NCBI GenBank assembly: GCA_030747075.1
Contig: JASLLL010000004.1
Coordinates: 62,001 to 126,000, forward strand
DNA length: 64,000 nt
Direction: 5' to 3'
DNA from: Gemmatimonadota bacterium
Lineage (GTDB): Bacteria > ARS69
In this document: piece by piece, positions 1-64,000 of the stretch
How positions within the stretch are numbered: position 1 is the stretch's first letter
How the letters are laid out: every line of letters starts with the position of its first letter
Made by a program: the position numbers and the translations under genes
Notes under the pieces: generated by a model
Seen by the model: only the letters and a program-made list of their open reading frames with translations
Told to the model about the DNA's origin: nothing
Databases searched by the model: none

Positions 1-652
1 TTTCCCCGGTCCGGACGATCCGAACCGAGTTCGCGACGATGTCCGTCACCGGCGTCGAGTTCTGGCTTCCCTTCATGGGCACTTGTCCCATGCCGAGGAC
101 GATATCCAGCCCCATCACGCACTCCCCGAAGACCGAGTGCTTGTCGTCGAGCCAGGGTGTGGGGACATGGGTGACGAAGAACTGGCTGCCGTTCGTTCCC
201 GGGCCGGAGTTTGCCATGGAGAGGATGCCCGGCCGGGCGTGACGGAGGGCCGGATCGAACTCGTCGATGAATCGATATCCGGGATCGCCGCGTCCGTTGC
301 CGAGCGGGCAGCCGCCCTGCGACATGAAGTCCTTGATGATCCGATGGAAGCCGAGGCCGTCGTAGAACGGCCGTGTTGTCATCTCGTGGGTCTTCGCGTC
401 CTTGAACTCCTTGGTGCCTTCCGCCAGTCCGACGAAGTTCCCGACCGTGACGGGCACCTTGTCGTAATGGAGGCGGCAGACAAAGTCGCCGACCGTGGTT
501 TCGAAAACGGCGTAGATTCCGTCGGGTGCGGTGGCCTCTTCCACCGTGGTCGGTTCGGCTGCTGCGTCAGAGGGAGGAAGGGCCGACGCGGCGCACAGGA
601 CCGCAAGGCCGGGAAGCAGGGTGCGGGTTCGGACAAGTCGCGGTGCGGACAT
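1..652 (-). CDS. Secreted cyclophilin-type peptidyl-prolyl isomerase (3' end outside window)
   Basis: Catalyses cis-trans isomerisation of prolyl bonds, here probably in the periplasm or envelope. Reading leftwards from an ATG at 652, the product begins with a signal-peptide-like stretch (MSAPRLVRTRTLLPGLAVL...). The cyclophilin core follows: FETTVGDFVCRLHYDKVPVTV, FYDGLGFHRIIKDFMSQGG, GILSMANSGPGTNGSQFF and the conserved FG before the final strands. The catalytic Arg is in FHRII and the substrate-binding Phe in QFF. The start is supported by AAGGAG a few bases upstream. The frame is open through base 1, so the C-terminus is missing only because the window ends. The gene is followed on the same strand side by selD, about 110 bp away. 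Family assignment is firm; the in vivo partner is unknown. Confidence 0.95.
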   Translation of the reverse strand, partial: MSAPRLVRTRTLLPGLAVLCAASALPPSDAAAEPTTVEEATAPDGIYAVFETTVGDFVCRLHYDKVPVTVGNFVGLAEGTKEFKDAKTHEMTTRPFYDGLGFHRIIKDFMSQGGCPLGNGRGDPGYRFIDEFDPALRHARPGILSMANSGPGTNGSQFFVTHVPTPWLDDKHSVFGECVMGLDIVLGMGQVPMKGSQNSTPVTDIVANSVRIVRTGE

Positions 653-764
653 GAGCACTCCTTGTGAAGGTCTCTTCGAAAGGGCGGGACAGCACACGAG
701 ACCGGGTGGTCTGTCGCAATAGTGCGAATCGGGCGGACATTCTACCCGCGGACGGGCGGGGACG

Positions 765-1820
765 CTACTCCTCGACGAGGATTCCGTCGCCCTCCGTGAT
801 CTCGCCGATGACGGCCGCCGCCGGCGTCGAGGCAGCCTCCAGGCGAGCGAGGAGGTCGTCGGTGGTGCCGGGAGGTGCCACGAGCAGGAGACCGCCGGAG
901 GTCTGTGCGTCCGCAAGAACAAGCTGGTCGGCCTCTTCCACGCTGTCGGAGAAAGCGACACAGCCCGAGAGTGTGCGAAGCGTTTTCCGGGTCCCCCCGG
1001 GCGCGACTCCATCGGCGGCCAGATCCCGGGCTCCATCGAGAACCGGCACACTCCCGACAGAGACCCTTGCGCCACATCCGGAGGCTTCCAGCACCTCCGT
1101 CAAGTGCCCGAGAAGTCCGTATCCGGTGACATCGGTGGCGCAGACGATCCCGGTCTCCGTCAGCGCGCGCCCCGCCTCGCGGTTGAGTGCCGCCATGACG
1201 CGAATGGCCTCTCCGGCGCCGGCCTCGTCGATGCGCTCCTGCTTGAGCGCCGTCGTGATGATCCCGGTGCCGAGCGGCTTCGTGAGAATGAGCCGGTCCC
1301 CGGGCCGCGCTCCCTCCTTCCGCGCGATCTTCTCCGGATGCACCCGGCCGACGACCGCCAGCCCGTACTTGGGCTCCGGGTCATCCACCGTGTGCCCTCC
1401 GATGACCACCGTGCCCGCTTCGGCAGCTTTTGCCGACCCGCCTTCCAGGATGTCGCCAAGGACCGACAGCGGAAGCTCTTCCGACGCGGCGGGGAACGCA
1501 ACGATGTTCATCGCAGCGAAGGGTTCTCCCCCCATGGCGTACACATCGGAGAGCGCGTTGGCGGCGGCGATCTCGCCGAAAGTGTGCGGGTCGTCGACGA
1601 CGGGGGTGAAGAAGTCGAGCGTCAGCACAAGTGCCAGATCGTCGGAGATCCGGTAGACACCGGCGTCGTCCGGCGCCGCGGTTCCCACCAGAACGGCGGG
1701 GTCCGTGTGGGGCGTGAGACGGCGCAGAACCTGCGCGCGAAGATCGGCCTGACCGATCTTCGATGCTCAACCCGCGCAGTGGGAGTATGCGGTGAGGCGA
1801 ATCTTCCGGGAAGGAGTCAC
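765..1820 (-). CDS. selD: Selenide, water dikinase SelD, predicted selenoprotein (in-frame TGA = Sec18)
   Basis: SelD makes selenophosphate from selenide and ATP, the selenium donor for selenocysteine and selenouridine synthesis. The part after base 1688 is unmistakable SelD (LDFFTPVVDDPHTFGEIAAANALSD..., metal-binding Asp residues, GGHTVDDPEPKYGL, ATDVTGYGLLGHL). The SelD N-terminus is also present upstream in the same frame, but it contains a TGA at 1769-1767: LTAYSHCAGUASKIGQADL. Aligned with the family (YSHGAGCGCK in E. coli), the TGA falls exactly on catalytic Cys17, and the catalytic Lys is kept three residues later. GTG 1820 has GGAGGGA 8 nt upstream and overlaps the previous stop (GTGA). 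The resulting 351 residues match the family length; a start at 1688 would delete the active site. A perfect hairpin follows the TGA. Sec insertion is inferred, not shown. Confidence 0.93.
1738..1762 (-). promoter_or_regulatory. SECIS-like hairpin just after the selD UGA
   Basis: On the minus strand, four bases after the TGA there is a perfect 10-bp stem, CGAAGATCGG / CCGATCTTCG, closed by a five-base loop TCAGG. Bacterial SECIS elements are coding-region stem-loops immediately 3' of the UGA and bind SelB. The position and the G-containing loop fit that role. The loop does not start with G as the common bacterial model prefers, so the match is good but not textbook. Confidence 0.65.
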
Positions 1821-2737
1821 GGGCGATCTCCCTCCGGAAAGAGGTCGGTGGTGGTCTCGCACTCCACGGGAGCTTCGCTGCGCGGGATCTCACCGACGGG
1901 TGTGTCGAGGGCCGGCAGTGCGGGAATGGCGATGGAGCCTTCGCTCCCGCCGCGCACTTCGGCGAGCCTTCGCGAGAGGATGGCGTCGCCGCGCACGGGG
2001 CTCTCGAACACGAGATCCGCGGTCCCCGCAGGTGCGCGCCGGAAGTCCGTGGTGTCCCGGAAGCCGGGTCGGAGGTTCACATCCCAGGGGCGCATTCCCG
2101 AAGCCGTTCGGATTCCGAGGACGCGGACGGTGTCTTCGCCTCGATTGTGCAGGTGCAGTCCGTGGTCGTCCCAGGTGACGGACAGGTGCGCACCGGTGGT
2201 TGTTCCCGGGCAGAGCGGGAGGTTCGTCTCTGCGGGCAGGACCGCGTCCGCGAGCGCGAGAAACTCCGGGTCATACGAAATAAGAAGCCCGCTGGCGTAG
2301 AGTGTGCGGTCTCCCCGGGAAACCTCCACCGCGACGCGCCGCCCGAGATACCGGAAAAGAAGTGGCTCGGCAGTGAGCGGATCCTTGCGAAGAAGTTCGC
2401 GGACGGTGCGCCCCAGGCGAGCGCGCCACGACGGATGAGCTGCGCGCCAGACCTGCGCGTCTCGCCGTTCGCGGAAGTCGTCCGTCCAGAGAGTCTCGGG
2501 ACGAAGGATGGTACGAATGCGGTCGATTCCTGATCGGGTCAGGAGACGGCTTGACTCCACCGTATCGGACCCCACGGTGCGTGGTTCGTCGTAGACAACC
2601 TCCAGTCCGCCCGCCACGACATGAAGGACCCCGGTGATCCACTCGCCGCCGGTGAGCTGCATCTGAACGGAGTCAGCCTGAAAGAGACGAAGCGGGGAAG
2701 AGGCCCATTCGCCTCGCGGGAAATCCGGTCCCTTCAC
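1817..2737 (-). CDS. Unknown protein coupled to selD
   Basis: I do not recognise the family. The 306-residue product has no signal peptide or membrane segment. It reads as mostly beta-strand with short conserved-looking blocks (QMQLTGGEWITGVLHVVAGGL, GLLISYDPEFLALADAVLPAE, ADLVFESPVRGDAIL). GTG 2737 is chosen because a G-rich ribosome binding stretch lies 4 nt upstream and nothing else fits. Its stop codon overlaps the selD start by four bases (GTGA), and its last codons carry the selD ribosome binding site, so the two are translationally coupled. A role in selenium metabolism is possible by context only. Confidence 0.8.
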   Translation of the reverse strand: MKGPDFPRGEWASSPLRLFQADSVQMQLTGGEWITGVLHVVAGGLEVVYDEPRTVGSDTVESSRLLTRSGIDRIRTILRPETLWTDDFRERRDAQVWRAAHPSWRARLGRTVRELLRKDPLTAEPLLFRYLGRRVAVEVSRGDRTLYASGLLISYDPEFLALADAVLPAETNLPLCPGTTTGAHLSVTWDDHGLHLHNRGEDTVRVLGIRTASGMRPWDVNLRPGFRDTTDFRRAPAGTADLVFESPVRGDAILSRRLAEVRGGSEGSIAIPALPALDTPVGEIPRSEAPVECETTTDLFPEGDRP

Positions 2738-3156
2738 GATCCACCCCCCCTGTCACGCGTGCGTGCGCAGTGTCTCCCCCCTGGGACCGGACTGTCAACG
2801 GAAGCGGTGAATGTGCGCACCACGCCAGAGGCGACGCCCGGACGCTACCGGGCGGTCCCATTCCGCAAGAATCGCGATGGCGTATGTTGCGGGATACTTG
2901 CGCTTGTTTATTGCGCGATCGGAGTGCGTGCCGCCGCGGTGCGGGCCTCCCTTTGTGCGCGAAGAAAACCGCCGTGTCATGTTCGGTCAGAATGCGGGAC
3001 TTCTTCCAACGACGGCGCGTTGCGAACACGAAAAACCGAGTCTGCGCGCGGGGTTGCGCGTGTTTCCGCTTGAGAACGGTATGTCGGAATCGGTAGAGTC
3101 GGAGCAGTCGCACTCATCCGTTTTTCTTTCGTGACCGCCAGCAGTTGTGAGGTTTC
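2738..3156. other. Divergent intergenic region
   Basis: No convincing coding sequence lies in these 419 bases between a leftward and a rightward gene. It holds a 6-bp hairpin (GCCCGG/CCGGGC near 2835-2855) and one plausible rightward promoter near 3070-3099. I see no known RNA motif. Confidence 0.6.
3070..3099 (+). promoter_or_regulatory. Putative sigma70 promoter for the TolB/TPR gene
   Basis: TTGAGA at 3070-3075 and TAGAGT at 3094-3099 are separated by 18 bases, 58 bases before the ATG at 3157. This is a motif match only. Confidence 0.4.
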
Positions 3157-4962
3157 ATGAAGCCGAGTGTCGGGGTGCTCCAGTTCGCTGCGGTGTGTCC
3201 GGAAAGCGACGAAGCCTCTGTCGGCCGGGGAATCACCCGGCAAGTAGCCCAGAGACTGGCGACCATTGCGGAACTGGAAGTCAGTTCCATACTCCTGGGA
3301 CGCGAAGCGCTGCCGCCGCCCGCGGAATCGGATGCCGCGCCCTCTTCTTCCTCCATGGCAGCCCGGACGCCGGCGCTTTTTGTCGCCGGTCTCGGGAAGG
3401 AGTGCGATTCCGACTTCATACTCGTAGGGCGCGTACACATTCATGACGGGTTGATCATTCACTTCCGGGTCTTCGAGTCCCGGTCGGGCCGGTTGATTCA
3501 CTCCGGGTGTGTGTCCGGCGTCCGGACCGGTGTGTTCTCAGTGCTGGACGAACTGGCACTGGAGGCGGGGCGGGCCATGGGGTTCATTCCGGACTCTTCC
3601 GAAGGGTTGTGGCCGGAGCCGGAACCGGTGGACTTTGAGGCGTTTCTGGAATACTGCGCGGCTCAGGAAGAAGAGCAACCGGAGGCGGTTCGCGACCTTC
3701 TCGACCGGGCCCTGGCGGTTCAGCCCCACTTCCGAATGGCGTTGTTCGAGCGAATGCAGGCGTGCTACGGCGTGGATGATCCGGCCGGGCTGGTTCAGGT
3801 GGTCGACGCCTATGTCAACGCCCGGCCCGAGGACACCGAGGTGGTTCTGACGGCGGCGAACCTCTGTCTGTCGTACGGAATGGTGGAAGAGGGGATCGTC
3901 TATGCGAAGGCCTGTCTCGCCCGCTCACCGGAAGATGTGGAGGCGCGTGTTCTTCTGGCCCGGTTCCTGTTCGACCGGGAAGACCTTCAGGAAGCGTCGT
4001 CCCATCTGGAGGTGGCGCTGTCCGCGCAGACCCGGACGGTGGACGGTGCGTACGCGCTTGGCCGGTACTTTCTGGATCTGGGGCAGTACAAACGCGCACA
4101 GGTTTTTCTGGAAGAATGTCTGGAGATGGACCCCGGTTCCTATGTGGTGCTTCGCGATCTCCAGTGCTGCTACTACGAACTGGAGGAGTTCGAGCGTGGC
4201 GTGGAAGCCTGCGAGAGCCTTCTGGAGGTGGATCCGTCGGACGCGGGCACCTGGTACAACCTCGGGCTGATCTATCAGAAGACAGGTCGTATCCCGCTGG
4301 CCGTGAAACACCACGAGGAGGCGCTTCGCCACGATCCTGAGTTCACCAGGGCCGCCACGATGATCGCCGAATGCTACTACCGAATCGGGGATTACCGAAA
4401 GGCGCTGTCGCGGTTCCTTGAGGCAGCCTGGCAGGGTCCGGATCATGGGGGCGGATGCGGGCGGATTGGCGACTGTTACTTCGAACTGGCGTCCATGGAG
4501 GAATCGCTCCTGTGGTACGGACGGGCGGAAGAGGCGGACTCCGCCTGGAGCAATCCCCGGCACGAGCTGGTGAAGGGGGCCGCCGCACTCACGGACGGAG
4601 ATGTCGATGCCGCACTGGCACGCTTCGCAACGGCGACGCGCTCGGCGGATGATTGCCCCGTCATGCTGAACGACATCGCATGGGTGCTGCTCGTGTCCGG
4701 GCGCCCCGCGGAGGCTCTTCAGACGCTGGAGTATGCGCTGGAATCGGACCCGCAGAACCCCACGCTTGTCGCGAATCTACTGTCGTGCTGGGAGCACATT
4801 TCCGCATCCGGAAGGCTGTCGTCCCGTCTTCTGGGAATTGTGCGCCGTGCCCGCGCCCGTCAGGTCGACCTCACCCGTCGGGCACTTGTGCCGAAGGCCC
4901 CCGCCCGGATCGTGGAGAGAACCGACCGGCCATCCTTGACCTGGCACGGTCTTCGCGGCTAA
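3157..4962 (+). CDS. TolB-like N-terminal domain plus TPR-repeat protein
   Basis: A 601-residue protein without signal peptide. Residues 1-150 resemble the TolB/FlgO-like N-terminal domain found in front of TPR arrays (VGVLQFAAV...GRGITRQVAQRLATI, DFILVGRVHIHDGLIIHFRVFESRSG). The rest is a long run of about ten TPR-like helix pairs (e.g. AGTWYNLGLIYQKTGRIPLAVKHHEEAL, NPTLVANLL). Such proteins act as protein-interaction scaffolds or sensors; no catalytic domain is visible. ATG 3157 is preceded by GTGAGG. It is followed 60 bases later by the ETF-QO gene on the same strand and may be cotranscribed. Specific partners are unknown. Confidence 0.85.
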   Translation: MKPSVGVLQFAAVCPESDEASVGRGITRQVAQRLATIAELEVSSILLGREALPPPAESDAAPSSSSMAARTPALFVAGLGKECDSDFILVGRVHIHDGLIIHFRVFESRSGRLIHSGCVSGVRTGVFSVLDELALEAGRAMGFIPDSSEGLWPEPEPVDFEAFLEYCAAQEEEQPEAVRDLLDRALAVQPHFRMALFERMQACYGVDDPAGLVQVVDAYVNARPEDTEVVLTAANLCLSYGMVEEGIVYAKACLARSPEDVEARVLLARFLFDREDLQEASSHLEVALSAQTRTVDGAYALGRYFLDLGQYKRAQVFLEECLEMDPGSYVVLRDLQCCYYELEEFERGVEACESLLEVDPSDAGTWYNLGLIYQKTGRIPLAVKHHEEALRHDPEFTRAATMIAECYYRIGDYRKALSRFLEAAWQGPDHGGGCGRIGDCYFELASMEESLLWYGRAEEADSAWSNPRHELVKGAAALTDGDVDAALARFATATRSADDCPVMLNDIAWVLLVSGRPAEALQTLEYALESDPQNPTLVANLLSCWEHISASGRLSSRLLGIVRRARARQVDLTRRALVPKAPARIVERTDRPSLTWHGLRG

Positions 4963-5021
4963 ACCTCGGGGGAGTTCGCCCGCCTGCGGGCGGAAGCGCG
5001 GATCCACTCTCGGGGGAAGCG

Positions 5022-6701
5022 ATGCCACCGTCACGCGAAGTGATGCCCGTCGACATACTGTTCGTTGGCGCCGGGCCGGCCAGCCTTGCTGGCGCGTACC
5101 ACCTCCTGACCCTTGTCGAGAAGCACAACGAGTCCGTCGCGTCCGGTGGCGGAAAGGAAATCGGCCCGTTGGAGATTGCGATCCTGGAGAAGGGATCCTC
5201 CATGGGCGCGCACGCGATCTCCGGTGCCGTCATGGACCCGAGGGCGCTTGCCGAGTTGATTCCTGACTTTGAAGAGGCGGGGTTTCCGGCGGAGTCACCG
5301 GTCACCTCCGATGAAGTTCGCGTTCTTTCGGCGAAGGGGGGGTTCCGACTTCCGGCCGTCCCGCCGACCATGCGCAATGATGGAAACTATGTGGTGAGTC
5401 TGGGGAAGGTGGTGTCCTGGCTTGCGGAGAAGGTGGAGGAGAAGGGGGCGTTCATCCTTCCCGAGTTCCCCGGGCGGGAGCCGATCTTCGACGGAAGCCG
5501 CCTGTCCGGAATACGGACGACGGATCGCGGGCTGGACAAGGAGGGAAACCCGAAGGGAAACCACCAGCCCGGAGCGGACATCACGGCGCGGGTGGTGGTT
5601 CTTGGGGAGGGGCCGCGCGGGTCGCTGACGAAGCAACTGATTGCGCGGCACGGTCTCGACGAAGGAACGAACCCGCCGGTCTTCGCAACCGGAGTCAAAG
5701 AAACCTGGCGGCTCCCGGAGGGGCGGATCGAACCGGGAAAGGTGATCCATACAATGGGTTACCCGCTGGACTCCAGCACCTACGGCGGCGGTTTCATCTA
5801 CGGGGGTGCGGATGGGATGGCGGCCATCGGATTCGCCACCGGACTGGACTACCACCATCCGGCGACGGACCCGCAGGCGGAGCTGCAACGATTCAAGGAA
5901 CATCCGTTTGTGGTGGCACTTCTCGAAGGCGGGGAGATCGTCTCCTTCGGGGCCAAGACGATTCCCGAGGGCGGGTGGTTCGCCATGCCGAGGCCGTACT
6001 TTGACGGGGGGATGCTCATAGGGGACTGTGGCGGGTTTCTGGATCCGTCACGGCTCAAGGGCATTCATCTCGGCATGAAGAGTGGAATGCTCGCCGCGGA
6101 GACGATCCTGGAAGGGTTGATCGCGGATGACTTCTCCGAAAGCCAGCTGGCGGGCTATCGACAGCGGATCGAGGCATCGTGGATTCGCGAGGAGATGTGG
6201 AAGTCGCGCAATTTCCATCAGGCAATGGACTCGGGACTCTTCGGGGGGATGGCGCGCATCGGTATTCAGATGCTGCTGGGCGGTCGGGACATCCGGGGAG
6301 ACCGGGTCTCCGCCGCGCCCGGGCACACGCACATGAAGAGGCTGTCCGAAGCCGGAGGAGATCGCGCGCGGCCCACGGTGGACAACGAACGGATCTTCGA
6401 CAAGCTGACGAATGTTTTCCACTCGGGGGCCATTCACGAAGAGGACCAGCCGGTGCATCTGGTCGTGTCGGACCTGGACATCTGCCGGACGAGGTGCGCG
6501 GAGGAATACGGGAATCCGTGTCGGTTCTTCTGCCCGGCGGATGTCTACGAGATGGTGGAGGAGGATGGCGGGGGGCTGGACCTGCGGATCAACGCGTCGA
6601 ACTGCGTTCACTGCAAGACATGTGATGTGATGGATCCGTACCAGATCATCACCTGGCTGCCTCCGGAAGGCGGAGGCGGGCCGTCGTACAAAAACCTCTG
6701 A
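5022..6701 (+). CDS. Electron transfer flavoprotein-ubiquinone oxidoreductase
   Basis: Transfers electrons from reduced ETF (fatty-acid and amino-acid oxidation) to the quinone pool at the inner membrane. The 559-residue length is typical for the family. The N-terminus has an FAD dinucleotide fold (VDILFVGAGPASLAGAYHLL), then the LEKGSSMGAHAISGAVMDPRAL block and the GFLDPSRLKGIHLGMKSGMLAAE motif. The C-terminal domain carries the [4Fe-4S] cysteines (CRTRCAEEYGNPCRFFCP, ASNCVHCKTCDVMDPYQIITW). The frame is open further upstream, but ATG 5022 after GGGGGAAG gives the family start. No etfAB lies in the window. The FadD at 50578 could feed the same beta-oxidation route (inference). Confidence 0.96.
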   Translation: MPPSREVMPVDILFVGAGPASLAGAYHLLTLVEKHNESVASGGGKEIGPLEIAILEKGSSMGAHAISGAVMDPRALAELIPDFEEAGFPAESPVTSDEVRVLSAKGGFRLPAVPPTMRNDGNYVVSLGKVVSWLAEKVEEKGAFILPEFPGREPIFDGSRLSGIRTTDRGLDKEGNPKGNHQPGADITARVVVLGEGPRGSLTKQLIARHGLDEGTNPPVFATGVKETWRLPEGRIEPGKVIHTMGYPLDSSTYGGGFIYGGADGMAAIGFATGLDYHHPATDPQAELQRFKEHPFVVALLEGGEIVSFGAKTIPEGGWFAMPRPYFDGGMLIGDCGGFLDPSRLKGIHLGMKSGMLAAETILEGLIADDFSESQLAGYRQRIEASWIREEMWKSRNFHQAMDSGLFGGMARIGIQMLLGGRDIRGDRVSAAPGHTHMKRLSEAGGDRARPTVDNERIFDKLTNVFHSGAIHEEDQPVHLVVSDLDICRTRCAEEYGNPCRFFCPADVYEMVEEDGGGLDLRINASNCVHCKTCDVMDPYQIITWLPPEGGGGPSYKNL

Positions 6702-6729
6702 TGTCGCGGCGCGTCTGTTCGGGGAGGGC

Positions 6730-9051
6730 GTGGTGATCGTGCGCGGAGCGGGGTGTCGCGGCGCCCTGGCCGGGGCGATCGTGGCAGGGCTGCTCTTTGC
6801 CGTGCTCTTCGGGCCGGATCTCCTCGACGAGCGCGTGCCGGCCTTTCGGGATGTCGCCAACTACCACCTGCCCGTCGGCAAAGTGGTGGCTGACCAGTGG
6901 CGCGCCGGTCGCGTTCCCTGCTGGAACCCTTTCGTTGCATGCGGGACACCGCTTCTCTCGAACCCGAATCACTACGCGCTCTATCCGGGGCGTGTGGCGG
7001 ATCTTGTTCTTGGTGCCGAGGCGGCGATGACCCTCCACCTCCTCGGGCACTGGGTTGCGGGGGGAGTCGCGTTCGCTGCACTCCTGGCCGTGCTGGGGTG
7101 TGGCGTCATCGGCGCTGCGGGAGGGGCGGCGGCGTACCTTCTGGCGGGGCCGTCGCTTTCGCTTCTGTCCTTCGCGAATCTCGTGCCCTTCCTGCTGTGG
7201 ACCCCGCTGACCGCGCTGGCGTGGGTGGCGATGCTTCGGCGTCCCGGACCCGGGCCGGCCGCAGGGCTGGCGCTCACGGTTGCCGTGCAGGCGTGCTTCG
7301 CGGAACCGGTGCTCCTTGCATCGGAAGTGCTGGTGCTGCTGGCCATCCCCTTTGCTGTGGAGCGTCGGGCGCCCGTTCGCAGCGTGATTCCCTGGGCGAT
7401 GGCGGGTGCGGGCACGGCGCTGTTGGTTGCTGCGCCGATGGCGGTTCCCGCGCTGCGTCTTGCGTCCGAATCCGCCCGAAGCGTCGACTCCCGTGCGGCG
7501 TTGGAGTATTCGGTCGGTCCCTGGTCGCTTCCACGCATCCTGGTGCCGGGCTTCTTCGGCAACTACCACACGCTGGAGAAGACGGAGTGGTGGGGAGAAC
7601 TTCTGCAGCGCGGGCGCGGGCCGTTCTATGTGTCGCTTGCGGTCGGGTTGCCTGCTGTCCTTCTGGCGGTCGCGGGATTCGCCTCACGGGGCCGACGGGG
7701 GGGCGTTCTTCTCGGTGCGGTGGCGCTGGCCGTGGCGGTGGCGATGGGTTCCCACTGTGCTCCAGTGGCTGCACTGGCCGCGACCGGGGCGGGTGGGTGG
7801 TTTCGCTGGCCGGTGAAGTTCCTGTTCGCGGTCGCGTTTCTGATTCCGCTGGGTGTGGGTCTCGGGTTGCGGGATCTGGAGCGCGGCGCAAGGAGCGACA
7901 GGTCGACGCCGGCGGTCTGGATCGCGGGGGCCGCGTCCCTGTTGGCGACGGCGGTCGCATGGAAGTTCGCCGGAGCGGAGACCACGGCACAGCTTCGCGA
8001 CGGGTTTTTCGGTCCAGTCGCGGAGATGAAAGACCTGGACGCCATTTTTCAGGCGCTGCGCACGGCCCTTTTCGGAACGGCGGCGGGGGGGGTTGCGGTG
8101 GCGGGTCTTCTTCTGGCGCGGTCGCGCGCAGGCGGGAGGCGTCTGCTTGCGTGGGCAGGCGTGGGGGTTGTGGCGGCGTCGCTGGTTCCGGCGCAGCGGG
8201 GAGTGAATCGTGGGACGCCGCTGGAAGCACTCCGCGCTCCCTCTCCAGTGATGGACGAGGTCGCGGCCGAAGTGCATCCGCAGTACCGCGCCTGGTTTCC
8301 GACCTCGCACTGGGAGGCTCGCCTCTCGACACGCGCGGGCTTCCCTGACGAATGGTGGCCTCGCGTTCAGCTTGACCGGGAGGTCGGGAACTTCTTCCAG
8401 CCGATCCGCGAGGGAATCCGCCAGGTGATCGTCAACCCGGACCGTCTGGTGCGTGCGGATGCGGCGGAGCGCGCGCGAATGTCGCGACTCATCTCCGCGG
8501 CGGATCGGGAGAGACTCTTCGATCTCATCGGAGTGCGCGCCACCGTTTCCCTGGGGCCTGCGGCGCTCGCCGGGGATCGACCGCCTCACCGCACGATCGC
8601 CCGGTGGCCTGCCGGAGTCTCGGTGCGGCCCGGAGCCGTGCCGATTGCGGTTCCTCTGCACGCGCTTCCCGAGCCCGCGGGAAGCCCCTGGGGCGGGCCA
8701 TGGCTCAGGGAGGCTCACGCCGCGGTCGATCGCCTGCGGAGTGACACGGTGGTCGAGGTGGTGGAGAGTGAGCCGGGCCGATGGGTATTCCGCGTCAACG
8801 GGATCCGGCCGGGATGGCTGGCTGTCACGGAGACCGCCCATGCCGGCTGGGTCGCGACCGTGGATGGGGAGCGAGTTTCGGTGGTTCCCTACCTGGAGAG
8901 CTTCCTGGCCGTTCCGGTTTCGGCGGGAGATCACGAGGTTTCGTTGTCCTGGACGCCTCCGGGGTTTGTGGCGCTGTTGGTGGTGTCGGGTGTGGGGCTG
9001 GCGTTGGCGGCACTCTTCGCGGGACTCGGAGTGAGGCGCGCGCACGGGTGA
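6730..9051 (+). CDS. YfhO-like polytopic membrane protein
   Basis: A 773-residue integral membrane protein with about a dozen hydrophobic segments in the first 470 residues and a soluble C-terminal part. The N-terminus (ERVPAFRDVANYHLPVGK, CWNPFVACGTPLLSNPN, YPGRVADLVLG) is typical of YfhO/GT-C-like proteins, where early acidic residues line a lipid-linked sugar site. The tail (EPGRWVFRVNGIRPGWLAVTETAHAGWVATVDGE) is the family's beta-rich end. The family is linked to surface polysaccharide or glycolipid modification. GTG 6730 follows GGGGAGGGC. A related membrane protein lies at 24022. Substrate unknown. Confidence 0.85.
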   Translation: MVIVRGAGCRGALAGAIVAGLLFAVLFGPDLLDERVPAFRDVANYHLPVGKVVADQWRAGRVPCWNPFVACGTPLLSNPNHYALYPGRVADLVLGAEAAMTLHLLGHWVAGGVAFAALLAVLGCGVIGAAGGAAAYLLAGPSLSLLSFANLVPFLLWTPLTALAWVAMLRRPGPGPAAGLALTVAVQACFAEPVLLASEVLVLLAIPFAVERRAPVRSVIPWAMAGAGTALLVAAPMAVPALRLASESARSVDSRAALEYSVGPWSLPRILVPGFFGNYHTLEKTEWWGELLQRGRGPFYVSLAVGLPAVLLAVAGFASRGRRGGVLLGAVALAVAVAMGSHCAPVAALAATGAGGWFRWPVKFLFAVAFLIPLGVGLGLRDLERGARSDRSTPAVWIAGAASLLATAVAWKFAGAETTAQLRDGFFGPVAEMKDLDAIFQALRTALFGTAAGGVAVAGLLLARSRAGGRRLLAWAGVGVVAASLVPAQRGVNRGTPLEALRAPSPVMDEVAAEVHPQYRAWFPTSHWEARLSTRAGFPDEWWPRVQLDREVGNFFQPIREGIRQVIVNPDRLVRADAAERARMSRLISAADRERLFDLIGVRATVSLGPAALAGDRPPHRTIARWPAGVSVRPGAVPIAVPLHALPEPAGSPWGGPWLREAHAAVDRLRSDTVVEVVESEPGRWVFRVNGIRPGWLAVTETAHAGWVATVDGERVSVVPYLESFLAVPVSAGDHEVSLSWTPPGFVALLVVSGVGLALAALFAGLGVRRAHG

Positions 9052-9106
9052 TGGCGCTCGACAGGGGCGGGCTTGATGTCGGCCGGAGGGCCGGAGAGGA
9101 GTCGAA

Positions 9107-9865
9107 GTGGCTGATCGCGATCGAGTGATTGAGTTTCTGAATCAGACGCTGGGAGCCGGGTCCATCTCGGACTACGCGCCTCAGGGGCTCCAGGTGGAGG
9201 GCCGTGCGGAAGTTCGGAGGGTGGCGGTAGGGGTGACGGCGTCGGTGGAGTTGTTTCGTCGCGCCGTGGACGAAGGCGCGGATCTGCTGCTGGTTCACCA
9301 CGGGATGTTCTGGGACTCCGACCCGCGCGTGGTGAAGGGGGGGCTCCGCGAACGGTTGCGGATCCTCATCGAGCACGAAGTCACACTGCTCGGCTATCAT
9401 CTCGTGCTGGATGCACACGACGAGCACGGCAACAACGCAATCATCGCACGCGAACTGGAACTGACGGATGTAGAGCCCTTTGGCGAATACAACGGGGTGA
9501 AGATTGGGCGAAAGGGCCGGTTCCCGGAGCCGATCTCCCGGGCCGACTTCCTGAAGAAGGCGGCAGCCGTGTTCGGCGCGGAACCGTTGGCCTTTCCCTT
9601 CGGACCGGATCCGATGGAGACGGTCGGCGTGGTCTCGGGTGGTGCGGTGAGGGAGTTTCAGCAGGCACTTGACGAGGGCCTGGACGCGTTCATTACGGGC
9701 GAGGTGCAGGAGTTTGTGCAGGAGCGCGTCCGGGAAGAAAGTCTGACCTATGTGTCGGCGGGGCACTATCGGTCGGAGACCTTCGGAGTGCGTTCGCTGG
9801 GGGCACTCCTGGAGAAGGAGTTTGGCCTTCCCTGGAGCTTCATCGATGTGCCAAACCCGGTGTAG
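9107..9865 (+). CDS. NIF3/YbgI-family dinuclear metal protein
   Basis: A 252-residue NIF3 family protein (often labelled GTP cyclohydrolase I type 2). Family members form hexameric rings binding two metal ions; the physiological reaction is unsettled. Metal ligands are visible: LLLVHHGMFW, LGYHLVLDAHDEHGNNA and, near the C-terminus, FITGEVQE...VSAGHYRSETFGV. GTG 9107 is chosen for GGAGAGGAG upstream and because it gives the usual N-terminus (MADRDRVIEFLNQTLG). It sits 55 bases after the membrane-protein gene. Confidence 0.93.
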   Translation: MADRDRVIEFLNQTLGAGSISDYAPQGLQVEGRAEVRRVAVGVTASVELFRRAVDEGADLLLVHHGMFWDSDPRVVKGGLRERLRILIEHEVTLLGYHLVLDAHDEHGNNAIIARELELTDVEPFGEYNGVKIGRKGRFPEPISRADFLKKAAAVFGAEPLAFPFGPDPMETVGVVSGGAVREFQQALDEGLDAFITGEVQEFVQERVREESLTYVSAGHYRSETFGVRSLGALLEKEFGLPWSFIDVPNPV

Positions 9866-9988
9866 TGCGCATCAAGGCGGAGGAAACCGCACGGGTCGTC
9901 ATGCCGGGCGCCGGTTTCGCCGGGTGTCGGCGACAAACCTGACGAGGAATGCGACCAAAGGCTGAAGACTTCACGATTCCGTGCCGAT

Positions 9989-10020
9989 GAGATGGGTGAG
10001 TGGACATCTCGACCCATCTC
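9989..10020 (+). promoter_or_regulatory. Strong leader hairpin abutting the ribosome binding site of the 10032 gene
   Basis: GAGATGGGTGAG (9989-10000) pairs with CTC-g-ACCCATCTC (10008-10020): a 12-bp stem with one bulged base and a seven-base loop. The right arm ends one base before the GGAGG at 10021. There is no T-run, so it is unlikely to be a terminator. It could affect translation of the next gene. Confidence 0.5.
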
Positions 10021-10031
10021 GGAGGCCCGTT

Positions 10032-10667
10032 GTGGACATCGTATTCTCACAGGATGACTTCCCGTACAGCAGCCAGGTCGAACCGCTGATCAGACGGGTT
10101 ACGAAACGCCTGGAAATGACCCGGAGCCTCTCCAGCGTCATGATCGATGTCGTGGATCTCGGGATGGTGCCGCGCCGGAACCCGGGCGACTCCATCGAAG
10201 TGTACTCGACCGGGGGAGTTCGCCTGCACCTTCGCCTTGATCACTTTCTCAAGGAGAAGTACCGCGGGGACTGGCGTCGTCGCCGTGGTCGCCGTCGTCT
10301 TCCGGCCTGCGCTTTCGATACGAAGGGTACGCTGGAGGTTCTCTATCGCCTTCTGCTCCAGTGGCGGGATGTGAATGAGTGGGGCATCCCGGAGAATCAG
10401 GACGATGAGTTCCTCTGCCTGTGGAACGCTCATGTCGCCGGTCGACTGGAGCGATCCGGAGCGCCGGTCGCTTCCCGGTCGGCCCACTGGGCGGAGTTTC
10501 AGCGTCTCTTCAGCGGAAACGAACCCGTCTCCGACTATCGCGTGGCATTCGAAATCCTGTGGAAGTGCGATGATGTGGGGAAGTGGGGGATCACGGACCT
10601 TCTCTACCGGATCCGGGAGAGCCGCTCTTACCGACCGCTCGTTGCCGAAAAGCAGAACGCCGCGTAA
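10032..10667 (+). CDS. Unknown cytoplasmic protein
   Basis: No family recognised. The 211-residue product has no signal peptide or transmembrane segment. It has a basic stretch in the middle ([20 protein letters not shown]) that could bind nucleic acid, and two Trp/Asp-rich repeats of similar form (WRDVNEWGIPENQDDEF, WKCDDVGKWGITDLLYRIRES). GTG 10032 is preferred because GGAGG lies 6 nt upstream; a longer frame from 9981 would read through the leader hairpin. It stands alone between the NIF3 and DUF1460 genes. Confidence 0.7.
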   Translation: MDIVFSQDDFPYSSQVEPLIRRVTKRLEMTRSLSSVMIDVVDLGMVPRRNPGDSIEVYSTGGVRLHLRLDHFLKEKYRGDWRRRRGRRRLPACAFDTKGTLEVLYRLLLQWRDVNEWGIPENQDDEFLCLWNAHVAGRLERSGAPVASRSAHWAEFQRLFSGNEPVSDYRVAFEILWKCDDVGKWGITDLLYRIRESRSYRPLVAEKQNAA

Positions 10668-10763
10668 TCCTCGCGTCCCGCCTGTGTGTGCCCGACCGCT
10701 ACCGTTCCGGTTCTTGCGGAGCCGTCGCTCTCCGCCTATCGTCCGGCCCGGGAGGGTATCCGT

Positions 10764-11615
10764 ATGAAGCGTCGCATCGTGATCTGCGCGCTGGGCCTGA
10801 TCGGTTTCGCCTCGTCGGCGACCGGGGCCGGGTCCATTCCTCCGGAGCCCCGCTCGCCCTCCGCAGACGCCGGTCTCTCTCTTGCGGGTCGTTTCGCGGA
10901 AGTGGCCCGGGATCTTCTGGGGCTTCCCTATCACAACGGCCCCCTGGGGGAAGGCGCGTTCGGCGGTCCGGACCCCGACCCGCGCGTGGACTGGGAGCGC
11001 GTGGACTGCGTGACCTATCTTGAGCAGTGTCTCGCACGGGCGCTCACCCCGCTGGACGCATCCCTGCTGCCGGTGCTGGACGCCATCCGTTATCGTGCGG
11101 GCGTCGTGGGTTTTGCGGAGCGCAACCACTTCATGGTCACCGACTGGCTCCCTGCGAACTCTTGGCTTGTGCGGGATGTGACGGCTCAGAGTGCGCCGGG
11201 AAAGACGCTCCGCATTCGTCGCACGATTGATCGCGCCGAGTTCCTTCGTGGGCACGGAGTGACGCCGTCCCCGGCGGACGCTCCGCGCGAAGCCACGATT
11301 GCGGTGATTCCCCGCCGGGATGCGGCGAAGGCGGAAGGGCGGCTCCGCACGGGCGACCTGGTGTTCTGGGTCGGGGATCGCGAAGGGATCTTCTCTCTCC
11401 ATACGGGACTGGTGGCCCGGGGACTGTCCGGAGAGCTTCTCTTTCGTCATGCCTCCTCCCGTGCCGGGCAGGTGGTGGACGACTCCTTCCGCGACTATGC
11501 GGCCTCGGCGGAGTATGCTGTCGGCTTCCTGGTACTTCGCCCCCGGGCGGATGCGCGCGTTCCGCTGTCCGCGCAACCCTCCCCGGCCGATGGATCCTCC
11601 GGAGGGAACCCGTGA
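10764..11615 (+). CDS. Exported DUF1460 / N-acetylmuramoyl-L-alanine amidase-like protein
   Basis: The 283-residue product starts with a signal peptide (MKRRIVICALGLIGFASSATGA). It contains the DUF1460 fold of NlpC/P60-like cysteine amidases: VARDLLGLPYHNGPLGEG, the nucleophile region DWERVDCVTYLEQCLA, RNHFMVTDWLPAN, and GRLRTGDLVFWVGDREGIFSLHTGLVAR. The Cys-His pair (DCVTY; SLHTGLV) fits a cell-wall amidase acting in the periplasm. ATG 10764 follows GGGAGGG. Its stop overlaps the next gene by four bases (GTGA), so the two are coupled. Confidence 0.85.
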   Translation: MKRRIVICALGLIGFASSATGAGSIPPEPRSPSADAGLSLAGRFAEVARDLLGLPYHNGPLGEGAFGGPDPDPRVDWERVDCVTYLEQCLARALTPLDASLLPVLDAIRYRAGVVGFAERNHFMVTDWLPANSWLVRDVTAQSAPGKTLRIRRTIDRAEFLRGHGVTPSPADAPREATIAVIPRRDAAKAEGRLRTGDLVFWVGDREGIFSLHTGLVARGLSGELLFRHASSRAGQVVDDSFRDYAASAEYAVGFLVLRPRADARVPLSAQPSPADGSSGGNP

Positions 11616-12922
11616 CCGAGCGACTGATTCTCTTTGAGGACGAACGCGGTGCCGCATTCGAACCCGTGGCGCTGACGCGTTCGGTGGCAAGCTTGCGCAG
11701 CGGCGCACTGACGGCGAGGGAGCGCGCGGCAAGCCGGGTTCCCGGGCTGGAGGCGGGGCTTCTCTGTCGCGGGGCGCTCGCGGCCACGGAGTCCGCGTCC
11801 GGGGTCTGGGGCTGTGTGAATGGAAACGGCGCGGGGGCGGCCTTCTTCCTGTCCGCCGCAGGTGCGCTTTCGCCGGACCTTGCATCGCTTCCAACTCCCG
11901 CGCCGGGAGAGGCGCTGCTTGCGGATGGTCGATTCATCGCCGCGCGTGCGGACGCGGACGCAGCTGCGCGGATCGTCTCCCGCATCCGGGAGATCCTGGG
12001 AGACGGGCTTTCCCCCGACCCGGTCGGTCCTGACTGGGGTCGCATTCTGGAAGAGTGCGGACTGAGTGTTTCCGATTTCCCCTTGTCCATCCCGTCTCAC
12101 GCGGCGGATCTCATGGCGAACGCGCCCCGGATGCTGGCGGAGGAGTTTGCCGCGCCGGAGAAGAGCGCGCCCCCCGTCGACCCGGTGGATTTCCCGGGCG
12201 TGTCGTTCGTGCGTCCGGAGAGGGTTCGCCTTGCCGAAGGCGTGACGCTGGCGCCGGGCGTCGTGGTGGATGCGACGGACGGTCCGGTTTCGCTGGGTCC
12301 GGGCACTCGTGTCGGCGCGAATGCGGTGCTGACGGGTCCGGTCGGGATTGGTGCGGGGAGTGTCGTCAATCCGGCAGCGCGTCTCTTGCACGGGGTGGCG
12401 ACCGGCCCGGCCTGCAAACTGGGCGGCGAAGTGGAGCAGTCCGTTCTTCTCGGGTACTCCAACAAGCAGCACGATGGTTTCCTCGGCCATTCGTATCTGG
12501 GGTGCTGGGTCAATCTGGGCGCCGCCACCGACACGAGCGACCTCAAGAATGACTACGGGGCGGTGAAGATCACGCTGTGTGGATCGCGCGTGGACACCGG
12601 GAGTCGCCATGTGGGGAGTATCATCGGAGATCACTCGAAGACGGGCATCCACACGATGCTGAACACCGGGACGGTCCTTGGCGTCTCCGCAAATGTGTTC
12701 GGCGCGGGGTATCCGCCCACCGAGATACCGTCCTTCGTGTGGGGTGGCCCCGGAGACTGGGCGGACTATCGGGTGGACAAGGCGCTTCAGGTGGCGGCGG
12801 TCGTGACGGCGCGGCGGGGCATCTCTTTCGGCAAGCCCGACGAAGAACTTCTCCGCCGCGTGCGGGACGAGACCGCGACGCCGCGAAAAGCCTGGCTGGA
12901 AGGCCGCGCACGGGAGGAATAA
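11612..12922 (+). CDS. GlmU-like sugar nucleotidyltransferase family protein
   Basis: 436 residues. The N-terminal half is a degenerate nucleotidyltransferase-like region (MTERLILFEDERGAAFEPVALTR). The C-terminal half is a left-handed beta-helix with hexapeptide repeats (VRLAEGVTLAPGVVVDATDG, LGPGTRVGANAVLTGPVGIGAGSVV, GSIIGDHSKTGIHTMLNTGTVLG). This matches the family annotated as putative sugar nucleotidyl transferase, GlmU-like. The usual signature GGxGTRxxP is not seen, so catalysis is doubtful. GTG 11612 follows GGAGGG and overlaps the upstream stop. A role in cell-envelope sugar metabolism is inferred from family and neighbour. Confidence 0.82.
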   Translation: MTERLILFEDERGAAFEPVALTRSVASLRSGALTARERAASRVPGLEAGLLCRGALAATESASGVWGCVNGNGAGAAFFLSAAGALSPDLASLPTPAPGEALLADGRFIAARADADAAARIVSRIREILGDGLSPDPVGPDWGRILEECGLSVSDFPLSIPSHAADLMANAPRMLAEEFAAPEKSAPPVDPVDFPGVSFVRPERVRLAEGVTLAPGVVVDATDGPVSLGPGTRVGANAVLTGPVGIGAGSVVNPAARLLHGVATGPACKLGGEVEQSVLLGYSNKQHDGFLGHSYLGCWVNLGAATDTSDLKNDYGAVKITLCGSRVDTGSRHVGSIIGDHSKTGIHTMLNTGTVLGVSANVFGAGYPPTEIPSFVWGGPGDWADYRVDKALQVAAVVTARRGISFGKPDEELLRRVRDETATPRKAWLEGRAREE

Positions 12923-12937
12923 CGCACCCTCGTCGCC

Positions 12938-12967
12938 TTCGCATTCCCGGGTTGCGCGTGGTATAAT
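12938..12967 (+). promoter_or_regulatory. Promoter of the LVIVD protein pair
   Basis: A perfect TATAAT at 12962-12967 carries the extended -10 TG (TGG TATAAT) and a partial -35, TTCGCA, at 12938-12943 with an 18-base spacer. The expected start of transcription leaves a leader of about 95 bases before ATG 13069. Confidence 0.65.
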
Positions 12968-13068
12968 GAGCGGGTGCGGATTCGTCCCGGCCACCTCCTT
13001 TCCCCCCCAGGCTTCCGGATCCATTCATCCCGGCGGTTTCACCCATCTTTCCGGAGACGCTCTTCCAG

Positions 13069-15489
13069 ATGACGAACTTCACTTCCCGGGCCACCGGCCC
13101 GTTGTGTGCCCTTGTGCTGTTGTGCGCCGCAATCCTGCCCGCCGCAGCCGCGAACTTTGACTCCATGGTGCTTCTCTCCCGCCTCGACGACTACTCCGCC
13201 TACAACGATGTGTGGGGGTTTGTGGGGAATGACGGGCGTGAGTACATGATCCAGGGACTGACGACCGGCACGGCCTGGTGGGACATTGAGGACCCGGTTC
13301 ATCCGGTATTCGTGAGGATGATCGGCGGTCCCAGCAGCACCTGGCGTGACATGTTCGTCATTGGAGACCACTGCTACATCAGTACCGAGGGCGGGGGCGG
13401 CATCCAGATTGTGGACATCTCCGACCCGACGAATCCGACGCTCGTGAACACCTACACGGACACGGTCGGCAGCCTCCACAACATCTTCGGCGATCCCGCG
13501 CGGAATCTCATCTTCGGAATCGGCGGGTATTCGAACGGCGCAAATGGCGGGATTCAGATCTTTGACGTGACCGACCCCGTCAACATCGTGGAGATCAGCC
13601 AGTGGAACAACCGCTACCTCCACGACATTTCGCTGGAGGGAAACATCGTCCATGCCTGCCTGATCTACGAAGGCAAGCTTCGCCTCATCGACATCTCGGA
13701 CTCCACGAACCCTGTGAACCTGGGGTCGGCATTCAACGATCCGACCGGGGCGGTCCACGCATCATGGCCGGTGGGCGATGGCGTGCATGTTCTGATCGCG
13801 GAGGAGACTACCGGCGGGCATGTGAAGGCTCTGGATGTCAGCAACCCGTCGGCGATCACGCAGGTCGGCGTTCACAACCCGGCGCCGAGTGCCTCCATCC
13901 ATAACATCCATGTGGAAGGGGATCTTGCGTATGCGGCCTGGTATGCACGCGGCGTGCGTGTGCTGGATGTGTCGGATCCGTCCAACCTGACCGAAGTCGG
14001 ATACTGGGACACTTTTCCGGAGACGGATGCCGGCGGCGTGGGTCCAGGAAACTGGGGCGTGTATCCGCACTTGCCCAGCGGCGTGATTGCGGCGAACGAT
14101 CGCACCTACGGGATGTTCCTGTTGAGGTATGACCCGACCGCGGGAGTGATGGACGGCACCGTGTCATCCTCCGACGGCGGACCGGCCCCGGGCGCGACCG
14201 TGGAGTTCGCGGAACTGAACTTCACCGACACGACGGACGCCACAGGCACCTACACGATCTCGTCCTTTGCCGGCGCAGGGAAGCAACTTGTGTTCGGCGG
14301 CTTCGGATTCTCGCCGGACACGATGGTGGTCACGGTTCCGCCGGGCGGAACCGTCACGACGGATGTGACGCTTGTGAAACTCCCGTGGGGGGGCGTCTCC
14401 GGGCGCGTCACGAATGCCGGAACCGGTCTGGGCATCGAGGCTGCGGAGGTGTCCCTTCTTGGGACGCCGCTGCTCACGGAAACAGACGCGGCGGGAGACT
14501 ACTCCTTCCCGGATGTTCCGGAGGGAGCGTACGCGGTCGAAGCTCGGCGCTACGGATTCGTTCCGTCGACCGGGCTCTCCACGACGATTGTCGCCGGGAG
14601 CGTCGCCTCTCTGGACGCGACTCTTGAGCCTGCGCCGGTCTTCGAGGACTTCTCCGTGGCATCGGGATGGACCGTGCAGAATGACGCGGCGACGACCACC
14701 GGATTCTGGGTCTTTGAGGAACCGTTCGGCACCTACCAGAGCGGTGTCCCCTTCCAGACGGAGACGGACCATACGCTGGATCCGGAGAACAAGTGTGCCG
14801 TCACCGGGAACGAGGCCACTGGTTCGCTCGGCGCGGACGATGTAGACGGCGGCGCGACGAAGCTTCTCTCGCCGGCCTATGACCTGTCCGCCATGACGGA
14901 ACCGCATGTGTTCTACTACCGGTGGTATGCGGTGAATGCGGAAGAGGACGAATGGACGGTGGAACTCACCCTCGACGGCGGGGCGAGTTGGGCCCTTCTT
15001 GAGAGCACGCCGCTGATGGAAGCGTACTGGAAGCCGGTCGATATTGACCTGACGGCGTTTGTCTCCGGCCCGGGCGCGGGCAGCGTGCAGTTTCGCTTCA
15101 CGGCGCTGGATCCGGATCCCGGACAGCTTGTGGAAGCAGCCCTGGATGACTTCACGATCTACGATGCCTCTTCCAGCACCGGCATCCCGGATCTTCCCCC
15201 GGCCCCGGCGATGGTCCCGGGGCTTGCGCAGAATGCGCCGAACCCATTTGCCGATGAGACGACGGTTCGGTTCTCGGTTGCTCGGGAAGGCCCGGTGGAA
15301 CTCTCCGTCTTCGATGTTCGTGGTGCACGCGTTGCGGTTCTGGCCGACGGAGACTTCGCCGCCGGTTCGCACGAAGCGTCCTGGGATGGCCGCAGCACGG
15401 GGGGTCGTCGCGCGGCCTCCGGTGTCTACTACTACCGACTCACGACTCCGGGGTTTGTGACCACGAAGTCACTGGTTCTCTTGAAGTAA
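13069..15489 (+). CDS. Secreted LVIVD-repeat (choice-of-anchor B) protein with C-terminal FlgD-like tail
   Basis: An 806-residue exported protein. Residues 1-28 form a signal peptide. Residues about 30-345 carry LVIVD beta-propeller repeats (GGIQIVDISDPTNPTLVNTY, VKALDVSNPSAITQVGVHN). Two carboxypeptidase-regulatory-like domains follow (about 360-525), then a MAM/jelly-roll-like domain (about 530-700). The end is a FlgD/T9SS-style tail (NAPNPFADETTVRFSV, WDGRSTGGRRAASGVYYYRL, final KSLVLLK). Such tails direct or anchor proteins at the outer surface. The next gene is a full-length paralogue. The ligand or substrate is unknown. Confidence 0.9.
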   Translation: MTNFTSRATGPLCALVLLCAAILPAAAANFDSMVLLSRLDDYSAYNDVWGFVGNDGREYMIQGLTTGTAWWDIEDPVHPVFVRMIGGPSSTWRDMFVIGDHCYISTEGGGGIQIVDISDPTNPTLVNTYTDTVGSLHNIFGDPARNLIFGIGGYSNGANGGIQIFDVTDPVNIVEISQWNNRYLHDISLEGNIVHACLIYEGKLRLIDISDSTNPVNLGSAFNDPTGAVHASWPVGDGVHVLIAEETTGGHVKALDVSNPSAITQVGVHNPAPSASIHNIHVEGDLAYAAWYARGVRVLDVSDPSNLTEVGYWDTFPETDAGGVGPGNWGVYPHLPSGVIAANDRTYGMFLLRYDPTAGVMDGTVSSSDGGPAPGATVEFAELNFTDTTDATGTYTISSFAGAGKQLVFGGFGFSPDTMVVTVPPGGTVTTDVTLVKLPWGGVSGRVTNAGTGLGIEAAEVSLLGTPLLTETDAAGDYSFPDVPEGAYAVEARRYGFVPSTGLSTTIVAGSVASLDATLEPAPVFEDFSVASGWTVQNDAATTTGFWVFEEPFGTYQSGVPFQTETDHTLDPENKCAVTGNEATGSLGADDVDGGATKLLSPAYDLSAMTEPHVFYYRWYAVNAEEDEWTVELTLDGGASWALLESTPLMEAYWKPVDIDLTAFVSGPGAGSVQFRFTALDPDPGQLVEAALDDFTIYDASSSTGIPDLPPAPAMVPGLAQNAPNPFADETTVRFSVAREGPVELSVFDVRGARVAVLADGDFAAGSHEASWDGRSTGGRRAASGVYYYRLTTPGFVTTKSLVLLK

Positions 15490-15501
15490 TGGCCCAATCC
15501 T

Positions 15502-15528
15502 CGGGGGTGGCGATCTGTGCCATCCCCG
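15502..15528 (+). terminator. Intergenic hairpin between the two LVIVD genes
   Basis: CGGGGGTGGC (15502-15511) pairs with GCCATCCCCG (15519-15528), 10 bp including one G-U pair, around a seven-base loop. No T-run follows, so it may stabilise or partially terminate the message rather than act as a classical terminator. Confidence 0.4.
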
Positions 15529-15550
15529 AACTCCCCCCCCCGGAGGATTC

Positions 15551-17962
15551 ATGACCGCGACCCGTATTGCACTCTGGATCGCCTGCCTGGCCGCGCTGAT
15601 CTTGATGCCGGCGAGCGCGATTGCCCAGCAGTCGAGCAATGTGATCCTGCACTCCCAGCTCGACGATTATGTTCAGTACAACGATGTCTGGGGTTACACC
15701 GCGCCGAACGGGGACGAGTACGCACTTCTGGGTACGACCACGGGTCTGTCCGTGGTGAATGTGACGGCCCCGGCATCTCCCTATGAGACCGGGTTCCTTC
15801 CGGGAGCCACCTCGACCTGGCGCGACATCAAGACTTATGGAAGCTATGCGTATGTCACGAACGAATCGTCCGGCGGGATGGCGATCGTGGATCTTGCCGA
15901 TCCGGAGAATCCTGTCCATGTGGGCACTTATGCGGGATTCAACACCGCACACAACCTCTACATCGATGAGGCGCGTGCGCTGTGCTTGATTGCGGGCTCG
16001 AACCTTTCTTCGGGCGGCGTTCGCATACTGAGCCTCGCGAATCCGCTCTCCCCCGCACCGGTCGGCAACTGGGAGACGGAGTACTGCCACGATGTGGTCT
16101 CTCTGGGGGACCGTCTGTACGCGAGCGCCATCTATGCGGCGCGGATTTATGTCGTGGACATTTCGGATCCGTCGTCGCCCTCCACGATTGCGTCGCAGGG
16201 CAACTATCCCAACGCATTCACGCACAACGCGTGGATGACGGCGGACAACAACTTCGTCATGACGACGGACGAAACCAACGGCGCGTCGTGCAGAATGTGG
16301 GATGTCTCCGCGCTGCCGACGATCACCCAGGCGTCCAGTTACCGTCCGAACCCGACCACGATTCCGCACAACGCACACATCGACGGGAATCTGGCGATCA
16401 TCTCTCACTACACCATTGGTGTGCGGATTGTAGACATTTCGGATCCGTACAACATCGCGGAGGCGGGGTACTACGACACCTTCCCGGAGAACGACGGCGG
16501 GTCATTCGACGGTTGCTGGGGCGTGTTCCCGTTCTTCGGAAGCAACCCGAATCTCATGGCCGCCAGCGACATGTCGCACGGACTCCTGATGCTGGAGTAT
16601 GTGGCGAACGGCGGGCATGTTGCCGGGACAGTGACGCAGGCGGGAAGCCCGGGCACGCTCATCGAGGGAGCCCTGGTGGCCGTGCAGGAGACGGGAGTCA
16701 GCACCACGACTTCCGTGGATGGCACCTACGAGATCTTCGACGCGGCCGGAAGCGTGAACCTCTCGGTGTCGGCGTTCGGGTATGTGAGTCAGGTTCTGCC
16801 GGTGACCATTGTGGCGGGGTCGGTGGTGACCGAAGATGTCGCGCTGGTTCCGGTCTCCTCCGGTTCCGTGTCCGGGATTGTGATGGATTCCGCCCTCTCC
16901 CCTCTCCCGGATGCGACAGTGGAGGTTCTCGGGACGCCACTCATCACCATGACCGACGGTTCCGGCGCGTATTCATTCCCCGTGGTCCCGGAGGGAATGC
17001 AGACGGTGCGTGCCTGGGCCTTCGGGTCGAATGCGATGGATGCGTCCGCGAATGTCGTCAATGGCGCGACGCTCACGCTGGACTTTGAGCTGGAGGACGC
17101 CCCGGTTGCGCTGGACTTTGAGGCCGGGGCAGCCGGATGGGGCGCCAGCAGTACGGCCAGCAAGGGAAAGTGGGCGCTCGGCAATCCGGAACCGACCAAC
17201 GGCGGCCAGACGCAAACGGGCGACGACCACACTCCCGCCCCCGGGGTGAATGCGTGGATCACGGGCCTTCTGGCCGGGATCAGCGTCGGCTGGGGCGATG
17301 TGGACGGTGGCGAGACGGTCCTCACTTCGGACACCTACTCTCTGGCTGGAATGCAGGATGTGCGCGTTCGCTATCACCGGTGGTATGTGTCCGGATACTC
17401 CACGAACCCGACCACCGACTTCTTCACGGCGGAAGTTTCGGCGGACGGAGGCGGCAGCTGGACGGTGGTGGAGAACACGGACCTGGCCAACCCGTCGTGG
17501 GAAGTGGTGGACTTCGCGTTGGAGGACTTTGTGGCTCCGTCCGACCTGACGCGATTCCGCTTCACTGCGCGGGACACCGGGGACGGGTCCATTACGGAGG
17601 CGGGGATTGACGACTTTACGATCTATCAGGTGACGGCGGCGCCTGCTACAGGAGTGGCGGTGCTTCCCGGTGAGGCGGTAGATCCCGATCTGGAGCCCGC
17701 ATTTCCGAACCCGTTCCGGGCCGGGCAGAACACGACGCTCCGGTTCACCATGCCAGCGGACGGGCACCTGTCCGCAGGGGTCTACGATGTGGCAGGGCGT
17801 CGGGTTCGCCTCCTTCGGAACGGGGCCTCGGACGCGGGAGTGCACGCGCTTCGCTGGGATGGACGAACCGACGGCGGAGTTCCGGCACCGGCCGGGGTGT
17901 ACTTCGTGCGAACGAAGACCGAATCGACGGAACGATCCCGAAAAGTACTCCTCTTGAGGTAG
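15551..17962 (+). CDS. Second secreted LVIVD-repeat protein (paralogue of 13069 gene)
   Basis: 803 residues with the same architecture as its upstream neighbour: signal peptide (MTATRIALWIACLAALILMP...), LVIVD propeller repeats (IYVVDISDPSSPSTIASQG, VRIVDISDPYNIAEAGYYD), two carboxypeptidase-regulatory-like domains, a jelly-roll-like domain (DFEAGAAGWGASS...), and a FlgD-like tail (FPNPFRAGQNTTLRFTM, WDGRTDGGVPAPAGVYFVR, ending RKVLLLR). ATG 15551 follows GGAGG with 5 nt spacing. Tandem duplication followed by clear divergence is the simplest history. Probably a cell-surface or released protein; the function of the propeller is not known. Confidence 0.9.
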   Translation: MTATRIALWIACLAALILMPASAIAQQSSNVILHSQLDDYVQYNDVWGYTAPNGDEYALLGTTTGLSVVNVTAPASPYETGFLPGATSTWRDIKTYGSYAYVTNESSGGMAIVDLADPENPVHVGTYAGFNTAHNLYIDEARALCLIAGSNLSSGGVRILSLANPLSPAPVGNWETEYCHDVVSLGDRLYASAIYAARIYVVDISDPSSPSTIASQGNYPNAFTHNAWMTADNNFVMTTDETNGASCRMWDVSALPTITQASSYRPNPTTIPHNAHIDGNLAIISHYTIGVRIVDISDPYNIAEAGYYDTFPENDGGSFDGCWGVFPFFGSNPNLMAASDMSHGLLMLEYVANGGHVAGTVTQAGSPGTLIEGALVAVQETGVSTTTSVDGTYEIFDAAGSVNLSVSAFGYVSQVLPVTIVAGSVVTEDVALVPVSSGSVSGIVMDSALSPLPDATVEVLGTPLITMTDGSGAYSFPVVPEGMQTVRAWAFGSNAMDASANVVNGATLTLDFELEDAPVALDFEAGAAGWGASSTASKGKWALGNPEPTNGGQTQTGDDHTPAPGVNAWITGLLAGISVGWGDVDGGETVLTSDTYSLAGMQDVRVRYHRWYVSGYSTNPTTDFFTAEVSADGGGSWTVVENTDLANPSWEVVDFALEDFVAPSDLTRFRFTARDTGDGSITEAGIDDFTIYQVTAAPATGVAVLPGEAVDPDLEPAFPNPFRAGQNTTLRFTMPADGHLSAGVYDVAGRRVRLLRNGASDAGVHALRWDGRTDGGVPAPAGVYFVRTKTESTERSRKVLLLR

Positions 17963-18031
17963 ACTCTCCCGACGAGTCAACGGGTGGGGACGGTCTCGTG
18001 CCGTTTTCACCCGGCCTTCCGGAGGACAGCC

Positions 18032-18859
18032 ATGACCATCACGCTGGCGGCGGTTGCCGCATTGCTGCTTGCGGTCTCCCCCGCCCTTTGCGCTCCCCGC
18101 GCACCCACGATCTTCCCGGAGGCGGCCCAGCCGGGAGAGTGGCTGCGCTTCGTCGTGTCCGGAACCGTCTACTCGGCGCCCTCGTTTCGGAGCACCGTGC
18201 GCGAAAGCCGGGAGGCCGGCACGCGCATGGTGGCGCTCGCGGAGGTTGAGGGCGACGGCGTCCTGTGGGTCCAACTCTCCAGGGTAGCCTTTGTCCCGGC
18301 GGCGTTTCTCGACCGGATGCCGACCGATACCGGGGGCGATCTTCCAGTCGGGAAGGAAGGCATGATCGCCGGGCGCGTGCTGCCGCCCACTTATGAACCG
18401 ACGGATCTTGTTCCTCTCGCGGATTCGCTCAAGGTCGCGGGAACCGAGAAGCGGAAGCTCCATCTCCGGCGCGGCGCGGCAGAGGCGTTTACTCGAATGA
18501 TCGCGGCGGCGGACAAGGACGGGATTGTGATCCGGATCTTCTCCGCGTGGAGAGGCGCCCGCCATCAGGCGTCGCTTTACGCGGCGGGCCTCCGGCGGGA
18601 TCCCGCGCAGCGATCGGTCGCTGCGCCCGGGCGAAGCGAACACCACCTGGGGACGACGGTGGATGTGGCTACCCCGGGAATCCCGGTCCTGACGGACACA
18701 CTCGCGGATGCTCCGGCCGGGCGCTGGATCGAGGCCCATGCGGCCGAATACGGGATCGTCGTGAGCTTCTCGCGGGAGCGTTCGGCGCAAAGAGGCATGG
18801 CTTTCGAGCCGTGGCATCTGCGCTGGATCGGCAATGAGACGGTCGAGGATCTCTGGTAA
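18032..18859 (+). CDS. Exported VanY/M15-family peptidase
   Basis: 275 residues: a signal peptide (MTITLAAVAALLLAVSPALC), a poorly conserved N-terminal region, then a D,D-carboxypeptidase-like M15B domain. Zinc-site elements are visible: SAWRGARHQASLYAAGL, RSEHHLGTTVDVATPG (SxHxxGxxxD) and FEPWHLRWIG (final ExWH). It should trim D-Ala from peptidoglycan stems in the periplasm. ATG 18032 follows GGAGGACAG. It is closed by a clear terminator at 18889. Confidence 0.92.
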   Translation: MTITLAAVAALLLAVSPALCAPRAPTIFPEAAQPGEWLRFVVSGTVYSAPSFRSTVRESREAGTRMVALAEVEGDGVLWVQLSRVAFVPAAFLDRMPTDTGGDLPVGKEGMIAGRVLPPTYEPTDLVPLADSLKVAGTEKRKLHLRRGAAEAFTRMIAAADKDGIVIRIFSAWRGARHQASLYAAGLRRDPAQRSVAAPGRSEHHLGTTVDVATPGIPVLTDTLADAPAGRWIEAHAAEYGIVVSFSRERSAQRGMAFEPWHLRWIGNETVEDLW

Positions 18860-18888
18860 GTCCCAGCTACGCAGGCAGAGAGACCCGT

Positions 18889-18921
18889 GGCGGCGACCCT
18901 GATTGGGCCGCCGTTTTTTTG
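18889..18921 (+). terminator. Rho-independent terminator after the VanY-type gene
   Basis: GGCGGC (18889-18894) pairs with GCCGCC (18907-18912); after one G a run of seven T follows at 18914-18920. Confidence 0.8.
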
Positions 18922-18933
18922 TGAAACAAGGGG

Positions 18934-18962
18934 TTGACGACCCTATGGGAACGGCATAAGAT
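18934..18962 (+). promoter_or_regulatory. Strong sigma70 promoter of the MarR gene
   Basis: TTGACG at 18934-18939, a 17-base spacer, then TAAGAT at 18957-18962. The predicted transcription start lies at about 18969-18971, that is, on or within two bases of the ATG at 18971, so the message would be leaderless or nearly so. No ribosome binding site precedes the ATG. Confidence 0.8.
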
Positions 18963-18968
18963 CATACC

Positions 18969-18993
18969 ATATGAAAACAGACCTCTTTCATAT
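18969..18993. promoter_or_regulatory. Inverted repeat at the MarR start, likely operator
   Basis: ATATGAAA (18969-18976) and TTTCATAT (18986-18993) form a perfect 8-bp inverted repeat with a nine-base spacer, covering the predicted transcription start and the first codons. MarR proteins commonly repress their own promoter through such dyads. Binding here is inferred. Confidence 0.6.
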
Positions 18994-19453
18994 CGTGTCC
19001 CGCGTGGACCGTCTTGGCGAGCGCCGAGACGCATACCGCAGGGACCTGGTGCGGCAGCATCAGGTGACGCCCCCGCTCGTGGTGATCCTGCGGCTTCTGG
19101 AGAGCGTTCCGGGAATGACCATGGTGGACATGGCGCGTCGGCTGGGATCGTCCGTACCCACGGTTCAGAGCCGCTTTGCCCGCCTGGAGGATTTGGGCCT
19201 GATCCGGAGAACCCGGAGCCGGGACGACCGGCGGAAGGTCGGGACCCGCCTCACGAGGAAGGGGAAGTCGCTCCTGGCGCGGGTCCCCATGGCGGGGGCC
19301 GGACGAATCCTGGACGCGCTGGAAAGCGGGTCGGTGACTCCGCGTTCGCTGAGGCGAATGGTCGCAAACCTCGAACAGGTGGAACGACTTCTCTTTCCTG
19401 ACGCGAGCGGGAAGCAGAACGGACGCAAGAAGACGGGAGTCTGGATGAGATAG
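18971..19453 (+). CDS. MarR-family transcriptional regulator
   Basis: A 160-residue winged-helix protein. The HTH (MTMVDMARRLGSSVPTVQSRFARLEDLGLI) and the wing (RTRSRDDRRKVGTRLTRKGKSLL) are typical of MarR. The C-terminal helices, used for dimerisation, are short, and the tail is basic (GKQNGRKKTGVW). MarR proteins sense small ligands or oxidation and repress nearby genes. The gene sits alone behind its own strong promoter and an operator-like repeat, suggesting autoregulation. The target may be itself or the secreted protein downstream at 19782; the ligand is unknown. Confidence 0.93.
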   Translation: MKTDLFHIVSRVDRLGERRDAYRRDLVRQHQVTPPLVVILRLLESVPGMTMVDMARRLGSSVPTVQSRFARLEDLGLIRRTRSRDDRRKVGTRLTRKGKSLLARVPMAGAGRILDALESGSVTPRSLRRMVANLEQVERLLFPDASGKQNGRKKTGVWMR

Positions 19454-19781
19454 CCGAACGAAACGACGCTGTGACCCGGGGCCGCTCGTGGTGATGTGCT
19501 GGTGTGTGGATGTCCTGGTTGGGAGGACCCCGAAGGCCCTCCTCTTTCTGGGAGAGTTGGTTCCGGGTCCGTTTCGTTCAGTTCCTGCCAGAATGAGGGA
19601 GAGGGGGCCAGCGTTCCCTGATTTCCGTCTGATTTCCCGGAGACTCCCGTGTATTGACAAAGCCGCACCCGCGGATCCGGTCACCCCCCCCGGGAGGCGC
19701 TTGCACATTCCCAGGGTGTTTCGGTAAAATGGAAAACTGAACTGTCAGTCAGACCTCTCCTCGCGTCCCCGAGGTGTATCT
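19454..19781. other. Intergenic region before the secreted glycosidase-like gene
   Basis: No coding sequence is supported in these 328 bases. A possible promoter is annotated near 19701-19730. Otherwise I see nothing in it. Confidence 0.6.
19701..19730 (+). promoter_or_regulatory. Putative promoter of the glycosidase-like gene
   Basis: TTGCAC at 19701-19706, an 18-base spacer and TAAAAT at 19725-19730. The predicted leader is about 45 bases before ATG 19782, which is preceded by GAGGTG. Confidence 0.55.
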
Positions 19782-21389
19782 ATGATGCGGCTTCCCCCCG
19801 TGTTCGCATCGGCCCGGTCCTTTTCGACCTTGGCGCCGTGGCTGCTGGCCCTTTTGTTCGTAACCTGCGCCCTCCTTCCCGTGTCGGCTTCGGCGGTCTC
19901 CATTCGCACGGACGGGCTTCTGGAGGTGGACGGCGAGCCGTTCTACCCGCTGGGTCTTGTGGAGCTGGCGACCTATCGCTACGAAGACTGGAACGATCGC
20001 ATTCGCCGGTCCCGGGCAAACATCGTCTGGGACATTGAGATTGCGTATGCGGACACCACTCCATCGTGTGCGGACATCGCGGACTCGGCTGCGGCGACGG
20101 GGTACTACATCATGCTGGGGTCGGGAGATACCTGGAACTGGGACGATCTCTCCACGCCCGAGCTTGAGGTCGATCAGAATATGTACGAACCCGCACTTCT
20201 GGACGCGGCTGTGCAGTGTCTGGATTCGCGTGGCGTGGGACCGCTTGTGGTGGCAAACCGGGACGAGCCCGTCTGGACGCTTTCACGGAACAAGCTCGGC
20301 GACATCGACCGCGCGCACATTTACGACACCTACGACCAGCTGAAGAGCGTTCTGCCGGATCGACCCGTGGCAATGAACTTCGCCCCGGTTCACCTCTCCG
20401 GAGACCGGGATTTGTGGAAGGCCGATGTGAGTACGTACATGGATGCGACCGACATTGTGATGTATGCCGCGTACCCGTTCCCGGGAGGGGAGGGGACATG
20501 CAGTTCGTACAATGTCATTGATTTTCCCGCGTGCAGACTCGACCGGCTGCCGGTGACGGCGGACATCTTCCTCGGCGAACTCAATCAGGCGGGTCAGCCG
20601 CTCTGGGTGATCGTGCAGGCGTTCAAGAATATCCCGCTGAAGGAGGCCCGGTGGCAGGCGTACACCTCGGTTGTTCACGGGGCGACGGGGATTTTCTGGG
20701 CGGGCTGGTCCTGGACTCACTTCCTGGGTGGGGGGCCGCCCACATGGCCGGTGGTGGAGCAGGTGATGGGTGAGGTCAGCGACCTGTACGATGTGCTCCT
20801 CTCCGAAGATGAAGCCGGAGCGTGGAGTGAGGAACCGGCGGTGGAAGTGCGAGCCAAGCGCGGTCCCGACGGAATGGTCACGCTCTTTGCGGTGGCCCGG
20901 AACGGTTTTGTGGGGTCGGCGCGGATCCACCTTCCGAATGCGGGGGTCGGTGGGGTGACGGTCCTGAATGAAGACCGGACGCTCCCCATGTCCAATCGCA
21001 CGCTGGTCGATGATTTCGACGGCTACGAGGCGCATGTCTACAGGTACCGGGCGCGGATGTCCAGCCAGGGCGGATCGACTTCTGTCCCGGATGGTGTTCT
21101 CTTTCCGGCGGATCGATTCCGAATGGTGGTTGCGCCCAACCCCGCGACGGGGCCGGCTCGAGCACGGTTTCACCTTCCGCGAGCGGGGACGGTTCTCTTC
21201 ACGGTGTACGATGCCTCCGGTCGTCGGGTTGCGGTCCCGGGCCGCGGGTCGTTTGCCGCAGGCGAGGGGGAGTTCTACTGGAACGGCCGGGATTTCTCCG
21301 GCCAGCCCGTCTCACCCGGCGTGTACTTCCTCAGCGGTCGGACTTCGGCCGGGGAAGAGGCCACGGCCAGGATCGTTCTGCGGCGCTAG
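19782..21389 (+). CDS. Secreted glycoside hydrolase-like protein with FlgD-like tail
   Basis: 535 residues. A signal peptide covers roughly residues 1-39. The following domain looks like a TIM-barrel glycosidase: it opens with the 'own sugar-binding' type N-terminus (IRTDGLLEVDGEPFYPLGLVEL) and later has DIVMYAAYPFPG, DIFLGELNQAGQPLWVIVQAF and GATGIFWAGWSW. I cannot assign catalytic acids with certainty, so activity is inferred from fold-like pattern only. The C-terminus (about 445-535) is a FlgD/T9SS-like tail (VAPNPATGPARARFHLP, YWNGRDFSGQPVSPGVYFLSG, final RIVLRR) shared with the LVIVD proteins. Confidence 0.78.
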   Translation: MMRLPPVFASARSFSTLAPWLLALLFVTCALLPVSASAVSIRTDGLLEVDGEPFYPLGLVELATYRYEDWNDRIRRSRANIVWDIEIAYADTTPSCADIADSAAATGYYIMLGSGDTWNWDDLSTPELEVDQNMYEPALLDAAVQCLDSRGVGPLVVANRDEPVWTLSRNKLGDIDRAHIYDTYDQLKSVLPDRPVAMNFAPVHLSGDRDLWKADVSTYMDATDIVMYAAYPFPGGEGTCSSYNVIDFPACRLDRLPVTADIFLGELNQAGQPLWVIVQAFKNIPLKEARWQAYTSVVHGATGIFWAGWSWTHFLGGGPPTWPVVEQVMGEVSDLYDVLLSEDEAGAWSEEPAVEVRAKRGPDGMVTLFAVARNGFVGSARIHLPNAGVGGVTVLNEDRTLPMSNRTLVDDFDGYEAHVYRYRARMSSQGGSTSVPDGVLFPADRFRMVVAPNPATGPARARFHLPRAGTVLFTVYDASGRRVAVPGRGSFAAGEGEFYWNGRDFSGQPVSPGVYFLSGRTSAGEEATARIVLRR

Positions 21390-21438
21390 TGGACCAGGCG
21401 GTCCAGAGCCGGATTAAGAGCCACTTTGGAGTTTTTTC
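21388..21438 (+). terminator. Possible terminator after the glycosidase-like gene
   Basis: Starting at the stop codon, AGTGG pairs with CCACT around an inner GGACC/GGTCC stem, and TTGGAG then a run of six T follows. The branched form and the gap before the T-run lower confidence. Confidence 0.4.
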
Positions 21439-22140
21439 CAGGGCGCTGTTTTTCCGGGGAACCTCCCGGGCTGACCGGGGTATTTCCTCCGACGCCGCCT
21501 GAGTTGAGGCTCTCGGGCGGTGCCGAAGGGGAAGTGCCAGGCTCGAATTGGGACATGGGACAAGGTCAGGGACCGGAACCCGGGGAGGACCCCCCCGGAA
21601 CCTCCGGTCCCTTTCTCTTGGGTGGTGTTGCGGTGATTGTTGTTGGGGTTCACGCGCTGGCTCGCACGCCCGACATCGAGCGTGCGCCTTGCCCTTCCCT
21701 CATTCAGCTGCGGATCCTGGCATGGCTCAACAGCTTGCCCCTCCGGGAGGCGGGCGTCCGGGCGGGATGGCTGCAGAAAGGCCGCCGGTGCCGGGCGCTG
21801 AAAGGAGCCCGGTCTTCTGGGAAACAGCGCTCCGTAGGCCGAAGATGCGCAAATCGCCTCCTGGCAGCGTCCCTCCAGGGCGAAGATCAGGCGGGCCCGT
21901 CGTCTGCCCCGGGGGCGTAACTACCACTGCAGCCACCAGTTACCCAGTGTTGAGAGGTGACCGGTGCCTGCGAGGGAAAAACAACAATCTTCGGAACACA
22001 ACCAACCGGAAGTGAGCGGGAAGGAGAGCTCCGGAGGGATCGCAAGGAAGACACCACCTCCTCGCAACACCACCTTTCTGTTGGCCCTGCGATCGGCCGC
22101 CGGGCTACCCTTCGCCGTTTCCAGGGGAGGTTGGAGAAGA
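21390..22140. other. 751-base gene-free, structured region
   Basis: No frame here resembles a protein, though several stay open because of high GC. The region contains a long nested hairpin (21561-21620). I looked for cobalamin, SAM-I, SAH, THF and T-box elements, SRP RNA, RNase P RNA and tmRNA and found none. It may hold an unrecognised leader or small RNA for the methyltransferase gene at 22141. Confidence 0.6.
21561..21620 (+). repeat. Long nested inverted repeat
   Basis: AGGGACCGGA (21568-21577) pairs perfectly with TCCGGTCCCT (21603-21612). The enclosed loop contains a second C/G hairpin, and CAAG/CTTG extends the base at 21561-21564 and 21617-21620. No T-run follows. Confidence 0.65.
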
Positions 22141-24021
22141 ATGGCCGGTCGTCACTTGCTGGAACGGCTCTCCCGGGGCGTCCTTGTTGGAGACGGGGCG
22201 ATGGGCACCATGCTCTACGCCAAGGGTGTCTACATCAACCGCTGCTTCGACGAGCTCAACCTGACGGAACCGGATCTCGTGCGCGGCGTTCACTCCGGCT
22301 ATGTCGAGGCCGGGGCGGACTTTCTGGAGACCAACACCTTCGGCGCAAACACCTTCAAGCTGGAACCCCACGGATTGGGCGATCGCGTCCCCGAGATCAA
22401 CCGGCAGGGAGCGGAGATTGCGAGAGAGGCGGCGGGCGAGGAAGTCCTGGTCGCTGGTGCGATCGGGCCTTTGGGTGTTCCCATTGAACCGATCGGGCGC
22501 ATCGCCTTTGAAGAGGCGCGCGCTGGTTTCCGGGACCAGGCGGAGGCGCTCGCGGAAGGGGGTGCCGATTTTCTCATCATGGAGACATTCCATCGGCTGG
22601 AGGAGATGCGCGAAGCCATCCGGGGAGCGCGGGAGGCGACCGATCTCCCCCTGGTCGCGCAGATGACCCTCACCGAGGAGAACGCGACCGCGCTGGGGGA
22701 TCCCGCGGCGCAGGTTGCCGCCAGGCTCGAGGAGTGGGGCGCCGATGTGGTGGGGCTCAACTGCTCGGTCGGCCCTCGTCCGATGCTGAAGGCGCTGGAG
22801 GTCGTTCGGGAGTACACCGCACGGCCGCTGTCCGTCATGCCGAATGCGGGGATGCCGCGCCTTGTGGAAGGGCGGTACCTGTACCTGTCCTCTCCGGATT
22901 ACTTCGCCAAGTATGCGCGCCGGTTCTTCCAGGCGGGCGCGAAGATCGTGGGCGGGTGCTGTGGTACCACCCCGGACCACATTCGTGCGGTGGCCGCGGC
23001 TGCCCGGGCGATTCCGCGCAAGACGGCTGCGCTTGAGCCCGCGCGAACGCCGGTGCGTCTTTCGCCCAAGGTGCTCCCGGAGGCGAAGGCGGTACCGAGT
23101 CGTGCGAAGTCGGCCTTTGCGGAGGCTCTTGCGAGTGGCCGTTTCGCCGTCTCCGTGGAGGTGTCGCCGCCGCGCGGTCCGGATCCGGCCCGCGTGCTGG
23201 AGCGCATCCGCCTTCTGGAAGAGGCGGGCGTGGATGCCGTGAACATCCCGGACGGCCCCCGGGCGAGTGCACGCATGAGTTCTCTCGCGCTGGCCGTGCT
23301 GGCGGGGCAGGAGACCGGCATCGAGGTCATCCTCCACTACTGCTGCCGCGACCGGAACCTGCTGGGGATGCAGTCGGACCTGCTCGGAGCGGGGCCGCTC
23401 GGGATTCGGAATCTCCTCATCGTTACGGGAGACCCCCCGAAGATGGGCGACTACCCGGACGCCACGGCGGTCTTCGATGTGGATTCCATCGGGCTGCTTC
23501 AGATTGCCGGTCGGTTGAACCACGGGCAGGACATTGCGGGGAACCCCATGAGCCAGCCCACCGCGCTGCATCTGGGTGTGGGTGTGAATCCCGCGGCCGT
23601 GAATCTCGACGAGGAGGTCCGGCGGTTTGAGTACAAAGTGGAAGCTGGAGCCGAGTACGCGCTGACCCAACCGGTCTACGATGTGTCGGTGCTGGAGCGG
23701 TTCATCCGCCGAACGGAGCACTGCCGGATTCCGACGCTGGCGGGCATTCTCCCGCTCAGAAGCCACCGGAATGCCGAGTTCCTGTCGAACGAGGTTCCCG
23801 GGATGGAAGTGCCGCGGTCGATCCTCGATCGAATGAAGGCAGCGCCGACGGGAGCGGAGGGCCGGGAGGAGGGCATCGCGATCGCGAAGGAAGCGCTTCG
23901 GGAATGCGCGCCGATGGTGCAGGGGGTCTATGTCATGCCGCCCTTCGGGAAGATCGACGTGGCGCTGGAAGTGGTGGCGGCCGTCCCCCCGGAGCTTCGC
24001 GCACCGAAGCAGGGGATGTAG
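22141..24021 (+). CDS. Homocysteine S-methyltransferase / methylenetetrahydrofolate reductase fusion
   Basis: A 626-residue two-domain enzyme like B. subtilis YitJ. Residues 1-300 are a homocysteine S-methyltransferase barrel (VLVGDGAMGTMLY, GADFLETNTFGAN, GLNCSVGP) with the zinc cysteines in GLNC and VGGCCGTTPDHI. Residues about 335-610 are a MTHFR domain (FAVSVEVSPPRGPD, ILHYCCRDRN, NLLIVTGDPPKMGDYP, EAGAEYALTQPVYD). Together they reduce methylene-THF and methylate homocysteine to methionine. ATG 22141 follows GGAGGTTGGAGAAG; the frame extends upstream, but that extension looks non-coding. The gene is directly followed by the next one (GTG right after TAG). Confidence 0.95.
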   Translation: MAGRHLLERLSRGVLVGDGAMGTMLYAKGVYINRCFDELNLTEPDLVRGVHSGYVEAGADFLETNTFGANTFKLEPHGLGDRVPEINRQGAEIAREAAGEEVLVAGAIGPLGVPIEPIGRIAFEEARAGFRDQAEALAEGGADFLIMETFHRLEEMREAIRGAREATDLPLVAQMTLTEENATALGDPAAQVAARLEEWGADVVGLNCSVGPRPMLKALEVVREYTARPLSVMPNAGMPRLVEGRYLYLSSPDYFAKYARRFFQAGAKIVGGCCGTTPDHIRAVAAAARAIPRKTAALEPARTPVRLSPKVLPEAKAVPSRAKSAFAEALASGRFAVSVEVSPPRGPDPARVLERIRLLEEAGVDAVNIPDGPRASARMSSLALAVLAGQETGIEVILHYCCRDRNLLGMQSDLLGAGPLGIRNLLIVTGDPPKMGDYPDATAVFDVDSIGLLQIAGRLNHGQDIAGNPMSQPTALHLGVGVNPAAVNLDEEVRRFEYKVEAGAEYALTQPVYDVSVLERFIRRTEHCRIPTLAGILPLRSHRNAEFLSNEVPGMEVPRSILDRMKAAPTGAEGREEGIAIAKEALRECAPMVQGVYVMPPFGKIDVALEVVAAVPPELRAPKQGM

Positions 24022-25731
24022 GTGCTCCGCCGCCCATCGTCCGAGCGGCTTCTTCGCGCTCTTCTGCTGGGCGTGGTGGCGTGCCTGGCGGTACGCGGCC
24101 TGTTTGCGGCCAGCTGGTTTGAGTCCCATGAAGCCGCGTCATACCCGGCGCGAGTCGTGGAAGTTCTTCAGTGCTGGGAGGACGGAATGCCCTCCGCGCG
24201 CTGGTTCCCGGATCTCGCGGGGGGGCGCGGGTACCCGTTTCTTTCCTTCTACGCGCCCGGGCTCTTTTTCGCGGCGGCCGCGCTGGCGAAAGCGGGGCTG
24301 GGTGTGGCGGGCGGGCTGAAGGCCGTCACGATTCTGGCCGCACTTCTCGGCACGGTGGGTGCGTACCGTCTTGCGCGCATGGGGTGTGGATCGCCGTGCG
24401 CGCTGGTCGCGGCATCGCTCTACACGCACGCGCCGTATCTTCTGCGCGACCTCTGGGTTCGCGGTGACCTTGCCGAGTACCTGGCGCTGGGGATCCTGCC
24501 GTGGGCGATTCGCGCCGTGATTCGCCTGGCTCTGGGCGAAGCCTCCGGGACTCGGGCGATTCTCTCCGCGGCGGGATGGGTGGCGGCGGTTGCGTTGACT
24601 CACAATGTGGCCGGGCTTCTTGCGGGGGGGGCACTGGCGATTGCCACAATGGTCGCTCTCGCACCGGCGGGTCCGGAGCGGGGCCGGCGTTTCGCCGCAA
24701 CCGTGCTGGCCGGGGTCGTGGCACTTCTTCTGTCCGCGTTCTTCTGGGTTCCCGCGCTTGCCGAGCGAGCGTGGGTGCGCCTGGATGCACTTCGCAGCGG
24801 GATCTTCGATGTGAATCGGAACTTCGTGGGATTCGCCGACCTCCTGAAGTGGGAGGGGGCGGAGCGGGTTTTTGTCCCCGGGAGCGCGGAGGAGATGGCC
24901 TTTGGGCTGGGCGCTGCGCTGGTGGTGCTTCCGACGGCGCTTCTTGCGCTACGGCAAGCGGACGCGGGGCGGCGTCTGGTGGTCGCCCTCGGGGCGGCAC
25001 TTCTGCTGGCGGGAGTTGTGATGGCGACGCCTCTCTCCCGTCCGCTTTACGGAAGTGTTCCGCTGCTGTCGTATGTGGGCTTCCCGTGGCGGTTTCTTTC
25101 GCTGGCGTCTCTGGGTGCGGCACTGCTGGGCGCCGCAGGGCTGGCGGGACTCCTCTCCGGGCGACCGCGCCTGCGCGTGGCGGTGTGCGGGGTCGTGTGC
25201 TGCGGGACGGTAGTGGTGGCGCAGGATCTGTCCCGACCGGTCGCGCCGCTGGATCTCACGCCGCGCCTGCTTGATCCCGTCGCGTACCGATCGGGCGATT
25301 TTACCGCCACCTCCGCGGACGAGTATCTTCCCGTCTGGGTCACCGCTTCCACCGAGCCTCCCTTTCACGATGGCGTGTGGATTGACGGCCGGGCGCGACT
25401 CCGCAAAGTGGAGAGACTCGCGGCACGGTGGACAATGGAGATCGAGACGACCGGTCCGGCCACGGTTGTCCTGCGGGAGTACTTCTACCCCGGGTGGGAG
25501 GGGGTCGATCGGGGTCGCGCCGTTCCTGTCCGCCCGGTGCAGGGCTCGGGTTTCGTCGCGTTTGACCTCCCCGCCGGAGAGTGGCGGGAAGTTTCCGTTC
25601 GCCTGCACCCGCGATCCGCGCGCCGAACCGCGCGGTGCATCTCCGCCTTGACGGCGCTCGTCGCGCTGGTGGCGCTCTCGGTCTCCTTCCGGCGAAGCCT
25701 CTGTCGGCGCCCTACTGCTGGACCATCCTGA
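24022..25731 (+). CDS. Polytopic membrane protein (6-pyruvoyl-tetrahydropterin synthase-related / YfhO-like)
   Basis: 569 residues with about ten hydrophobic segments and a C-terminal beta-rich domain (TTGPATVVLREYFYPGWEGVDRGR). It matches the family of membrane proteins labelled '6-PTP synthase related', which share the GT-C/YfhO plan. The N-terminal FLSFYAPGLFF and HAPYLLRDLWVRGDLAEYL blocks are characteristic. The first loop has acidic residues (ASWFESHEAA). GTG 24022 begins right after the preceding stop codon. The 3' end overlaps the convergent M16 gene by 20 bases. Role in surface glycoconjugates is inferred from family. Confidence 0.82.
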   Translation: MLRRPSSERLLRALLLGVVACLAVRGLFAASWFESHEAASYPARVVEVLQCWEDGMPSARWFPDLAGGRGYPFLSFYAPGLFFAAAALAKAGLGVAGGLKAVTILAALLGTVGAYRLARMGCGSPCALVAASLYTHAPYLLRDLWVRGDLAEYLALGILPWAIRAVIRLALGEASGTRAILSAAGWVAAVALTHNVAGLLAGGALAIATMVALAPAGPERGRRFAATVLAGVVALLLSAFFWVPALAERAWVRLDALRSGIFDVNRNFVGFADLLKWEGAERVFVPGSAEEMAFGLGAALVVLPTALLALRQADAGRRLVVALGAALLLAGVVMATPLSRPLYGSVPLLSYVGFPWRFLSLASLGAALLGAAGLAGLLSGRPRLRVAVCGVVCCGTVVVAQDLSRPVAPLDLTPRLLDPVAYRSGDFTATSADEYLPVWVTASTEPPFHDGVWIDGRARLRKVERLAARWTMEIETTGPATVVLREYFYPGWEGVDRGRAVPVRPVQGSGFVAFDLPAGEWREVSVRLHPRSARRTARCISALTALVALVALSVSFRRSLCRRPTAGPS

Positions 25732-28420
25732 GAATCGCCGACGGAGCGAACACCTCTGCCGCCAGCGACGATACCTGCTGGAATGTGACCGCGCGCAGAT
25801 TCTCCGGGGCGCGGGTGTAGGATTCGAAACCGCCGTTTCCCTCCGCAACCGCGAGCCGCCAGGCGAGCACCGCGTTGTCCTGTCGGGACAGAACATGGGA
25901 GTTGATCAGTCGCATGACGGCGTCTTCAAAGTTTTTCCGCGGCAGGCCTTCTTCGGAGTACCGCACGAGATCCTCCTCAAACATCGCGAGAATCTCGTCG
26001 AAGCGTTCGCGCTTCACATCATTCTCGATGATCCACATGCCCGGGCCACGGGCCTCCCAGAAGCGAATCCAGCTCCGGTACGAAACGCCTTCGCCATAGA
26101 CATACTTGTAGAAGTGATCGTTCCCCGCCATCCGGCTCAGCACGCGGGACGGAATCTGATCCGCATCGGTCCACAGTGCGCCCGGGCGGCCCCAGTTCAC
26201 GGTCCAGTAGTCCTTGCCGAGCGGAATCACCTTCGTCTCCGGCGAAGGTGCCCAGTCCACGGTCTCAGCGGGAGGGAGCGGACCGGCGCGCCGATTCGGA
26301 ACATCCGCCCAGTGCGAGGCCAGCCACTCGGCGGCGTGGTGCGGATCGACATCGCCCACGAGGGTGACCACGACCCGATCCGCGGTCCAGTGGGCCTTGT
26401 GGAACGCCGCGAGATCATCGGAAGAAATGGCGGAGATGGACTCCTCCGTCCCGACCGTAGGCCGACCGTAGGGGTGGCCTTCGAAAGCACTCACATAGAA
26501 CTGCTGCTTGATGTACTCGAGGTTGTTCTCCGGAAGGGTGCGGATTTCGGTGAGGAGGTCTTCCCGAACCTTGGACATCTCCTTCGGGTCGAACTGAGGG
26601 AAGAAGGTCGTCTCCTTGAGGATGGTGAGAGCTTCGCGCCAGGTGTCCGCCGTTCCCCGGAGGTGGCGCCCCGCGGAGTCGCGGTAGTCCACATTCCGCG
26701 ATGTGTTGGCCCGGCTTCCGATGGATGCGTGCGCCGTCGCCGTCATGGCGAGTGAGCCGAGGAGTTGACCAAGTTCGCTCTGATCAAAGGAGCGTGTTGC
26801 GCGGAGGCCGAGTTCGGAGACGAACCGGTTGATGCCGGCCTGCGAAGCGGGTTCCACCCACTGCCCGCCGAGGATGCGTGCGCTAGCTGCGAGAACACGC
26901 GACGCGTCGGACGGACTCACCAGAAGGCGAAGACCGTTGGAGAATCGAAACCGCACGATCCCGTCTTCGCGACCGGTCTCCTCGAAGGCGAGCGGATCGA
27001 CGGGTGGCGGCTTCAGCAACCCGGGTCGCTGGAGGGAAGGCTGCGGTGTGTCCTCGGCACCGGCGGTGGCAATCGGGCCGGGGAGGGCGGTCGACGGGTC
27101 GAAGCCTTCCGGGTAGACCGTGACCGTCACGAGCTTTCGGGGGCTGATGTGCCGGGCGGCGGCTTCCGCCACTTCATCGGGCGTGACCAGCGACAGCATC
27201 CGCACCCAGCGGTTCGCGCGTTTCGTGCCGAGGCGGCTGGCGAGAAAGCCGAGTCGCTCGGCACGGTCGGCATAGGTCGCTCGTTCCCGCGCTTCCTGCG
27301 CGAGGAGTCCGCGCCGCACATCTTCGAAAATGGTGGATGGAATGGCGCTCGGATTGAACCCGACCAGATAGTCCTGGAGGAAGGCACGCACGGCGGGCCC
27401 GCGCTCCGGGTCCAGGCGGGCCGTGATCTGGAAGGCACCGTAGTCGCGCATGAAGTAGTGACTGGCTTGCGCGGAGGTCACCCATTTCTCCTGATCGATG
27501 AGCGGTTGCTGGAGTCCCCACACCGGGTGGTTCATGAGTGCGGCCAGCATGGTGAGTGCTGCCGTGTCGTCGGGGCCTTCGCGCGTGACCACGCCCGTGA
27601 GGACAGTGGCCCGGGTGGCCTGCGGGACGAACTCCTCGCGGGAGCGCGGGCCGCGGATCTCCGGCTCCATGACCCCCAGCTCGAAGCTCGACGGACCGGG
27701 TTCCCGGCCACTCCATTCCTCCCGCACGAGTTCCACCATCCGGTCCGGGTCGAAGTCTCCGGCAATGGAGAGGATCATGTGGTTGGGCGTGAAGCGCTCG
27801 CGGTAGTAGGCCTCGGTTGCGTGCATCTCCAGTTCGCGGATGGCCTTCTCCGTTCCGATCACGGGCCGCCCGTAGGGGTGCGCCGTGAACGCCAGCTCGC
27901 TCCATGCGTGGTCCACCATCCGTTCGGGCTGTTCCTGTCCTCGGAACATCTCCTGCAGAACCACGCGCTTCTCGTCTTCGAACCACTCTTCTTCGAACTT
28001 GAGGTCCAGGAGTGCTTCCCGGTAGAGGGAGAGAGCCTCGGCGAAGTTCTCCTTCGGCGTTTCGAATCCGAAGTTGATCTCGTCGTCCCAGGTCCACCCT
28101 CCGGCCTCGCGACCGAGCAGGCTCATTTCTTTTCGATACATGGTCGGCGGGAGGTTGGGGGTTCCGCCCTTGAAGACGAGATGTTCGATGTAGTGCAGAG
28201 ATCCCTGATAGTACTCGTCTTCGGTGCGTCCCCCTGTGGTGACAAACCCCGAGAGGGCGATGACCGGATGCGCGTTCCCCGGAGAGAGAAGCAGCGTGAG
28301 ACCGTTGTCGAGGACGACTTCCCGGAAAGCCGGGGAAGGGTTCCCGGCGGCGGTCGGTGTTGCGAGACCAGCCGCGACGAGGAGTAGGGGAAGCGCGGCA
28401 CGGGCAATGTGAGCGAGCAT
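25712..28420 (-). CDS. Exported M16-family zinc metallopeptidase (two-domain)
   Basis: 902 residues with a signal peptide (MLAHIARAALPLLLVAAGLA). It contains two M16 repeats. The N-terminal one is catalytic: HYIEH at residues 76-80 is the inverted zinc motif HxxEH, with the downstream Glu in KRVVLQEMFRGQEQ. The second half (from about 490, VRFRFSNGLRLLVSP...) lacks HxxEH, as usual for the non-catalytic partner domain that closes the chamber. It likely degrades peptides in the periplasm. Start ATG 28420 is backed by CCGGAGAGATTGCC. It is divergent from ychF. Confidence 0.95.
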   Translation of the reverse strand: MLAHIARAALPLLLVAAGLATPTAAGNPSPAFREVVLDNGLTLLLSPGNAHPVIALSGFVTTGGRTEDEYYQGSLHYIEHLVFKGGTPNLPPTMYRKEMSLLGREAGGWTWDDEINFGFETPKENFAEALSLYREALLDLKFEEEWFEDEKRVVLQEMFRGQEQPERMVDHAWSELAFTAHPYGRPVIGTEKAIRELEMHATEAYYRERFTPNHMILSIAGDFDPDRMVELVREEWSGREPGPSSFELGVMEPEIRGPRSREEFVPQATRATVLTGVVTREGPDDTAALTMLAALMNHPVWGLQQPLIDQEKWVTSAQASHYFMRDYGAFQITARLDPERGPAVRAFLQDYLVGFNPSAIPSTIFEDVRRGLLAQEARERATYADRAERLGFLASRLGTKRANRWVRMLSLVTPDEVAEAAARHISPRKLVTVTVYPEGFDPSTALPGPIATAGAEDTPQPSLQRPGLLKPPPVDPLAFEETGREDGIVRFRFSNGLRLLVSPSDASRVLAASARILGGQWVEPASQAGINRFVSELGLRATRSFDQSELGQLLGSLAMTATAHASIGSRANTSRNVDYRDSAGRHLRGTADTWREALTILKETTFFPQFDPKEMSKVREDLLTEIRTLPENNLEYIKQQFYVSAFEGHPYGRPTVGTEESISAISSDDLAAFHKAHWTADRVVVTLVGDVDPHHAAEWLASHWADVPNRRAGPLPPAETVDWAPSPETKVIPLGKDYWTVNWGRPGALWTDADQIPSRVLSRMAGNDHFYKYVYGEGVSYRSWIRFWEARGPGMWIIENDVKRERFDEILAMFEEDLVRYSEEGLPRKNFEDAVMRLINSHVLSRQDNAVLAWRLAVAEGNGGFESYTRAPENLRAVTFQQVSSLAAEVFAPSAILRMVQQ

Positions 28421-28499
28421 GGCAATCTCTCCGGAAGTTCAGGGGACCGATGACGGCAGGCTAGCACGCGTGCGCGGGGTCGGCATACGGCGGGGACGC

Positions 28500-28528
28500 T
28501 TGCCGCTGTCGGTTTGACCCTCTATGAT
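28500..28528 (+). promoter_or_regulatory. Promoter of the ychF-phosphodiesterase pair
   Basis: TTGCCG (28500-28505), a 17-base spacer and TATGAT (28523-28528). The predicted leader is about 10-17 bases. Confidence 0.6.
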
Positions 28529-28545
28529 GCGCCGAATCAAGGGGG

Positions 28546-29637
28546 ATGGTGGTGAATATCGGGATAGTCGGGCTTCCTTCCTCAGGGAAGTCCACGCTCT
28601 TCAATGCGCTGACTCGCGGGGCGGCCGAGACGGGTCGATTCGGCTCGGGCCGGGCGGAGATCAATCAGGGGCGGGTGCTCGTTCCTGACGAGCGTCTCGG
28701 ATGGTTGGCAGGAGTGTACTCTCCAAAGAAGCGGACCCCCGCGTCGGTGGACTTTCTGGATGCACCGGGTGTGCGGCCCGGCGACTCCGCACGCGGTGCG
28801 GCGAGCCTGATCTCTGACCTCCGGACGGTGGAGGCGCTTCTTCAGGTCGTGCGCGTGTTTCCGGACGATTCGGTGCCGTCGCCATCCGGTTCCGTGGATG
28901 CGGTGCGGGATGCACAGGATCTGGACGCGGAGTTTCTGCTTGCCGATCTGGCGGTTGCGGAGAACCGGTTGAAGCGGCTGGAGTCGGATCGGAGCAAGGG
29001 CCTCTCGACGCCCGAACTGGCGGAGGAAGAAGCCGTACTCGGTCGAGTTCGTGACGGACTGGAAGAGGGCACCGCGATCCGATGCCTCGGGCTTGATCGT
29101 AGGGAGATGCTTCGGCTGAAGGGTTTCGCGTTTCTCTCCGCGAAGCCGCAGATTCTCGTCGGGAATGTGGGTGAGGAGGAACCGGGCGGAGGAAGTGCCG
29201 ACGCGGGTCTTCGGCAACTTGCGTCGGAAACGGGGAGGGAGTATCTGGCGGTATCCGCGCAGATCGAGTCGGAGATTGCACGGATGGATGAGGAAGAGGC
29301 GGGCGCGTTTCTGGAAGATCTGGGTATTGCGGAGGCCAGTCGGGGTCGTGTGATCCGTACATGCTTCGACCTTCTCTCACTCATCTCGTTCTTCACATTC
29401 GGCGAGGACGAGTGCAAGGCATGGACGCTACCGAAAGGATCCAGCGCGGTGGAGGCGGCGGGGAAGATTCACTCGGACATTTCGCGGGGCTTCATCCGGG
29501 CGGAGATTGAGCCATTCGAGGAGTTCAAGGCTGCCGGAACATGGGCCGCCGCCAAGGATGCGGGGAAGTTTCGCCTGGAAGGCCGGGACTATGTCATGCG
29601 CGACGGGGACTGCGTCGTGTTCCGGTTCAACGTCTGA
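28546..29637 (+). CDS. ychF: YchF/OLA1-type P-loop NTPase
   Basis: 363 residues. Residues 5-20 hold the Walker A (GIVGLPSSGKSTLFNALT); VDFLDAPGVRPG is the G3 region; VGNVGEEE stands where the family has NVDE/NVAD, consistent with relaxed G4 and ATP use. The C-terminal TGS/YchF domain is intact (LISFFTFGEDECKAWTLPKGSSAVEAAGKIHSDISRGFIRAEI, YVMRDGDCVVFRFNV). The protein associates with ribosomes and stress responses. ATG 28546 or GTG 28552 are both possible; the latter has AAGGGGG at better spacing. The stop overlaps the next start by one base (TGATG). Confidence 0.94.
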   Translation: MVVNIGIVGLPSSGKSTLFNALTRGAAETGRFGSGRAEINQGRVLVPDERLGWLAGVYSPKKRTPASVDFLDAPGVRPGDSARGAASLISDLRTVEALLQVVRVFPDDSVPSPSGSVDAVRDAQDLDAEFLLADLAVAENRLKRLESDRSKGLSTPELAEEEAVLGRVRDGLEEGTAIRCLGLDRREMLRLKGFAFLSAKPQILVGNVGEEEPGGGSADAGLRQLASETGREYLAVSAQIESEIARMDEEEAGAFLEDLGIAEASRGRVIRTCFDLLSLISFFTFGEDECKAWTLPKGSSAVEAAGKIHSDISRGFIRAEIEPFEEFKAAGTWAAAKDAGKFRLEGRDYVMRDGDCVVFRFNV

Positions 29638-31472
29638 TGGGCGGCTTCCTGCGAGCGTTTCGAGCCGGACTGATTGCCGCCATCACCGGGGCGGCGGGCT
29701 ACGCGCTTCTGGAACTGGCCTTCTTCGCGCGACGAAACCACCTGCTTCCCTGGGATCCCGGACATGGAGTGCTGGGGATTGTGTTCTTCGCCATGCACCT
29801 GGGCGTGGCGGTCGCGGCTTGCGCGCTGGGGGCGGCCCTTGGAGCGCGCATTTCCAGAGATGGCGCAGGCGTGCTCTCGTCGGCACTTCCGGTCGCGGCA
29901 CTTCTGGCCGTCCACTGGCTCACCTGGTATCGCGAGCGAATGAACGCGCTGCCGAGAGACTTCGCCGGAACGGCCGTGTCGCTGGGGATCGTGTTGCTGC
30001 TGCTGGTCGCAGCGGTCGCCGTGGCGCTTCTCTTCCGGAAGCGAGGATCGTCCGGGCGACGCATCGTGCGCGGAACGGCGGGCCTGATTGTTCTGGCGGG
30101 CGTGGTGCAGGTCGTGATGGCTCGCCCGGTGGCGGAAGCGGAGAGAAGCGTTCCGCGCCCGGAGACGGATCGCCTGAGAGCAGCGGACACCGGACAGCGC
30201 GTCGTCGTCTTTGGGTTCGACGGGGCGACATGGGCCGTGCTGGATCCGTTGATGGAGGCGGGGAAACTTCCGAATCTTGCGGCGCTTGTGTCGCGCGGAC
30301 GCACCTTTGACCTGCGGACGATTCGCCCGACCTTCTCGCCGGTGATCTGGACTTCGGTGGCCACGGGGAAGACGCGTTTCCATCACTCCATTCACGATGT
30401 CGTACAGACCCGGCTTCCCGGAGGCACCCGGTTGCCGAGGTCGCTTCGGCGCACCGCCTTCTTGACGAAGACGACGGGCGTCTTCTTCCGCGCGCTGAAT
30501 GGCCGCCGCCTGCTGAGGGTGGAGCCGTACCGGAGCGATCATCTCGATGCGACCTCCGTGTTTGAGGCGGCTTCCGAGGCGGGCGTTCGCACGAATCTCG
30601 TGGAGTGGTATGTCACCTGGCCCGCGAGACCGCTGGAGGGCGTGACGGTGTCGGACCGGTTTCACCTACCGGTGTATGGCGGAGTTCCGCTGACGGGCCT
30701 GGTACTGCCCGAGGCGTTGGAAGCGCCGCTGGCGAAGTTCCGCCTCACGCCGGACGAGGTGCCGGTGGAGACGGTTCGCCGATTCTACGACACCACCGGC
30801 CTCGACGAGGCGGGCATGAGCGCATGGGAAGAAGGACACCCGGAGTTCGTGACGGAACTCCGGCACAACATCGCGCGGGACTTGACCACGCGCGATGTGA
30901 CGGTGGACCTCCTGGCTCGAGATGCAAAATGGCGACTGTTCGGGACCTACTTCCGCGCGGTCGATCTGACTCACCATCTGACATGGGGACTCCGCACGAA
31001 GGAGGGGACCGTGGACGGGGATGCCGCGCTGCGCCTGCGCCCGGCCATCGATCGATACCATGAGTTCATGGACGAAGTGGTGGGTGATGTGCTGGCGGCC
31101 GTCCCCGAGGATGCGGTGGTTCTCATGCTCTCCGACCACGGGTATGAGTCGCGTTATGCGCACTCTCGCGCGCCGGACGGGTTCGCCATTCTGGCGGGGG
31201 GCGCGACGGAACCCTCTGCCGTGCGTGGCACGCTGGACATCTACGAGGTGGCCCCGACGGTGGCGGCGCTTGTGGGGCTTCCCGTTGCGGAGGATCTGGA
31301 AGCGCGGCCCCGGATGGATCTGCTGAGCCCGGACTTTGCCGCCGAGTATTCGGTGCGGAGCGTTTCGACCTGGGAGCGCGCGGGAGGGGCGGGCGGGGAA
31401 GTGTCGGCGGACACGCGCGGGGCCGCCGACGCGGAAGTGGAGCGCCTCCGCGCCCTCGGGTACATCCAGTAA
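29637..31472 (+). CDS. Membrane-anchored alkaline phosphatase/phosphodiesterase family protein
   Basis: 611 residues. Residues 1-170 contain about five hydrophobic segments. After a linker the type I phosphodiesterase/sulfatase-like fold begins: RVVVFGFDGATWAVLDPLM (metal-binding Asp), NLAALVSRGRTFDLRTIRPTFSPVIWTSVATGK (nucleophile Thr/Ser region), and VVLMLSDHGYESR (metal-binding Asp-His). Such enzymes hydrolyse phosphodiesters or transfer phospho-groups on the outer face of the inner membrane. The start overlaps the ychF stop, so they are coupled. Substrate unknown. Confidence 0.88.
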   Translation: MGGFLRAFRAGLIAAITGAAGYALLELAFFARRNHLLPWDPGHGVLGIVFFAMHLGVAVAACALGAALGARISRDGAGVLSSALPVAALLAVHWLTWYRERMNALPRDFAGTAVSLGIVLLLLVAAVAVALLFRKRGSSGRRIVRGTAGLIVLAGVVQVVMARPVAEAERSVPRPETDRLRAADTGQRVVVFGFDGATWAVLDPLMEAGKLPNLAALVSRGRTFDLRTIRPTFSPVIWTSVATGKTRFHHSIHDVVQTRLPGGTRLPRSLRRTAFLTKTTGVFFRALNGRRLLRVEPYRSDHLDATSVFEAASEAGVRTNLVEWYVTWPARPLEGVTVSDRFHLPVYGGVPLTGLVLPEALEAPLAKFRLTPDEVPVETVRRFYDTTGLDEAGMSAWEEGHPEFVTELRHNIARDLTTRDVTVDLLARDAKWRLFGTYFRAVDLTHHLTWGLRTKEGTVDGDAALRLRPAIDRYHEFMDEVVGDVLAAVPEDAVVLMLSDHGYESRYAHSRAPDGFAILAGGATEPSAVRGTLDIYEVAPTVAALVGLPVAEDLEARPRMDLLSPDFAAEYSVRSVSTWERAGGAGGEVSADTRGAADAEVERLRALGYIQ

Positions 31473-31514
31473 GTTGTGGAGAGGCTGGCCTCTGCGACCG
31501 GCTCTCTCCACAAC
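31473..31514. terminator. Bidirectional hairpin between convergent genes
   Basis: GTTGTGGAGAG (31473-31483) pairs perfectly with CTCTCCACAAC (31504-31514), starting directly after the phosphodiesterase stop and ending just before the stop of the convergent PD40 gene. There is no T-run on either side. Confidence 0.5.
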
Positions 31515-31523
31515 GCGACCGGG

Positions 31524-32645
31524 TCAGTCGGCCCAGTTCGCCACGAAGACATTCGTCTCTCCCATCACGCTGCCGTTGCGATTCGACGCGAACGCCAGTC
31601 GTTTCCCGTCCGGGCTGAACATCGGGAACGCATCGAAGGAAGGGCAGAATGTGACCCGTTCCAGGCCGGATCCGTCCAGATTGACGAGATAGAGATCGAA
31701 GTTTCGCCCCTGCGGATCTCCCAGATTGGAGGAGAAGATGATGCGTTCTCCATCCGGCGTGAAGAAGGGGCAGAAGTTCGCGGCTCCGCTGTCGGTGACC
31801 CGCGTCTTGTCGGTTCCATCCGCATTCATCCAGTAGATGTCCAACTGGCCCGGGCGAATGAGTCCTTCGCGGAGGAGGCGCTGGTAGTCTTCGAGTGCTT
31901 CCCCTGTCGGACGGCTTGCGCGGTAGCAGATCTTCGATCCGTCGGGTGAGAAGAAGGGGCCGCCGTCGTAGCCGGGATCGTCGGTGAGTCTGAGGACCTC
32001 GGACCCGTCAGGGCGCATCCGGTAGATGTCGAGGTCGCCGTCGCGCGTGGAAGTGAAGAGTACCCACTCACCGTCCGGAGAGAGCGTGGCTTCCGCGTCG
32101 TAGACTCCCGAATCAGTGATGCGGACGAGATCCGACCCGTCGTCCCTGGCCGTGTAGATGTCGTACCCGGAGTAAATGGGCCAGACATAGCCGCGAGAGA
32201 AGTCCGGTGGAGGCGGGCACTCCTTCGAAGCCGCGTGCGTGGATGAGAAGATGATGCGATCCGTTCCCGGGATGAAATAGGAGCAGGTCGTCCGCCCGAG
32301 ACCGGTGGAGACGAGCGCGTTCCCTGAACCGTCCGCGTTCATGACGAAGATCTGGTCGCAGCCCTCGTCCTGCGGCGTGGCCTGATAGATGAGGCGCTTG
32401 CTGTCCGGAGCCCAGTAGGCCTCGGCGTTTTGACCTCCGAAGGTCAACTGAACGACACCCGTCAGGTGATCCTCCCCGTCGAAATGGAGACCTTGTGGTT
32501 CCCCCGCAGCCTCGGCGTGATGGGCGTGTGCGTGGGGGTGTTCCGATCCCTCCCCCTCCCCGGCCGCGGCGGCGCCGGGCATGATAAGCAGACAGAGCAG
32601 CGCGAAGAATGCCGGGGTGGCCCGGCCGAAGGTCTTGCAGGACAT
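31524..32645 (-). CDS. Exported PD40/TolB-like beta-propeller protein
   Basis: 373 residues: signal peptide (MSCKTFGRATPAFFALLCLLIMP), a His-rich stretch (EHPHAHAHHAEAAGE) that could bind metal, then WD40-like PD40 repeats (AYWAPDSKRLIYQA, ATLSPDGEWVLFTSTRDGDLDIYRMRPDGS, PFFTPDGERIIFSSN, PMFSPDGKRLAFASNRNG). This resembles the TolB propeller, but the TolB N-terminal domain is absent. ATG 32645 has AGGAG 7 nt upstream; the frame continues further upstream without support. Periplasmic binding or scaffold role is inferred. Confidence 0.9.
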   Translation of the reverse strand: MSCKTFGRATPAFFALLCLLIMPGAAAAGEGEGSEHPHAHAHHAEAAGEPQGLHFDGEDHLTGVVQLTFGGQNAEAYWAPDSKRLIYQATPQDEGCDQIFVMNADGSGNALVSTGLGRTTCSYFIPGTDRIIFSSTHAASKECPPPPDFSRGYVWPIYSGYDIYTARDDGSDLVRITDSGVYDAEATLSPDGEWVLFTSTRDGDLDIYRMRPDGSEVLRLTDDPGYDGGPFFSPDGSKICYRASRPTGEALEDYQRLLREGLIRPGQLDIYWMNADGTDKTRVTDSGAANFCPFFTPDGERIIFSSNLGDPQGRNFDLYLVNLDGSGLERVTFCPSFDAFPMFSPDGKRLAFASNRNGSVMGETNVFVANWAD

Positions 32646-32787
32646 TTTGAACTCCTGGAAAGTCGGCCGGGGGCCGGGGGCCGGGGACGGTTGCCTGACG
32701 GACCCGGAAAGGTACACAATCCCCGAAGTTCCGAGTAGCACGGAGCGATTCCCCGTACGACTTCCACCCCGAACGACTGGAGAGGTG

Positions 32788-33147
32788 ATGATCGACCCGG
32801 TTCTTCTCACGACAGTGGCTGAGATTGACTCCCTCCTTGCGGAATCCCGCGACAGGATCGCCCTTCTCTTCAAACACAGCGTGACCTGTCCCGTCTCGGA
32901 CGCCGCCTTCGCGGAGTTTCATGCATTCCTGGAGAGCATCGACTCCGAGGGAGAAACGATGCTGTTCGCCGCAGTGATCGAGATCCAGAACGCGCGCCCT
33001 GTCTCCGCGGCCGTGGCGGAGCGAACCGGTGTTCGCCATGAGTCGCCCCAGGCGATCGTGTTCCAGGACGAGGAGGCCATCTGGCACGCCAGCCACCAGG
33101 CGATCACCGCGGCATCGTTGCGGGACACGGTCGAGTCGGTGTGGTGA
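32788..33147 (+). CDS. Monothiol bacilliredoxin YtxJ-like protein
   Basis: 119 residues with a thioredoxin fold. The signature FKHSVTCPVSDAAFAEF matches the YtxJ/BrxC family, whose single Cys in a CPxS motif reduces bacillithiol-mixed disulfides. The later ERTGVRHESPQAIVFQDEEAIWHASH block, with the cis-Pro, also fits. ATG 32788 follows GAGAGG. Its stop overlaps the start of the molybdenum-cofactor transferase gene (GTGA). YtxJ homologues occur outside Firmicutes; whether this organism makes bacillithiol cannot be judged here. Confidence 0.9.
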   Translation: MIDPVLLTTVAEIDSLLAESRDRIALLFKHSVTCPVSDAAFAEFHAFLESIDSEGETMLFAAVIEIQNARPVSAAVAERTGVRHESPQAIVFQDEEAIWHASHQAITAASLRDTVESVW

Positions 33148-33770
33148 CGCCGCCCCCCGTGGCTCTGGTGCTGGCGGGGGGGGCGTCGCGGCGACTGGGC
33201 AGGCCGAAGGCGCTTCTGGAGTTTGGCGATCGGTCAGCGATGAGGCTCGTGCTCGACTCGTTGGAGGCGGCCGGCGTGCGGTCGGGGGCGGTGGTCACGG
33301 GAAGTGACGCGGATGCCACCCTGGCCGTCGATCCCGCGCCCTTCGCCTTTGTCCGCAACCCGAACCCGGCGGCGGGTCGCATGGGGAGCATCCTCGCCGG
33401 GATGGCCCTGGCACCGCCCGCCGCGGATGTGGTTCTCTGGCCGGTGGATCGTCCGCTGGCCTCTACCAACACGCTGGCCGCGCTTCTCGTCGCGCGCCCC
33501 CTGCCGGATGCGGAGGGGCACGCCGCCACACCCTGGGTGGTCATCCCGCGAGCCGACGGCGGCTGTGGACACCCCGTGATCCTGGGGGCTGCCTTCTGCG
33601 CGACCCTCCACGCTCAGCCGCCGGACGCCAGCCTGCGAACCGCGATGGCGGCGCCCGGAGTCCTTCGGGTGGAAGTGCCGGTAGCTGACCCCGGCATCCA
33701 CCACAACCTCGACACGGACGACGCCTACACGCGCGCCCTCGCTTGGTGGGAAGCACGCACCACTCCCTGA
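33144..33770 (+). CDS. MocA-like molybdenum cofactor nucleotidyltransferase
   Basis: 208 residues of the MobA/MocA NTP-transferase family. The nucleotide-binding start VALVLAGGASRRLGRPKALLEFGD and the metal-site region DVVLWPVDRPLAS are clear, with GGCGHPVILGA further on. MocA adds CMP to molybdopterin for xanthine-dehydrogenase-type enzymes, which are present in this window (45976-49576 and 63172 onward). MobA activity is the alternative, but the separate MobB-MobA fusion at 37013 argues for MocA here. GTG 33144 overlaps the ytxJ stop; GTG 33141 is an equally possible start. Confidence 0.82.
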   Translation: MTPPPVALVLAGGASRRLGRPKALLEFGDRSAMRLVLDSLEAAGVRSGAVVTGSDADATLAVDPAPFAFVRNPNPAAGRMGSILAGMALAPPAADVVLWPVDRPLASTNTLAALLVARPLPDAEGHAATPWVVIPRADGGCGHPVILGAAFCATLHAQPPDASLRTAMAAPGVLRVEVPVADPGIHHNLDTDDAYTRALAWWEARTTP

Positions 33771-33786
33771 TCCGGAGGCGCCTCGG

Positions 33787-36297
33787 CTACTCCAAGCCGC
33801 CTCCTCCAGTGACATAGACCTTGCCACGCTCGCGGAACCCCCCACGGGTCAGGCCTTCCTCCCGGATCTGATCCAGCAGTCCGAAGCGGTGCAGTCTCTT
33901 GTTCAGGGACCTCCGCGAAATCCCCAGCCTCCGCGCGGCCCGGTGCTGACTTCCTCCGTCCAGTCTGAGCGCTTGCAGGATCTCCTCCTTTTCGTAAGTG
34001 GTAAGCCGCGCAGGGAGATCCTCCGGGGACTGGGCCTGGTTCAAGTGCCCACTGAAGCGGGTGGATCCGGCGGCGTATTCGATCTCCTTTGTCCCGATCT
34101 CCGTCCGGCTGTCCGGGGTGAGGAGCGCCGCCGAGTGAATCAGGCTGAACAGCTCCCGGATGTTCCCCGGCCAGGAATAGGTCGAAAGCAGGTTTCTCCC
34201 CTCCACGGAGATCTCCCTCGGGGGAGAGCCCTCGGTGCTCCGGACCACGCGCAGGGCCAGCGCGAGAAGAAGATCGAAGTCCTCCCTCCGTTCCCTGAGT
34301 GCGGGCACCGCCACGCAGAGTCCACCGAGGCGGTAGGCGAGGTCCGGGAGGAACTCCCCATGCATCGCCAGTTCGTGGAGGTTCCGATTCGTCGCGAAGA
34401 CGAAGCGCGCGTTCGCGGGGAATGAACGGTGTCCTCCCACGGGCCGGACCTCGTGCCGGTCCAGCACATGCAGGAGGTTCGCCTGCATGGAGGAGGATGC
34501 CTTGTCGATTTCGTCGAGGAAGACCGTGCCGCTTCTGGCCGCCCGAATGAGTCCGGGCTTCTCCGCTTCCGCTCCGGTGAAGGCTCCGCGCACATGGCCG
34601 AACAGTTCCGACTCCTGGAGCGTCTCCGGCAGAGATGCGCAGTTCACCACCAGAAACGGTTCCTCCGGCGAACTGCCGGACCGGTGGAGAATCTCCGCGA
34701 AGGAGGTCTTCCCCGCGCCGCTTTCACCCAGAATGAGCACCGGCCTGGAGCTCTTCGCATAGTGACACGCCCGGTCCAGAGCGGACCGGAAGCGACGGGA
34801 ACGCCACGGGATGGCCAGCGCCGTCCGGGCCATCGGAGTGGTCCGGTCCACCGGTTCTTCTTTGAGGTCGTGGAGTTCCAGAATGTCCTCTGTCACCCTT
34901 TCGTGAAGCGTCAGCGATGCCGGGTCTTCCTCTTCGGCGGACCGGGTCGCCGCCTCAAGGAGCGCGGCTCCCAGCGGGCTGTTGAGCTCTCCCAGCACCT
35001 CTCCGGCGGATGCCAGGCAGCGCCGGGCACGATCGGGCCGGTTCTCTTCTCCCAGCGCCCGGGCGATCTCCAGGAGTGTCCGTCCCACCTCAAACGGAAC
35101 ATGAATGCTCCTCAGACGACGCAGTGCCGCACGCAACCGGTCGTGTCCCGCTCGGCGGCGCCCCCTCGCACACAGGACGATTCCGTACGCGCGGATTGTG
35201 AGCGCTTCCTCTTTGGTGTCCCCGTTGCTTCCGCAGATGTCCAGTCCCTTGCGGACCCAACGCTCCGCGTCGGCGGGCTCTCCAAGCCGGAGTCGGTTCA
35301 GCCCGATTCTCCACGCCAGCTCTCCAGCGACTTCCCCGCCGGGGGAGGTCTCCCGCACAGACTCCCACGCCTGCCGATAGTGGTCCGCAGCGCCCGGGTA
35401 GTCCTTCCGATGCGAGAGCAGGTCTCCCAGGTCTTCATGCGCGAGGGCTGTGGCGTGCGGGTCGGTTTCCGGATCCGGGTCCGAGAGTACGGATCTCCAG
35501 AGGGCCTCCGCCTCGGAGGCTCTTCCGAGCTGGAACAGGATCCGTGCACGGGAAATGCGGCAGAAGAGAACGCCGCGCCACGCCGACTCCTCTGCCAGTG
35601 CCACGGCGCGCCCGCTGTACTCCTGCGCGGCGGAGAGGTCTCCGGTCAGACGCGCCACCACCGAAATGTCGAGCGCGATCCGGGCCACCATGGACGGTGC
35701 CCCCAACTCCGCGAAGCCCTCATAAGCCTCCAGGCGAAGTGCGAGCGCTTCCGCGTAGTGCGCGCGGATACGGTGGATGCGTGCGAGTCCCAGCTTGGCC
35801 AGCGCGATATTCCGCGCTTCGCCGAGTCGTTCCGCAGCCCCGAGCGACTCGTACATGGCTTGAATGGCCGGCCGGGTCCGCCCCTGCGACTGAAGCGCAT
35901 GCCCCAGCCAGCGGGCCGTCTCCGGAATCCACCGGTCGGTTCCCAGGGCGCGGAGTCTTGCGAGGCTTTCGGTGCAAGCCCGGACGCACTCTTCGGGATC
36001 TCCGCCGTGGCTTGCATCCCAGCCCGTCATGGCGTCCAGGGCGACACCCGCCACTCCGTCGCGGTCGATCCTCCGGACGAGGTCATCGCTCGTCTCCCGG
36101 AATCCTGCGCGGTCCGCAAGAATGGCATGGCACAGCGCCAGTTGGAGCAGTGCGTCGTGTCGAGCGTCTTCCGTGATGTCGTGGTCTGTAAGGAGTTCCT
36201 TCAGGGCTTCTGCCGCGATGGCGAACTCGCCCCGGACAAGCGTTTCTTGAATCCGGTCCCGCAGGATCCCGGACTCCGTGATGCCGGCTATAACCAT
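33787..36297 (-). CDS. TPR-linked sigma54-dependent transcriptional activator
   Basis: 836 residues. The N-terminal ~500 residues are helical TPR-like repeats and replace the usual receiver or GAF sensor. A central AAA+ domain (about 515-740) follows: Walker A GESGAGKTSF, sigma54-contact loop GHVRGAFTGA intact, Walker B GTVFLDEID, and RYSWPGN-type sensor II (STYSWPGNIRELF). The C-terminal Fis-type HTH is GSQHRAARRLGISRRSLNKRLHRFGL. ATG 36297 is preferred over TTG 36351 because it has GGAG at 8 nt. The gene is downstream of a small secreted protein and a sigma54-like promoter. The TPR module probably receives the signal. Confidence 0.92.
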   Translation of the reverse strand: MVIAGITESGILRDRIQETLVRGEFAIAAEALKELLTDHDITEDARHDALLQLALCHAILADRAGFRETSDDLVRRIDRDGVAGVALDAMTGWDASHGGDPEECVRACTESLARLRALGTDRWIPETARWLGHALQSQGRTRPAIQAMYESLGAAERLGEARNIALAKLGLARIHRIRAHYAEALALRLEAYEGFAELGAPSMVARIALDISVVARLTGDLSAAQEYSGRAVALAEESAWRGVLFCRISRARILFQLGRASEAEALWRSVLSDPDPETDPHATALAHEDLGDLLSHRKDYPGAADHYRQAWESVRETSPGGEVAGELAWRIGLNRLRLGEPADAERWVRKGLDICGSNGDTKEEALTIRAYGIVLCARGRRRAGHDRLRAALRRLRSIHVPFEVGRTLLEIARALGEENRPDRARRCLASAGEVLGELNSPLGAALLEAATRSAEEEDPASLTLHERVTEDILELHDLKEEPVDRTTPMARTALAIPWRSRRFRSALDRACHYAKSSRPVLILGESGAGKTSFAEILHRSGSSPEEPFLVVNCASLPETLQESELFGHVRGAFTGAEAEKPGLIRAARSGTVFLDEIDKASSSMQANLLHVLDRHEVRPVGGHRSFPANARFVFATNRNLHELAMHGEFLPDLAYRLGGLCVAVPALRERREDFDLLLALALRVVRSTEGSPPREISVEGRNLLSTYSWPGNIRELFSLIHSAALLTPDSRTEIGTKEIEYAAGSTRFSGHLNQAQSPEDLPARLTTYEKEEILQALRLDGGSQHRAARRLGISRRSLNKRLHRFGLLDQIREEGLTRGGFRERGKVYVTGGGGLE

Positions 36298-36328
36298 GAG
36301 TACGGCTCCGGTTCGAAGGGTGGAGGGA

Positions 36329-36634
36329 TCACGATCTCGGGAGTCGGACAAGGATCTGGCAGGCGATACGGACCCAGCGGTCCTTCGCCGTGGCGCGCGG
36401 TGCGGGTGTCTGATTCACCCTCGGGCGCGCGGAGCGGTCAGTTCCGTCCGTGGCGGGAATGGCCGCCCGGTCGAGGAACGCCCCGGCAGGGGCTTCCGGC
36501 TCTCCGTCTGTGAGGATCTCCCGGATGTTCAGCGAGGGGATCAACTCTGCGCGAGCACTCCCCACCGGAACCAGAAGGAGCGCGGCCCACAGACCGGCGA
36601 GCGTTCCGATCTTCGAGTATTTGTGCATATTCAT
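36329..36634 (-). CDS. Small secreted protein of unknown function
   Basis: 101 residues with a clear signal peptide (MNMHKYSKIGTLAGLWAALLLVPVGSARA) and a short Pro/Arg-rich mature part. No family recognised. ATG 36634 follows GAAAGGCGGCG. It ends 32 bases before the ATG of the sigma54 activator and shares its transcript. It could be a signal or an accessory for that TPR regulator (inference). Confidence 0.6.
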   Translation of the reverse strand: MNMHKYSKIGTLAGLWAALLLVPVGSARAELIPSLNIREILTDGEPEAPAGAFLDRAAIPATDGTDRSARPRVNQTPAPRATAKDRWVRIACQILVRLPRS

Positions 36635-37012
36635 CGCCGCCTTTCAGGACCGGGCGATGCCCGGATGGCTCGTGTACCCGGATCTCTCCGGGCAGAGGCG
36701 GACGCTCGGGTCCGCCGGACGGTCCCGGACTCCGCGAGGATCGTGCCAGTTTCGTTCCCGAACCGGGGGTCCCCTGATGCCACGAAGGGCGATTCCTCGA
36801 CGGTCCCTCTCGGGAACCGGAACGCAAGGGCCAGAGAACCGGCCCTTGGTGGCCATATTACTGAAAGTGACAAGCCAAAACTGACATTTTTACCCGACGC
36901 TTTGCAAAAATACCCTGGTGTTGCCCGGCATCTCCTATCCCTCGCGGGGGGCTCCGGCCCTGCGCGGAGATTGCATCGGGCGAAATCCCGCTGGATGGGC
37001 TATTCTGCCCCC
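36635..37012. other. Divergent regulatory region
   Basis: No coding sequence is supported in these 378 bases. They contain a sigma54-like promoter facing left (36733-36748) and an AT-richer patch around 36850-36920 (TTACTGAAAGTGACAAGCC and neighbours) that stands out from the GC-rich surroundings and may hold further promoter or activator sites. Confidence 0.6.
36733..36748 (-). promoter_or_regulatory. Sigma54-like -24/-12 promoter
   Basis: On the minus strand: TGGCACG-ATCC-TCGCG. The -24 half is perfect and the GG-N10-GC spacing is exact; the -12 half deviates from TTGCA at two positions. It lies about 100 bases upstream of the small secreted protein and the sigma54 activator gene, suggesting autoregulation. 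Confidence 0.6.
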
Positions 37013-38131
37013 ATGATGCCTACTTCACCGAATTCAGCCTCTGTCTTCCCGACTCCGGCGGGGCCGGTTCTCGCCGTCTGCGGGTGGAGCGGATCCGGGA
37101 AGACGACGCTTCTGGACCGCGTGATTCCGGAGATCACTGCTCGCGGGCTGTCCGTGGCGGCGCTCAAGCACGATGCCCACGGCCTGAAGGTGGATCCGCG
37201 GGGGAAGGACTCGGATCGCCTCTTCCGGGCGGGTGCCGATGTTGTCCTCCATGCGCCGGGCCAGTCGCTCATCCGTCGGCATGCTCCCGCCGGGGGAGAG
37301 CTGCCCTCGGTGGTGGCCGCGCTTCTCGGCGAGTACGACCTCGTCCTTGTGGAGGGGCACAAGGGAACTCCGCTGCCCAAGGTCTGGCTTCGGAATGAAG
37401 CCGGGGACGATCCTCCTCCGGAAGTCACGGAGATCCTCCACGATCTCCCATGGGACTCCGACCGGCCTTCCGCGTTCTTGCATCTGCTGGATTCGTGGCT
37501 TCCGACCGCCTGGCGGAGACCTCCCGTCCATGCCGGCGTGCTCATCGGTGGCGGCAGCCGAAGGATGGGGCGTCCCAAGCACCTCCTGCGCGTCGATGGG
37601 CGGACCTTCGTCGAACACGCGGTCGAGACGCTGTCTCCGCTGGTGGACGGGGTGGTCCTGCTCGGCAGCGGGGATCTCCCCGCTTCCTGCCGGGAATTGC
37701 CGTGTCTTCCGGACCCTCCCGGTCTCGGCGGACCGCTGTCAGGGATACTGGGCGCGCTCCGGTGGGCTCCGGCGGCCACCTGGATGGTCGTCGCCTGCGA
37801 CCTCCCGAGGATCGGTCCGGAAGCCATCTCCTGGCTGCTGGACCAGCGTGCTCCCGGGGTCCATGCCGTGCTTCCCCGGCGGGATGCGGCGGGCGTCGAG
37901 CCGCTGCTTGCGCTGTATGACGCGCGGGTCCGGGTTCTGCTGGAGCGGCTGGCCGCCGCGCGCTGTCTGGCACCCTCCGCGCTGGCCCCCCACGCCCGGG
38001 TACAGACGCCCATTCCCCCGAAGGCCATTCTGGGATCGTGGCAGAATGTCAACACGCCGGAGGATCTGGCCCGCATATCCAGGCCGCACGAGGCGGATTC
38101 GGGCGAAATCAGCGATTCCGGGGCCGTTTAG
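37013..38131 (+). CDS. MobB-MobA fusion, molybdopterin-guanine dinucleotide biosynthesis
   Basis: 372 residues in two domains. Residues 1-165 are MobB: P-loop AVCGWSGSGKTTLLDRVI, KHDAHGLKVDPRGKDSDRLFRAGA and VLVEGHKGTPLPKV. Residues 175-360 are MobA: AGVLIGGGSRRMGRPKHLLRVDG, VACDLPRIG and the closing WQNVNTPEDL. MobA attaches GMP to molybdopterin; MobB assists by binding GTP. Two Met codons (37013, 37016) start the frame; the ribosome binding site is weak. Fusions of the two are known. It supplies DMSO-reductase-type enzymes, none of which is in the window. Confidence 0.93.
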   Translation: MMPTSPNSASVFPTPAGPVLAVCGWSGSGKTTLLDRVIPEITARGLSVAALKHDAHGLKVDPRGKDSDRLFRAGADVVLHAPGQSLIRRHAPAGGELPSVVAALLGEYDLVLVEGHKGTPLPKVWLRNEAGDDPPPEVTEILHDLPWDSDRPSAFLHLLDSWLPTAWRRPPVHAGVLIGGGSRRMGRPKHLLRVDGRTFVEHAVETLSPLVDGVVLLGSGDLPASCRELPCLPDPPGLGGPLSGILGALRWAPAATWMVVACDLPRIGPEAISWLLDQRAPGVHAVLPRRDAAGVEPLLALYDARVRVLLERLAAARCLAPSALAPHARVQTPIPPKAILGSWQNVNTPEDLARISRPHEADSGEISDSGAV

Positions 38132-38179
38132 CGGGGGATATCCCGCCTCTCCGAACAAAACACGAGTATTCGTCCCGTA

Positions 38180-38193
38180 AAGTTTGTAAACTT
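38180..38193. repeat. Small AT-rich dyad upstream of the beta-helix gene
   Basis: AAGTTT-gt-AAACTT, a perfect 6-bp inverted repeat with two-base spacer, about 92 bases before ATG 38285, in otherwise GC-rich DNA. Could be a regulator site. Confidence 0.35.
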
Positions 38194-38284
38194 CCGTCAC
38201 GCGCCGCAACAACGATGTTCTCCCCCCAGACCCGGGGCGGTGCGAATCAGCGGATCTTCGACCCTCGCGAAAGGGGATCGCGTC

Positions 38285-39685
38285 ATGCGTAAGGCACACA
38301 TTCTGATTTGTGGGGGACTCGTCGTCCTTCTGGCCACCGCGGCCGGTGCGGCGACGGTATTTGTGCCCGCAGATTATCCCACGATCCAGCAGGCCATCGA
38401 CGGTTCCGTGGCGGGCGACCAGATCATCGTTTCGCCGGGAACTTACGAGGAACAGCTCGTCCTTGCCAAGGATGTCACCGTGACCGGCTCCGGTCCCGGC
38501 GTCACCGTGGTCCGTTCACCGGACACGCTCACCGAGTACTTCACGACGAGCGCGAACAACTACCCGGTCGTGTATTTCACCGGCACGCTCAACGCAGTCG
38601 TTGAAGAGCTGACGGTGGACGGAGCGGGGAAGGGAAATGCGAACAGCCGGTTCATCGGAGTCGGCTTCTACAACGCGGGTGGTTCGCTCCTGAACTGCAC
38701 CGTCACCGATGTGCGGGACACGCCGTTCAGCGGCGCGCAACATGGGGTTGGCATCTACGCCTACTCCGACGGCGGCGGCTACCCGACTCACAATGTGCTG
38801 CTCTCCCGGTGCCGTGTGACGGACTATCAGAAGGCGGGCATCGTGATGAACGGCACCCAGCTTCTGGGCACCGTGACCGAGTGCATCGTGTCCGGCGCCG
38901 GGCAGACCTCCGTGACCGCACAGAATGGGATCCAGTTCGGTTACGGATGCAGCGGCATGGTCAACACCTGTCAGGTGCGGGACCATTCGTACACGGGCGC
39001 GTCGTGGACCGCGTCCGGGATTCTCGCGTATCAGGCGGGGAATCTGGATGTCGTTTCCTGCCCGCAGATCGCGCACAACCAGATGGGCGCCTACTTCGTC
39101 ATGACTTCCGGCACCTTTACCGACAACACCCTCTATTCCGGCGCACTGGGGCAAGGTGCGGGGGGTAGCTACTGGGGGCTTGGTGTGGATCGGGAGGGAG
39201 CCCATTCGCCCGCTCCTGCGGTCTGGACCGAAGACCTGCTGCCGCCGTTGGCCGGGCGAAGCACGACCACGGTTCTCGTGAACTCGTGCAGCTTTGCGGG
39301 GGACGGTACAGGCTCCGGCACCGGGATCGGCGCATGGGCGCAAAACGGAGACAATGTTTCGCTGTCCGTGGATACCTGCGACATCACCCAGTGGACCTGG
39401 GGTGTGGAGGTGTGGGACGACGGGTCGGCTGCGGCTTCCGTCGGAGTTCACAGTTGCTGCATTCGCTCCAACACGAGCGAAGGTGTGGTGAACTACACCG
39501 CCACGGATGTCATCGCGACCAACAACTGGTGGGGAAGCACGAGCGGTCCTTCGGGCGAGGGGCCGGGAACGGGAGACGCGGTTTCCACCGGAGTAGTCTT
39601 TGCTCCGTGGCTCTCCTACAATCCCTGCAACCCGGTTTCCGTCGAAGATGTCTCCTGGGGCCGCGTGAAGGGATTCTACCGGTAG
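38285..39685 (+). CDS. Secreted right-handed beta-helix protein
   Basis: 466 residues: signal peptide (MRKAHILICGGLVVLLATAAGA), then VFVPADYPTIQQAIDGSVAGDQIIVSPGTYEEQLVL, the classic opening of NosD/pectate-lyase-like parallel beta-helices, and repeats such as LLSRCRVTDYQKAGIVMNG and SCCIRSNTSEGVVNYT. NNWWGSTSGPSG is the usual final coil. The product ends in VEDVSWGRVKGFYR, a short tail that may be a lineage-specific motif; there is no FlgD-like domain. No catalytic residues can be assigned. ATG 38285 lies behind AAAGGGGATCG. Confidence 0.85.
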   Translation: MRKAHILICGGLVVLLATAAGAATVFVPADYPTIQQAIDGSVAGDQIIVSPGTYEEQLVLAKDVTVTGSGPGVTVVRSPDTLTEYFTTSANNYPVVYFTGTLNAVVEELTVDGAGKGNANSRFIGVGFYNAGGSLLNCTVTDVRDTPFSGAQHGVGIYAYSDGGGYPTHNVLLSRCRVTDYQKAGIVMNGTQLLGTVTECIVSGAGQTSVTAQNGIQFGYGCSGMVNTCQVRDHSYTGASWTASGILAYQAGNLDVVSCPQIAHNQMGAYFVMTSGTFTDNTLYSGALGQGAGGSYWGLGVDREGAHSPAPAVWTEDLLPPLAGRSTTTVLVNSCSFAGDGTGSGTGIGAWAQNGDNVSLSVDTCDITQWTWGVEVWDDGSAAASVGVHSCCIRSNTSEGVVNYTATDVIATNNWWGSTSGPSGEGPGTGDAVSTGVVFAPWLSYNPCNPVSVEDVSWGRVKGFYR

Positions 39686-39734
39686 TGCACTTCGGCCGCC
39701 CGTGCGCGGCGGTCGGACGCACCGAAGAAAAAGG

Positions 39735-39762
39735 GCCCGGACGCACAGGGAGGCGTCCGGGC
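39735..39762 (-). terminator. Hairpin terminator reading leftward
   Basis: GCCCGGACGC (39735-39744) pairs perfectly with GCGTCCGGGC (39753-39762), loop of eight. Read on the minus strand it is followed by CCTTTTTCTTC, giving a terminator-like form for leftward transcripts; rightward there is no T-run. Confidence 0.55.
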
Positions 39763-39979
39763 CTGATCGCGTTCCGAGGCGGGAGGTGGCGGATCGTTCT
39801 CTGCTCTGCAGGCGACCCGAGCCATCCCCCCTCGGGTCTCCACCACCTCGCCGCCATCGGAACGGGAAGCTGATTTCCAGCGCTCGGTCCACTGAGCACC
39901 ACGGACCAGTTTACGAGTACCGGGTCAGGAAAGCAAGAACCAGGGACAAGAAAATGCCCCGGCTCCGACTCTCCGGCAA

Positions 39980-40002
39980 GGGGCGGGAACCGTTCCCGCC
40001 CC
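39980..40002 (-). terminator. G/C hairpin after the multihaem cytochrome stop
   Basis: GGGGCGGGAAC (39980-39990) and GTTCCCGCCCC (39992-40002) form a near-perfect 11-bp palindrome just beyond the stop of the leftward cytochrome gene. No T-run is adjacent. Confidence 0.4.
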
Positions 40003-40011
40003 CCGGTGGAG

Positions 40012-40683
40012 CTACTCGTTGTAGCGCTCCTTGTACATCTCCCGGAGCGCGGCGGCTTCTTCCACCGAAAGCCCCTTCATCCAGAGGTGGTCCTTCCCGG
40101 TCAGGAAGGTCTCCACCTTCTGGCGGTACTTGTTGCCCATCTCCTCGCTCTTCAGCTCCGCGGCCTCGATCACGGCCGGGAGGAAATCCATGTAGAAGTG
40201 CTTGGAGACCTCGTACATACCGTGCCAGTGCGTATAGTCCGGGCCCATCATGCTGGCACCGTGCCGTGCGCGACGGCCTTCGTGGTGCCAGAGTTCCCAG
40301 AAGATCCACTGCACATTGTGCTCGAACGGCGCGTCGGGCTTCAGGACGCCGTCGGCCTTGAGGTCGGTCATGAACTGCTTGGCGGGCTTGGCGAACTTCT
40401 CGTTGTACAGCACGACGAGGCTGTCGAACTGCTCGTAGAAGTTCTTCGTGTGCGTGTCGCTGTGGCAGTTCCGGCAGGCGCCCATCATCTTCTCCCGCCG
40501 TTCCTCCCAGGTGACGACCTCCGCGACTTTCCGCTCCACCGACTTCTTCACCAGCTCGTAGTCCTCGACGACCTTCTCGATGGTGTTCACCTTCGAGCCG
40601 ACCTCCGGGATCGCGCACTCGGCTACCGTCCTCCGGCACCCGAAGCGATCGAGCCGCTGCCACTCCGGCTCGTCGCAGGTCTA
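40012..40683 (-). CDS. C-terminal fragment of hydroxylamine-oxidoreductase-like multihaem cytochrome c
   Basis: About 223 residues remain, ending in KERYNE. The visible part is the HAO-type C-terminus: a single haem site GACRNCHSDTHTKNF, then YNEKFAKPAKQFMTDLKADGVL, IFWELWHHEGRRARHGASMMGPDYTHWHGMYEV and the helical tail. HAO-family proteins are normally about twice this length with seven or eight CxxCH sites, so the N-terminal half with the signal peptide is missing. The frame is cut at TAG 40683-40681 just inside the junction. From there rightward the DNA codes the opposite strand. A natural pseudogene or an assembly gap are both possible. A GTG at 40590 would give only 192 residues. Confidence 0.85.
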
Positions 40684-40715
40684 ACTTAGAGAGTGGTACA
40701 ACATGTCCCGGGCAG

Positions 40716-41276
40716 GTCACGGGGATCTTCCAGTTCCTCTTCGGGTGGGACGGGGGCGCGGGCGTGCGCGGCACTCTTCATCGGGGAGCGGCGGTGCTGT
40801 TCTCGGTCGGGTGCGTGTGGCACCTCATCTACCTGTGTACGGCGCGTGGCCGCCAGTTCCTGCGTGACATGTGGCCGCGGATCTCGGACGGGGCGGATCT
40901 CTGGAACATGCTGCTCCACAACCTCGGGCGCCCGGAGTCCCCGCCGCGCTTCGGACGATTCAGCTTTGTGGAGAAGATGGAATACTGGGCGCTCATCTGG
41001 GGATCGGTCATCATGGCGGGGACCGGCCTCTTCCTCTGGTTCGACAATGTGGCCGTTCAGTACATCCCCAAGGGAGTGCTGGATGTTCTCCTGATCATCC
41101 ACTTCCTGGAAGCAGTGCTGGCGACGCTCGCGATTGCCATCTGGCACTTCTATTTCACCGTGCTGCGGCCGGGCGTGTACCCGGGGAATCCATCGTGGCT
41201 GACGGGGAAGATGCCGCTGGAAATGCACCGCCACGAGCATCCGGCGGAGTACGATGCGGAGGATGTGGACGCGTAG
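40716..41276 (+). CDS. Cytochrome b (FdnI/b561-like) lacking its N-terminus
   Basis: Homology starts near 40716 (IFQFLFGWDGG) with no start codon or ribosome binding site until GTG 40764. The visible protein has the middle and C-terminal membrane helices: RGTLHRGAAVLFSVGCVWHLIYL and LLIIHFLEAVLATLAIAIWHFYFTVLRPG, with His residues that ligate haem b in this family, and a soluble link (RRGRQFLRDMWPR-like). The first helix, about 50 residues, is missing. Such cytochromes b pass electrons between quinone and multihaem cytochromes c, so it may be the partner of the fragment at 40012, its head-to-head neighbour. Confidence 0.82.
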   Translation, partial: VTGIFQFLFGWDGGAGVRGTLHRGAAVLFSVGCVWHLIYLCTARGRQFLRDMWPRISDGADLWNMLLHNLGRPESPPRFGRFSFVEKMEYWALIWGSVIMAGTGLFLWFDNVAVQYIPKGVLDVLLIIHFLEAVLATLAIAIWHFYFTVLRPGVYPGNPSWLTGKMPLEMHRHEHPAEYDAEDVDA

Positions 41277-41554
41277 GGGAGACCCGGCCACTTGGCGCCG
41301 TGTGGTATACTCCACGCATGAACCGCATCCTGCTCTTCGCATCACTGCTTATCGCGACCGCTCTGCCCGCCGGGACGACTCCGGCACCTCCCACACCACC
41401 AGACCCCCTTCATTCCGGCTTGGGCTGAGCTCTCACTTGGACGATGATCTGACGAGGGGCGGACGGCCCCGCGGGTCCCCGGCTTCACGGGGCTGCCGAC
41501 TTCCGGAGGGGCACTCTGCGCGAGCTTCCTGTCATCGTCGCGACACTGGCCGGA
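41277..41554. other. Short region with a tiny signal-peptide frame
   Basis: A 36-codon frame from ATG 41318 to 41428 begins like a signal peptide (MNRILLFASLLIATALPAG) and stops after a Pro-rich stretch. A TATACT lies just upstream. It may be a small secreted peptide or the decayed start of a lost gene; support is weak. Confidence 0.35.
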
Positions 41555-42775
41555 ATGTGTGCGCTCGGGTTTCCCGTGCGCGCGATGCTCCGGCGTGCGG
41601 GGGCACCCCCGGCCGTCTCGCTGATGGCGCTGGGAGTCCTCATCGGGCCGGGCGTTCTCGACTGGATGCCCGCCGCATGGGACGGCGTTTTGGAGACGAC
41701 CTCGCGCGCCGCCTTCGTCGTGCTTCTACTGAGGGCGGGGCTGGACCTTCCACCCGGGGTTCTGCGCACGGTGGCCGTGCCGGCACTCGTATTCGGGACG
41801 GTGCCGGTGGCCGCCGAGTTTGCGGTCGTCACGGGGCTGGCGCGCGTCTTCCTCTTCGATCACTGGGTGCTTGCGCTCCTCGCCGGGGTACTCGTGGCCG
41901 CGGTCTCTCCAGCCGTGATTCTGCCGACCATGCTCTCCCGCAAGAAACGGGGGTGGGGGAGCGCGCGAATGGTGCCGGATCGAATCATTGGACAGACGCT
42001 TGTGAACGCCATCCTCGCCCAGACGGGAATCCTGTGCCTCCTCGCGGTCCTGGACCCCGGACGGTCCGCGCAGGGCGCCGTGTGGAGTCTCGCGGCGTTT
42101 CCGCTCGCGGTGGTGGGCGGCGGGGCGGTCGGCGTCGCGGTGGGTCGCTGGGGGATCCCCCGCGCCGTACTGCAGGCGCTCCCGTCGTGGGCCGCCACCC
42201 TTGTCGTACTGGGCGCCGGGCTGGGCGTGTACTTCGGGTGTGGTCTCCTCGGGCTTGAGGCCGTGGTGGCGGCGCTGGCCGCGGGGGTCGCGGTCCGCGT
42301 CCGTCTCCCGGACGGCGCGCCCGGGATTCGGGCGGGGCTGCATCGCGTCTGGCAGGTTGCGGAAGTCGTTCTTTTCGTGAACCTGGGTTCGCAGATCGAC
42401 CTGTCCGGGCTGAGCCGGTCCGACCTTGTGCTGAGCCTTCTCGCGGTGCTGGGGGTCGCTCTTGTCGCAAGGCTTGCCGTGGCCCGGCTGCTCGTCGCCC
42501 GGACATCACTGACGGCGCCGGAGCGACGCTGTGTGCTGCTGGCCCATGTGCCCAAGGCGACCATTCAGGCAGTGTTCGGGGCTCTGCCGCTCCTGAAGAT
42601 CCGCGAATGGGGCCTCACTTCCATGGAGGACGCGGGGCAGGTCCTCCTGCTTCTCTCCGCGCTGGCGATCGTGGCGACCGCACCGATCGGAGCCTGTCTT
42701 CTGGAGCGGGTGAGTGCCCGAGCCGCCACGGGAACCCCGTCGCCTTCCTCTCGCCCCGGAGCGGTCGCGCCCTGA
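41555..42775 (+). CDS. Cation:proton antiporter (Na+/H+ exchanger family)
   Basis: 406 residues with about 11 hydrophobic helices, matching the CPA fold: PAVSLMALGVLIGPGVLDWMP, VLLLRAGLDLPPG (the conserved acidic helix), AAVSPAVILPTML, and the paired helix QVAEVVLFVNLGSQIDL. ATG 41555 is used, but the frame is open and protein-like upstream (RELPVIVATLAG); a non-standard start at 41516 after GGAGGGG would add 13 residues of the first helix. It exchanges Na+ or K+ for protons at the inner membrane. No regulatory TrkA domain. Confidence 0.88.
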   Translation: MCALGFPVRAMLRRAGAPPAVSLMALGVLIGPGVLDWMPAAWDGVLETTSRAAFVVLLLRAGLDLPPGVLRTVAVPALVFGTVPVAAEFAVVTGLARVFLFDHWVLALLAGVLVAAVSPAVILPTMLSRKKRGWGSARMVPDRIIGQTLVNAILAQTGILCLLAVLDPGRSAQGAVWSLAAFPLAVVGGGAVGVAVGRWGIPRAVLQALPSWAATLVVLGAGLGVYFGCGLLGLEAVVAALAAGVAVRVRLPDGAPGIRAGLHRVWQVAEVVLFVNLGSQIDLSGLSRSDLVLSLLAVLGVALVARLAVARLLVARTSLTAPERRCVLLAHVPKATIQAVFGALPLLKIREWGLTSMEDAGQVLLLLSALAIVATAPIGACLLERVSARAATGTPSPSSRPGAVAP

Positions 42776-43054
42776 AGGACCCCGGGGCGGCGGAGTGGCG
42801 CGAGACGCGGCACTCGGCGAACACACTCCTTCGCAACGCAACGCTGCCGCCTCAGCGGACGCACTCTTCGCTTCGCCTGGTCGCCGTCCGGGCGGAAGTG
42901 CGCCATGTAGGTCCGTGAAGACCGGCGCTCCCCCTGTCCGGCACGCCTGTCCAGGTCCGGTGGGTGCCCCCCCCGGGTTCCCTACGGTGGAATCGACGGG
43001 CCGGACTTTGCGACCAAGGGCATTGAAGAGATCCGGTGTGTTCGAAGTTAAGAT

Positions 43055-43075
43055 ATAGTGACCATCTATCACTAT
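43055..43075. repeat. Perfect inverted repeat in the AT-rich island
   Basis: ATAGTGA (43055-43061) and TCACTAT (43069-43075) with a seven-base spacer. Operator-like; regulator unknown. Confidence 0.45.
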
Positions 43076-43092
43076 TAGTCTGGCTTCTCGCG

Positions 43093-43120
43093 AAATATTC
43101 CAGCTCATGCTGGTATTTTT
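43093..43120 (+). terminator. Short hairpin with T-run
   Basis: AAATA-tt-CCAGC / GCTGG-TATTT around the loop TCAT, ending in TATTTTT at 43114-43120. A rho-independent terminator form, 320 bases after the antiporter gene and 60 before the next, so it may end a small RNA or act as an attenuator. Confidence 0.5.
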
Positions 43121-43178
43121 GCGGATGTTTGATAGGATTCGTGCCTGACAGAGGCATGGGCAAGGGGGGGGGACGGTC

Positions 43179-44636
43179 GTGACTCAGCGTTCTGATCACC
43201 GTACATCCTCCATGGATGACCCGCCGGGTCCGGGCCGCGGGGCGGCGGACCTGCGCGACTTTCTCAGCGGGAGGATTGCGGAGACGCAGGCGCGGGTCGA
43301 TCGGCTGGAGGAGCTTCGGCGGGACCTGACCGGGAGCGGAGACGCCGGCAAGGCGGGTGCCGCGGAGGTTCGACGGCATCAACTGGTGCTCTGTACGCGC
43401 AGGGATCGTCTGGTGGCTCTCCTCGAAGATCCTTCGATGGCGGCCGCGCTGGACGGAAGCGGTTCGCCGCGCGCGTTGACTCCACTCTGGGCGGAGGTGG
43501 CGCGGCACCTCATGGGGGGTGGCGAGGAGGTCGACGACGAGGCGTTCCTGCGGCACCGGAAGAGCGCGGACGCGGCGAACTCGGCGGCGCGCCGCCTTGC
43601 CTCCGAGATCCAGGGCGTGCTTCCCGGGCTGGCGTTGTTGGGCCCGGAGGAAGTCAACGCCCGTCTCCATGTGTGGCTCGGGCGGTTGCGCGGATACCTG
43701 GACGGCTTCGACTTGGACGACGACGCCCAGCGCGACATTCAGCGCACCTTTGGCGAAATCAACTCCGCGCGGCGCATGCTCGGGATCGACGGGTTTCCAG
43801 ATCCCCTGAGCCGGGAGTTTCGGACGGACTGGAAGCAGTATGTCGAGTTGTGGGAGGAACGGCTCGAACGGGCTCGCCTTCAGGATGAACTGGATCGCCG
43901 TGAAGACGGGCGTCTTCGCGAGGAGCGCGAGGGTGTCCGGTCGCTGGATCCGGAGGATCGCCGTCGGCATGATCTGATGATCCACGAAATCACGCAGATC
44001 CTTCGGGAGATGGCCGCCAGCGAGGAATGGTGGTCCTTTCCCGATCAGCGTGAGGAGGCGCGCGAGTATCTGCTGGGCGGAATGGAAGCCGGCGGATGCA
44101 CGAACGACTCCTTCCTTGCGGCAGCGCGAGTCTTTGCTCCGCTGGTGGAGGGGGACCGGTTTCGCCCGCTTCGGCGGTCCCTGGCGGGAGAGGGGATGGA
44201 CCTCTCGCGGGATCGCTCTCTGTCGGACGCGCGTGACCGTCCGGACGATCCGCTCTTCGCAAGGCTTCGACCGTCGTGGGAAGGGAAGCGCGTGGTTCTC
44301 GTGGGCGGACTGCCGCGCGAAGGCTCCCGTCGTCGTCTGGAGCGGGGGCTGGCGCTGGCGTCGCTCCGGTGGTTCGAGTACTTCCGCCACCGAAGCCAGC
44401 GCGACGAAGCGGCGGTCGCGATCCGCGCGGGGGGCGTCGATCAGGTTCTGCTTCTTGCGCGGTACGCCGGGTCCGGCATCGGCGGTCTCCGGGATGTCTG
44501 CCGAAGCATGGGCGTTCCGTTTCGCACCGTCGAAACCGGATGCGGCGTCGCCGCCGTTCTCCGGACTCTGCGCGAACTGGAGGAACCCGTCTGGGTTCAC
44601 GCCTCTGAGTCGCTGGAGGAATCTCCCGTCCTCTGA
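43179..44636 (+). CDS. Large hypothetical protein with DUF2325-like C-terminus
   Basis: 485 residues, no signal peptide or membrane segments. The first ~330 residues are highly charged and helical (IAETQARVDRLEELRRDL, EERLERARLQDELDRREDG), with coiled-coil character. Residues about 365-470 look like DUF2325: RVVLVGGLPREGSRRRLERGLA, VDQVLLLARYAGSGIGGLRDVCRSMGVPFRTVETG, a Rossmann-like domain of unknown role. GTG 43179 lies behind a long G run; a later Met is possible. It precedes rmuC by 26 bases. Confidence 0.75.
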   Translation: MTQRSDHRTSSMDDPPGPGRGAADLRDFLSGRIAETQARVDRLEELRRDLTGSGDAGKAGAAEVRRHQLVLCTRRDRLVALLEDPSMAAALDGSGSPRALTPLWAEVARHLMGGGEEVDDEAFLRHRKSADAANSAARRLASEIQGVLPGLALLGPEEVNARLHVWLGRLRGYLDGFDLDDDAQRDIQRTFGEINSARRMLGIDGFPDPLSREFRTDWKQYVELWEERLERARLQDELDRREDGRLREEREGVRSLDPEDRRRHDLMIHEITQILREMAASEEWWSFPDQREEAREYLLGGMEAGGCTNDSFLAAARVFAPLVEGDRFRPLRRSLAGEGMDLSRDRSLSDARDRPDDPLFARLRPSWEGKRVVLVGGLPREGSRRRLERGLALASLRWFEYFRHRSQRDEAAVAIRAGGVDQVLLLARYAGSGIGGLRDVCRSMGVPFRTVETGCGVAAVLRTLRELEEPVWVHASESLEESPVL

Positions 44637-44662
44637 TAGCCTCGCCGCACCGGGAGGTGAGG

Positions 44663-45979
44663 ATGACGGGGGTGCAGTGGGTGCCGGTTCTTGCGGGGGG
44701 CGCCGTGGCCGTGTTCGGTGCCGTGGCGCTTCTTCAGTGGCGGCGGGCTGATTCGTGGCGGGATCGTGCCGCGCGCCTCGAAGCGGAACTGCAGGCGTCG
44801 CGTGACTCCAACGACACCACCGAATCCATTCTGGAGACGGTGGAGACCCGGTTCCGCGATGCCTTCCGGTCCCTTTCGGCCGATGCCCTCTCCGAGAACA
44901 GCGACACCTTCCTCCGGCTGGCGCGGACCTCCTTCGACGGGTTTCGAGAAGCGACCGCCACCGACCTCGAGCGTCGCCGTGCCGCCGTGGATGATCTTGT
45001 GCGTCCGCTTACGGAAGGCCTCGGCCGGATCGACCGGCATCTTACCGAAGCCGAGAAGGAACGAGGCAGCGCCCATGCCGCGCTCACCGGGCAGATCGAC
45101 GGGCTGTTTCGCACGCAACAGGCCCTTCAGACGGAAACGGTGGGGCTTCGCCGGGCGTTGAGCGCGCCGTCCATTCGCGGGCGGTGGGGCGAAGTGCAAC
45201 TTCGTCGCGTGGTCGAAATGTCGGGGATGGCCGAACACTGCGACTTCACCACACAGGATTCGTCCTCCGACGAGGAAGGGCGCGTGTTGCGGCCGGACCT
45301 GGTGGTGCACCTGCCCGGAGGGCACAGCATCGTCGTGGATTCCAAGGCGCCGCTGGCGGCCTACCTGAAGGCGATGGATGCGTCGGGAGAAGCGGAACGC
45401 GAAGTCCACCTGCGCGCTCATGCGCAGAGCGTGCGGGATCATCTGAAGGCGCTGGGGGGAAAGGCGTACTGGGAGCGTGTTCAGCCCGGCCCGGAGTTTG
45501 TCGTGATGTTCCTGCCGGGCGAAGCGATTCTCGGCGCCGCACTCGGCAAGGATCCGGATCTGCTGGAGTACGGCGTGGATCACAAGGTGATCCCGGCCAG
45601 CCCCGCGACCCTGATTGCGCTCTTGCGTTCGGTCGCTTTCGGGTGGCGGCAGGAACGCGCCGCGGAGAGCGCGCGCGCGATTGCGGAACTGGGTCGCGAA
45701 CTTCACGGGCGCATCGGTACGCTGGCCGCGCACTTCACCGACATGGGTCGCGCGCTGGGGAAGACCGTGGACACCTACAACCGCGCGGTCGGGTCGTTCG
45801 AAGCGCGCGTGTTGCCGGGCGCGAGACGGTTTCATGAACTGGGCGCGGTGGATTGTGCCGAAGTCGACTCTCCTCCTCCGCTCGACAGAGTCCCGCGCTC
45901 GCTTCGAGATCCGGCAGACCCGGCTGGTCCGGAGCGGATCTCCGAAGGCGAACCGGAGAACACGGAGATGAAGCCGTGA
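44663..45979 (+). CDS. rmuC: DNA recombination protein RmuC
   Basis: 438 residues. The N-terminus has one membrane-spanning segment (WVPVLAGGAVAVFGAVALLQW), then a coiled coil, and the RmuC nuclease-like domain: APSIRGRWGEVQLRRVVEMSGM, DLVVHLPGGHSIVVDSKAPLAAYL, YWERVQPGPEFVVMFLPGEA and HKVIPASPATLIALLRSVAFGWRQE. RmuC limits inversions at short inverted repeats and is PD-(D/E)XK-like (D...VDSK visible). ATG 44663 has GGGAGGTGAGG. Its stop overlaps the next start (GTGA). Confidence 0.95.
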   Translation: MTGVQWVPVLAGGAVAVFGAVALLQWRRADSWRDRAARLEAELQASRDSNDTTESILETVETRFRDAFRSLSADALSENSDTFLRLARTSFDGFREATATDLERRRAAVDDLVRPLTEGLGRIDRHLTEAEKERGSAHAALTGQIDGLFRTQQALQTETVGLRRALSAPSIRGRWGEVQLRRVVEMSGMAEHCDFTTQDSSSDEEGRVLRPDLVVHLPGGHSIVVDSKAPLAAYLKAMDASGEAEREVHLRAHAQSVRDHLKALGGKAYWERVQPGPEFVVMFLPGEAILGAALGKDPDLLEYGVDHKVIPASPATLIALLRSVAFGWRQERAAESARAIAELGRELHGRIGTLAAHFTDMGRALGKTVDTYNRAVGSFEARVLPGARRFHELGAVDCAEVDSPPPLDRVPRSLRDPADPAGPERISEGEPENTEMKP

Positions 45980-48234
45980 CGCGCATCGGTGAGAGTCCGC
46001 GTCGCCCGGACGCTCTCGGGAAGGCGATCGGGACCGCGCTTTACGCGGCCGATGTCCCCATCCCCGGGGTCTTTCACGGGATGACCATCCGAAGTCCGCA
46101 CGCGCACGCGAAGATTCTCGCCATTCACTGGCGACCCGAGGCGGCGCCCCCGGATTCCGTCTTTGTCTCCGCCGAGGACATTCGAGGCCGGAACGGCATC
46201 CAGATCCTTGACGACAGCTGGCCCGTACTCGCCCGCGAAGAAGTGCGGCATGTCGGTGAACCGGTGGCCCTGGTCGCGGCGATGACTCGTTCGGCCGCAC
46301 TGGAGGCGGCGCGCGCCGTCGAAGTCGAGTACGAACCGTTGACGGCTGTGGCGGACATGGAAGACGCGGAGGATGTGCCGTTGCTGCACGAAATCCGGCT
46401 TGGAACGGACGGCGTCGAGGCCGCGCTCTCCCGCGCAGACCGCATCATCACCGGCGAGTATCGCACCGGCCTTCAGGAACACGCGTACATCGAGAATCAG
46501 GCGGTGACCGCGTGGTTTGAGACGGACGGGACGCTGCAGATCACCGGGTCGATGCAGTGCCCGTTCTATGTTCACTCCGCGCTGGTTCACAGCCTCGGCC
46601 TTCCGGAGGAGATGGTTCGCGTTCGTCCCACGGTGGTCGGGGGGGGCTTTGGCGGGAAGGAGGAGTACCCCAGCATGCTCGCGCTGCACGCGGCGCTTCT
46701 GGCGACGGCGTGCGGGGAACCGGTGCGGATTGCCTACGATCGCCACGAGGACATCGTCGGCACGACAAAGCGCCACCCTTCGCGCGTGCTGCATCGAACC
46801 GGTGTGGATGCGGAAGGGCACATCGTCGCGACGGACATTCGCGTCGATCTTGACGGCGGGGCTTACCGGACCCTTTCGCCGGTCGTGCTCTCGCGGGCGG
46901 TACTTCACGCGGCAGGCGCGTACCGCGCGGGAGTCGCGCGGATTCACGGGCGCGTGCTTCGGACGAATATGCCGCCGAGCGGAGCTTTTCGCGGCTTCGG
47001 GGCACCGCAGGTGCTCTTCGCGATGGAACGGCAGATGGATCGCATCGCGAGGGAGACGGGGATGAACCCGGTGGACATTCGCCGAAAGAATGCGCTTCGA
47101 CCGGGCGATGCCCTCCCCACCGGGCAGGTTCTTGACGACACCACTGCGGCCGTGGAGTGCCTGGAAGAGGCGGTGCGGCGAACGGACTTCGAGCGGAAGC
47201 ATGCGATAGCGGAGGCCGCGCGACATGGCGAAGCGGAGGCGCCGTCGAAAGGAATCGGGGTCTCGCTCTTTCTGCACGGGGCAGGGTTCACCGGCGAGGG
47301 AGAGCGGCGGATGCGCTCGCCCGTGACCGTCCGGCTGGACGGACAGGGGCGGATCGAACTTCTGGTCGCCAACACCGAAATGGGGCAGGGGTGCGCCACG
47401 GTGCTGCCGCAGATTGCCGCGGACTCGGCGGGGGTGGCGATGGAGGACATCGTGCTGGCGGAGGTGGATACGGCCACCGTGCCGGACTCCGGCCCGACCG
47501 TGGCGTCGCGCACAACCATGGTCGTCGGGGGAGTCGTGGCCCGCGCGGCGGGGCGCCTTGCGCGGGAGGTGCTTGCGTGGTGGAAAGAGCGCACCGGGGG
47601 AGAGGCCCCCGCGCTGCATGACGGATTGATCACCGACGGCGCGCGCGATCCCGTTCCTTTCCGGGAAGCGGCACGGCTCCGCCGGGAAGAGGTCGGCCCG
47701 CTGGAGATCACCATGAGGTATGAGCCTCCCGACTGGCAGGACTTTGACGAGACCTCCTACCGGGGGGCCGCGTATCCCACTTATGCGTGGGGCGCGAATG
47801 TCGTCGAAGTGGAAGTGGATCCTGACACGCTGGAGGTTCGCGTGGACAAGGCCACGGCTGTCTGCGAGATCGGGCGTGCGATCCACCCGGAACTCTGCCG
47901 CGGGCAGATTGAAGGCGGGACGCTTCAGGCGATCGGCTTTGGGCTCCTGGAGGAACTGAAGACGGAAGACGGGCGTATCTTGAACGATCGACTCCAGACT
48001 TACATGGTGCCGACCTCGGTCGACGCACCGGATCTGGCCATCCACCTGCTGGAGAAGCCGTGGGAGGGTGGCCCGTCCGGCGCAAAGGGCATCGGGGAGC
48101 TTCCCATGGACGGGGGCGCCCCGGCCGCTCTGCAGGCGGTGGAGAACGCGACGGGGCTCATTGCGGATGAGGCGCCCGCGACACCGGAAGTGCTCCTGGA
48201 ACTCCAGGCGAATCGGAGAGCGGACGCGCCATGA
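45976..48234 (+). CDS. Molybdenum hydroxylase large subunit (xanthine dehydrogenase family)
   Basis: 752 residues holding the molybdenum-binding subunit of a three-subunit hydroxylase. Cofactor-site motifs: VGGGFGGKEEYPS, TNMPPSGAFRGFGAPQ, NTEMGQGCATVLPQIAAD, and the catalytic Glu in GAKGIGELPMDGG. The CO-dehydrogenase signature VAYRCSFR is absent, so it is XDH/aldehyde-oxidase-like; the substrate is not set by sequence alone. GTG 45976 overlaps the rmuC stop. The [2Fe-2S] and FAD subunits follow with overlapping starts, so the three are one operon. The cofactor probably receives CMP from the MocA-like protein at 33144 (inference). Confidence 0.94.
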   Translation: MTRIGESPRRPDALGKAIGTALYAADVPIPGVFHGMTIRSPHAHAKILAIHWRPEAAPPDSVFVSAEDIRGRNGIQILDDSWPVLAREEVRHVGEPVALVAAMTRSAALEAARAVEVEYEPLTAVADMEDAEDVPLLHEIRLGTDGVEAALSRADRIITGEYRTGLQEHAYIENQAVTAWFETDGTLQITGSMQCPFYVHSALVHSLGLPEEMVRVRPTVVGGGFGGKEEYPSMLALHAALLATACGEPVRIAYDRHEDIVGTTKRHPSRVLHRTGVDAEGHIVATDIRVDLDGGAYRTLSPVVLSRAVLHAAGAYRAGVARIHGRVLRTNMPPSGAFRGFGAPQVLFAMERQMDRIARETGMNPVDIRRKNALRPGDALPTGQVLDDTTAAVECLEEAVRRTDFERKHAIAEAARHGEAEAPSKGIGVSLFLHGAGFTGEGERRMRSPVTVRLDGQGRIELLVANTEMGQGCATVLPQIAADSAGVAMEDIVLAEVDTATVPDSGPTVASRTTMVVGGVVARAAGRLAREVLAWWKERTGGEAPALHDGLITDGARDPVPFREAARLRREEVGPLEITMRYEPPDWQDFDETSYRGAAYPTYAWGANVVEVEVDPDTLEVRVDKATAVCEIGRAIHPELCRGQIEGGTLQAIGFGLLEELKTEDGRILNDRLQTYMVPTSVDAPDLAIHLLEKPWEGGPSGAKGIGELPMDGGAPAALQAVENATGLIADEAPATPEVLLELQANRRADAP

Positions 48235-48725
48235 CCTCTCCGGGATTCTCCGTCGGGAAGGGAGGTGCGGTCCGGGTGGAGTTCCGCCTGAACGACCGGG
48301 ACATCTCCGTTGACGCGTCCCCCGTTGATCGGCTTCTCGATATTCTCCGGGATCGCCTCCATCTCACGGGCACCAAGGAAGGGTGCGGCGAAGGAGAGTG
48401 CGGCGCCTGCACGGTGCTGCTGGACGGGGTTCCGGTGCTGGCGTGTCTCGTCCCGATATTCCAGTGCGCCGGGCGCGAGGTGACCACGGTGGAGGGAATC
48501 GCGGAGTCGGGTTCGCCTTTGCCGGAACTGCTGGCGGACTCGGGTGGCGTCCAGTGCGGGGCTTGCACGCCGGGGGTGCTGGTGCGACTGCACGCGCTGC
48601 TGGCGGAAGATCCGACGCCCACGCGCGAACGCGTTCGCGAGGCGCTTGCGGGGAACCTCTGTCGCTGCACCGGCTACGAGGGAATCCTGCGCGGAGTCTG
48701 CGCGAAGGAAGGAGAGGCCCGTTGA
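48231..48725 (+). CDS. Molybdenum hydroxylase [2Fe-2S] subunit
   Basis: 164 residues. The N-terminal plant-ferredoxin-type cluster site is CGEGECGACTVLLDGVPVLAC, the C-terminal cluster CGACTPG...NLCRCTGYEGI. It relays electrons from molybdenum to FAD. ATG 48231 overlaps the upstream stop (ATGA), and its own stop overlaps the TTG start of the next gene. Confidence 0.96.
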   Translation: MTSPGFSVGKGGAVRVEFRLNDRDISVDASPVDRLLDILRDRLHLTGTKEGCGEGECGACTVLLDGVPVLACLVPIFQCAGREVTTVEGIAESGSPLPELLADSGGVQCGACTPGVLVRLHALLAEDPTPTRERVREALAGNLCRCTGYEGILRGVCAKEGEAR

Positions 48726-49576
48726 TCACCGTCCACTCGCCGCGCACGCTGGAGGAAGCGGTGGAGCATCTTGCGCGGACGCCGGGCCTGGTGCCGGTCG
48801 CCGGGTGTACGGATCTCATGGCCGCCGGAGGCTTCCCGAGCGCAGGCGGCCTGCTGGATGTGACGCGCATTGCGGAGATCGGCCGGGTGGAACGCGAAGA
48901 CGCATGGGTGAAGATCGGCGCGGCCGCTTCCTTCGCGCGGATCGAGGCGTCTGAGATCGTGCGGGCCGCGTTCCCCGTGCTGGCGATGGCGGCCGCCACC
49001 GTGGGCGGGACGCAGGTGCGGAACCGGGCGACCCTCGGCGGGAATCTCGCGAACGCCAGCCCGGCCGGTGATTCGCTTCCGGCGCTCCTGGCACTGGGCG
49101 CGGAGATTGTGGCGGTGGGGCCGGACGGTTTGCGGTCGATCCCGCATGACGCATTTCACACGGGCTACCGAAAGACGGCACTCGCTCCGGGTGAGATCAT
49201 CGCGTGGGTGAGGATACCGTTGGAAGGACACGGGGCGGCCCCGTCTCCGGAGATCCAGCGGTTCCGAAAGGTGGGCACCCGCCGCGCACAGGCGATCAGC
49301 AAGGTCACCCTGGCGCTTGCGGCATCGCGGGAAGGGAAGAACGGCCCGCTCTCCCGAGTCCGGTTGGCCGCCGGAAGCGTCGCGGATCGACCGGTGCGTC
49401 TGCGGAAGGCGGAGGAAGTGCTGGAAGGCGCATTGCCCGGGGAGAAAGTGGCGGGCGCGGTGGAGGCGGCCGCCCGGGCCGAGGTGTGCCCCATCGACGA
49501 TGTCCGTTCGACCGCCACCTACCGGCTCCATGTGCTGGGGAGAGTCGCGCGCCGGATGGTGCTGTCTATCGAATAG
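48722..49576 (+). CDS. Molybdenum hydroxylase FAD-binding subunit
   Basis: 284 residues of the CoxM/XdhC-type FAD subunit: VPVAGCTDLMAAG, MAAATVGGTQVRNRATLGGNLANASPAGDSLPALLALGA (pyrophosphate-binding loops) and the C-terminal CO_deh_flav_C domain. It passes electrons on to the acceptor. The start is TTG 48722, overlapping the upstream stop (TTGA); no better start gives the family N-terminus ITVHSPRTLEEAVEHL. Confidence 0.95.
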   Translation: MITVHSPRTLEEAVEHLARTPGLVPVAGCTDLMAAGGFPSAGGLLDVTRIAEIGRVEREDAWVKIGAAASFARIEASEIVRAAFPVLAMAAATVGGTQVRNRATLGGNLANASPAGDSLPALLALGAEIVAVGPDGLRSIPHDAFHTGYRKTALAPGEIIAWVRIPLEGHGAAPSPEIQRFRKVGTRRAQAISKVTLALAASREGKNGPLSRVRLAAGSVADRPVRLRKAEEVLEGALPGEKVAGAVEAAARAEVCPIDDVRSTATYRLHVLGRVARRMVLSIE

Positions 49577-49710
49577 GGCCGCTCCCGTCAACGGACTCGT
49601 CGACGCGCTCTCGGTGGGCGGCGAGTTCCGGGTGCGGAGCCCTTCTGGTGGGAGAAGACGGGGGAAGCGATGGGCAAACGCTCTCGCTCCCCCCGCGGTA
49701 GTGATGATCC

Positions 49711-49941
49711 CTAGCAGTTGTGTGCGCCGCCCCCGAAGAGAATCATGCACAGGATGAACAGGCGGAACGCCTGCCAGTAGGCGATCGTCGGCAGGCGGAA
49801 GATGTCGGGCATCGTGCGGTTCCACAACCACATGACAATCGCGGGAACGAGGAAAATGACGCCCGCGGCAAGGCCGCAAAGCGCCGCGATTCCGAGCGCG
49901 CCGAGTACGCCGTCCGCGCAATCGAACATCGAGCAGTCCAT
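49711..49941 (-). CDS. Small two-helix membrane protein
   Basis: 76 residues with two hydrophobic helices (GALGIAALCGLAAGVIFLVPAIVMWLW; AFRLFILCMILFGGGAHNC) and four cysteines, two in the N-terminal tail and one at the very end. No family recognised. ATG 49941 overlaps the stop of the upstream gene (TGATG) and has GGAGG at 7 nt, so it is a real, coupled gene. Confidence 0.7.
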   Translation of the reverse strand: MDCSMFDCADGVLGALGIAALCGLAAGVIFLVPAIVMWLWNRTMPDIFRLPTIAYWQAFRLFILCMILFGGGAHNC

Positions 49942-50432
49942 CAGAGTCCTCCGGTTGGGGTTGGGGGCCGGTTCGTCGCGAACCAGCGGTCGAAGACTTC
50001 ACGGTCCGCCGCATCTGCGATGAGATCCCCCGCGTCGCGTGCGCGTTCGCGAGAGGCCATCGCTTCAGTCTCCATTTCAAGCGTGGCAAACGCGCGGGCC
50101 AGCGCGTCATGAACGAAAGGCAGATCCCAGTCCGCCAGTCCCTCCGGCGTATCGTCGGCCAGTGCTTCGGAGTGCCGTGCCGCGTTCAACGCGGACGCGC
50201 CGAGGCCGAGCGCGGCATGGACACAAGCCACCAGGCAACTGGCACGCAGGGCGTGAATCGCCTCTCCGGCAAACGACCAGTGAAGACGCGCGGTATGCGC
50301 AGCGTCCAGCATGACGCGGTCTTCTTCATCGGACCGGCCCGCTCGTTCCAGAAGGTCCCACGCGAGGTTGTTGTTCTCCACCGCGAAGGCCCGGTGCGCG
50401 ACGGCCTTGTCGAATGTCTGCGGCATCGTCAT
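49941..50432 (-). CDS. Unknown alpha-helical protein
   Basis: 163 residues, mainly helical with Ala/Glu/Arg, no signal peptide (PQTFDKAVAHRAFAVENNNLAWDLLERAGRSDEEDRVML...). Repeated short helices (HTARLHWSFAGEAIHALRASCLVACVHAALG) suggest a TPR-like or HEPN-like bundle, but I do not recognise the family. ATG 50432 lies behind GAAAGGACGG; a second Met is two codons on. It is coupled to the small membrane protein. Confidence 0.7.
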   Translation of the reverse strand: MTMPQTFDKAVAHRAFAVENNNLAWDLLERAGRSDEEDRVMLDAAHTARLHWSFAGEAIHALRASCLVACVHAALGLGASALNAARHSEALADDTPEGLADWDLPFVHDALARAFATLEMETEAMASRERARDAGDLIADAADREVFDRWFATNRPPTPTGGL

Positions 50433-50577
50433 CCGGTTACCGTCCTTTCTCTTCGTCGAATCAGGCCACGCACGAGGTAATCCGTCAAGGATTGCCCACC
50501 CGTGAGGATAAGGTGCCACGGTGTGGTATCTTCCGGGGAAACGACACTCCGCCAAGAGCGTGAACCGGGAGGCTGGT

Positions 50578-52242
50578 GTGGGATCTTCAGCGGGCAGGTT
50601 CGCGGGGAGTTACCCGGCCGGAGTCCCGGCGGAAGTGGACACCGGTGAGTTCGCCTCCGTGGGCGATCTCTTCCTGGACGCGGTGGCGCGGTTTCCGGAT
50701 CGACCCGCCTTCACCAATCTGGGGCGGACGCTGTCGTTCACGGAGACGGAGCGTGCGAGTCGTGACTTTGCGGCGTATCTCACGCGTGATCTCGGTCTCA
50801 CCCGGGGCGACCGCCTTGCGATCATGTTGCCGAATCTTCTGCAATACCCGGTCGTGCTCTTTGGTGCGATGCGTGCTGGCGTTGTCGTGGTCAATATCAA
50901 CCCGCTCTACACGGCGCGTGAACTTCACCATCAACTGACGGACTCAGGGGCTTCGGCGATGGTGATTCTGGAGACCTGTGCGCGCGTGCTCCAGAACGCG
51001 ATCCACGGGACCGGCGTGCGATCGGTGGTGGTCACGGGTGTGGGGGATGCGCTGGGCTTCCCGCGATCGGCCCTTGTGAACGCGGTGGTCCGGTATGCGA
51101 AGCGTGCCGTTCCCCGTTGGTCGCTTCCGGGGGCTGTGCGCTGGCGAACGGCGATGCGAAGCGGTGCGGCGCTTCCGTTTGACGCGCCCGCGGTGGGGCA
51201 GGACGAGATCGCGTTTCTCCAGTACACCGGCGGCACGACGGGAGCCAGCAGAGGCGCGGTTCTGACTCATGGAAACATGGTGGCGAATGTGCTGCAGGCG
51301 GGCGCGTGGATCGGGCAGGAGGTGCGTCCGGGGAGAGAGGTCATGGTGACCGCGCTGCCGCTGTACCATATCTTTGCGCTCACAGCGAACGCGCTCACCT
51401 TCCTGCATGCCGGAGCGGAAAACCTGCTGATTACGAACCCGCGCGACCAGAAGTCCTTCGTGCGGGAGTTGTCGCGCTCGCGCTTCACCTACATCACGGG
51501 CGTGGACACGCTCTTCCGCGCCCTCCTGGACGCGCCCGGGTTCGACCGGTTGGACTTCTCCAGCCTTCGTCTGGGACTGGGCGCGGGGATGGCGCTTCGT
51601 CCGGAGGTGGCGGCGCGCTGGCAGGAGGTGACCGGCGTTCCCGCGGTCGAGGGGTACGGGCTGACAGAGGCGTCCCCGGCGGTTTGCCTCAGTTCCTTTT
51701 CCGCGACCGGGTACACCGGGAATGTCGGCCCGCCGCTTCCCTCCACCGAATGCGAGGTTCGCGCGCCGGACGGCGAGGAAGTTCCCTTTGGAGAAATCGG
51801 GGAACTGTGCGTGCGTGGCCCGCAGGTCATGCGGGAATACTGGAACCGCCCGAAGGAGACCGCGGCAGTCCTGGGCGAAGACGGCTGGCTTCGCACGGGG
51901 GACCTCGCGACGATGGACGCGGCCGGGTTTGTGAAGATCGTCGGGCGCGCGAAGGAGATGGCGATCGTCAGCGGGTTCAATGTGTACCCGGACGAGGTGG
52001 AGGAGGTCGTCGGCGAGCACCCGGGCGTGGCGGAGGCGGGGGCAGTGGGTGTGCCGGATGAGAAGTCCGGCGAGACAATGAAGGTCGTCATTGTGCGGCG
52101 GGATCCCGCCCTCACGGCGGAAGAGGTGAGGGCGTTCTGCCGGGAGCGGCTGGCGGCGTACAAGGTGCCGCGCGTTGTGGAGTTTCGCGAGGCGCTTCCG
52201 AAGAGCGCCGTCGGGAAGATCCTTCGCCGGGAACTGCGATAG
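50578..52242 (+). CDS. fadD: Long-chain fatty acid-CoA ligase
   Basis: 554 residues of the adenylate-forming family. AMP/ATP motifs: FLQYTGGTTGASRGAVLTHGN (P-loop), VEGYGLTEASPAV, GDLATMDAAGFVKIVGRAKEM and the catalytic Lys in PKSAVGKILRRELR. The linker and LYHIFALTANALTFLHAGA region are FadD-like. It activates fatty acids to acyl-CoA for beta-oxidation or lipid synthesis, at the inner membrane. GTG 50578 is chosen over GTG 50521 because GGGAGG lies 5 nt upstream. The convergent neighbours on the other strand are also lipid-related. Confidence 0.93.
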   Translation: MGSSAGRFAGSYPAGVPAEVDTGEFASVGDLFLDAVARFPDRPAFTNLGRTLSFTETERASRDFAAYLTRDLGLTRGDRLAIMLPNLLQYPVVLFGAMRAGVVVVNINPLYTARELHHQLTDSGASAMVILETCARVLQNAIHGTGVRSVVVTGVGDALGFPRSALVNAVVRYAKRAVPRWSLPGAVRWRTAMRSGAALPFDAPAVGQDEIAFLQYTGGTTGASRGAVLTHGNMVANVLQAGAWIGQEVRPGREVMVTALPLYHIFALTANALTFLHAGAENLLITNPRDQKSFVRELSRSRFTYITGVDTLFRALLDAPGFDRLDFSSLRLGLGAGMALRPEVAARWQEVTGVPAVEGYGLTEASPAVCLSSFSATGYTGNVGPPLPSTECEVRAPDGEEVPFGEIGELCVRGPQVMREYWNRPKETAAVLGEDGWLRTGDLATMDAAGFVKIVGRAKEMAIVSGFNVYPDEVEEVVGEHPGVAEAGAVGVPDEKSGETMKVVIVRRDPALTAEEVRAFCRERLAAYKVPRVVEFREALPKSAVGKILRRELR

Positions 52243-52253
52243 CGCCCTGTTCG

Positions 52254-53243
52254 TCAGTCCGGGGAGGAGGCGGCCGCCGCGCAGCGCCGAACGATGTCTC
52301 CCGCGGGCAGGATGGACGATACGCCCCCCGCGCTCTTCCCGGCCTGAAGGTAGGCGCGCGAGTCGGCGCGGCCTTGCGCGGCGCGCTTCTGGCTCCATAC
52401 TGAACGCAGCGTGTAGATGGTTCGCATGAGGTGTTTCGTTCGGGGATGCCGAAGGAGACGGCGGGCGACCGGTCCCGCATGAAGCCCGGTGCGTTCCACA
52501 TGAGGCGTTCGGATCACCGAGACGGGAACACCGGTGAGGCGCTCCGTCAGCACGATGTCGTCCGCGGTGGCAGCGATGATGGCGGCCTTGTAGTCCGCCG
52601 GGGCGGTGCATTCCTCCGTGACGATGAAACGCGTCCCCATCTGCACGCCCGCGTAGCCCGCCCGGATGGCGTCGGCGAAGTCGTGCTCCGTGCCGATCCC
52701 ACCCGCGCAGACAAGCGGAACACCGAGTCCGGCCAGCTCTGCGAACAGATCACCGGCGGTGCGCCCGCCCGCGTGTCCCCCGGCGCGGTTGTTCACGCAG
52801 ATCAGGCCGTCGACTCCCGCGGCAAGGCTCTTCTCAGCCCAGCGCAGTTCGGTGACATCGTGGTAGACGATGCCGCCTGCCTCCCTGGCGCGCTCCACGA
52901 CCCACCGGGGGTTCCCGAGGGAAGTGACGAAGAAACGCACGCCCTCTTCCAGCGCGATATCGATCCAGCTTTCCATGCGCTGCCGGTACTTCCTCGAGGA
53001 CGATTCGATGAGCGCGTTCATGCCGATCGGGCGGGAGGTGAGCGACCGGATATGGCGGAGGCCTTCGCGGAAGTCATGCCCGTGGACATAGGTGAGCGAC
53101 ACCGGCTGCACCACGCCGATCCCGCCCGCTTCCGAGACCGCGGCCACCAGTTCCGGATTGCTGCACGGGTACATCGGGCCGCAGATGAGCGGCGTGTCGA
53201 TGCCGAGGTGGCGGGTGAGCGGCGTGTCGATGAGCGCGGTCAT
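52254..53243 (-). CDS. Nitronate monooxygenase/NPD-like FMN oxidoreductase
   Basis: 329 residues of the NPD/2-nitropropane dioxygenase TIM-barrel family: [47 protein letters not shown] and [38 protein letters not shown] form the FMN site. In this subgroup (also YrpB-like or enoyl reductase FabK-like) the true substrate varies. ATG 53243 overlaps the stop of the glycerol-kinase fusion (ATGA). A frame running further upstream is not supported. Confidence 0.88.
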
Positions 53244-55270
53244 GCGGGGCCGAGCCTCCACCGCGCGGTCGTTACCGCGACGACCTGGCCGCCCGAGTCG
53301 AGGATTTCGGCGGTGGCGTCGAAGTCCGCGCCTTCCGGCGGGACGCGCGGCGGTGTGCAGCGGGCCACGGCGGTCAGCGGCCCGCGCGCCTTCTTGCGGT
53401 ACTCGGTGGAGAGATGCGTGACGATGCCGCGGACATCGGCGGGAAGAGAAGCCAGCGTGGCGAGCCCGCTCGTGACTTCGCCGAGATTGGTGAGAGCCAC
53501 GGCGTGGACGGATCGCAGATGGTTGCGAACGCGCCGGGAGTCTCGCAGGCGCACAGTGGCACGGCCGGGGGCCAGTTCGACAACGCGCGGTCGGATCGTG
53601 TGCGTGTAGGGTACGCGCTTGCCGAGAAGGCGGCTGAAGAGCCACGCGCCACCGGGGTAGGGGCGCAAGCGGTTCCAGAGCGAGAGAAGTTCGTTGTCGG
53701 CGGTCTGAGCCGCGACCGTGGCCGCGGGAACAGGCGTGGCGCCTTCGTCTCCTTCGCTTTCGGCGGAAGTCGGCGCGGCCCAGTCCCGACAGCGGGTGAC
53801 GGCCTTCGCCCAGCGGGCATGGCGTCGATTCCTCTCCTCCTCCGGGACGGCGGGTTCGTGGCGGCGCGCCATGCGCCACTTCTCGGCGAGTTCGTCGCGA
53901 TTGCTCCAGAAGCCGACCGCCAGTCCTGCCAGGTACCCGGCGCCGAGTGCCGTCGTCTGCGTGATCTCGGGGACCTCCACGGGCACGCCGAGGAGATCGC
54001 TCTGGCACTGCATGAGGAATCGATTGCCGACCGCGCCCCCGTCCACGCGAAGCTCGGTCAGGTCCACGCCGGAGGCGCGCCGCATGGCGTCCATGGCGTC
54101 GCGCGTCTGGTGGCATATGCTCTCCAGCGTTGCCCGCGCGATGTGCGCGCGCGTTGTGCCGCGCGTGATCCCGACGATCGTCCCGCGTGCGTAGGCGTCC
54201 CAGTGCGGGACGCCGAGCCCCGTGAGCGCCGGGACGAAGAAGACATCGCCGGTGTCATCCACGGAGGCGGCAAGCGCCTCGCTTTCGGCCGCGGTCTCGA
54301 TGATGCCGAGGCCGTCGCGCAGCCACTGGACGGCGGCGCCCGTGATGAAGATGGCGCCTTCGAGCGCGTATTCCACCGGCTCCTCACCGATCTTCCACGC
54401 GATCGTCGAGAGAAGTCCCTCCCGCGCGGGCGCGGGGTGATGTCCCGTGTGGAGCAGCAGGAAGGAGCCGGTGCCGTAGGTGTTCTTCGCCATGCCGGGC
54501 CGGTGGCACGCTTGCCCGAAGAGCGCGGCCTGCTGGTCCCCCGCGATTCCGGACACGGGGATGCGTCTCCCGAGGAATGCGCCGGGGTCGGTCTCTCCAT
54601 AGACGGCGGACGACGGTTCGACTTCGGGGAGAATGGCACGCGGAATATCGAGCCGCTCCAGAATGTCGGAATCCCAGTCGAGCGTGCGGATATTGTAGAG
54701 GAGCGTGCGCGAGGCGTTGGAGGGGTCGGTGACATGGCGAGCGCCACCGGTGAGCTTCCAGACGAGCCAGGTGTCGATCGTGCCGAAAGCGATCTCGCCG
54801 TTCGCACAGCGGGCGGGAAGGCCGTCGTGATGGTCGAGCATCCAGCGGATCTTCGTCGCGGAGAAGTACGGGTCGATGAGGAGGCCGGTCTTCTCGCGCC
54901 AGATCGGCTCCAGCCCTTCCCGCTTCAGTTTGTCGCAGAGCGGCGCGGTTCGTCGGTCCTGCCAGACAATGGCGCGGGAGATGGGGATGCCGGTTGCGCG
55001 ATCCCACAGGAGCGAGGTCTCGCGCTGGTTGGTGATGCCGATGGCGCGAATGTCGTCCGGGGATGCTCCCGCATCGGCGAGCGCCGCCTCCACCACGGCC
55101 AGCGTGACACGCCACAACTCCTCCGCGTCGTGTTCCACGCGTCCGGGCAGGGGATAGTGCTGCGTGAACTCGGAGGAGGCGCGGCCGCGGATGGAACCCG
55201 CATGATCGATCACGAGCACGGTGGATGCCGTGGTGCCCTGATCGATGGCGATCACGAATCCGTCGCTCAT
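53240..55270 (-). CDS. Glycerol kinase fused to a DUF4442 hotdog domain
   Basis: 676 residues in one uninterrupted frame. Residues 1-502 are a complete glycerol kinase: [68 protein letters not shown] and [18 protein letters not shown]. After an Ala/Glu/Thr linker (503-527), residues 528-676 are a DUF4442/PaaI-like hotdog domain ([40 protein letters not shown]). GlpK makes glycerol-3-phosphate; hotdog domains often bind or hydrolyse acyl-CoA. No ATG or GTG with a ribosome site lies at the linker, so separate translation is unlikely. Operon with the FMN enzyme. Confidence 0.92.
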
Positions 55271-55403
55271 GGGGGTCCTTTCGCAACGGCGGATGCACCG
55301 CGCACCCGCGAGAGAGATATTGCCGGAAGGAAGTGGAGAGCGGTAGCTTCGATTTGTCCGGAAGGATCTTCCGCTTGCTCGGGCGCTGCCCGGGGAAAGG
55401 AGA

Positions 55404-56093
55404 GTGCCGCTCGTGCTGCCGTTTCTCTCCGGCCTGGCCGCGGGTTCGCTGCATGTAGTCTCCGGGCCGGACCATCTGGGCGCGCTGGCACCGATGGCTG
55501 CGGGCCGTCCGGCGCGGGCGGTGGGAGTGGGCCTCTTCTGGGGATTCGGCCATGGAACGGGCGTGGTTCTCTTGGGGCTGGCCGGAGTGCTGGGTCGTTC
55601 CTTGATTGATGTGGATGCCGTGAGCGGTTGGTCGGAGCGCATCGTGGGCGTGGTGCTGGTGGCGGTGGGTCTTTGGGCGATTCGTCGATCACGAACGCTC
55701 GTTGTGCACGCGCACGGGCACAAGCACCTGCATGGCGAAGGCGACGCGGGCGGCGGCCATGAGCACATTCATGTTCACCTGGGCGACACAGATCACGCGC
55801 GCGGCCGGAAGCACAGTCACCGTCGCCGCGCGGCTTGGGGAATCGGCGTGCTGCACGGAGCTGCGGGAACCGGCCATCTGGTCGGTGTCGTGCCTTCGCT
55901 GGCGTTGCCGGCGGGACAGGCGTTAGTCTTCCTTTCGGCGTATCTTGTTGCCGCGACCGTGTCGATGGGGGTGTTCGCCGGATTGCTCGGGAGCCTTACG
56001 GCACGACTCGGCCCGCGCGCTCTTCGGCCGATCACGCTTGTGAGCGGTCTCTTTGCCCTGGCGGTCGGGGTTGTGTGGATGGTGAGAGGATGA
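55404..56093 (+). CDS. Nickel/cobalt permease or exporter-like membrane protein
   Basis: 229 residues with about six hydrophobic helices. Family motifs: [23 protein letters not shown], and [21 protein letters not shown], all His-bearing, plus a His-rich cytoplasmic loop ([31 protein letters not shown]). This fits the NicO/HupE-related nickel-cobalt transporters. GTG 55404 is the most upstream start; GTG 55413 has better spacing to AAGGAG and may be the true one. The nearby hyp genes make nickel supply for hydrogenase a likely role (inference). Confidence 0.85.
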
Positions 56094-56121
56094 TCCGGTT
56101 GATAAGGAGGTCGGTGCGCGC

Positions 56122-57255
56122 ATGAGAGTTGCGATGATCACGAGTTACCCGTGGGATCCGGAACTCGTTCCCGGGGGCGTGACAGCGGTCGGGGCGCACA
56201 TGACCCGCTGTCTGGCGGCCATTCCGGGAATCGAGCTCCATGTGGTCTGCTGCGACCCCTCCGTCGAGCGGGACATCACCACGGAACGCGACGGTGCCAC
56301 CATCCACTTTCTCACCGATCGCGTGCGGTTCTCCGCGGTGACGAACCGGCTCCCGCAGCGCTGGAAGATGGCGCGGGTTCTCGGGCGCATCCGGCCCGAT
56401 CTCGTACACGCGCAGGGGCTGGGAGTTCCGGCCGCCGGGGCGCTGGATTCGCGGTGTCCGCGGGCGGTGACGGTTCACGGGCTCATGTGGAACGAACCGA
56501 TTGAACACCCGGCGTGGATCACGCGGCAGGGCGACCGAATCCGCCGCCGGAATGCTTACCGGCAGGCCGGTCGGTTCCGGCATGTGTTCATCACTTCCGG
56601 CCATGTCGCGCGCTCGTTGCCTCCGGAGGGCGACTATCGCCTCGTTGAAGTGAACAACCCGGTCGGTGAAAAGGTGTTTGCGATCCGGAATCGACCCGAA
56701 CGGCCCCATGTGCTGGTCGTGGGTGGTCTCAGGCAGCGCAAGGATCCGATGACAAGCGTCCGCGTGATGAACCGTGTGCTGAAGGAGATCCCGGACGCCA
56801 CGATGCATCTTCTCGGCGTGCCCGGCCGGACGGAACTGGACGATCAGGTGGCGGACTACATTGCGTCGTGTGGAATGGCCGACCGGGTAAAGATACTGGG
56901 ACTCGTTCCGAATGAGACTCTCTACGAAGAGTACGAACGGGCGTCGGTGCTCTTGATGCCGTCGCTGGAGGAGTCGGCGCCGGTCGCGTTGGGCGAGGCC
57001 TGCGCGGTCGGGCTTCCGCAGGTGGGTACGGACTCGGGCGGGATTCCGGACATGATTCGCGAAGGAGAGACGGGGTTCGTGCGGCCGGTGGGGGACGTGG
57101 AGGCGTTGGCCGAGCGCGTGACGGCCATCCTTCGTGATGAAGGCCTTCGGACGCGCCTCGCGGCGGGCGCGCGGGCACTGGGGCAACAGGAGTTTGCGGG
57201 CGAACCCATCGCGAGAAGGACGGTCGCCGCTTATGAGGAGATTCTCAGCGGATAG
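56122..57255 (+). CDS. Family 4-type glycosyltransferase
   Basis: 377 residues of GT-B fold. The N-terminal domain starts MRVAMITSYPWDPELVPGGVTAVGAHMTRCL. The C-terminal nucleotide-sugar domain has VGGLRQRKDPMTSVRVM, VKILGLVPNETLYEEYERASVLLMPSLEESAPVALGEACAVGLPQVGTDSGGIPDMI, with the conserved E(x7)E motif. ATG 56122 has AAGGAGGT 10 nt upstream, the best ribosome site in the region. Acts in surface glycan or lipid glycosylation; donor and acceptor unknown. Confidence 0.92.
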   Translation: MRVAMITSYPWDPELVPGGVTAVGAHMTRCLAAIPGIELHVVCCDPSVERDITTERDGATIHFLTDRVRFSAVTNRLPQRWKMARVLGRIRPDLVHAQGLGVPAAGALDSRCPRAVTVHGLMWNEPIEHPAWITRQGDRIRRRNAYRQAGRFRHVFITSGHVARSLPPEGDYRLVEVNNPVGEKVFAIRNRPERPHVLVVGGLRQRKDPMTSVRVMNRVLKEIPDATMHLLGVPGRTELDDQVADYIASCGMADRVKILGLVPNETLYEEYERASVLLMPSLEESAPVALGEACAVGLPQVGTDSGGIPDMIREGETGFVRPVGDVEALAERVTAILRDEGLRTRLAAGARALGQQEFAGEPIARRTVAAYEEILSG

Positions 57256-57273
57256 CCGGGGTGCCCCGAGGCG

Positions 57274-58149
57274 TCACTGACCCCGACGAAGGCCGATCAC
57301 AAACGGGATCCGCGTCGCCGGGAGGGTTGCGGTTGACTCGTAGAAGCCCGTCTCGAATCCGCCGATGAGTTCCAGTTCGGTGTCCCCGACGCGGACGAAC
57401 AGCTGCGCCTCCGGTCCGCCCTCCAGGTGCTGTGCACAGACAAGATCCACGGGCAGCGACAGGAGAAGCTCGTTCAGGTCGTGCATGGAGAGCGCCTCTT
57501 CGCAGAAGATGAACAGCATGCGGCCGGAGGAGTCTTCGCCCAGAGCGGCTTCCGTCCAGCGGCGGGGTTGGGGGCTCCAGCGATTCTCGCCCGGGCGCTT
57601 GATGAGCCGGAGGTTTTGCGCGACGCAGCGGTAGTCCTCGCGAATGCGAGAGAGCGAGACTCCCGGCACATCGAGGTCGAAGATGTGGAAGGGGGATTCT
57701 CCGGGGCGGACCGGGTCGAACGCCACGGCCGACTGGTAGTCGTTCACATGCGAACTGTTCGTGTGACTCCCGACTCGGCAGTAGCCGACATGGGTCGAGT
57801 AGTCCGTGGCGAACATTCCCGCGTTGATCGCGGCGACGAGATCATGGTCCGCGCACCAGTCGCGAGCGGTCTTGCGCGCGCCGTCGGTGAGTTCGCTGGC
57901 GCAGAGGAGGTCCGGCGTCCACAGCGCGGGGTCGGCCCGGAGGACGGTGACGGTCGTGTTGTCGCCGCCCGTGGGGAATCGCGCGAGATCGAGCCCTTCG
58001 GCGAGCGGTGTCCAGGGGGAGGCGGCGGTGGCGGCGGCCGTGAAGCAGAGCGTCAGGATGAGTGCGGTGCGCAGAGAAGCGCGGAGGTGGCCGCAGGCAA
58101 ATCCTCCCGCGGCCATTGCGCGAAGCGACGTCGGCGAACACAGCGACAT
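57274..58149 (-). CDS. Exported phosphodiester glycosidase-like (NAGPA/DUF2233) protein
   Basis: 291 residues. An N-terminal hydrophobic stretch (TALILTLCFTAAATAA) acts as a signal peptide. The body has the NAGPA/DUF2233 blocks: AAINAGMFATDYSTHVG, SSGRMLFIFCEEALSMHDLNELL and HLEGGPEAQLFVRVG. Family members cleave N-acetylglucosamine-alpha-phosphodiesters in envelope or teichoic-type polymers. ATG 58149 is chosen over 58170 because GGAGGG lies 7 nt upstream. It follows the peroxiredoxin gene by under 30 bases and may share its transcript. The glycosyltransferase converges on it. Confidence 0.82.
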   Translation of the reverse strand: MSLCSPTSLRAMAAGGFACGHLRASLRTALILTLCFTAAATAASPWTPLAEGLDLARFPTGGDNTTVTVLRADPALWTPDLLCASELTDGARKTARDWCADHDLVAAINAGMFATDYSTHVGYCRVGSHTNSSHVNDYQSAVAFDPVRPGESPFHIFDLDVPGVSLSRIREDYRCVAQNLRLIKRPGENRWSPQPRRWTEAALGEDSSGRMLFIFCEEALSMHDLNELLLSLPVDLVCAQHLEGGPEAQLFVRVGDTELELIGGFETGFYESTATLPATRIPFVIGLRRGQ

Positions 58150-58177
58150 GCACTGCCCTCCGTCGTTCATGTGATGG

Positions 58178-58777
58178 TCAGAGCGTCTGCGCGTGCTCGG
58201 ACAGGTACTCGGCCACGCCCTCGGCGGATGCCGTCATGCCGGACTCGCCCTTCTGCCAGCCGGCCGGACAGACTTCGCCGTGCTCCTCCGCGAAACGAAG
58301 GGCCTCGACCATGCGAAGCATCTCGTCCACATTCCGGCCGAGCGGCAGGTCGTTCACGACCTGATGCCGGACGATGCCCTCCTTGTCGATCAGGAAGGAC
58401 GCGCGCAGCGCGACACCGGCCGGGTGCTCCACGCCGTAGTCCTGCGTGATCTTGTGGGTGATGTCCGCGACCATCGGGAAGCCGACCGGTCCGATCCCGC
58501 CCTTTTCGACCGGGGTCTGGCGCCATGCCGCGTGCGTGAAGTGGGAGTCGATCGAGACCCCGACCACCTCAACGCCCAGCGCCCGAAATGCGTCCAGCCT
58601 GCGATCGTGCGCAATGATCTCGGTGGGGCAGACGAAGGTGAAGTCCAGCGGCCAGAAGAAGAGCACCACATAGCGGCCCTTCAGGCCCGACAGGGAGAAG
58701 TCGTCCTGGATCTGCCCGTTCGGCAGGACCGCGGCCGAGGTGAAGTCCGGCGCTTCCGTCGCAACAAGAACACTCAT
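58178..58777 (-). CDS. 2-Cys peroxiredoxin (AhpC/Prx1 type)
   Basis: 199 residues. The peroxidatic Cys is in FTFVCPTEI and the resolving Cys in GEVCPAGW; the PxxxTxxC context and the Arg in LRASFLIDKEGIVRH are intact. It reduces H2O2 and alkyl hydroperoxides. ATG 58777 has GGAGGAAG at 5 nt. A longer frame upstream is not supported. The hyp operon ends just beyond its promoter region; no thioredoxin reductase or AhpF lies in the window. Confidence 0.96.
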   Translation of the reverse strand: MSVLVATEAPDFTSAAVLPNGQIQDDFSLSGLKGRYVVLFFWPLDFTFVCPTEIIAHDRRLDAFRALGVEVVGVSIDSHFTHAAWRQTPVEKGGIGPVGFPMVADITHKITQDYGVEHPAGVALRASFLIDKEGIVRHQVVNDLPLGRNVDEMLRMVEALRFAEEHGEVCPAGWQKGESGMTASAEGVAEYLSEHAQTL

Positions 58778-58851
58778 GCTTACTTCCTCCACTATTCCTC
58801 TGTTTTTGGATTCAGGGGAAAGCATCGTACAGGTTTGCCCGGAGGGTGTCC

Positions 58852-58887
58852 AAAAAAACCGGCCCGCGATTCACGCGGCGGCCCGGT
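58852..58887 (-). terminator. Rho-independent terminator of the hyp operon
   Basis: On the minus strand, overlapping the hypB stop: ACCGG / CCGGT outer stem with an inner CGCG/CGCG stem, followed by seven T (58858-58852). Confidence 0.75.
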
Positions 58888-59567
58888 CACGCGGTTCGTT
58901 CCTCGCGCACGGCGGCGATGGTCTCACGAAGATAGCGGAACCAGTCCTCCATCCCCTCGCCCGTGCGTGCGCTCGTCTTGAGAACCGGGGCATCCGGGTT
59001 GACTTCGCGAATGTGCCCGAGGAGTTGGTCCATTTCGAAGTCGAGATGCGGAATGAGATCCGTCTTCGTAATGACGATGGCGTCCGCGTTTCGGAAGATG
59101 AGCGGGTACTTGACGGGCTTGTCCTCTCCTTCGGTCACCGAAACGAAGGTCACCTTGCGGTCCTCGCCCAGACGGAAACTGGCGGTGCAGATCAGGTTGC
59201 CGACATTTTCGATGAAGAGGAGGTCCAGTCCGTCGAGGTTCAGCGCAGCCAGACCTTCGCGGACCATTCCCGCATCCAGATGGCAACTGCCTCCCGCCGG
59301 GCCGCCGGTGTTCACCTGGACGACCGGCGCGCCGTGGGCTGCAATCCTCTCCGCGTCGTGACTGGTGTTGACATCGCCCTCGACCACGCCGATCGGGGTC
59401 TCGTCACGCAGCGCATCGAGCGTGGCCTCCAGGAGTCGTGTCTTTCCCGCGCCGGGCGAGGAGACGAGATTCAGAGTCACGATGCCGCGGCGGGCGAGTT
59501 CGCCGTGATTGCTCGCGGCAACGCTGTCGTTGAGCTTCATGATGTCCCGCACGACCTTGACTTCCAT
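58887..59567 (-). CDS. hypB: Hydrogenase nickel incorporation GTPase HypB
   Basis: 226 residues: Walker A SSPGAGKTRLLEATL, VVEGDVNTSHDAERI, LLFIENVGNLICTASFRLGE and NKxD-like ITKTDLIPH. The metal site at the subunit interface (VQVNTGGPAGGSCHLDAGM, with Cys-His) is present; the N-terminal CxxCGC nickel motif and His-rich tail of some HypB are absent. HypB hydrolyses GTP during Ni insertion. ATG 59567 is preferred, 8 nt after AGGAG; GTG 59573 is possible. Overlaps hypA. Confidence 0.96.
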   Translation of the reverse strand: MEVKVVRDIMKLNDSVAASNHGELARRGIVTLNLVSSPGAGKTRLLEATLDALRDETPIGVVEGDVNTSHDAERIAAHGAPVVQVNTGGPAGGSCHLDAGMVREGLAALNLDGLDLLFIENVGNLICTASFRLGEDRKVTFVSVTEGEDKPVKYPLIFRNADAIVITKTDLIPHLDFEMDQLLGHIREVNPDAPVLKTSARTGEGMEDWFRYLRETIAAVREERTA

Positions 59568-59569
59568 CG

Positions 59570-59929
59570 TCACCGCTCCTCTTCGTCGGCGAAGAGGATG
59601 CTCTCGACGAGCATCTCCTTCCCGCCGGTGATTTCAACCGCGAAAGAACCGCACTTCGTGCAGACGAAGCACGCGGACTCGCCGATCCAGTCGTGGCCGC
59701 AGTCCTTGCAGTGCAGCGTCAGGGGCACTTCCTCCACCACGAGCCGACTCCCGGCCAGGGGGCCTTCACTCGTGAGGAGGTCATAGTAGAACTCCACCGG
59801 GCCGCGGACCGCGCCGGAGAAGAGCCCCAGCGAGAGTCGCACTTCCCGGACGGGGGCGGGGACGGCAAGAGCGCGCACTTCCTCTTCCACGGCATGAACA
59901 AGCGCTTCGGTGATGGAGTACTCGTGCAT
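59570..59929 (-). CDS. hypA: Hydrogenase nickel chaperone HypA
   Basis: 119 residues. N-terminal Met-His-Glu (MHEYSITEAL) forms the nickel site; the zinc site is CKDCGHDW...CFVCTKCG. Delivers nickel to hydrogenase (and sometimes urease) with HypB. ATG 59929 is set by the invariant MHE. It lies 8 bases after hypE. Confidence 0.96.
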   Translation of the reverse strand: MHEYSITEALVHAVEEEVRALAVPAPVREVRLSLGLFSGAVRGPVEFYYDLLTSEGPLAGSRLVVEEVPLTLHCKDCGHDWIGESACFVCTKCGSFAVEITGGKEMLVESILFADEEER

Positions 59930-59936
59930 GAGGCGC

Positions 59937-60959
59937 CTAGCAGATTCTGGGGAGCATCTCCCCGGTGAGCATATCCACGATTCTCTCCCCGCCGATGGAG
60001 GTGCGCAGCGTGACCCGTCCGGGCGGACCCTCGCGCACTTCTCCGATGCGACACGCGTCCGCGCCCGCCGCGTGTGTGCGGAGGATGCGCAGAGCACGGT
60101 CGGCATCCGCTTCAGGGACCACCGCGATCATGCGTCCCTCGGACGCAAGATAGAGCGGATCGAATCCCATGATCTCGCACGCTCCGCGAACTCCCGGGCG
60201 CAGCGGGATGCGCTCCTCGTCGAGGCGGATGGCGACGCCGCTGGCGGATGCGATCTCCCCCAGGACCGTGGCCACTCCCCCCCGCGTGGGGTCGCGCAGT
60301 GCGTGCAGCGGGATGGCGTCGTCCGCGAGTGCGCGCACCAACCCGTTCACGGGCGCGACATCGCTCTTCACTTCCCCGTCGAGCGAGAGCCCGGCGCGGA
60401 GCGTCATGAGGCAGATCTCGTGATCGCCAAGTGTTCCGCTGGCGAGAATGGCGTCGCCCGGGCGGGCGCCGGTTCCCGTGGGGGTGATCCCGTCGGGAAG
60501 GATGCCGAAGCCCGCGGTGGTGATGAAGATCCGGTCGGCGTGCCCGCGCGGCACCACCTTTGTGTCTCCCGCGACCACGGTCACTCCCGCCTCCTTCGCG
60601 GCGGCGGCCATGGAGTCCGCGATTCGCACCAGGTCGGCGACGGGAAGGCCTTCCTCCAGGATGAAGCCCGCCGTCAGCCAGCGCGGCTGTGCGCCGGTCA
60701 TGGCCACATCGTTGACGGTTCCGCAGATGGCGAGGCGTCCGATGTCGCCGCCCGGGAAGAAGACGGGGTCCACGACGAAGCAGTCCGTGCTGACGGCGAG
60801 TCGCCCGGCGGGGATGTCGCCGACGAGCGCGCCGTCGTCCAGGACATCCAGCGCGGCGTTGGAGAAGCGCGGGAGGAAGACAGCCTCCACGAGATCGTGC
60901 GCGAGCTTCCCGCCGGAGCCGTGGGACAGGAGAATGTGTTCGTCAGTGAGAGTCGGCAT
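59937..60959 (-). CDS. hypE: Hydrogenase maturation protein HypE
   Basis: 340 residues of the HypE/PurM family: HGSGGKLAHDLVEAVFLPRF, GDIGRLAICGTVNDVAMTGAQPRWLTAGF, RDPTRGGVATVLGEIA. It ends in PRIC, the C-terminal Cys that carries the carbamoyl/cyano group for the Fe(CN)2CO ligands. ATG 60959 overlaps the end of hypD by 17 bases. Confidence 0.97.
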   Translation of the reverse strand: MPTLTDEHILLSHGSGGKLAHDLVEAVFLPRFSNAALDVLDDGALVGDIPAGRLAVSTDCFVVDPVFFPGGDIGRLAICGTVNDVAMTGAQPRWLTAGFILEEGLPVADLVRIADSMAAAAKEAGVTVVAGDTKVVPRGHADRIFITTAGFGILPDGITPTGTGARPGDAILASGTLGDHEICLMTLRAGLSLDGEVKSDVAPVNGLVRALADDAIPLHALRDPTRGGVATVLGEIASASGVAIRLDEERIPLRPGVRGACEIMGFDPLYLASEGRMIAVVPEADADRALRILRTHAAGADACRIGEVREGPPGRVTLRTSIGGERIVDMLTGEMLPRIC

Positions 60960-61569
60960 GGTGGCCTCCGTCCGGGCCGTACTTGAAGTGTGCGGCGCAG
61001 GTTCCCTCGCTGGAGACCATGCACGCTCCCACGGGGTTTTCCGGCGTGCAGGCGGTTCCGAAAAGCGGGCACTCCTCCGGCGCGGCCAGTCCCTGCAGAA
61101 TCTGTCCGCAGATGCAGCCCTTGTGCTCGCGAGTGGGCTCCACCTCTACGGGGATCCGGCGGTCGGCGTCGAAATCCGCGAACTCCTCCCGGATGGCAAG
61201 TCCACTTCCCGCGATGACGCCGATGCCCCGCCACCATGCGTCGGCCGGTTCGAAGACGCGGTGCAGGATTTCCAGTGCACGCGGATTTCCTTCTTCGCGG
61301 GCAATCCGTGCGTACTGGATCTCGACCCTTGCATGGCCGCGAACGGTCTGCGTGCAGAGCATGTCGATTGCGTGGAGAACATCCAGCGGTTCAAAGCCCG
61401 CGATGACGACACCGAGCCCGTGCTGCCCGGCAAGGAAGCGGTACGGACGCGCGCCGATGATCGTGGAGACATGGGCCGGGCCGAGGAAGCCGTCGAGCTT
61501 CAGTTCTCCCGTGGCGATGGCGGCCAGCGCTTCCGGAACCGTCTTGTTGGCACCGCTCACGAAGTAGTT
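60943..61569 (-). CDS. hypD: Hydrogenase maturation protein HypD, N-terminal half missing
   Basis: About 205 residues remain, corresponding to roughly residue 165 onward of HypD: NYFVSGANKTVPEALAAIATGELKLDGFLGPAHVSTIIGARPYRFLA, QTVRGHARVEIQYARIARE, CICGQILQGL, and cluster cysteines EECPLFGTACTPENPVGACMVSSEGTCAAHF. The N-terminal CGGQTH and GPGCPVCVTP motifs that hold the Fe(CN)2 unit are absent. To the right of about 61570 the DNA codes the opposite strand instead. As sequenced it cannot work; either the genome has lost it or the assembly has. No hypC or hypF is seen. Confidence 0.9.
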   Translation of the reverse strand, partial: NYFVSGANKTVPEALAAIATGELKLDGFLGPAHVSTIIGARPYRFLAGQHGLGVVIAGFEPLDVLHAIDMLCTQTVRGHARVEIQYARIAREEGNPRALEILHRVFEPADAWWRGIGVIAGSGLAIREEFADFDADRRIPVEVEPTREHKGCICGQILQGLAAPEECPLFGTACTPENPVGACMVSSEGTCAAHFKYGPDGGHHADSH

Positions 61570-61571
61570 GG

Positions 61572-61922
61572 TTGGTCGTCCGGCTCTTTCAGGGGTCGAT
61601 CGCAACGATTCTCGGCAGGATTGTGGCCGAGGACATCAGTGGAGCGTGGCGGCGGTACCTGGCATTCGCCATTTATGTGGTGGGCGTGTCCGGGGGTGTT
61701 CGTGTCTGGGATCTGGAGAAGTACATCACGCCCCGGCCCGAAGAGGCGGAAGCCATCGTCCTCAATGCGGAGCGGTGGACGCTGGAAGTCTACCGAACGA
61801 TCATCGGCACGCTTCAGGGTGTGGCGTGGATGCTGCTGGTGTTCTTCCTGTTCGCGCTGGTGGCGTATGTGATCGTTCGCGGACTGGAGGCGAAGCGGAC
61901 GACTCCGACAGCCGGGGAGTAG
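61572..61922 (+). CDS. Small two-helix membrane protein, start possibly missing
   Basis: 116 residues. Two hydrophobic helices (YLAFAIYVVGVSGGVRVW; VAWMLLVFFLFALVAYVIVRGL) flank a charged loop. The frame starts only with TTG 61572, no ribosome binding site, directly at the point where hypD is cut, so a few N-terminal residues may be lost. Family not recognised. Confidence 0.6.
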   Translation: MVVRLFQGSIATILGRIVAEDISGAWRRYLAFAIYVVGVSGGVRVWDLEKYITPRPEEAEAIVLNAERWTLEVYRTIIGTLQGVAWMLLVFFLFALVAYVIVRGLEAKRTTPTAGE

Positions 61923-61930
61923 ATCCCCGG

Positions 61931-62602
61931 TTATTCCTCCACGGGAGTAGGTGGCACGGACCCCTGAACGTACCGGAAGACCCATGTTGCCGCCGCGGCT
62001 CCGGCAATGGGTGCTGCGATGTACAGCCACAGCGCGTCCCACTGGCCGGAGACGATTGCCGGGCCGAGTGAACGCGCCGGGTTCATGGACGCACCGGTCA
62101 GCGGCCCGCCGAGAAGCGCTTCCCAGGTGACCGTTCCGCCGATGGCGACTCCGGCCATGATCCCCTTTTCCATGTGCCCGGTGGACACATTGAGGATGAC
62201 GAAGACCAGGAAGAAGGAGAGAGCCGTCTCCACCACCAGAGCCTGGGGTACCGTCACCGACGGCAGTGTCGCGCCCAGCGTCTCATGCTCGGGAAACAGC
62301 ACGCGCAAGAGAAGGGCGGCCGCGATCGCTCCTGCCAGCTGGCTTCCGATGTACGGGAGAACCGCCTTCCCTTCCAGGCGTCGGGCGAACAGGAAGCCGA
62401 GCGTGACCGCCGGGTTGATGTGCGCTCCGGAGATGTTGCCGATTGAGTAGATCATGGCCATGACGACCAATCCGAACACCACGCATACGCCCAGGTGCCC
62501 CAGCGTTCCCGGGAACAAGTCGTTGACGATGGCGGCTCCGCAACCCGCAAACACCAGCGCGAATGTGCCGACGCCCTCCGCGATGAACCGGTTTCCGTTC
62601 AT
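61931..62602 (-). CDS. MIP-family aquaporin
   Basis: 223 residues, six membrane helices and two NPA boxes (SGAHINPAVTLGFL; GASMNPARSLGPAI). The short length and the residue after the second box (NPARS) favour a water channel (AqpZ-like) over a glycerol facilitator (NPARD). ATG 62602 overlaps the upstream stop (ATGA). Confidence 0.93.
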   Translation of the reverse strand: MNGNRFIAEGVGTFALVFAGCGAAIVNDLFPGTLGHLGVCVVFGLVVMAMIYSIGNISGAHINPAVTLGFLFARRLEGKAVLPYIGSQLAGAIAAALLLRVLFPEHETLGATLPSVTVPQALVVETALSFFLVFVILNVSTGHMEKGIMAGVAIGGTVTWEALLGGPLTGASMNPARSLGPAIVSGQWDALWLYIAAPIAGAAAATWVFRYVQGSVPPTPVEE

Positions 62603-62979
62603 GAGTCTCCTCGCGCCCGGTGAGAGGGCGATCCGGCGGCTTCCGTAGTCTTCGCGGCCTGCTGAAACGAGCGCGCTCCTGCGGTCGCGTCCAGCCCGTA
62701 CTTCTCCCATGCGGCAATCAGCGACGGGCCGCCCCCTTCCGCCCATGCGGAGTCGTAGACGCGGAGCCCTTCGGTGAGCCACGCCTCGTCGCACTCTTCC
62801 CACCGGTTCAGCAACGCGGGGATGTTGTGGACGGCCTCCATGAGGTCCGCCAACCGCGCGCTCTCCCCTGCGGACAGGCCCTTCTCCTGCCCACGGTGTG
62901 CGGTCGCGCGGGCTTCGAGGATGGCGCGGGACAGAACTTCGAGACAGGCGGAGCGTTGAGGCTCCGGTGCGACAGACAT
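62599..62979 (-). CDS. Unknown small helical protein
   Basis: 126 residues, helical, Ala/Glu-rich (CLEVLSRAILEARATAHRGQEKGLSAGESARLADLMEAVHNIPALL...). No signal peptide or family recognised. ATG 62979 lies behind GGGGAACG. It is coupled to the aquaporin gene by a four-base overlap. Confidence 0.7.
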   Translation of the reverse strand: MSVAPEPQRSACLEVLSRAILEARATAHRGQEKGLSAGESARLADLMEAVHNIPALLNRWEECDEAWLTEGLRVYDSAWAEGGGPSLIAAWEKYGLDATAGARSFQQAAKTTEAAGSPSHRARGDS

Positions 62980-63171
62980 GGGCGTTCCCCTTCGATGGGC
63001 GTGCCGTACGGAGTCATGGCATGGATTGGCCGGTGGATGAAACCGGAGCACTGGCGGCAGTGTACGGGGTATCCATTCCCCGCGCCAGCTTCGCCTTGCC
63101 CGCGCGCCGCTGCCGCCGGGCCGTCCCCGCCGCCGTCGCCGTCCTTGCTGGAATCGTGCTACCTTCGCCCC

Positions 63172-64000
63172 ATGAACTCAACCCCGCTCTCTTTCGTGCT
63201 GGATGGTGTGGATCGCGACGTGGCGGTCGAATCCGGCGAGTCGCTTCTCGAGGTCCTTCGCGAACGCTGCGGCGTCCGTTCCGTGAAGGATGGATGCAGC
63301 CCGCAGGGTCAGTGCGGGTGTTGCCTCGTGCTGGTGGACGGTTCGCCAAAGCCCGCCTGCGCCGTCCCCGCCGCGAAAGTGGAGGGAAGGACCGTCACGA
63401 CACTCGCCGGTGTGCCGCAGGCGGATCGGGATCTTCTGGCGCTTTCCTTTGCCGCCGCGTCGGGAGTCCAGTGCGGGTTCTGCACGCCGGGGATTGCCCT
63501 TCGGGCGTACGCACTGGTGGCGCAAGACCCGGCGCCCGCCCGATCGACCATCGCGAAGGCGCTGCACGGTCACCTCTGTCGCTGCACGGGCTACACGAAA
63601 ATCCTCGACGCGATCGAGCTCTTTGCGGCCGTTCGACGCGGCGACGCATCGCCCCCGGAACCGGCGCGTTCCGGTGGCGCGGGCGAAGGCGTGGGCGTGC
63701 GGCTGCGGAAGTACTCGGCCGCCGAACTCACTCTCGGGGAGCGTCCGTTTGTCGACGATCTTTCACCGCCCGGCGTGCTTCACGGGGCTGTGGCGCTGTC
63801 CGCGCATGTCCGTGCGCGCGTTCTCTCCATCGACACCACGGAAGCGCGTGCGCTGCCGGGGGTGCACGCCGTGGCGACCGCTGGCGATGTCCCCGGAGAG
63901 CGTTTCTACGGGCTCATCGAGCGCGACTGGCCGGGGCTGGTCGCGCCGGGAGAGGAAGTGCGCTGTACAGGCGACATTCTCGCCGCCGTCGCGGCCGACA
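63172..64000 (+). CDS. Fused [2Fe-2S]/molybdenum hydroxylase, selenium-dependent XDH-like (3' end outside window)
   Basis: 276 codons are visible, open at the window end. Residues 1-160 are a two-cluster [2Fe-2S] domain (VKDGCSPQGQCGCCLVLVDG, QCGFCTPGIALRAYAL, HLCRCTGYTKIL). After a Pro/Gly linker the molybdenum domain begins (AAELTLGERPFVDDLSPPGVLHGAVALS, GVHAVATAGDVPGERFYGLIERDWPGLVAPGEEVRCTGD). Direct fusion of FeS and Mo domains and the VPG...DWP...GE block resemble selenium-dependent xanthine dehydrogenases rather than the separate-subunit enzyme at 45976. The link to Sec-SelD is inference. ATG 63172 has no strong ribosome site. Confidence 0.88.
   Translation, partial: MNSTPLSFVLDGVDRDVAVESGESLLEVLRERCGVRSVKDGCSPQGQCGCCLVLVDGSPKPACAVPAAKVEGRTVTTLAGVPQADRDLLALSFAAASGVQCGFCTPGIALRAYALVAQDPAPARSTIAKALHGHLCRCTGYTKILDAIELFAAVRRGDASPPEPARSGGAGEGVGVRLRKYSAAELTLGERPFVDDLSPPGVLHGAVALSAHVRARVLSIDTTEARALPGVHAVATAGDVPGERFYGLIERDWPGLVAPGEEVRCTGDILAAVAAD

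Follow-up and report, generated by a model that had tools for sequence, protein, structure and literature searches.

The window, that is, the whole 64,000-nucleotide stretch of DNA analysed here, almost certainly carries a functional selD gene with selenocysteine (Sec) as the catalytic residue of its product, judging from the sequence (Table 1). The analysis establishes the gene itself, a UGA at the aligned position that relatives also carry, a hairpin downstream of it and a set of machinery genes in the genome. Sec-containing SelD has long been known and is common in bacteria, and the present case is real and ordinary in kind. It corrects a gene call, as a standard caller would shorten the enzyme and lose both catalytic residues, and it establishes the Sec trait for a little-studied lineage in which a formate dehydrogenase selenoprotein was not detected.

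Table 1. Positions of selD, its signals and the Sec machinery genes (window numbering, or contig and position elsewhere in the genome)
Feature	Position	Strand	Remarks
selD, 351-residue selenophosphate synthetase	765..1820	-	one UGA read through; translation, profile and structure match
GTG start codon	1818..1820	-	overlaps TGA stop of preceding gene
GGAGG	1831..1835	-	likely ribosome-binding site
Preceding ORF, 306 aa	1817..2737	-	same strand as selD; TGA end is the would-be true stop
In-frame TGA	1767..1769	-	proposed Sec codon, residue 18 (E. coli Cys17)
Codon of conserved catalytic Lys21	1758..1760	-	E. coli Lys20
Hairpin CGAAGAUCGGU-CAG-GCCGAUCUUCG	1738..1762	-	proposed bacterial SECIS, from 4 nt past the UGA
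selA	C13:52763-54109		535 bits
selB	C18:11597-13474		357 bits, C-terminal part present
tRNA-Sec	C8:22144-22237		UCA anticodon read by ARAGORN

Identity and start of the gene

Translation of the minus strand from 1820 to 765 with TGA read as U gave a product of 351 residues ending at TAG, and the only TGA inside the frame falls at residue 18. Without read-through, standard ORF calling yields a 307-aa frame from GTG 1688, and the active site is dropped, just as the original prediction had held; its coordinates were correct throughout. The upstream start that it had favoured is also borne out by the sequence: GGAGG (1835-1831) lies 10 nt upstream of the GTG, and the GTG (1820-1818) shares a GTGA overlap with the TGA stop of the preceding gene (1819-1817). 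Over residues 8-316, the product scored 370 bits with the TIGR00476 (selD) profile, whose cut-off is 125; it has the Pfam domains AIRS and AIRS_C, and the residues before the UGA are conserved, in agreement with the proposal that read-through restores the N-terminus of the family.

The best match to a solved structure was 3u0o_A, a 347-residue selenide, water dikinase chain that we take to be E. coli SelD. The two proteins are homologous from end to end (E 2.6e-68), with the difference that the catalytic residue is Cys in E. coli and, as proposed here, Sec in our protein. In the alignment (CAGUASKI vs GAGCGCKI), U18 pairs with Cys17 and K21 with Lys20, which places Sec at the E. coli Cys17 site with the Lys three residues later, as had been predicted. 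The SelD signature, Cys or Sec followed three residues on by Lys, is thus present, and the UGA stands where homologues have Cys or Sec, as in a selenoprotein gene. E. coli Cys19, the second active-site Cys, is replaced by Ser20 here, as it is in many homologues. Searches of the window found no Rfam match and no tRNA genes.

Conservation of the in-frame TGA

Within the same family, three further genera (3 of the 4 other genomes examined from the phylum) encode a SelD that is 63-64% identical and has one TGA at the same codon, and the protein sequence is conserved between genera on both sides of it. In the fourth, G004, no SelD match was found at 96% completeness, despite the presence of selA, selB and tRNA-Sec; the missing selD is probably a gap in the draft genome. 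Bacterial and archaeal genomes were scanned as well and yielded 50 SelD loci, three of which were the same relatives again. The aligned codon was TGA in 47 of 48 SelD genes and TGC in the other. This share is no population estimate, since two peptide patterns were used to collect the loci and one of the patterns specified Cys at the Sec site. The sole TGC gene belongs to a Peptococcaceae MAG (locus L042) and may represent a change from Sec to Cys.

A candidate SECIS after the UGA

Bacterial SECIS elements are stem-loops directly 3' of the UGA and within the coding sequence (PMC9312934), and they have been described for Sec-containing SelD genes (Mariotti et al. 2015, PMC4561486). The hairpin found here has a stem of 11 pairs. 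Among 200 dinucleotide shuffles, 198 fold less well than the 60-nt stretch. This control is less strict than synonymous codon shuffling, in which the protein is kept; under the latter, 5.8% of shuffles were as stable for this selD and 0.6%, 1.7% and 8.8% for its relatives, so that support for this hairpin taken alone is modest. All four family members have the hairpin in the same register after the UGA, and a joint fixed-register test of the four genes found 27 of 28 pairs vs 21.9 expected, with 0.045% of synonymous shuffles as good, although this test counts the four related genes as if they were independent and takes codon usage from one genome.

In its placement just after the UGA inside the coding sequence, the hairpin resembles a SECIS of the E. 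coli fdhF type, but its loop has no clear fit to the consensus. The published consensus for bacterial SECIS elements includes an early loop G, which was not clearly seen in the apical loops once their top G-C pairs were closed. In many deltaproteobacterial SelD homologues, the stem-loop lies about 5 nt further from the UGA than it does here. The hairpin is likely to be the SECIS of selD and is put forward as a candidate.

Selenocysteine machinery and the proposed reading

The original prediction implied a working UGA-Sec decoding system, and it listed absence of the machinery from the genome as an outcome that would count against it. That outcome was looked for and did not occur: selA, selB and tRNA-Sec (UCA) were all found in the gene's own assembly (G000; 2.67 Mb, a draft in 61 contigs rated 100% complete), and they point to a predicted capacity for Sec decoding. 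With the three together, this genome contains the set expected where bacterial selenoproteins are made. They lie on three different contigs, none of which is the selD contig, and matches to selB and tRNA-Sec were obtained in all five genomes of the GTDB phylum that were examined.

Under the proposed reading, a ribosome would start at GTG 1820 and then meet the UGA at 1769-1767, where the hairpin just downstream would recruit SelB with Sec-tRNA-Sec; we infer that SelB binds the hairpin and that Sec is inserted in place of termination. The finished SelD should be catalytically active and convert selenide and ATP to selenophosphate, which SelA would use to make more Sec-tRNA-Sec. As its product would feed Sec-tRNA-Sec synthesis, SelD would therefore depend on its own product.

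Alternative explanations

The TGA could be a sequencing or assembly error for the Cys codons TGC or TGT, since the genome is a draft in 61 contigs and one homologue, L042, does carry TGC at this site. However, TGA also occupies this codon in three separate genomes from other genera and in nearly all of the SelD genes aligned, and the Sec machinery is present, making an error extremely improbable. A pseudogene cut by the stop, or translation from 1688 that leaves the UGA region unread, would agree with the 307-aa frame of standard calling. Yet conservation between genera extends to the N-terminal side of the UGA, the motif typical of the family N-terminus is there, GTG 1820 has a likely ribosome-binding site before it, and a protein begun at 1688 would be without both catalytic residues; we regard this alternative as very unlikely. 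The original prediction had itself named relatives that reveal an error or a pseudogene as evidence that would tell against it, but the three relatives keep the TGA, so both a sequencing error and a decayed gene can be set aside.

It is similarly hard to credit that the UGA is decoded as an amino acid other than Sec, whether by a general change of the code or by SECIS-independent read-through, even though non-Sec read-through of a UGA in the same position has been proposed for insect SPS1 (PMC4561486). The genes of the Sec machinery are present, the adjacent gene appears to terminate at TGA, Trp regularly has the codon TGG (52 occurrences in the counted genes), and an AhpD-like protein of this genome has another TGA, in place of the second Cys in a C-x-x-C motif. 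A selD read with Sec at its UGA is thus the interpretation that we retain.

Relation to known selenoproteins and other candidates in the genome

Mariotti et al. (2015, PMC4561486) note that SPS/SelD often contains Sec of its own, and Zhang et al. (2006, PMC1794560) name FdhA and SelD as the selenoproteins found most widely in bacteria. The present gene resembles known Sec-containing bacterial SelD (TIGR00476) in its family, in a Sec codon at the Cys17 site, in the Lys, in the downstream hairpin and in the accompanying selA, selB and tRNA-Sec. It differs in its host lineage, a small GTDB phylum; at NCBI, the relatives carry the name Gemmatimonadota or simply bacterium. According to Zhang et al. 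(2006, PMC1794560), a SelD with Sec was present in every Sec-decoding bacterium that lacked FdhA. The genome fits this rule, as no formate dehydrogenase alpha subunit scored above the family cut-off in G000 (the best reached 34 bits and has no internal stop); unlike most such bacteria (PMC1794560), it is apparently without selenouridine synthase, which was found in none of the five phylum genomes examined.

A search with PF02627 identified a second gene with an in-frame TGA, AhpD/sestrin-like and outside the window (G000:C8 near 42246; L112:1621). Its motif, GCRY-U-TRAHAHDL, has the form C-x-x-U, which also occurs in selenoprotein families already listed, the AhpD-like and the CMD-like proteins (PMC9312934). 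Pfam assigned the protein to CMD, with sestrin below the cut-off. A homologue in G003 (L116/L118) is 58% identical and has TGA at the same codon. In both genes, GACCUC-CGGGnA-GAGGUC follows the TGA; in G000 the 42-nt stretch has a different minimum-energy fold. This protein is likely a second selenoprotein of the genome.

Members of the AhpC/TSA family in G000 and G003 have no internal stop. A codon-bias scan for genes with a read-through TGA, run over the window and roughly 130 kb of sequence surrounding the sel genes, returned five candidates, of which one was the AhpD-like gene and the others look like gene junctions or antisense frames. The scan missed SelD itself and, once retuned, gave no candidates, so that absence from it carries no meaning. 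It is possible, though on balance doubtful, that this lineage, with neither a selenoprotein formate dehydrogenase nor selenouridine synthase, keeps the machinery mainly for SelD itself and a small number of AhpD/sestrin-like proteins, perhaps a single one, which would make the system nearly self-serving.

Further AhpD-like frames with one internal TGA were seen in relatives. They include L120 in G001 and L113 (G003:C780), in which the motif is SRYU and the first Cys is absent. G004, the relative in which SelD was missing, also has such TGA-containing frames, L119 and L122.
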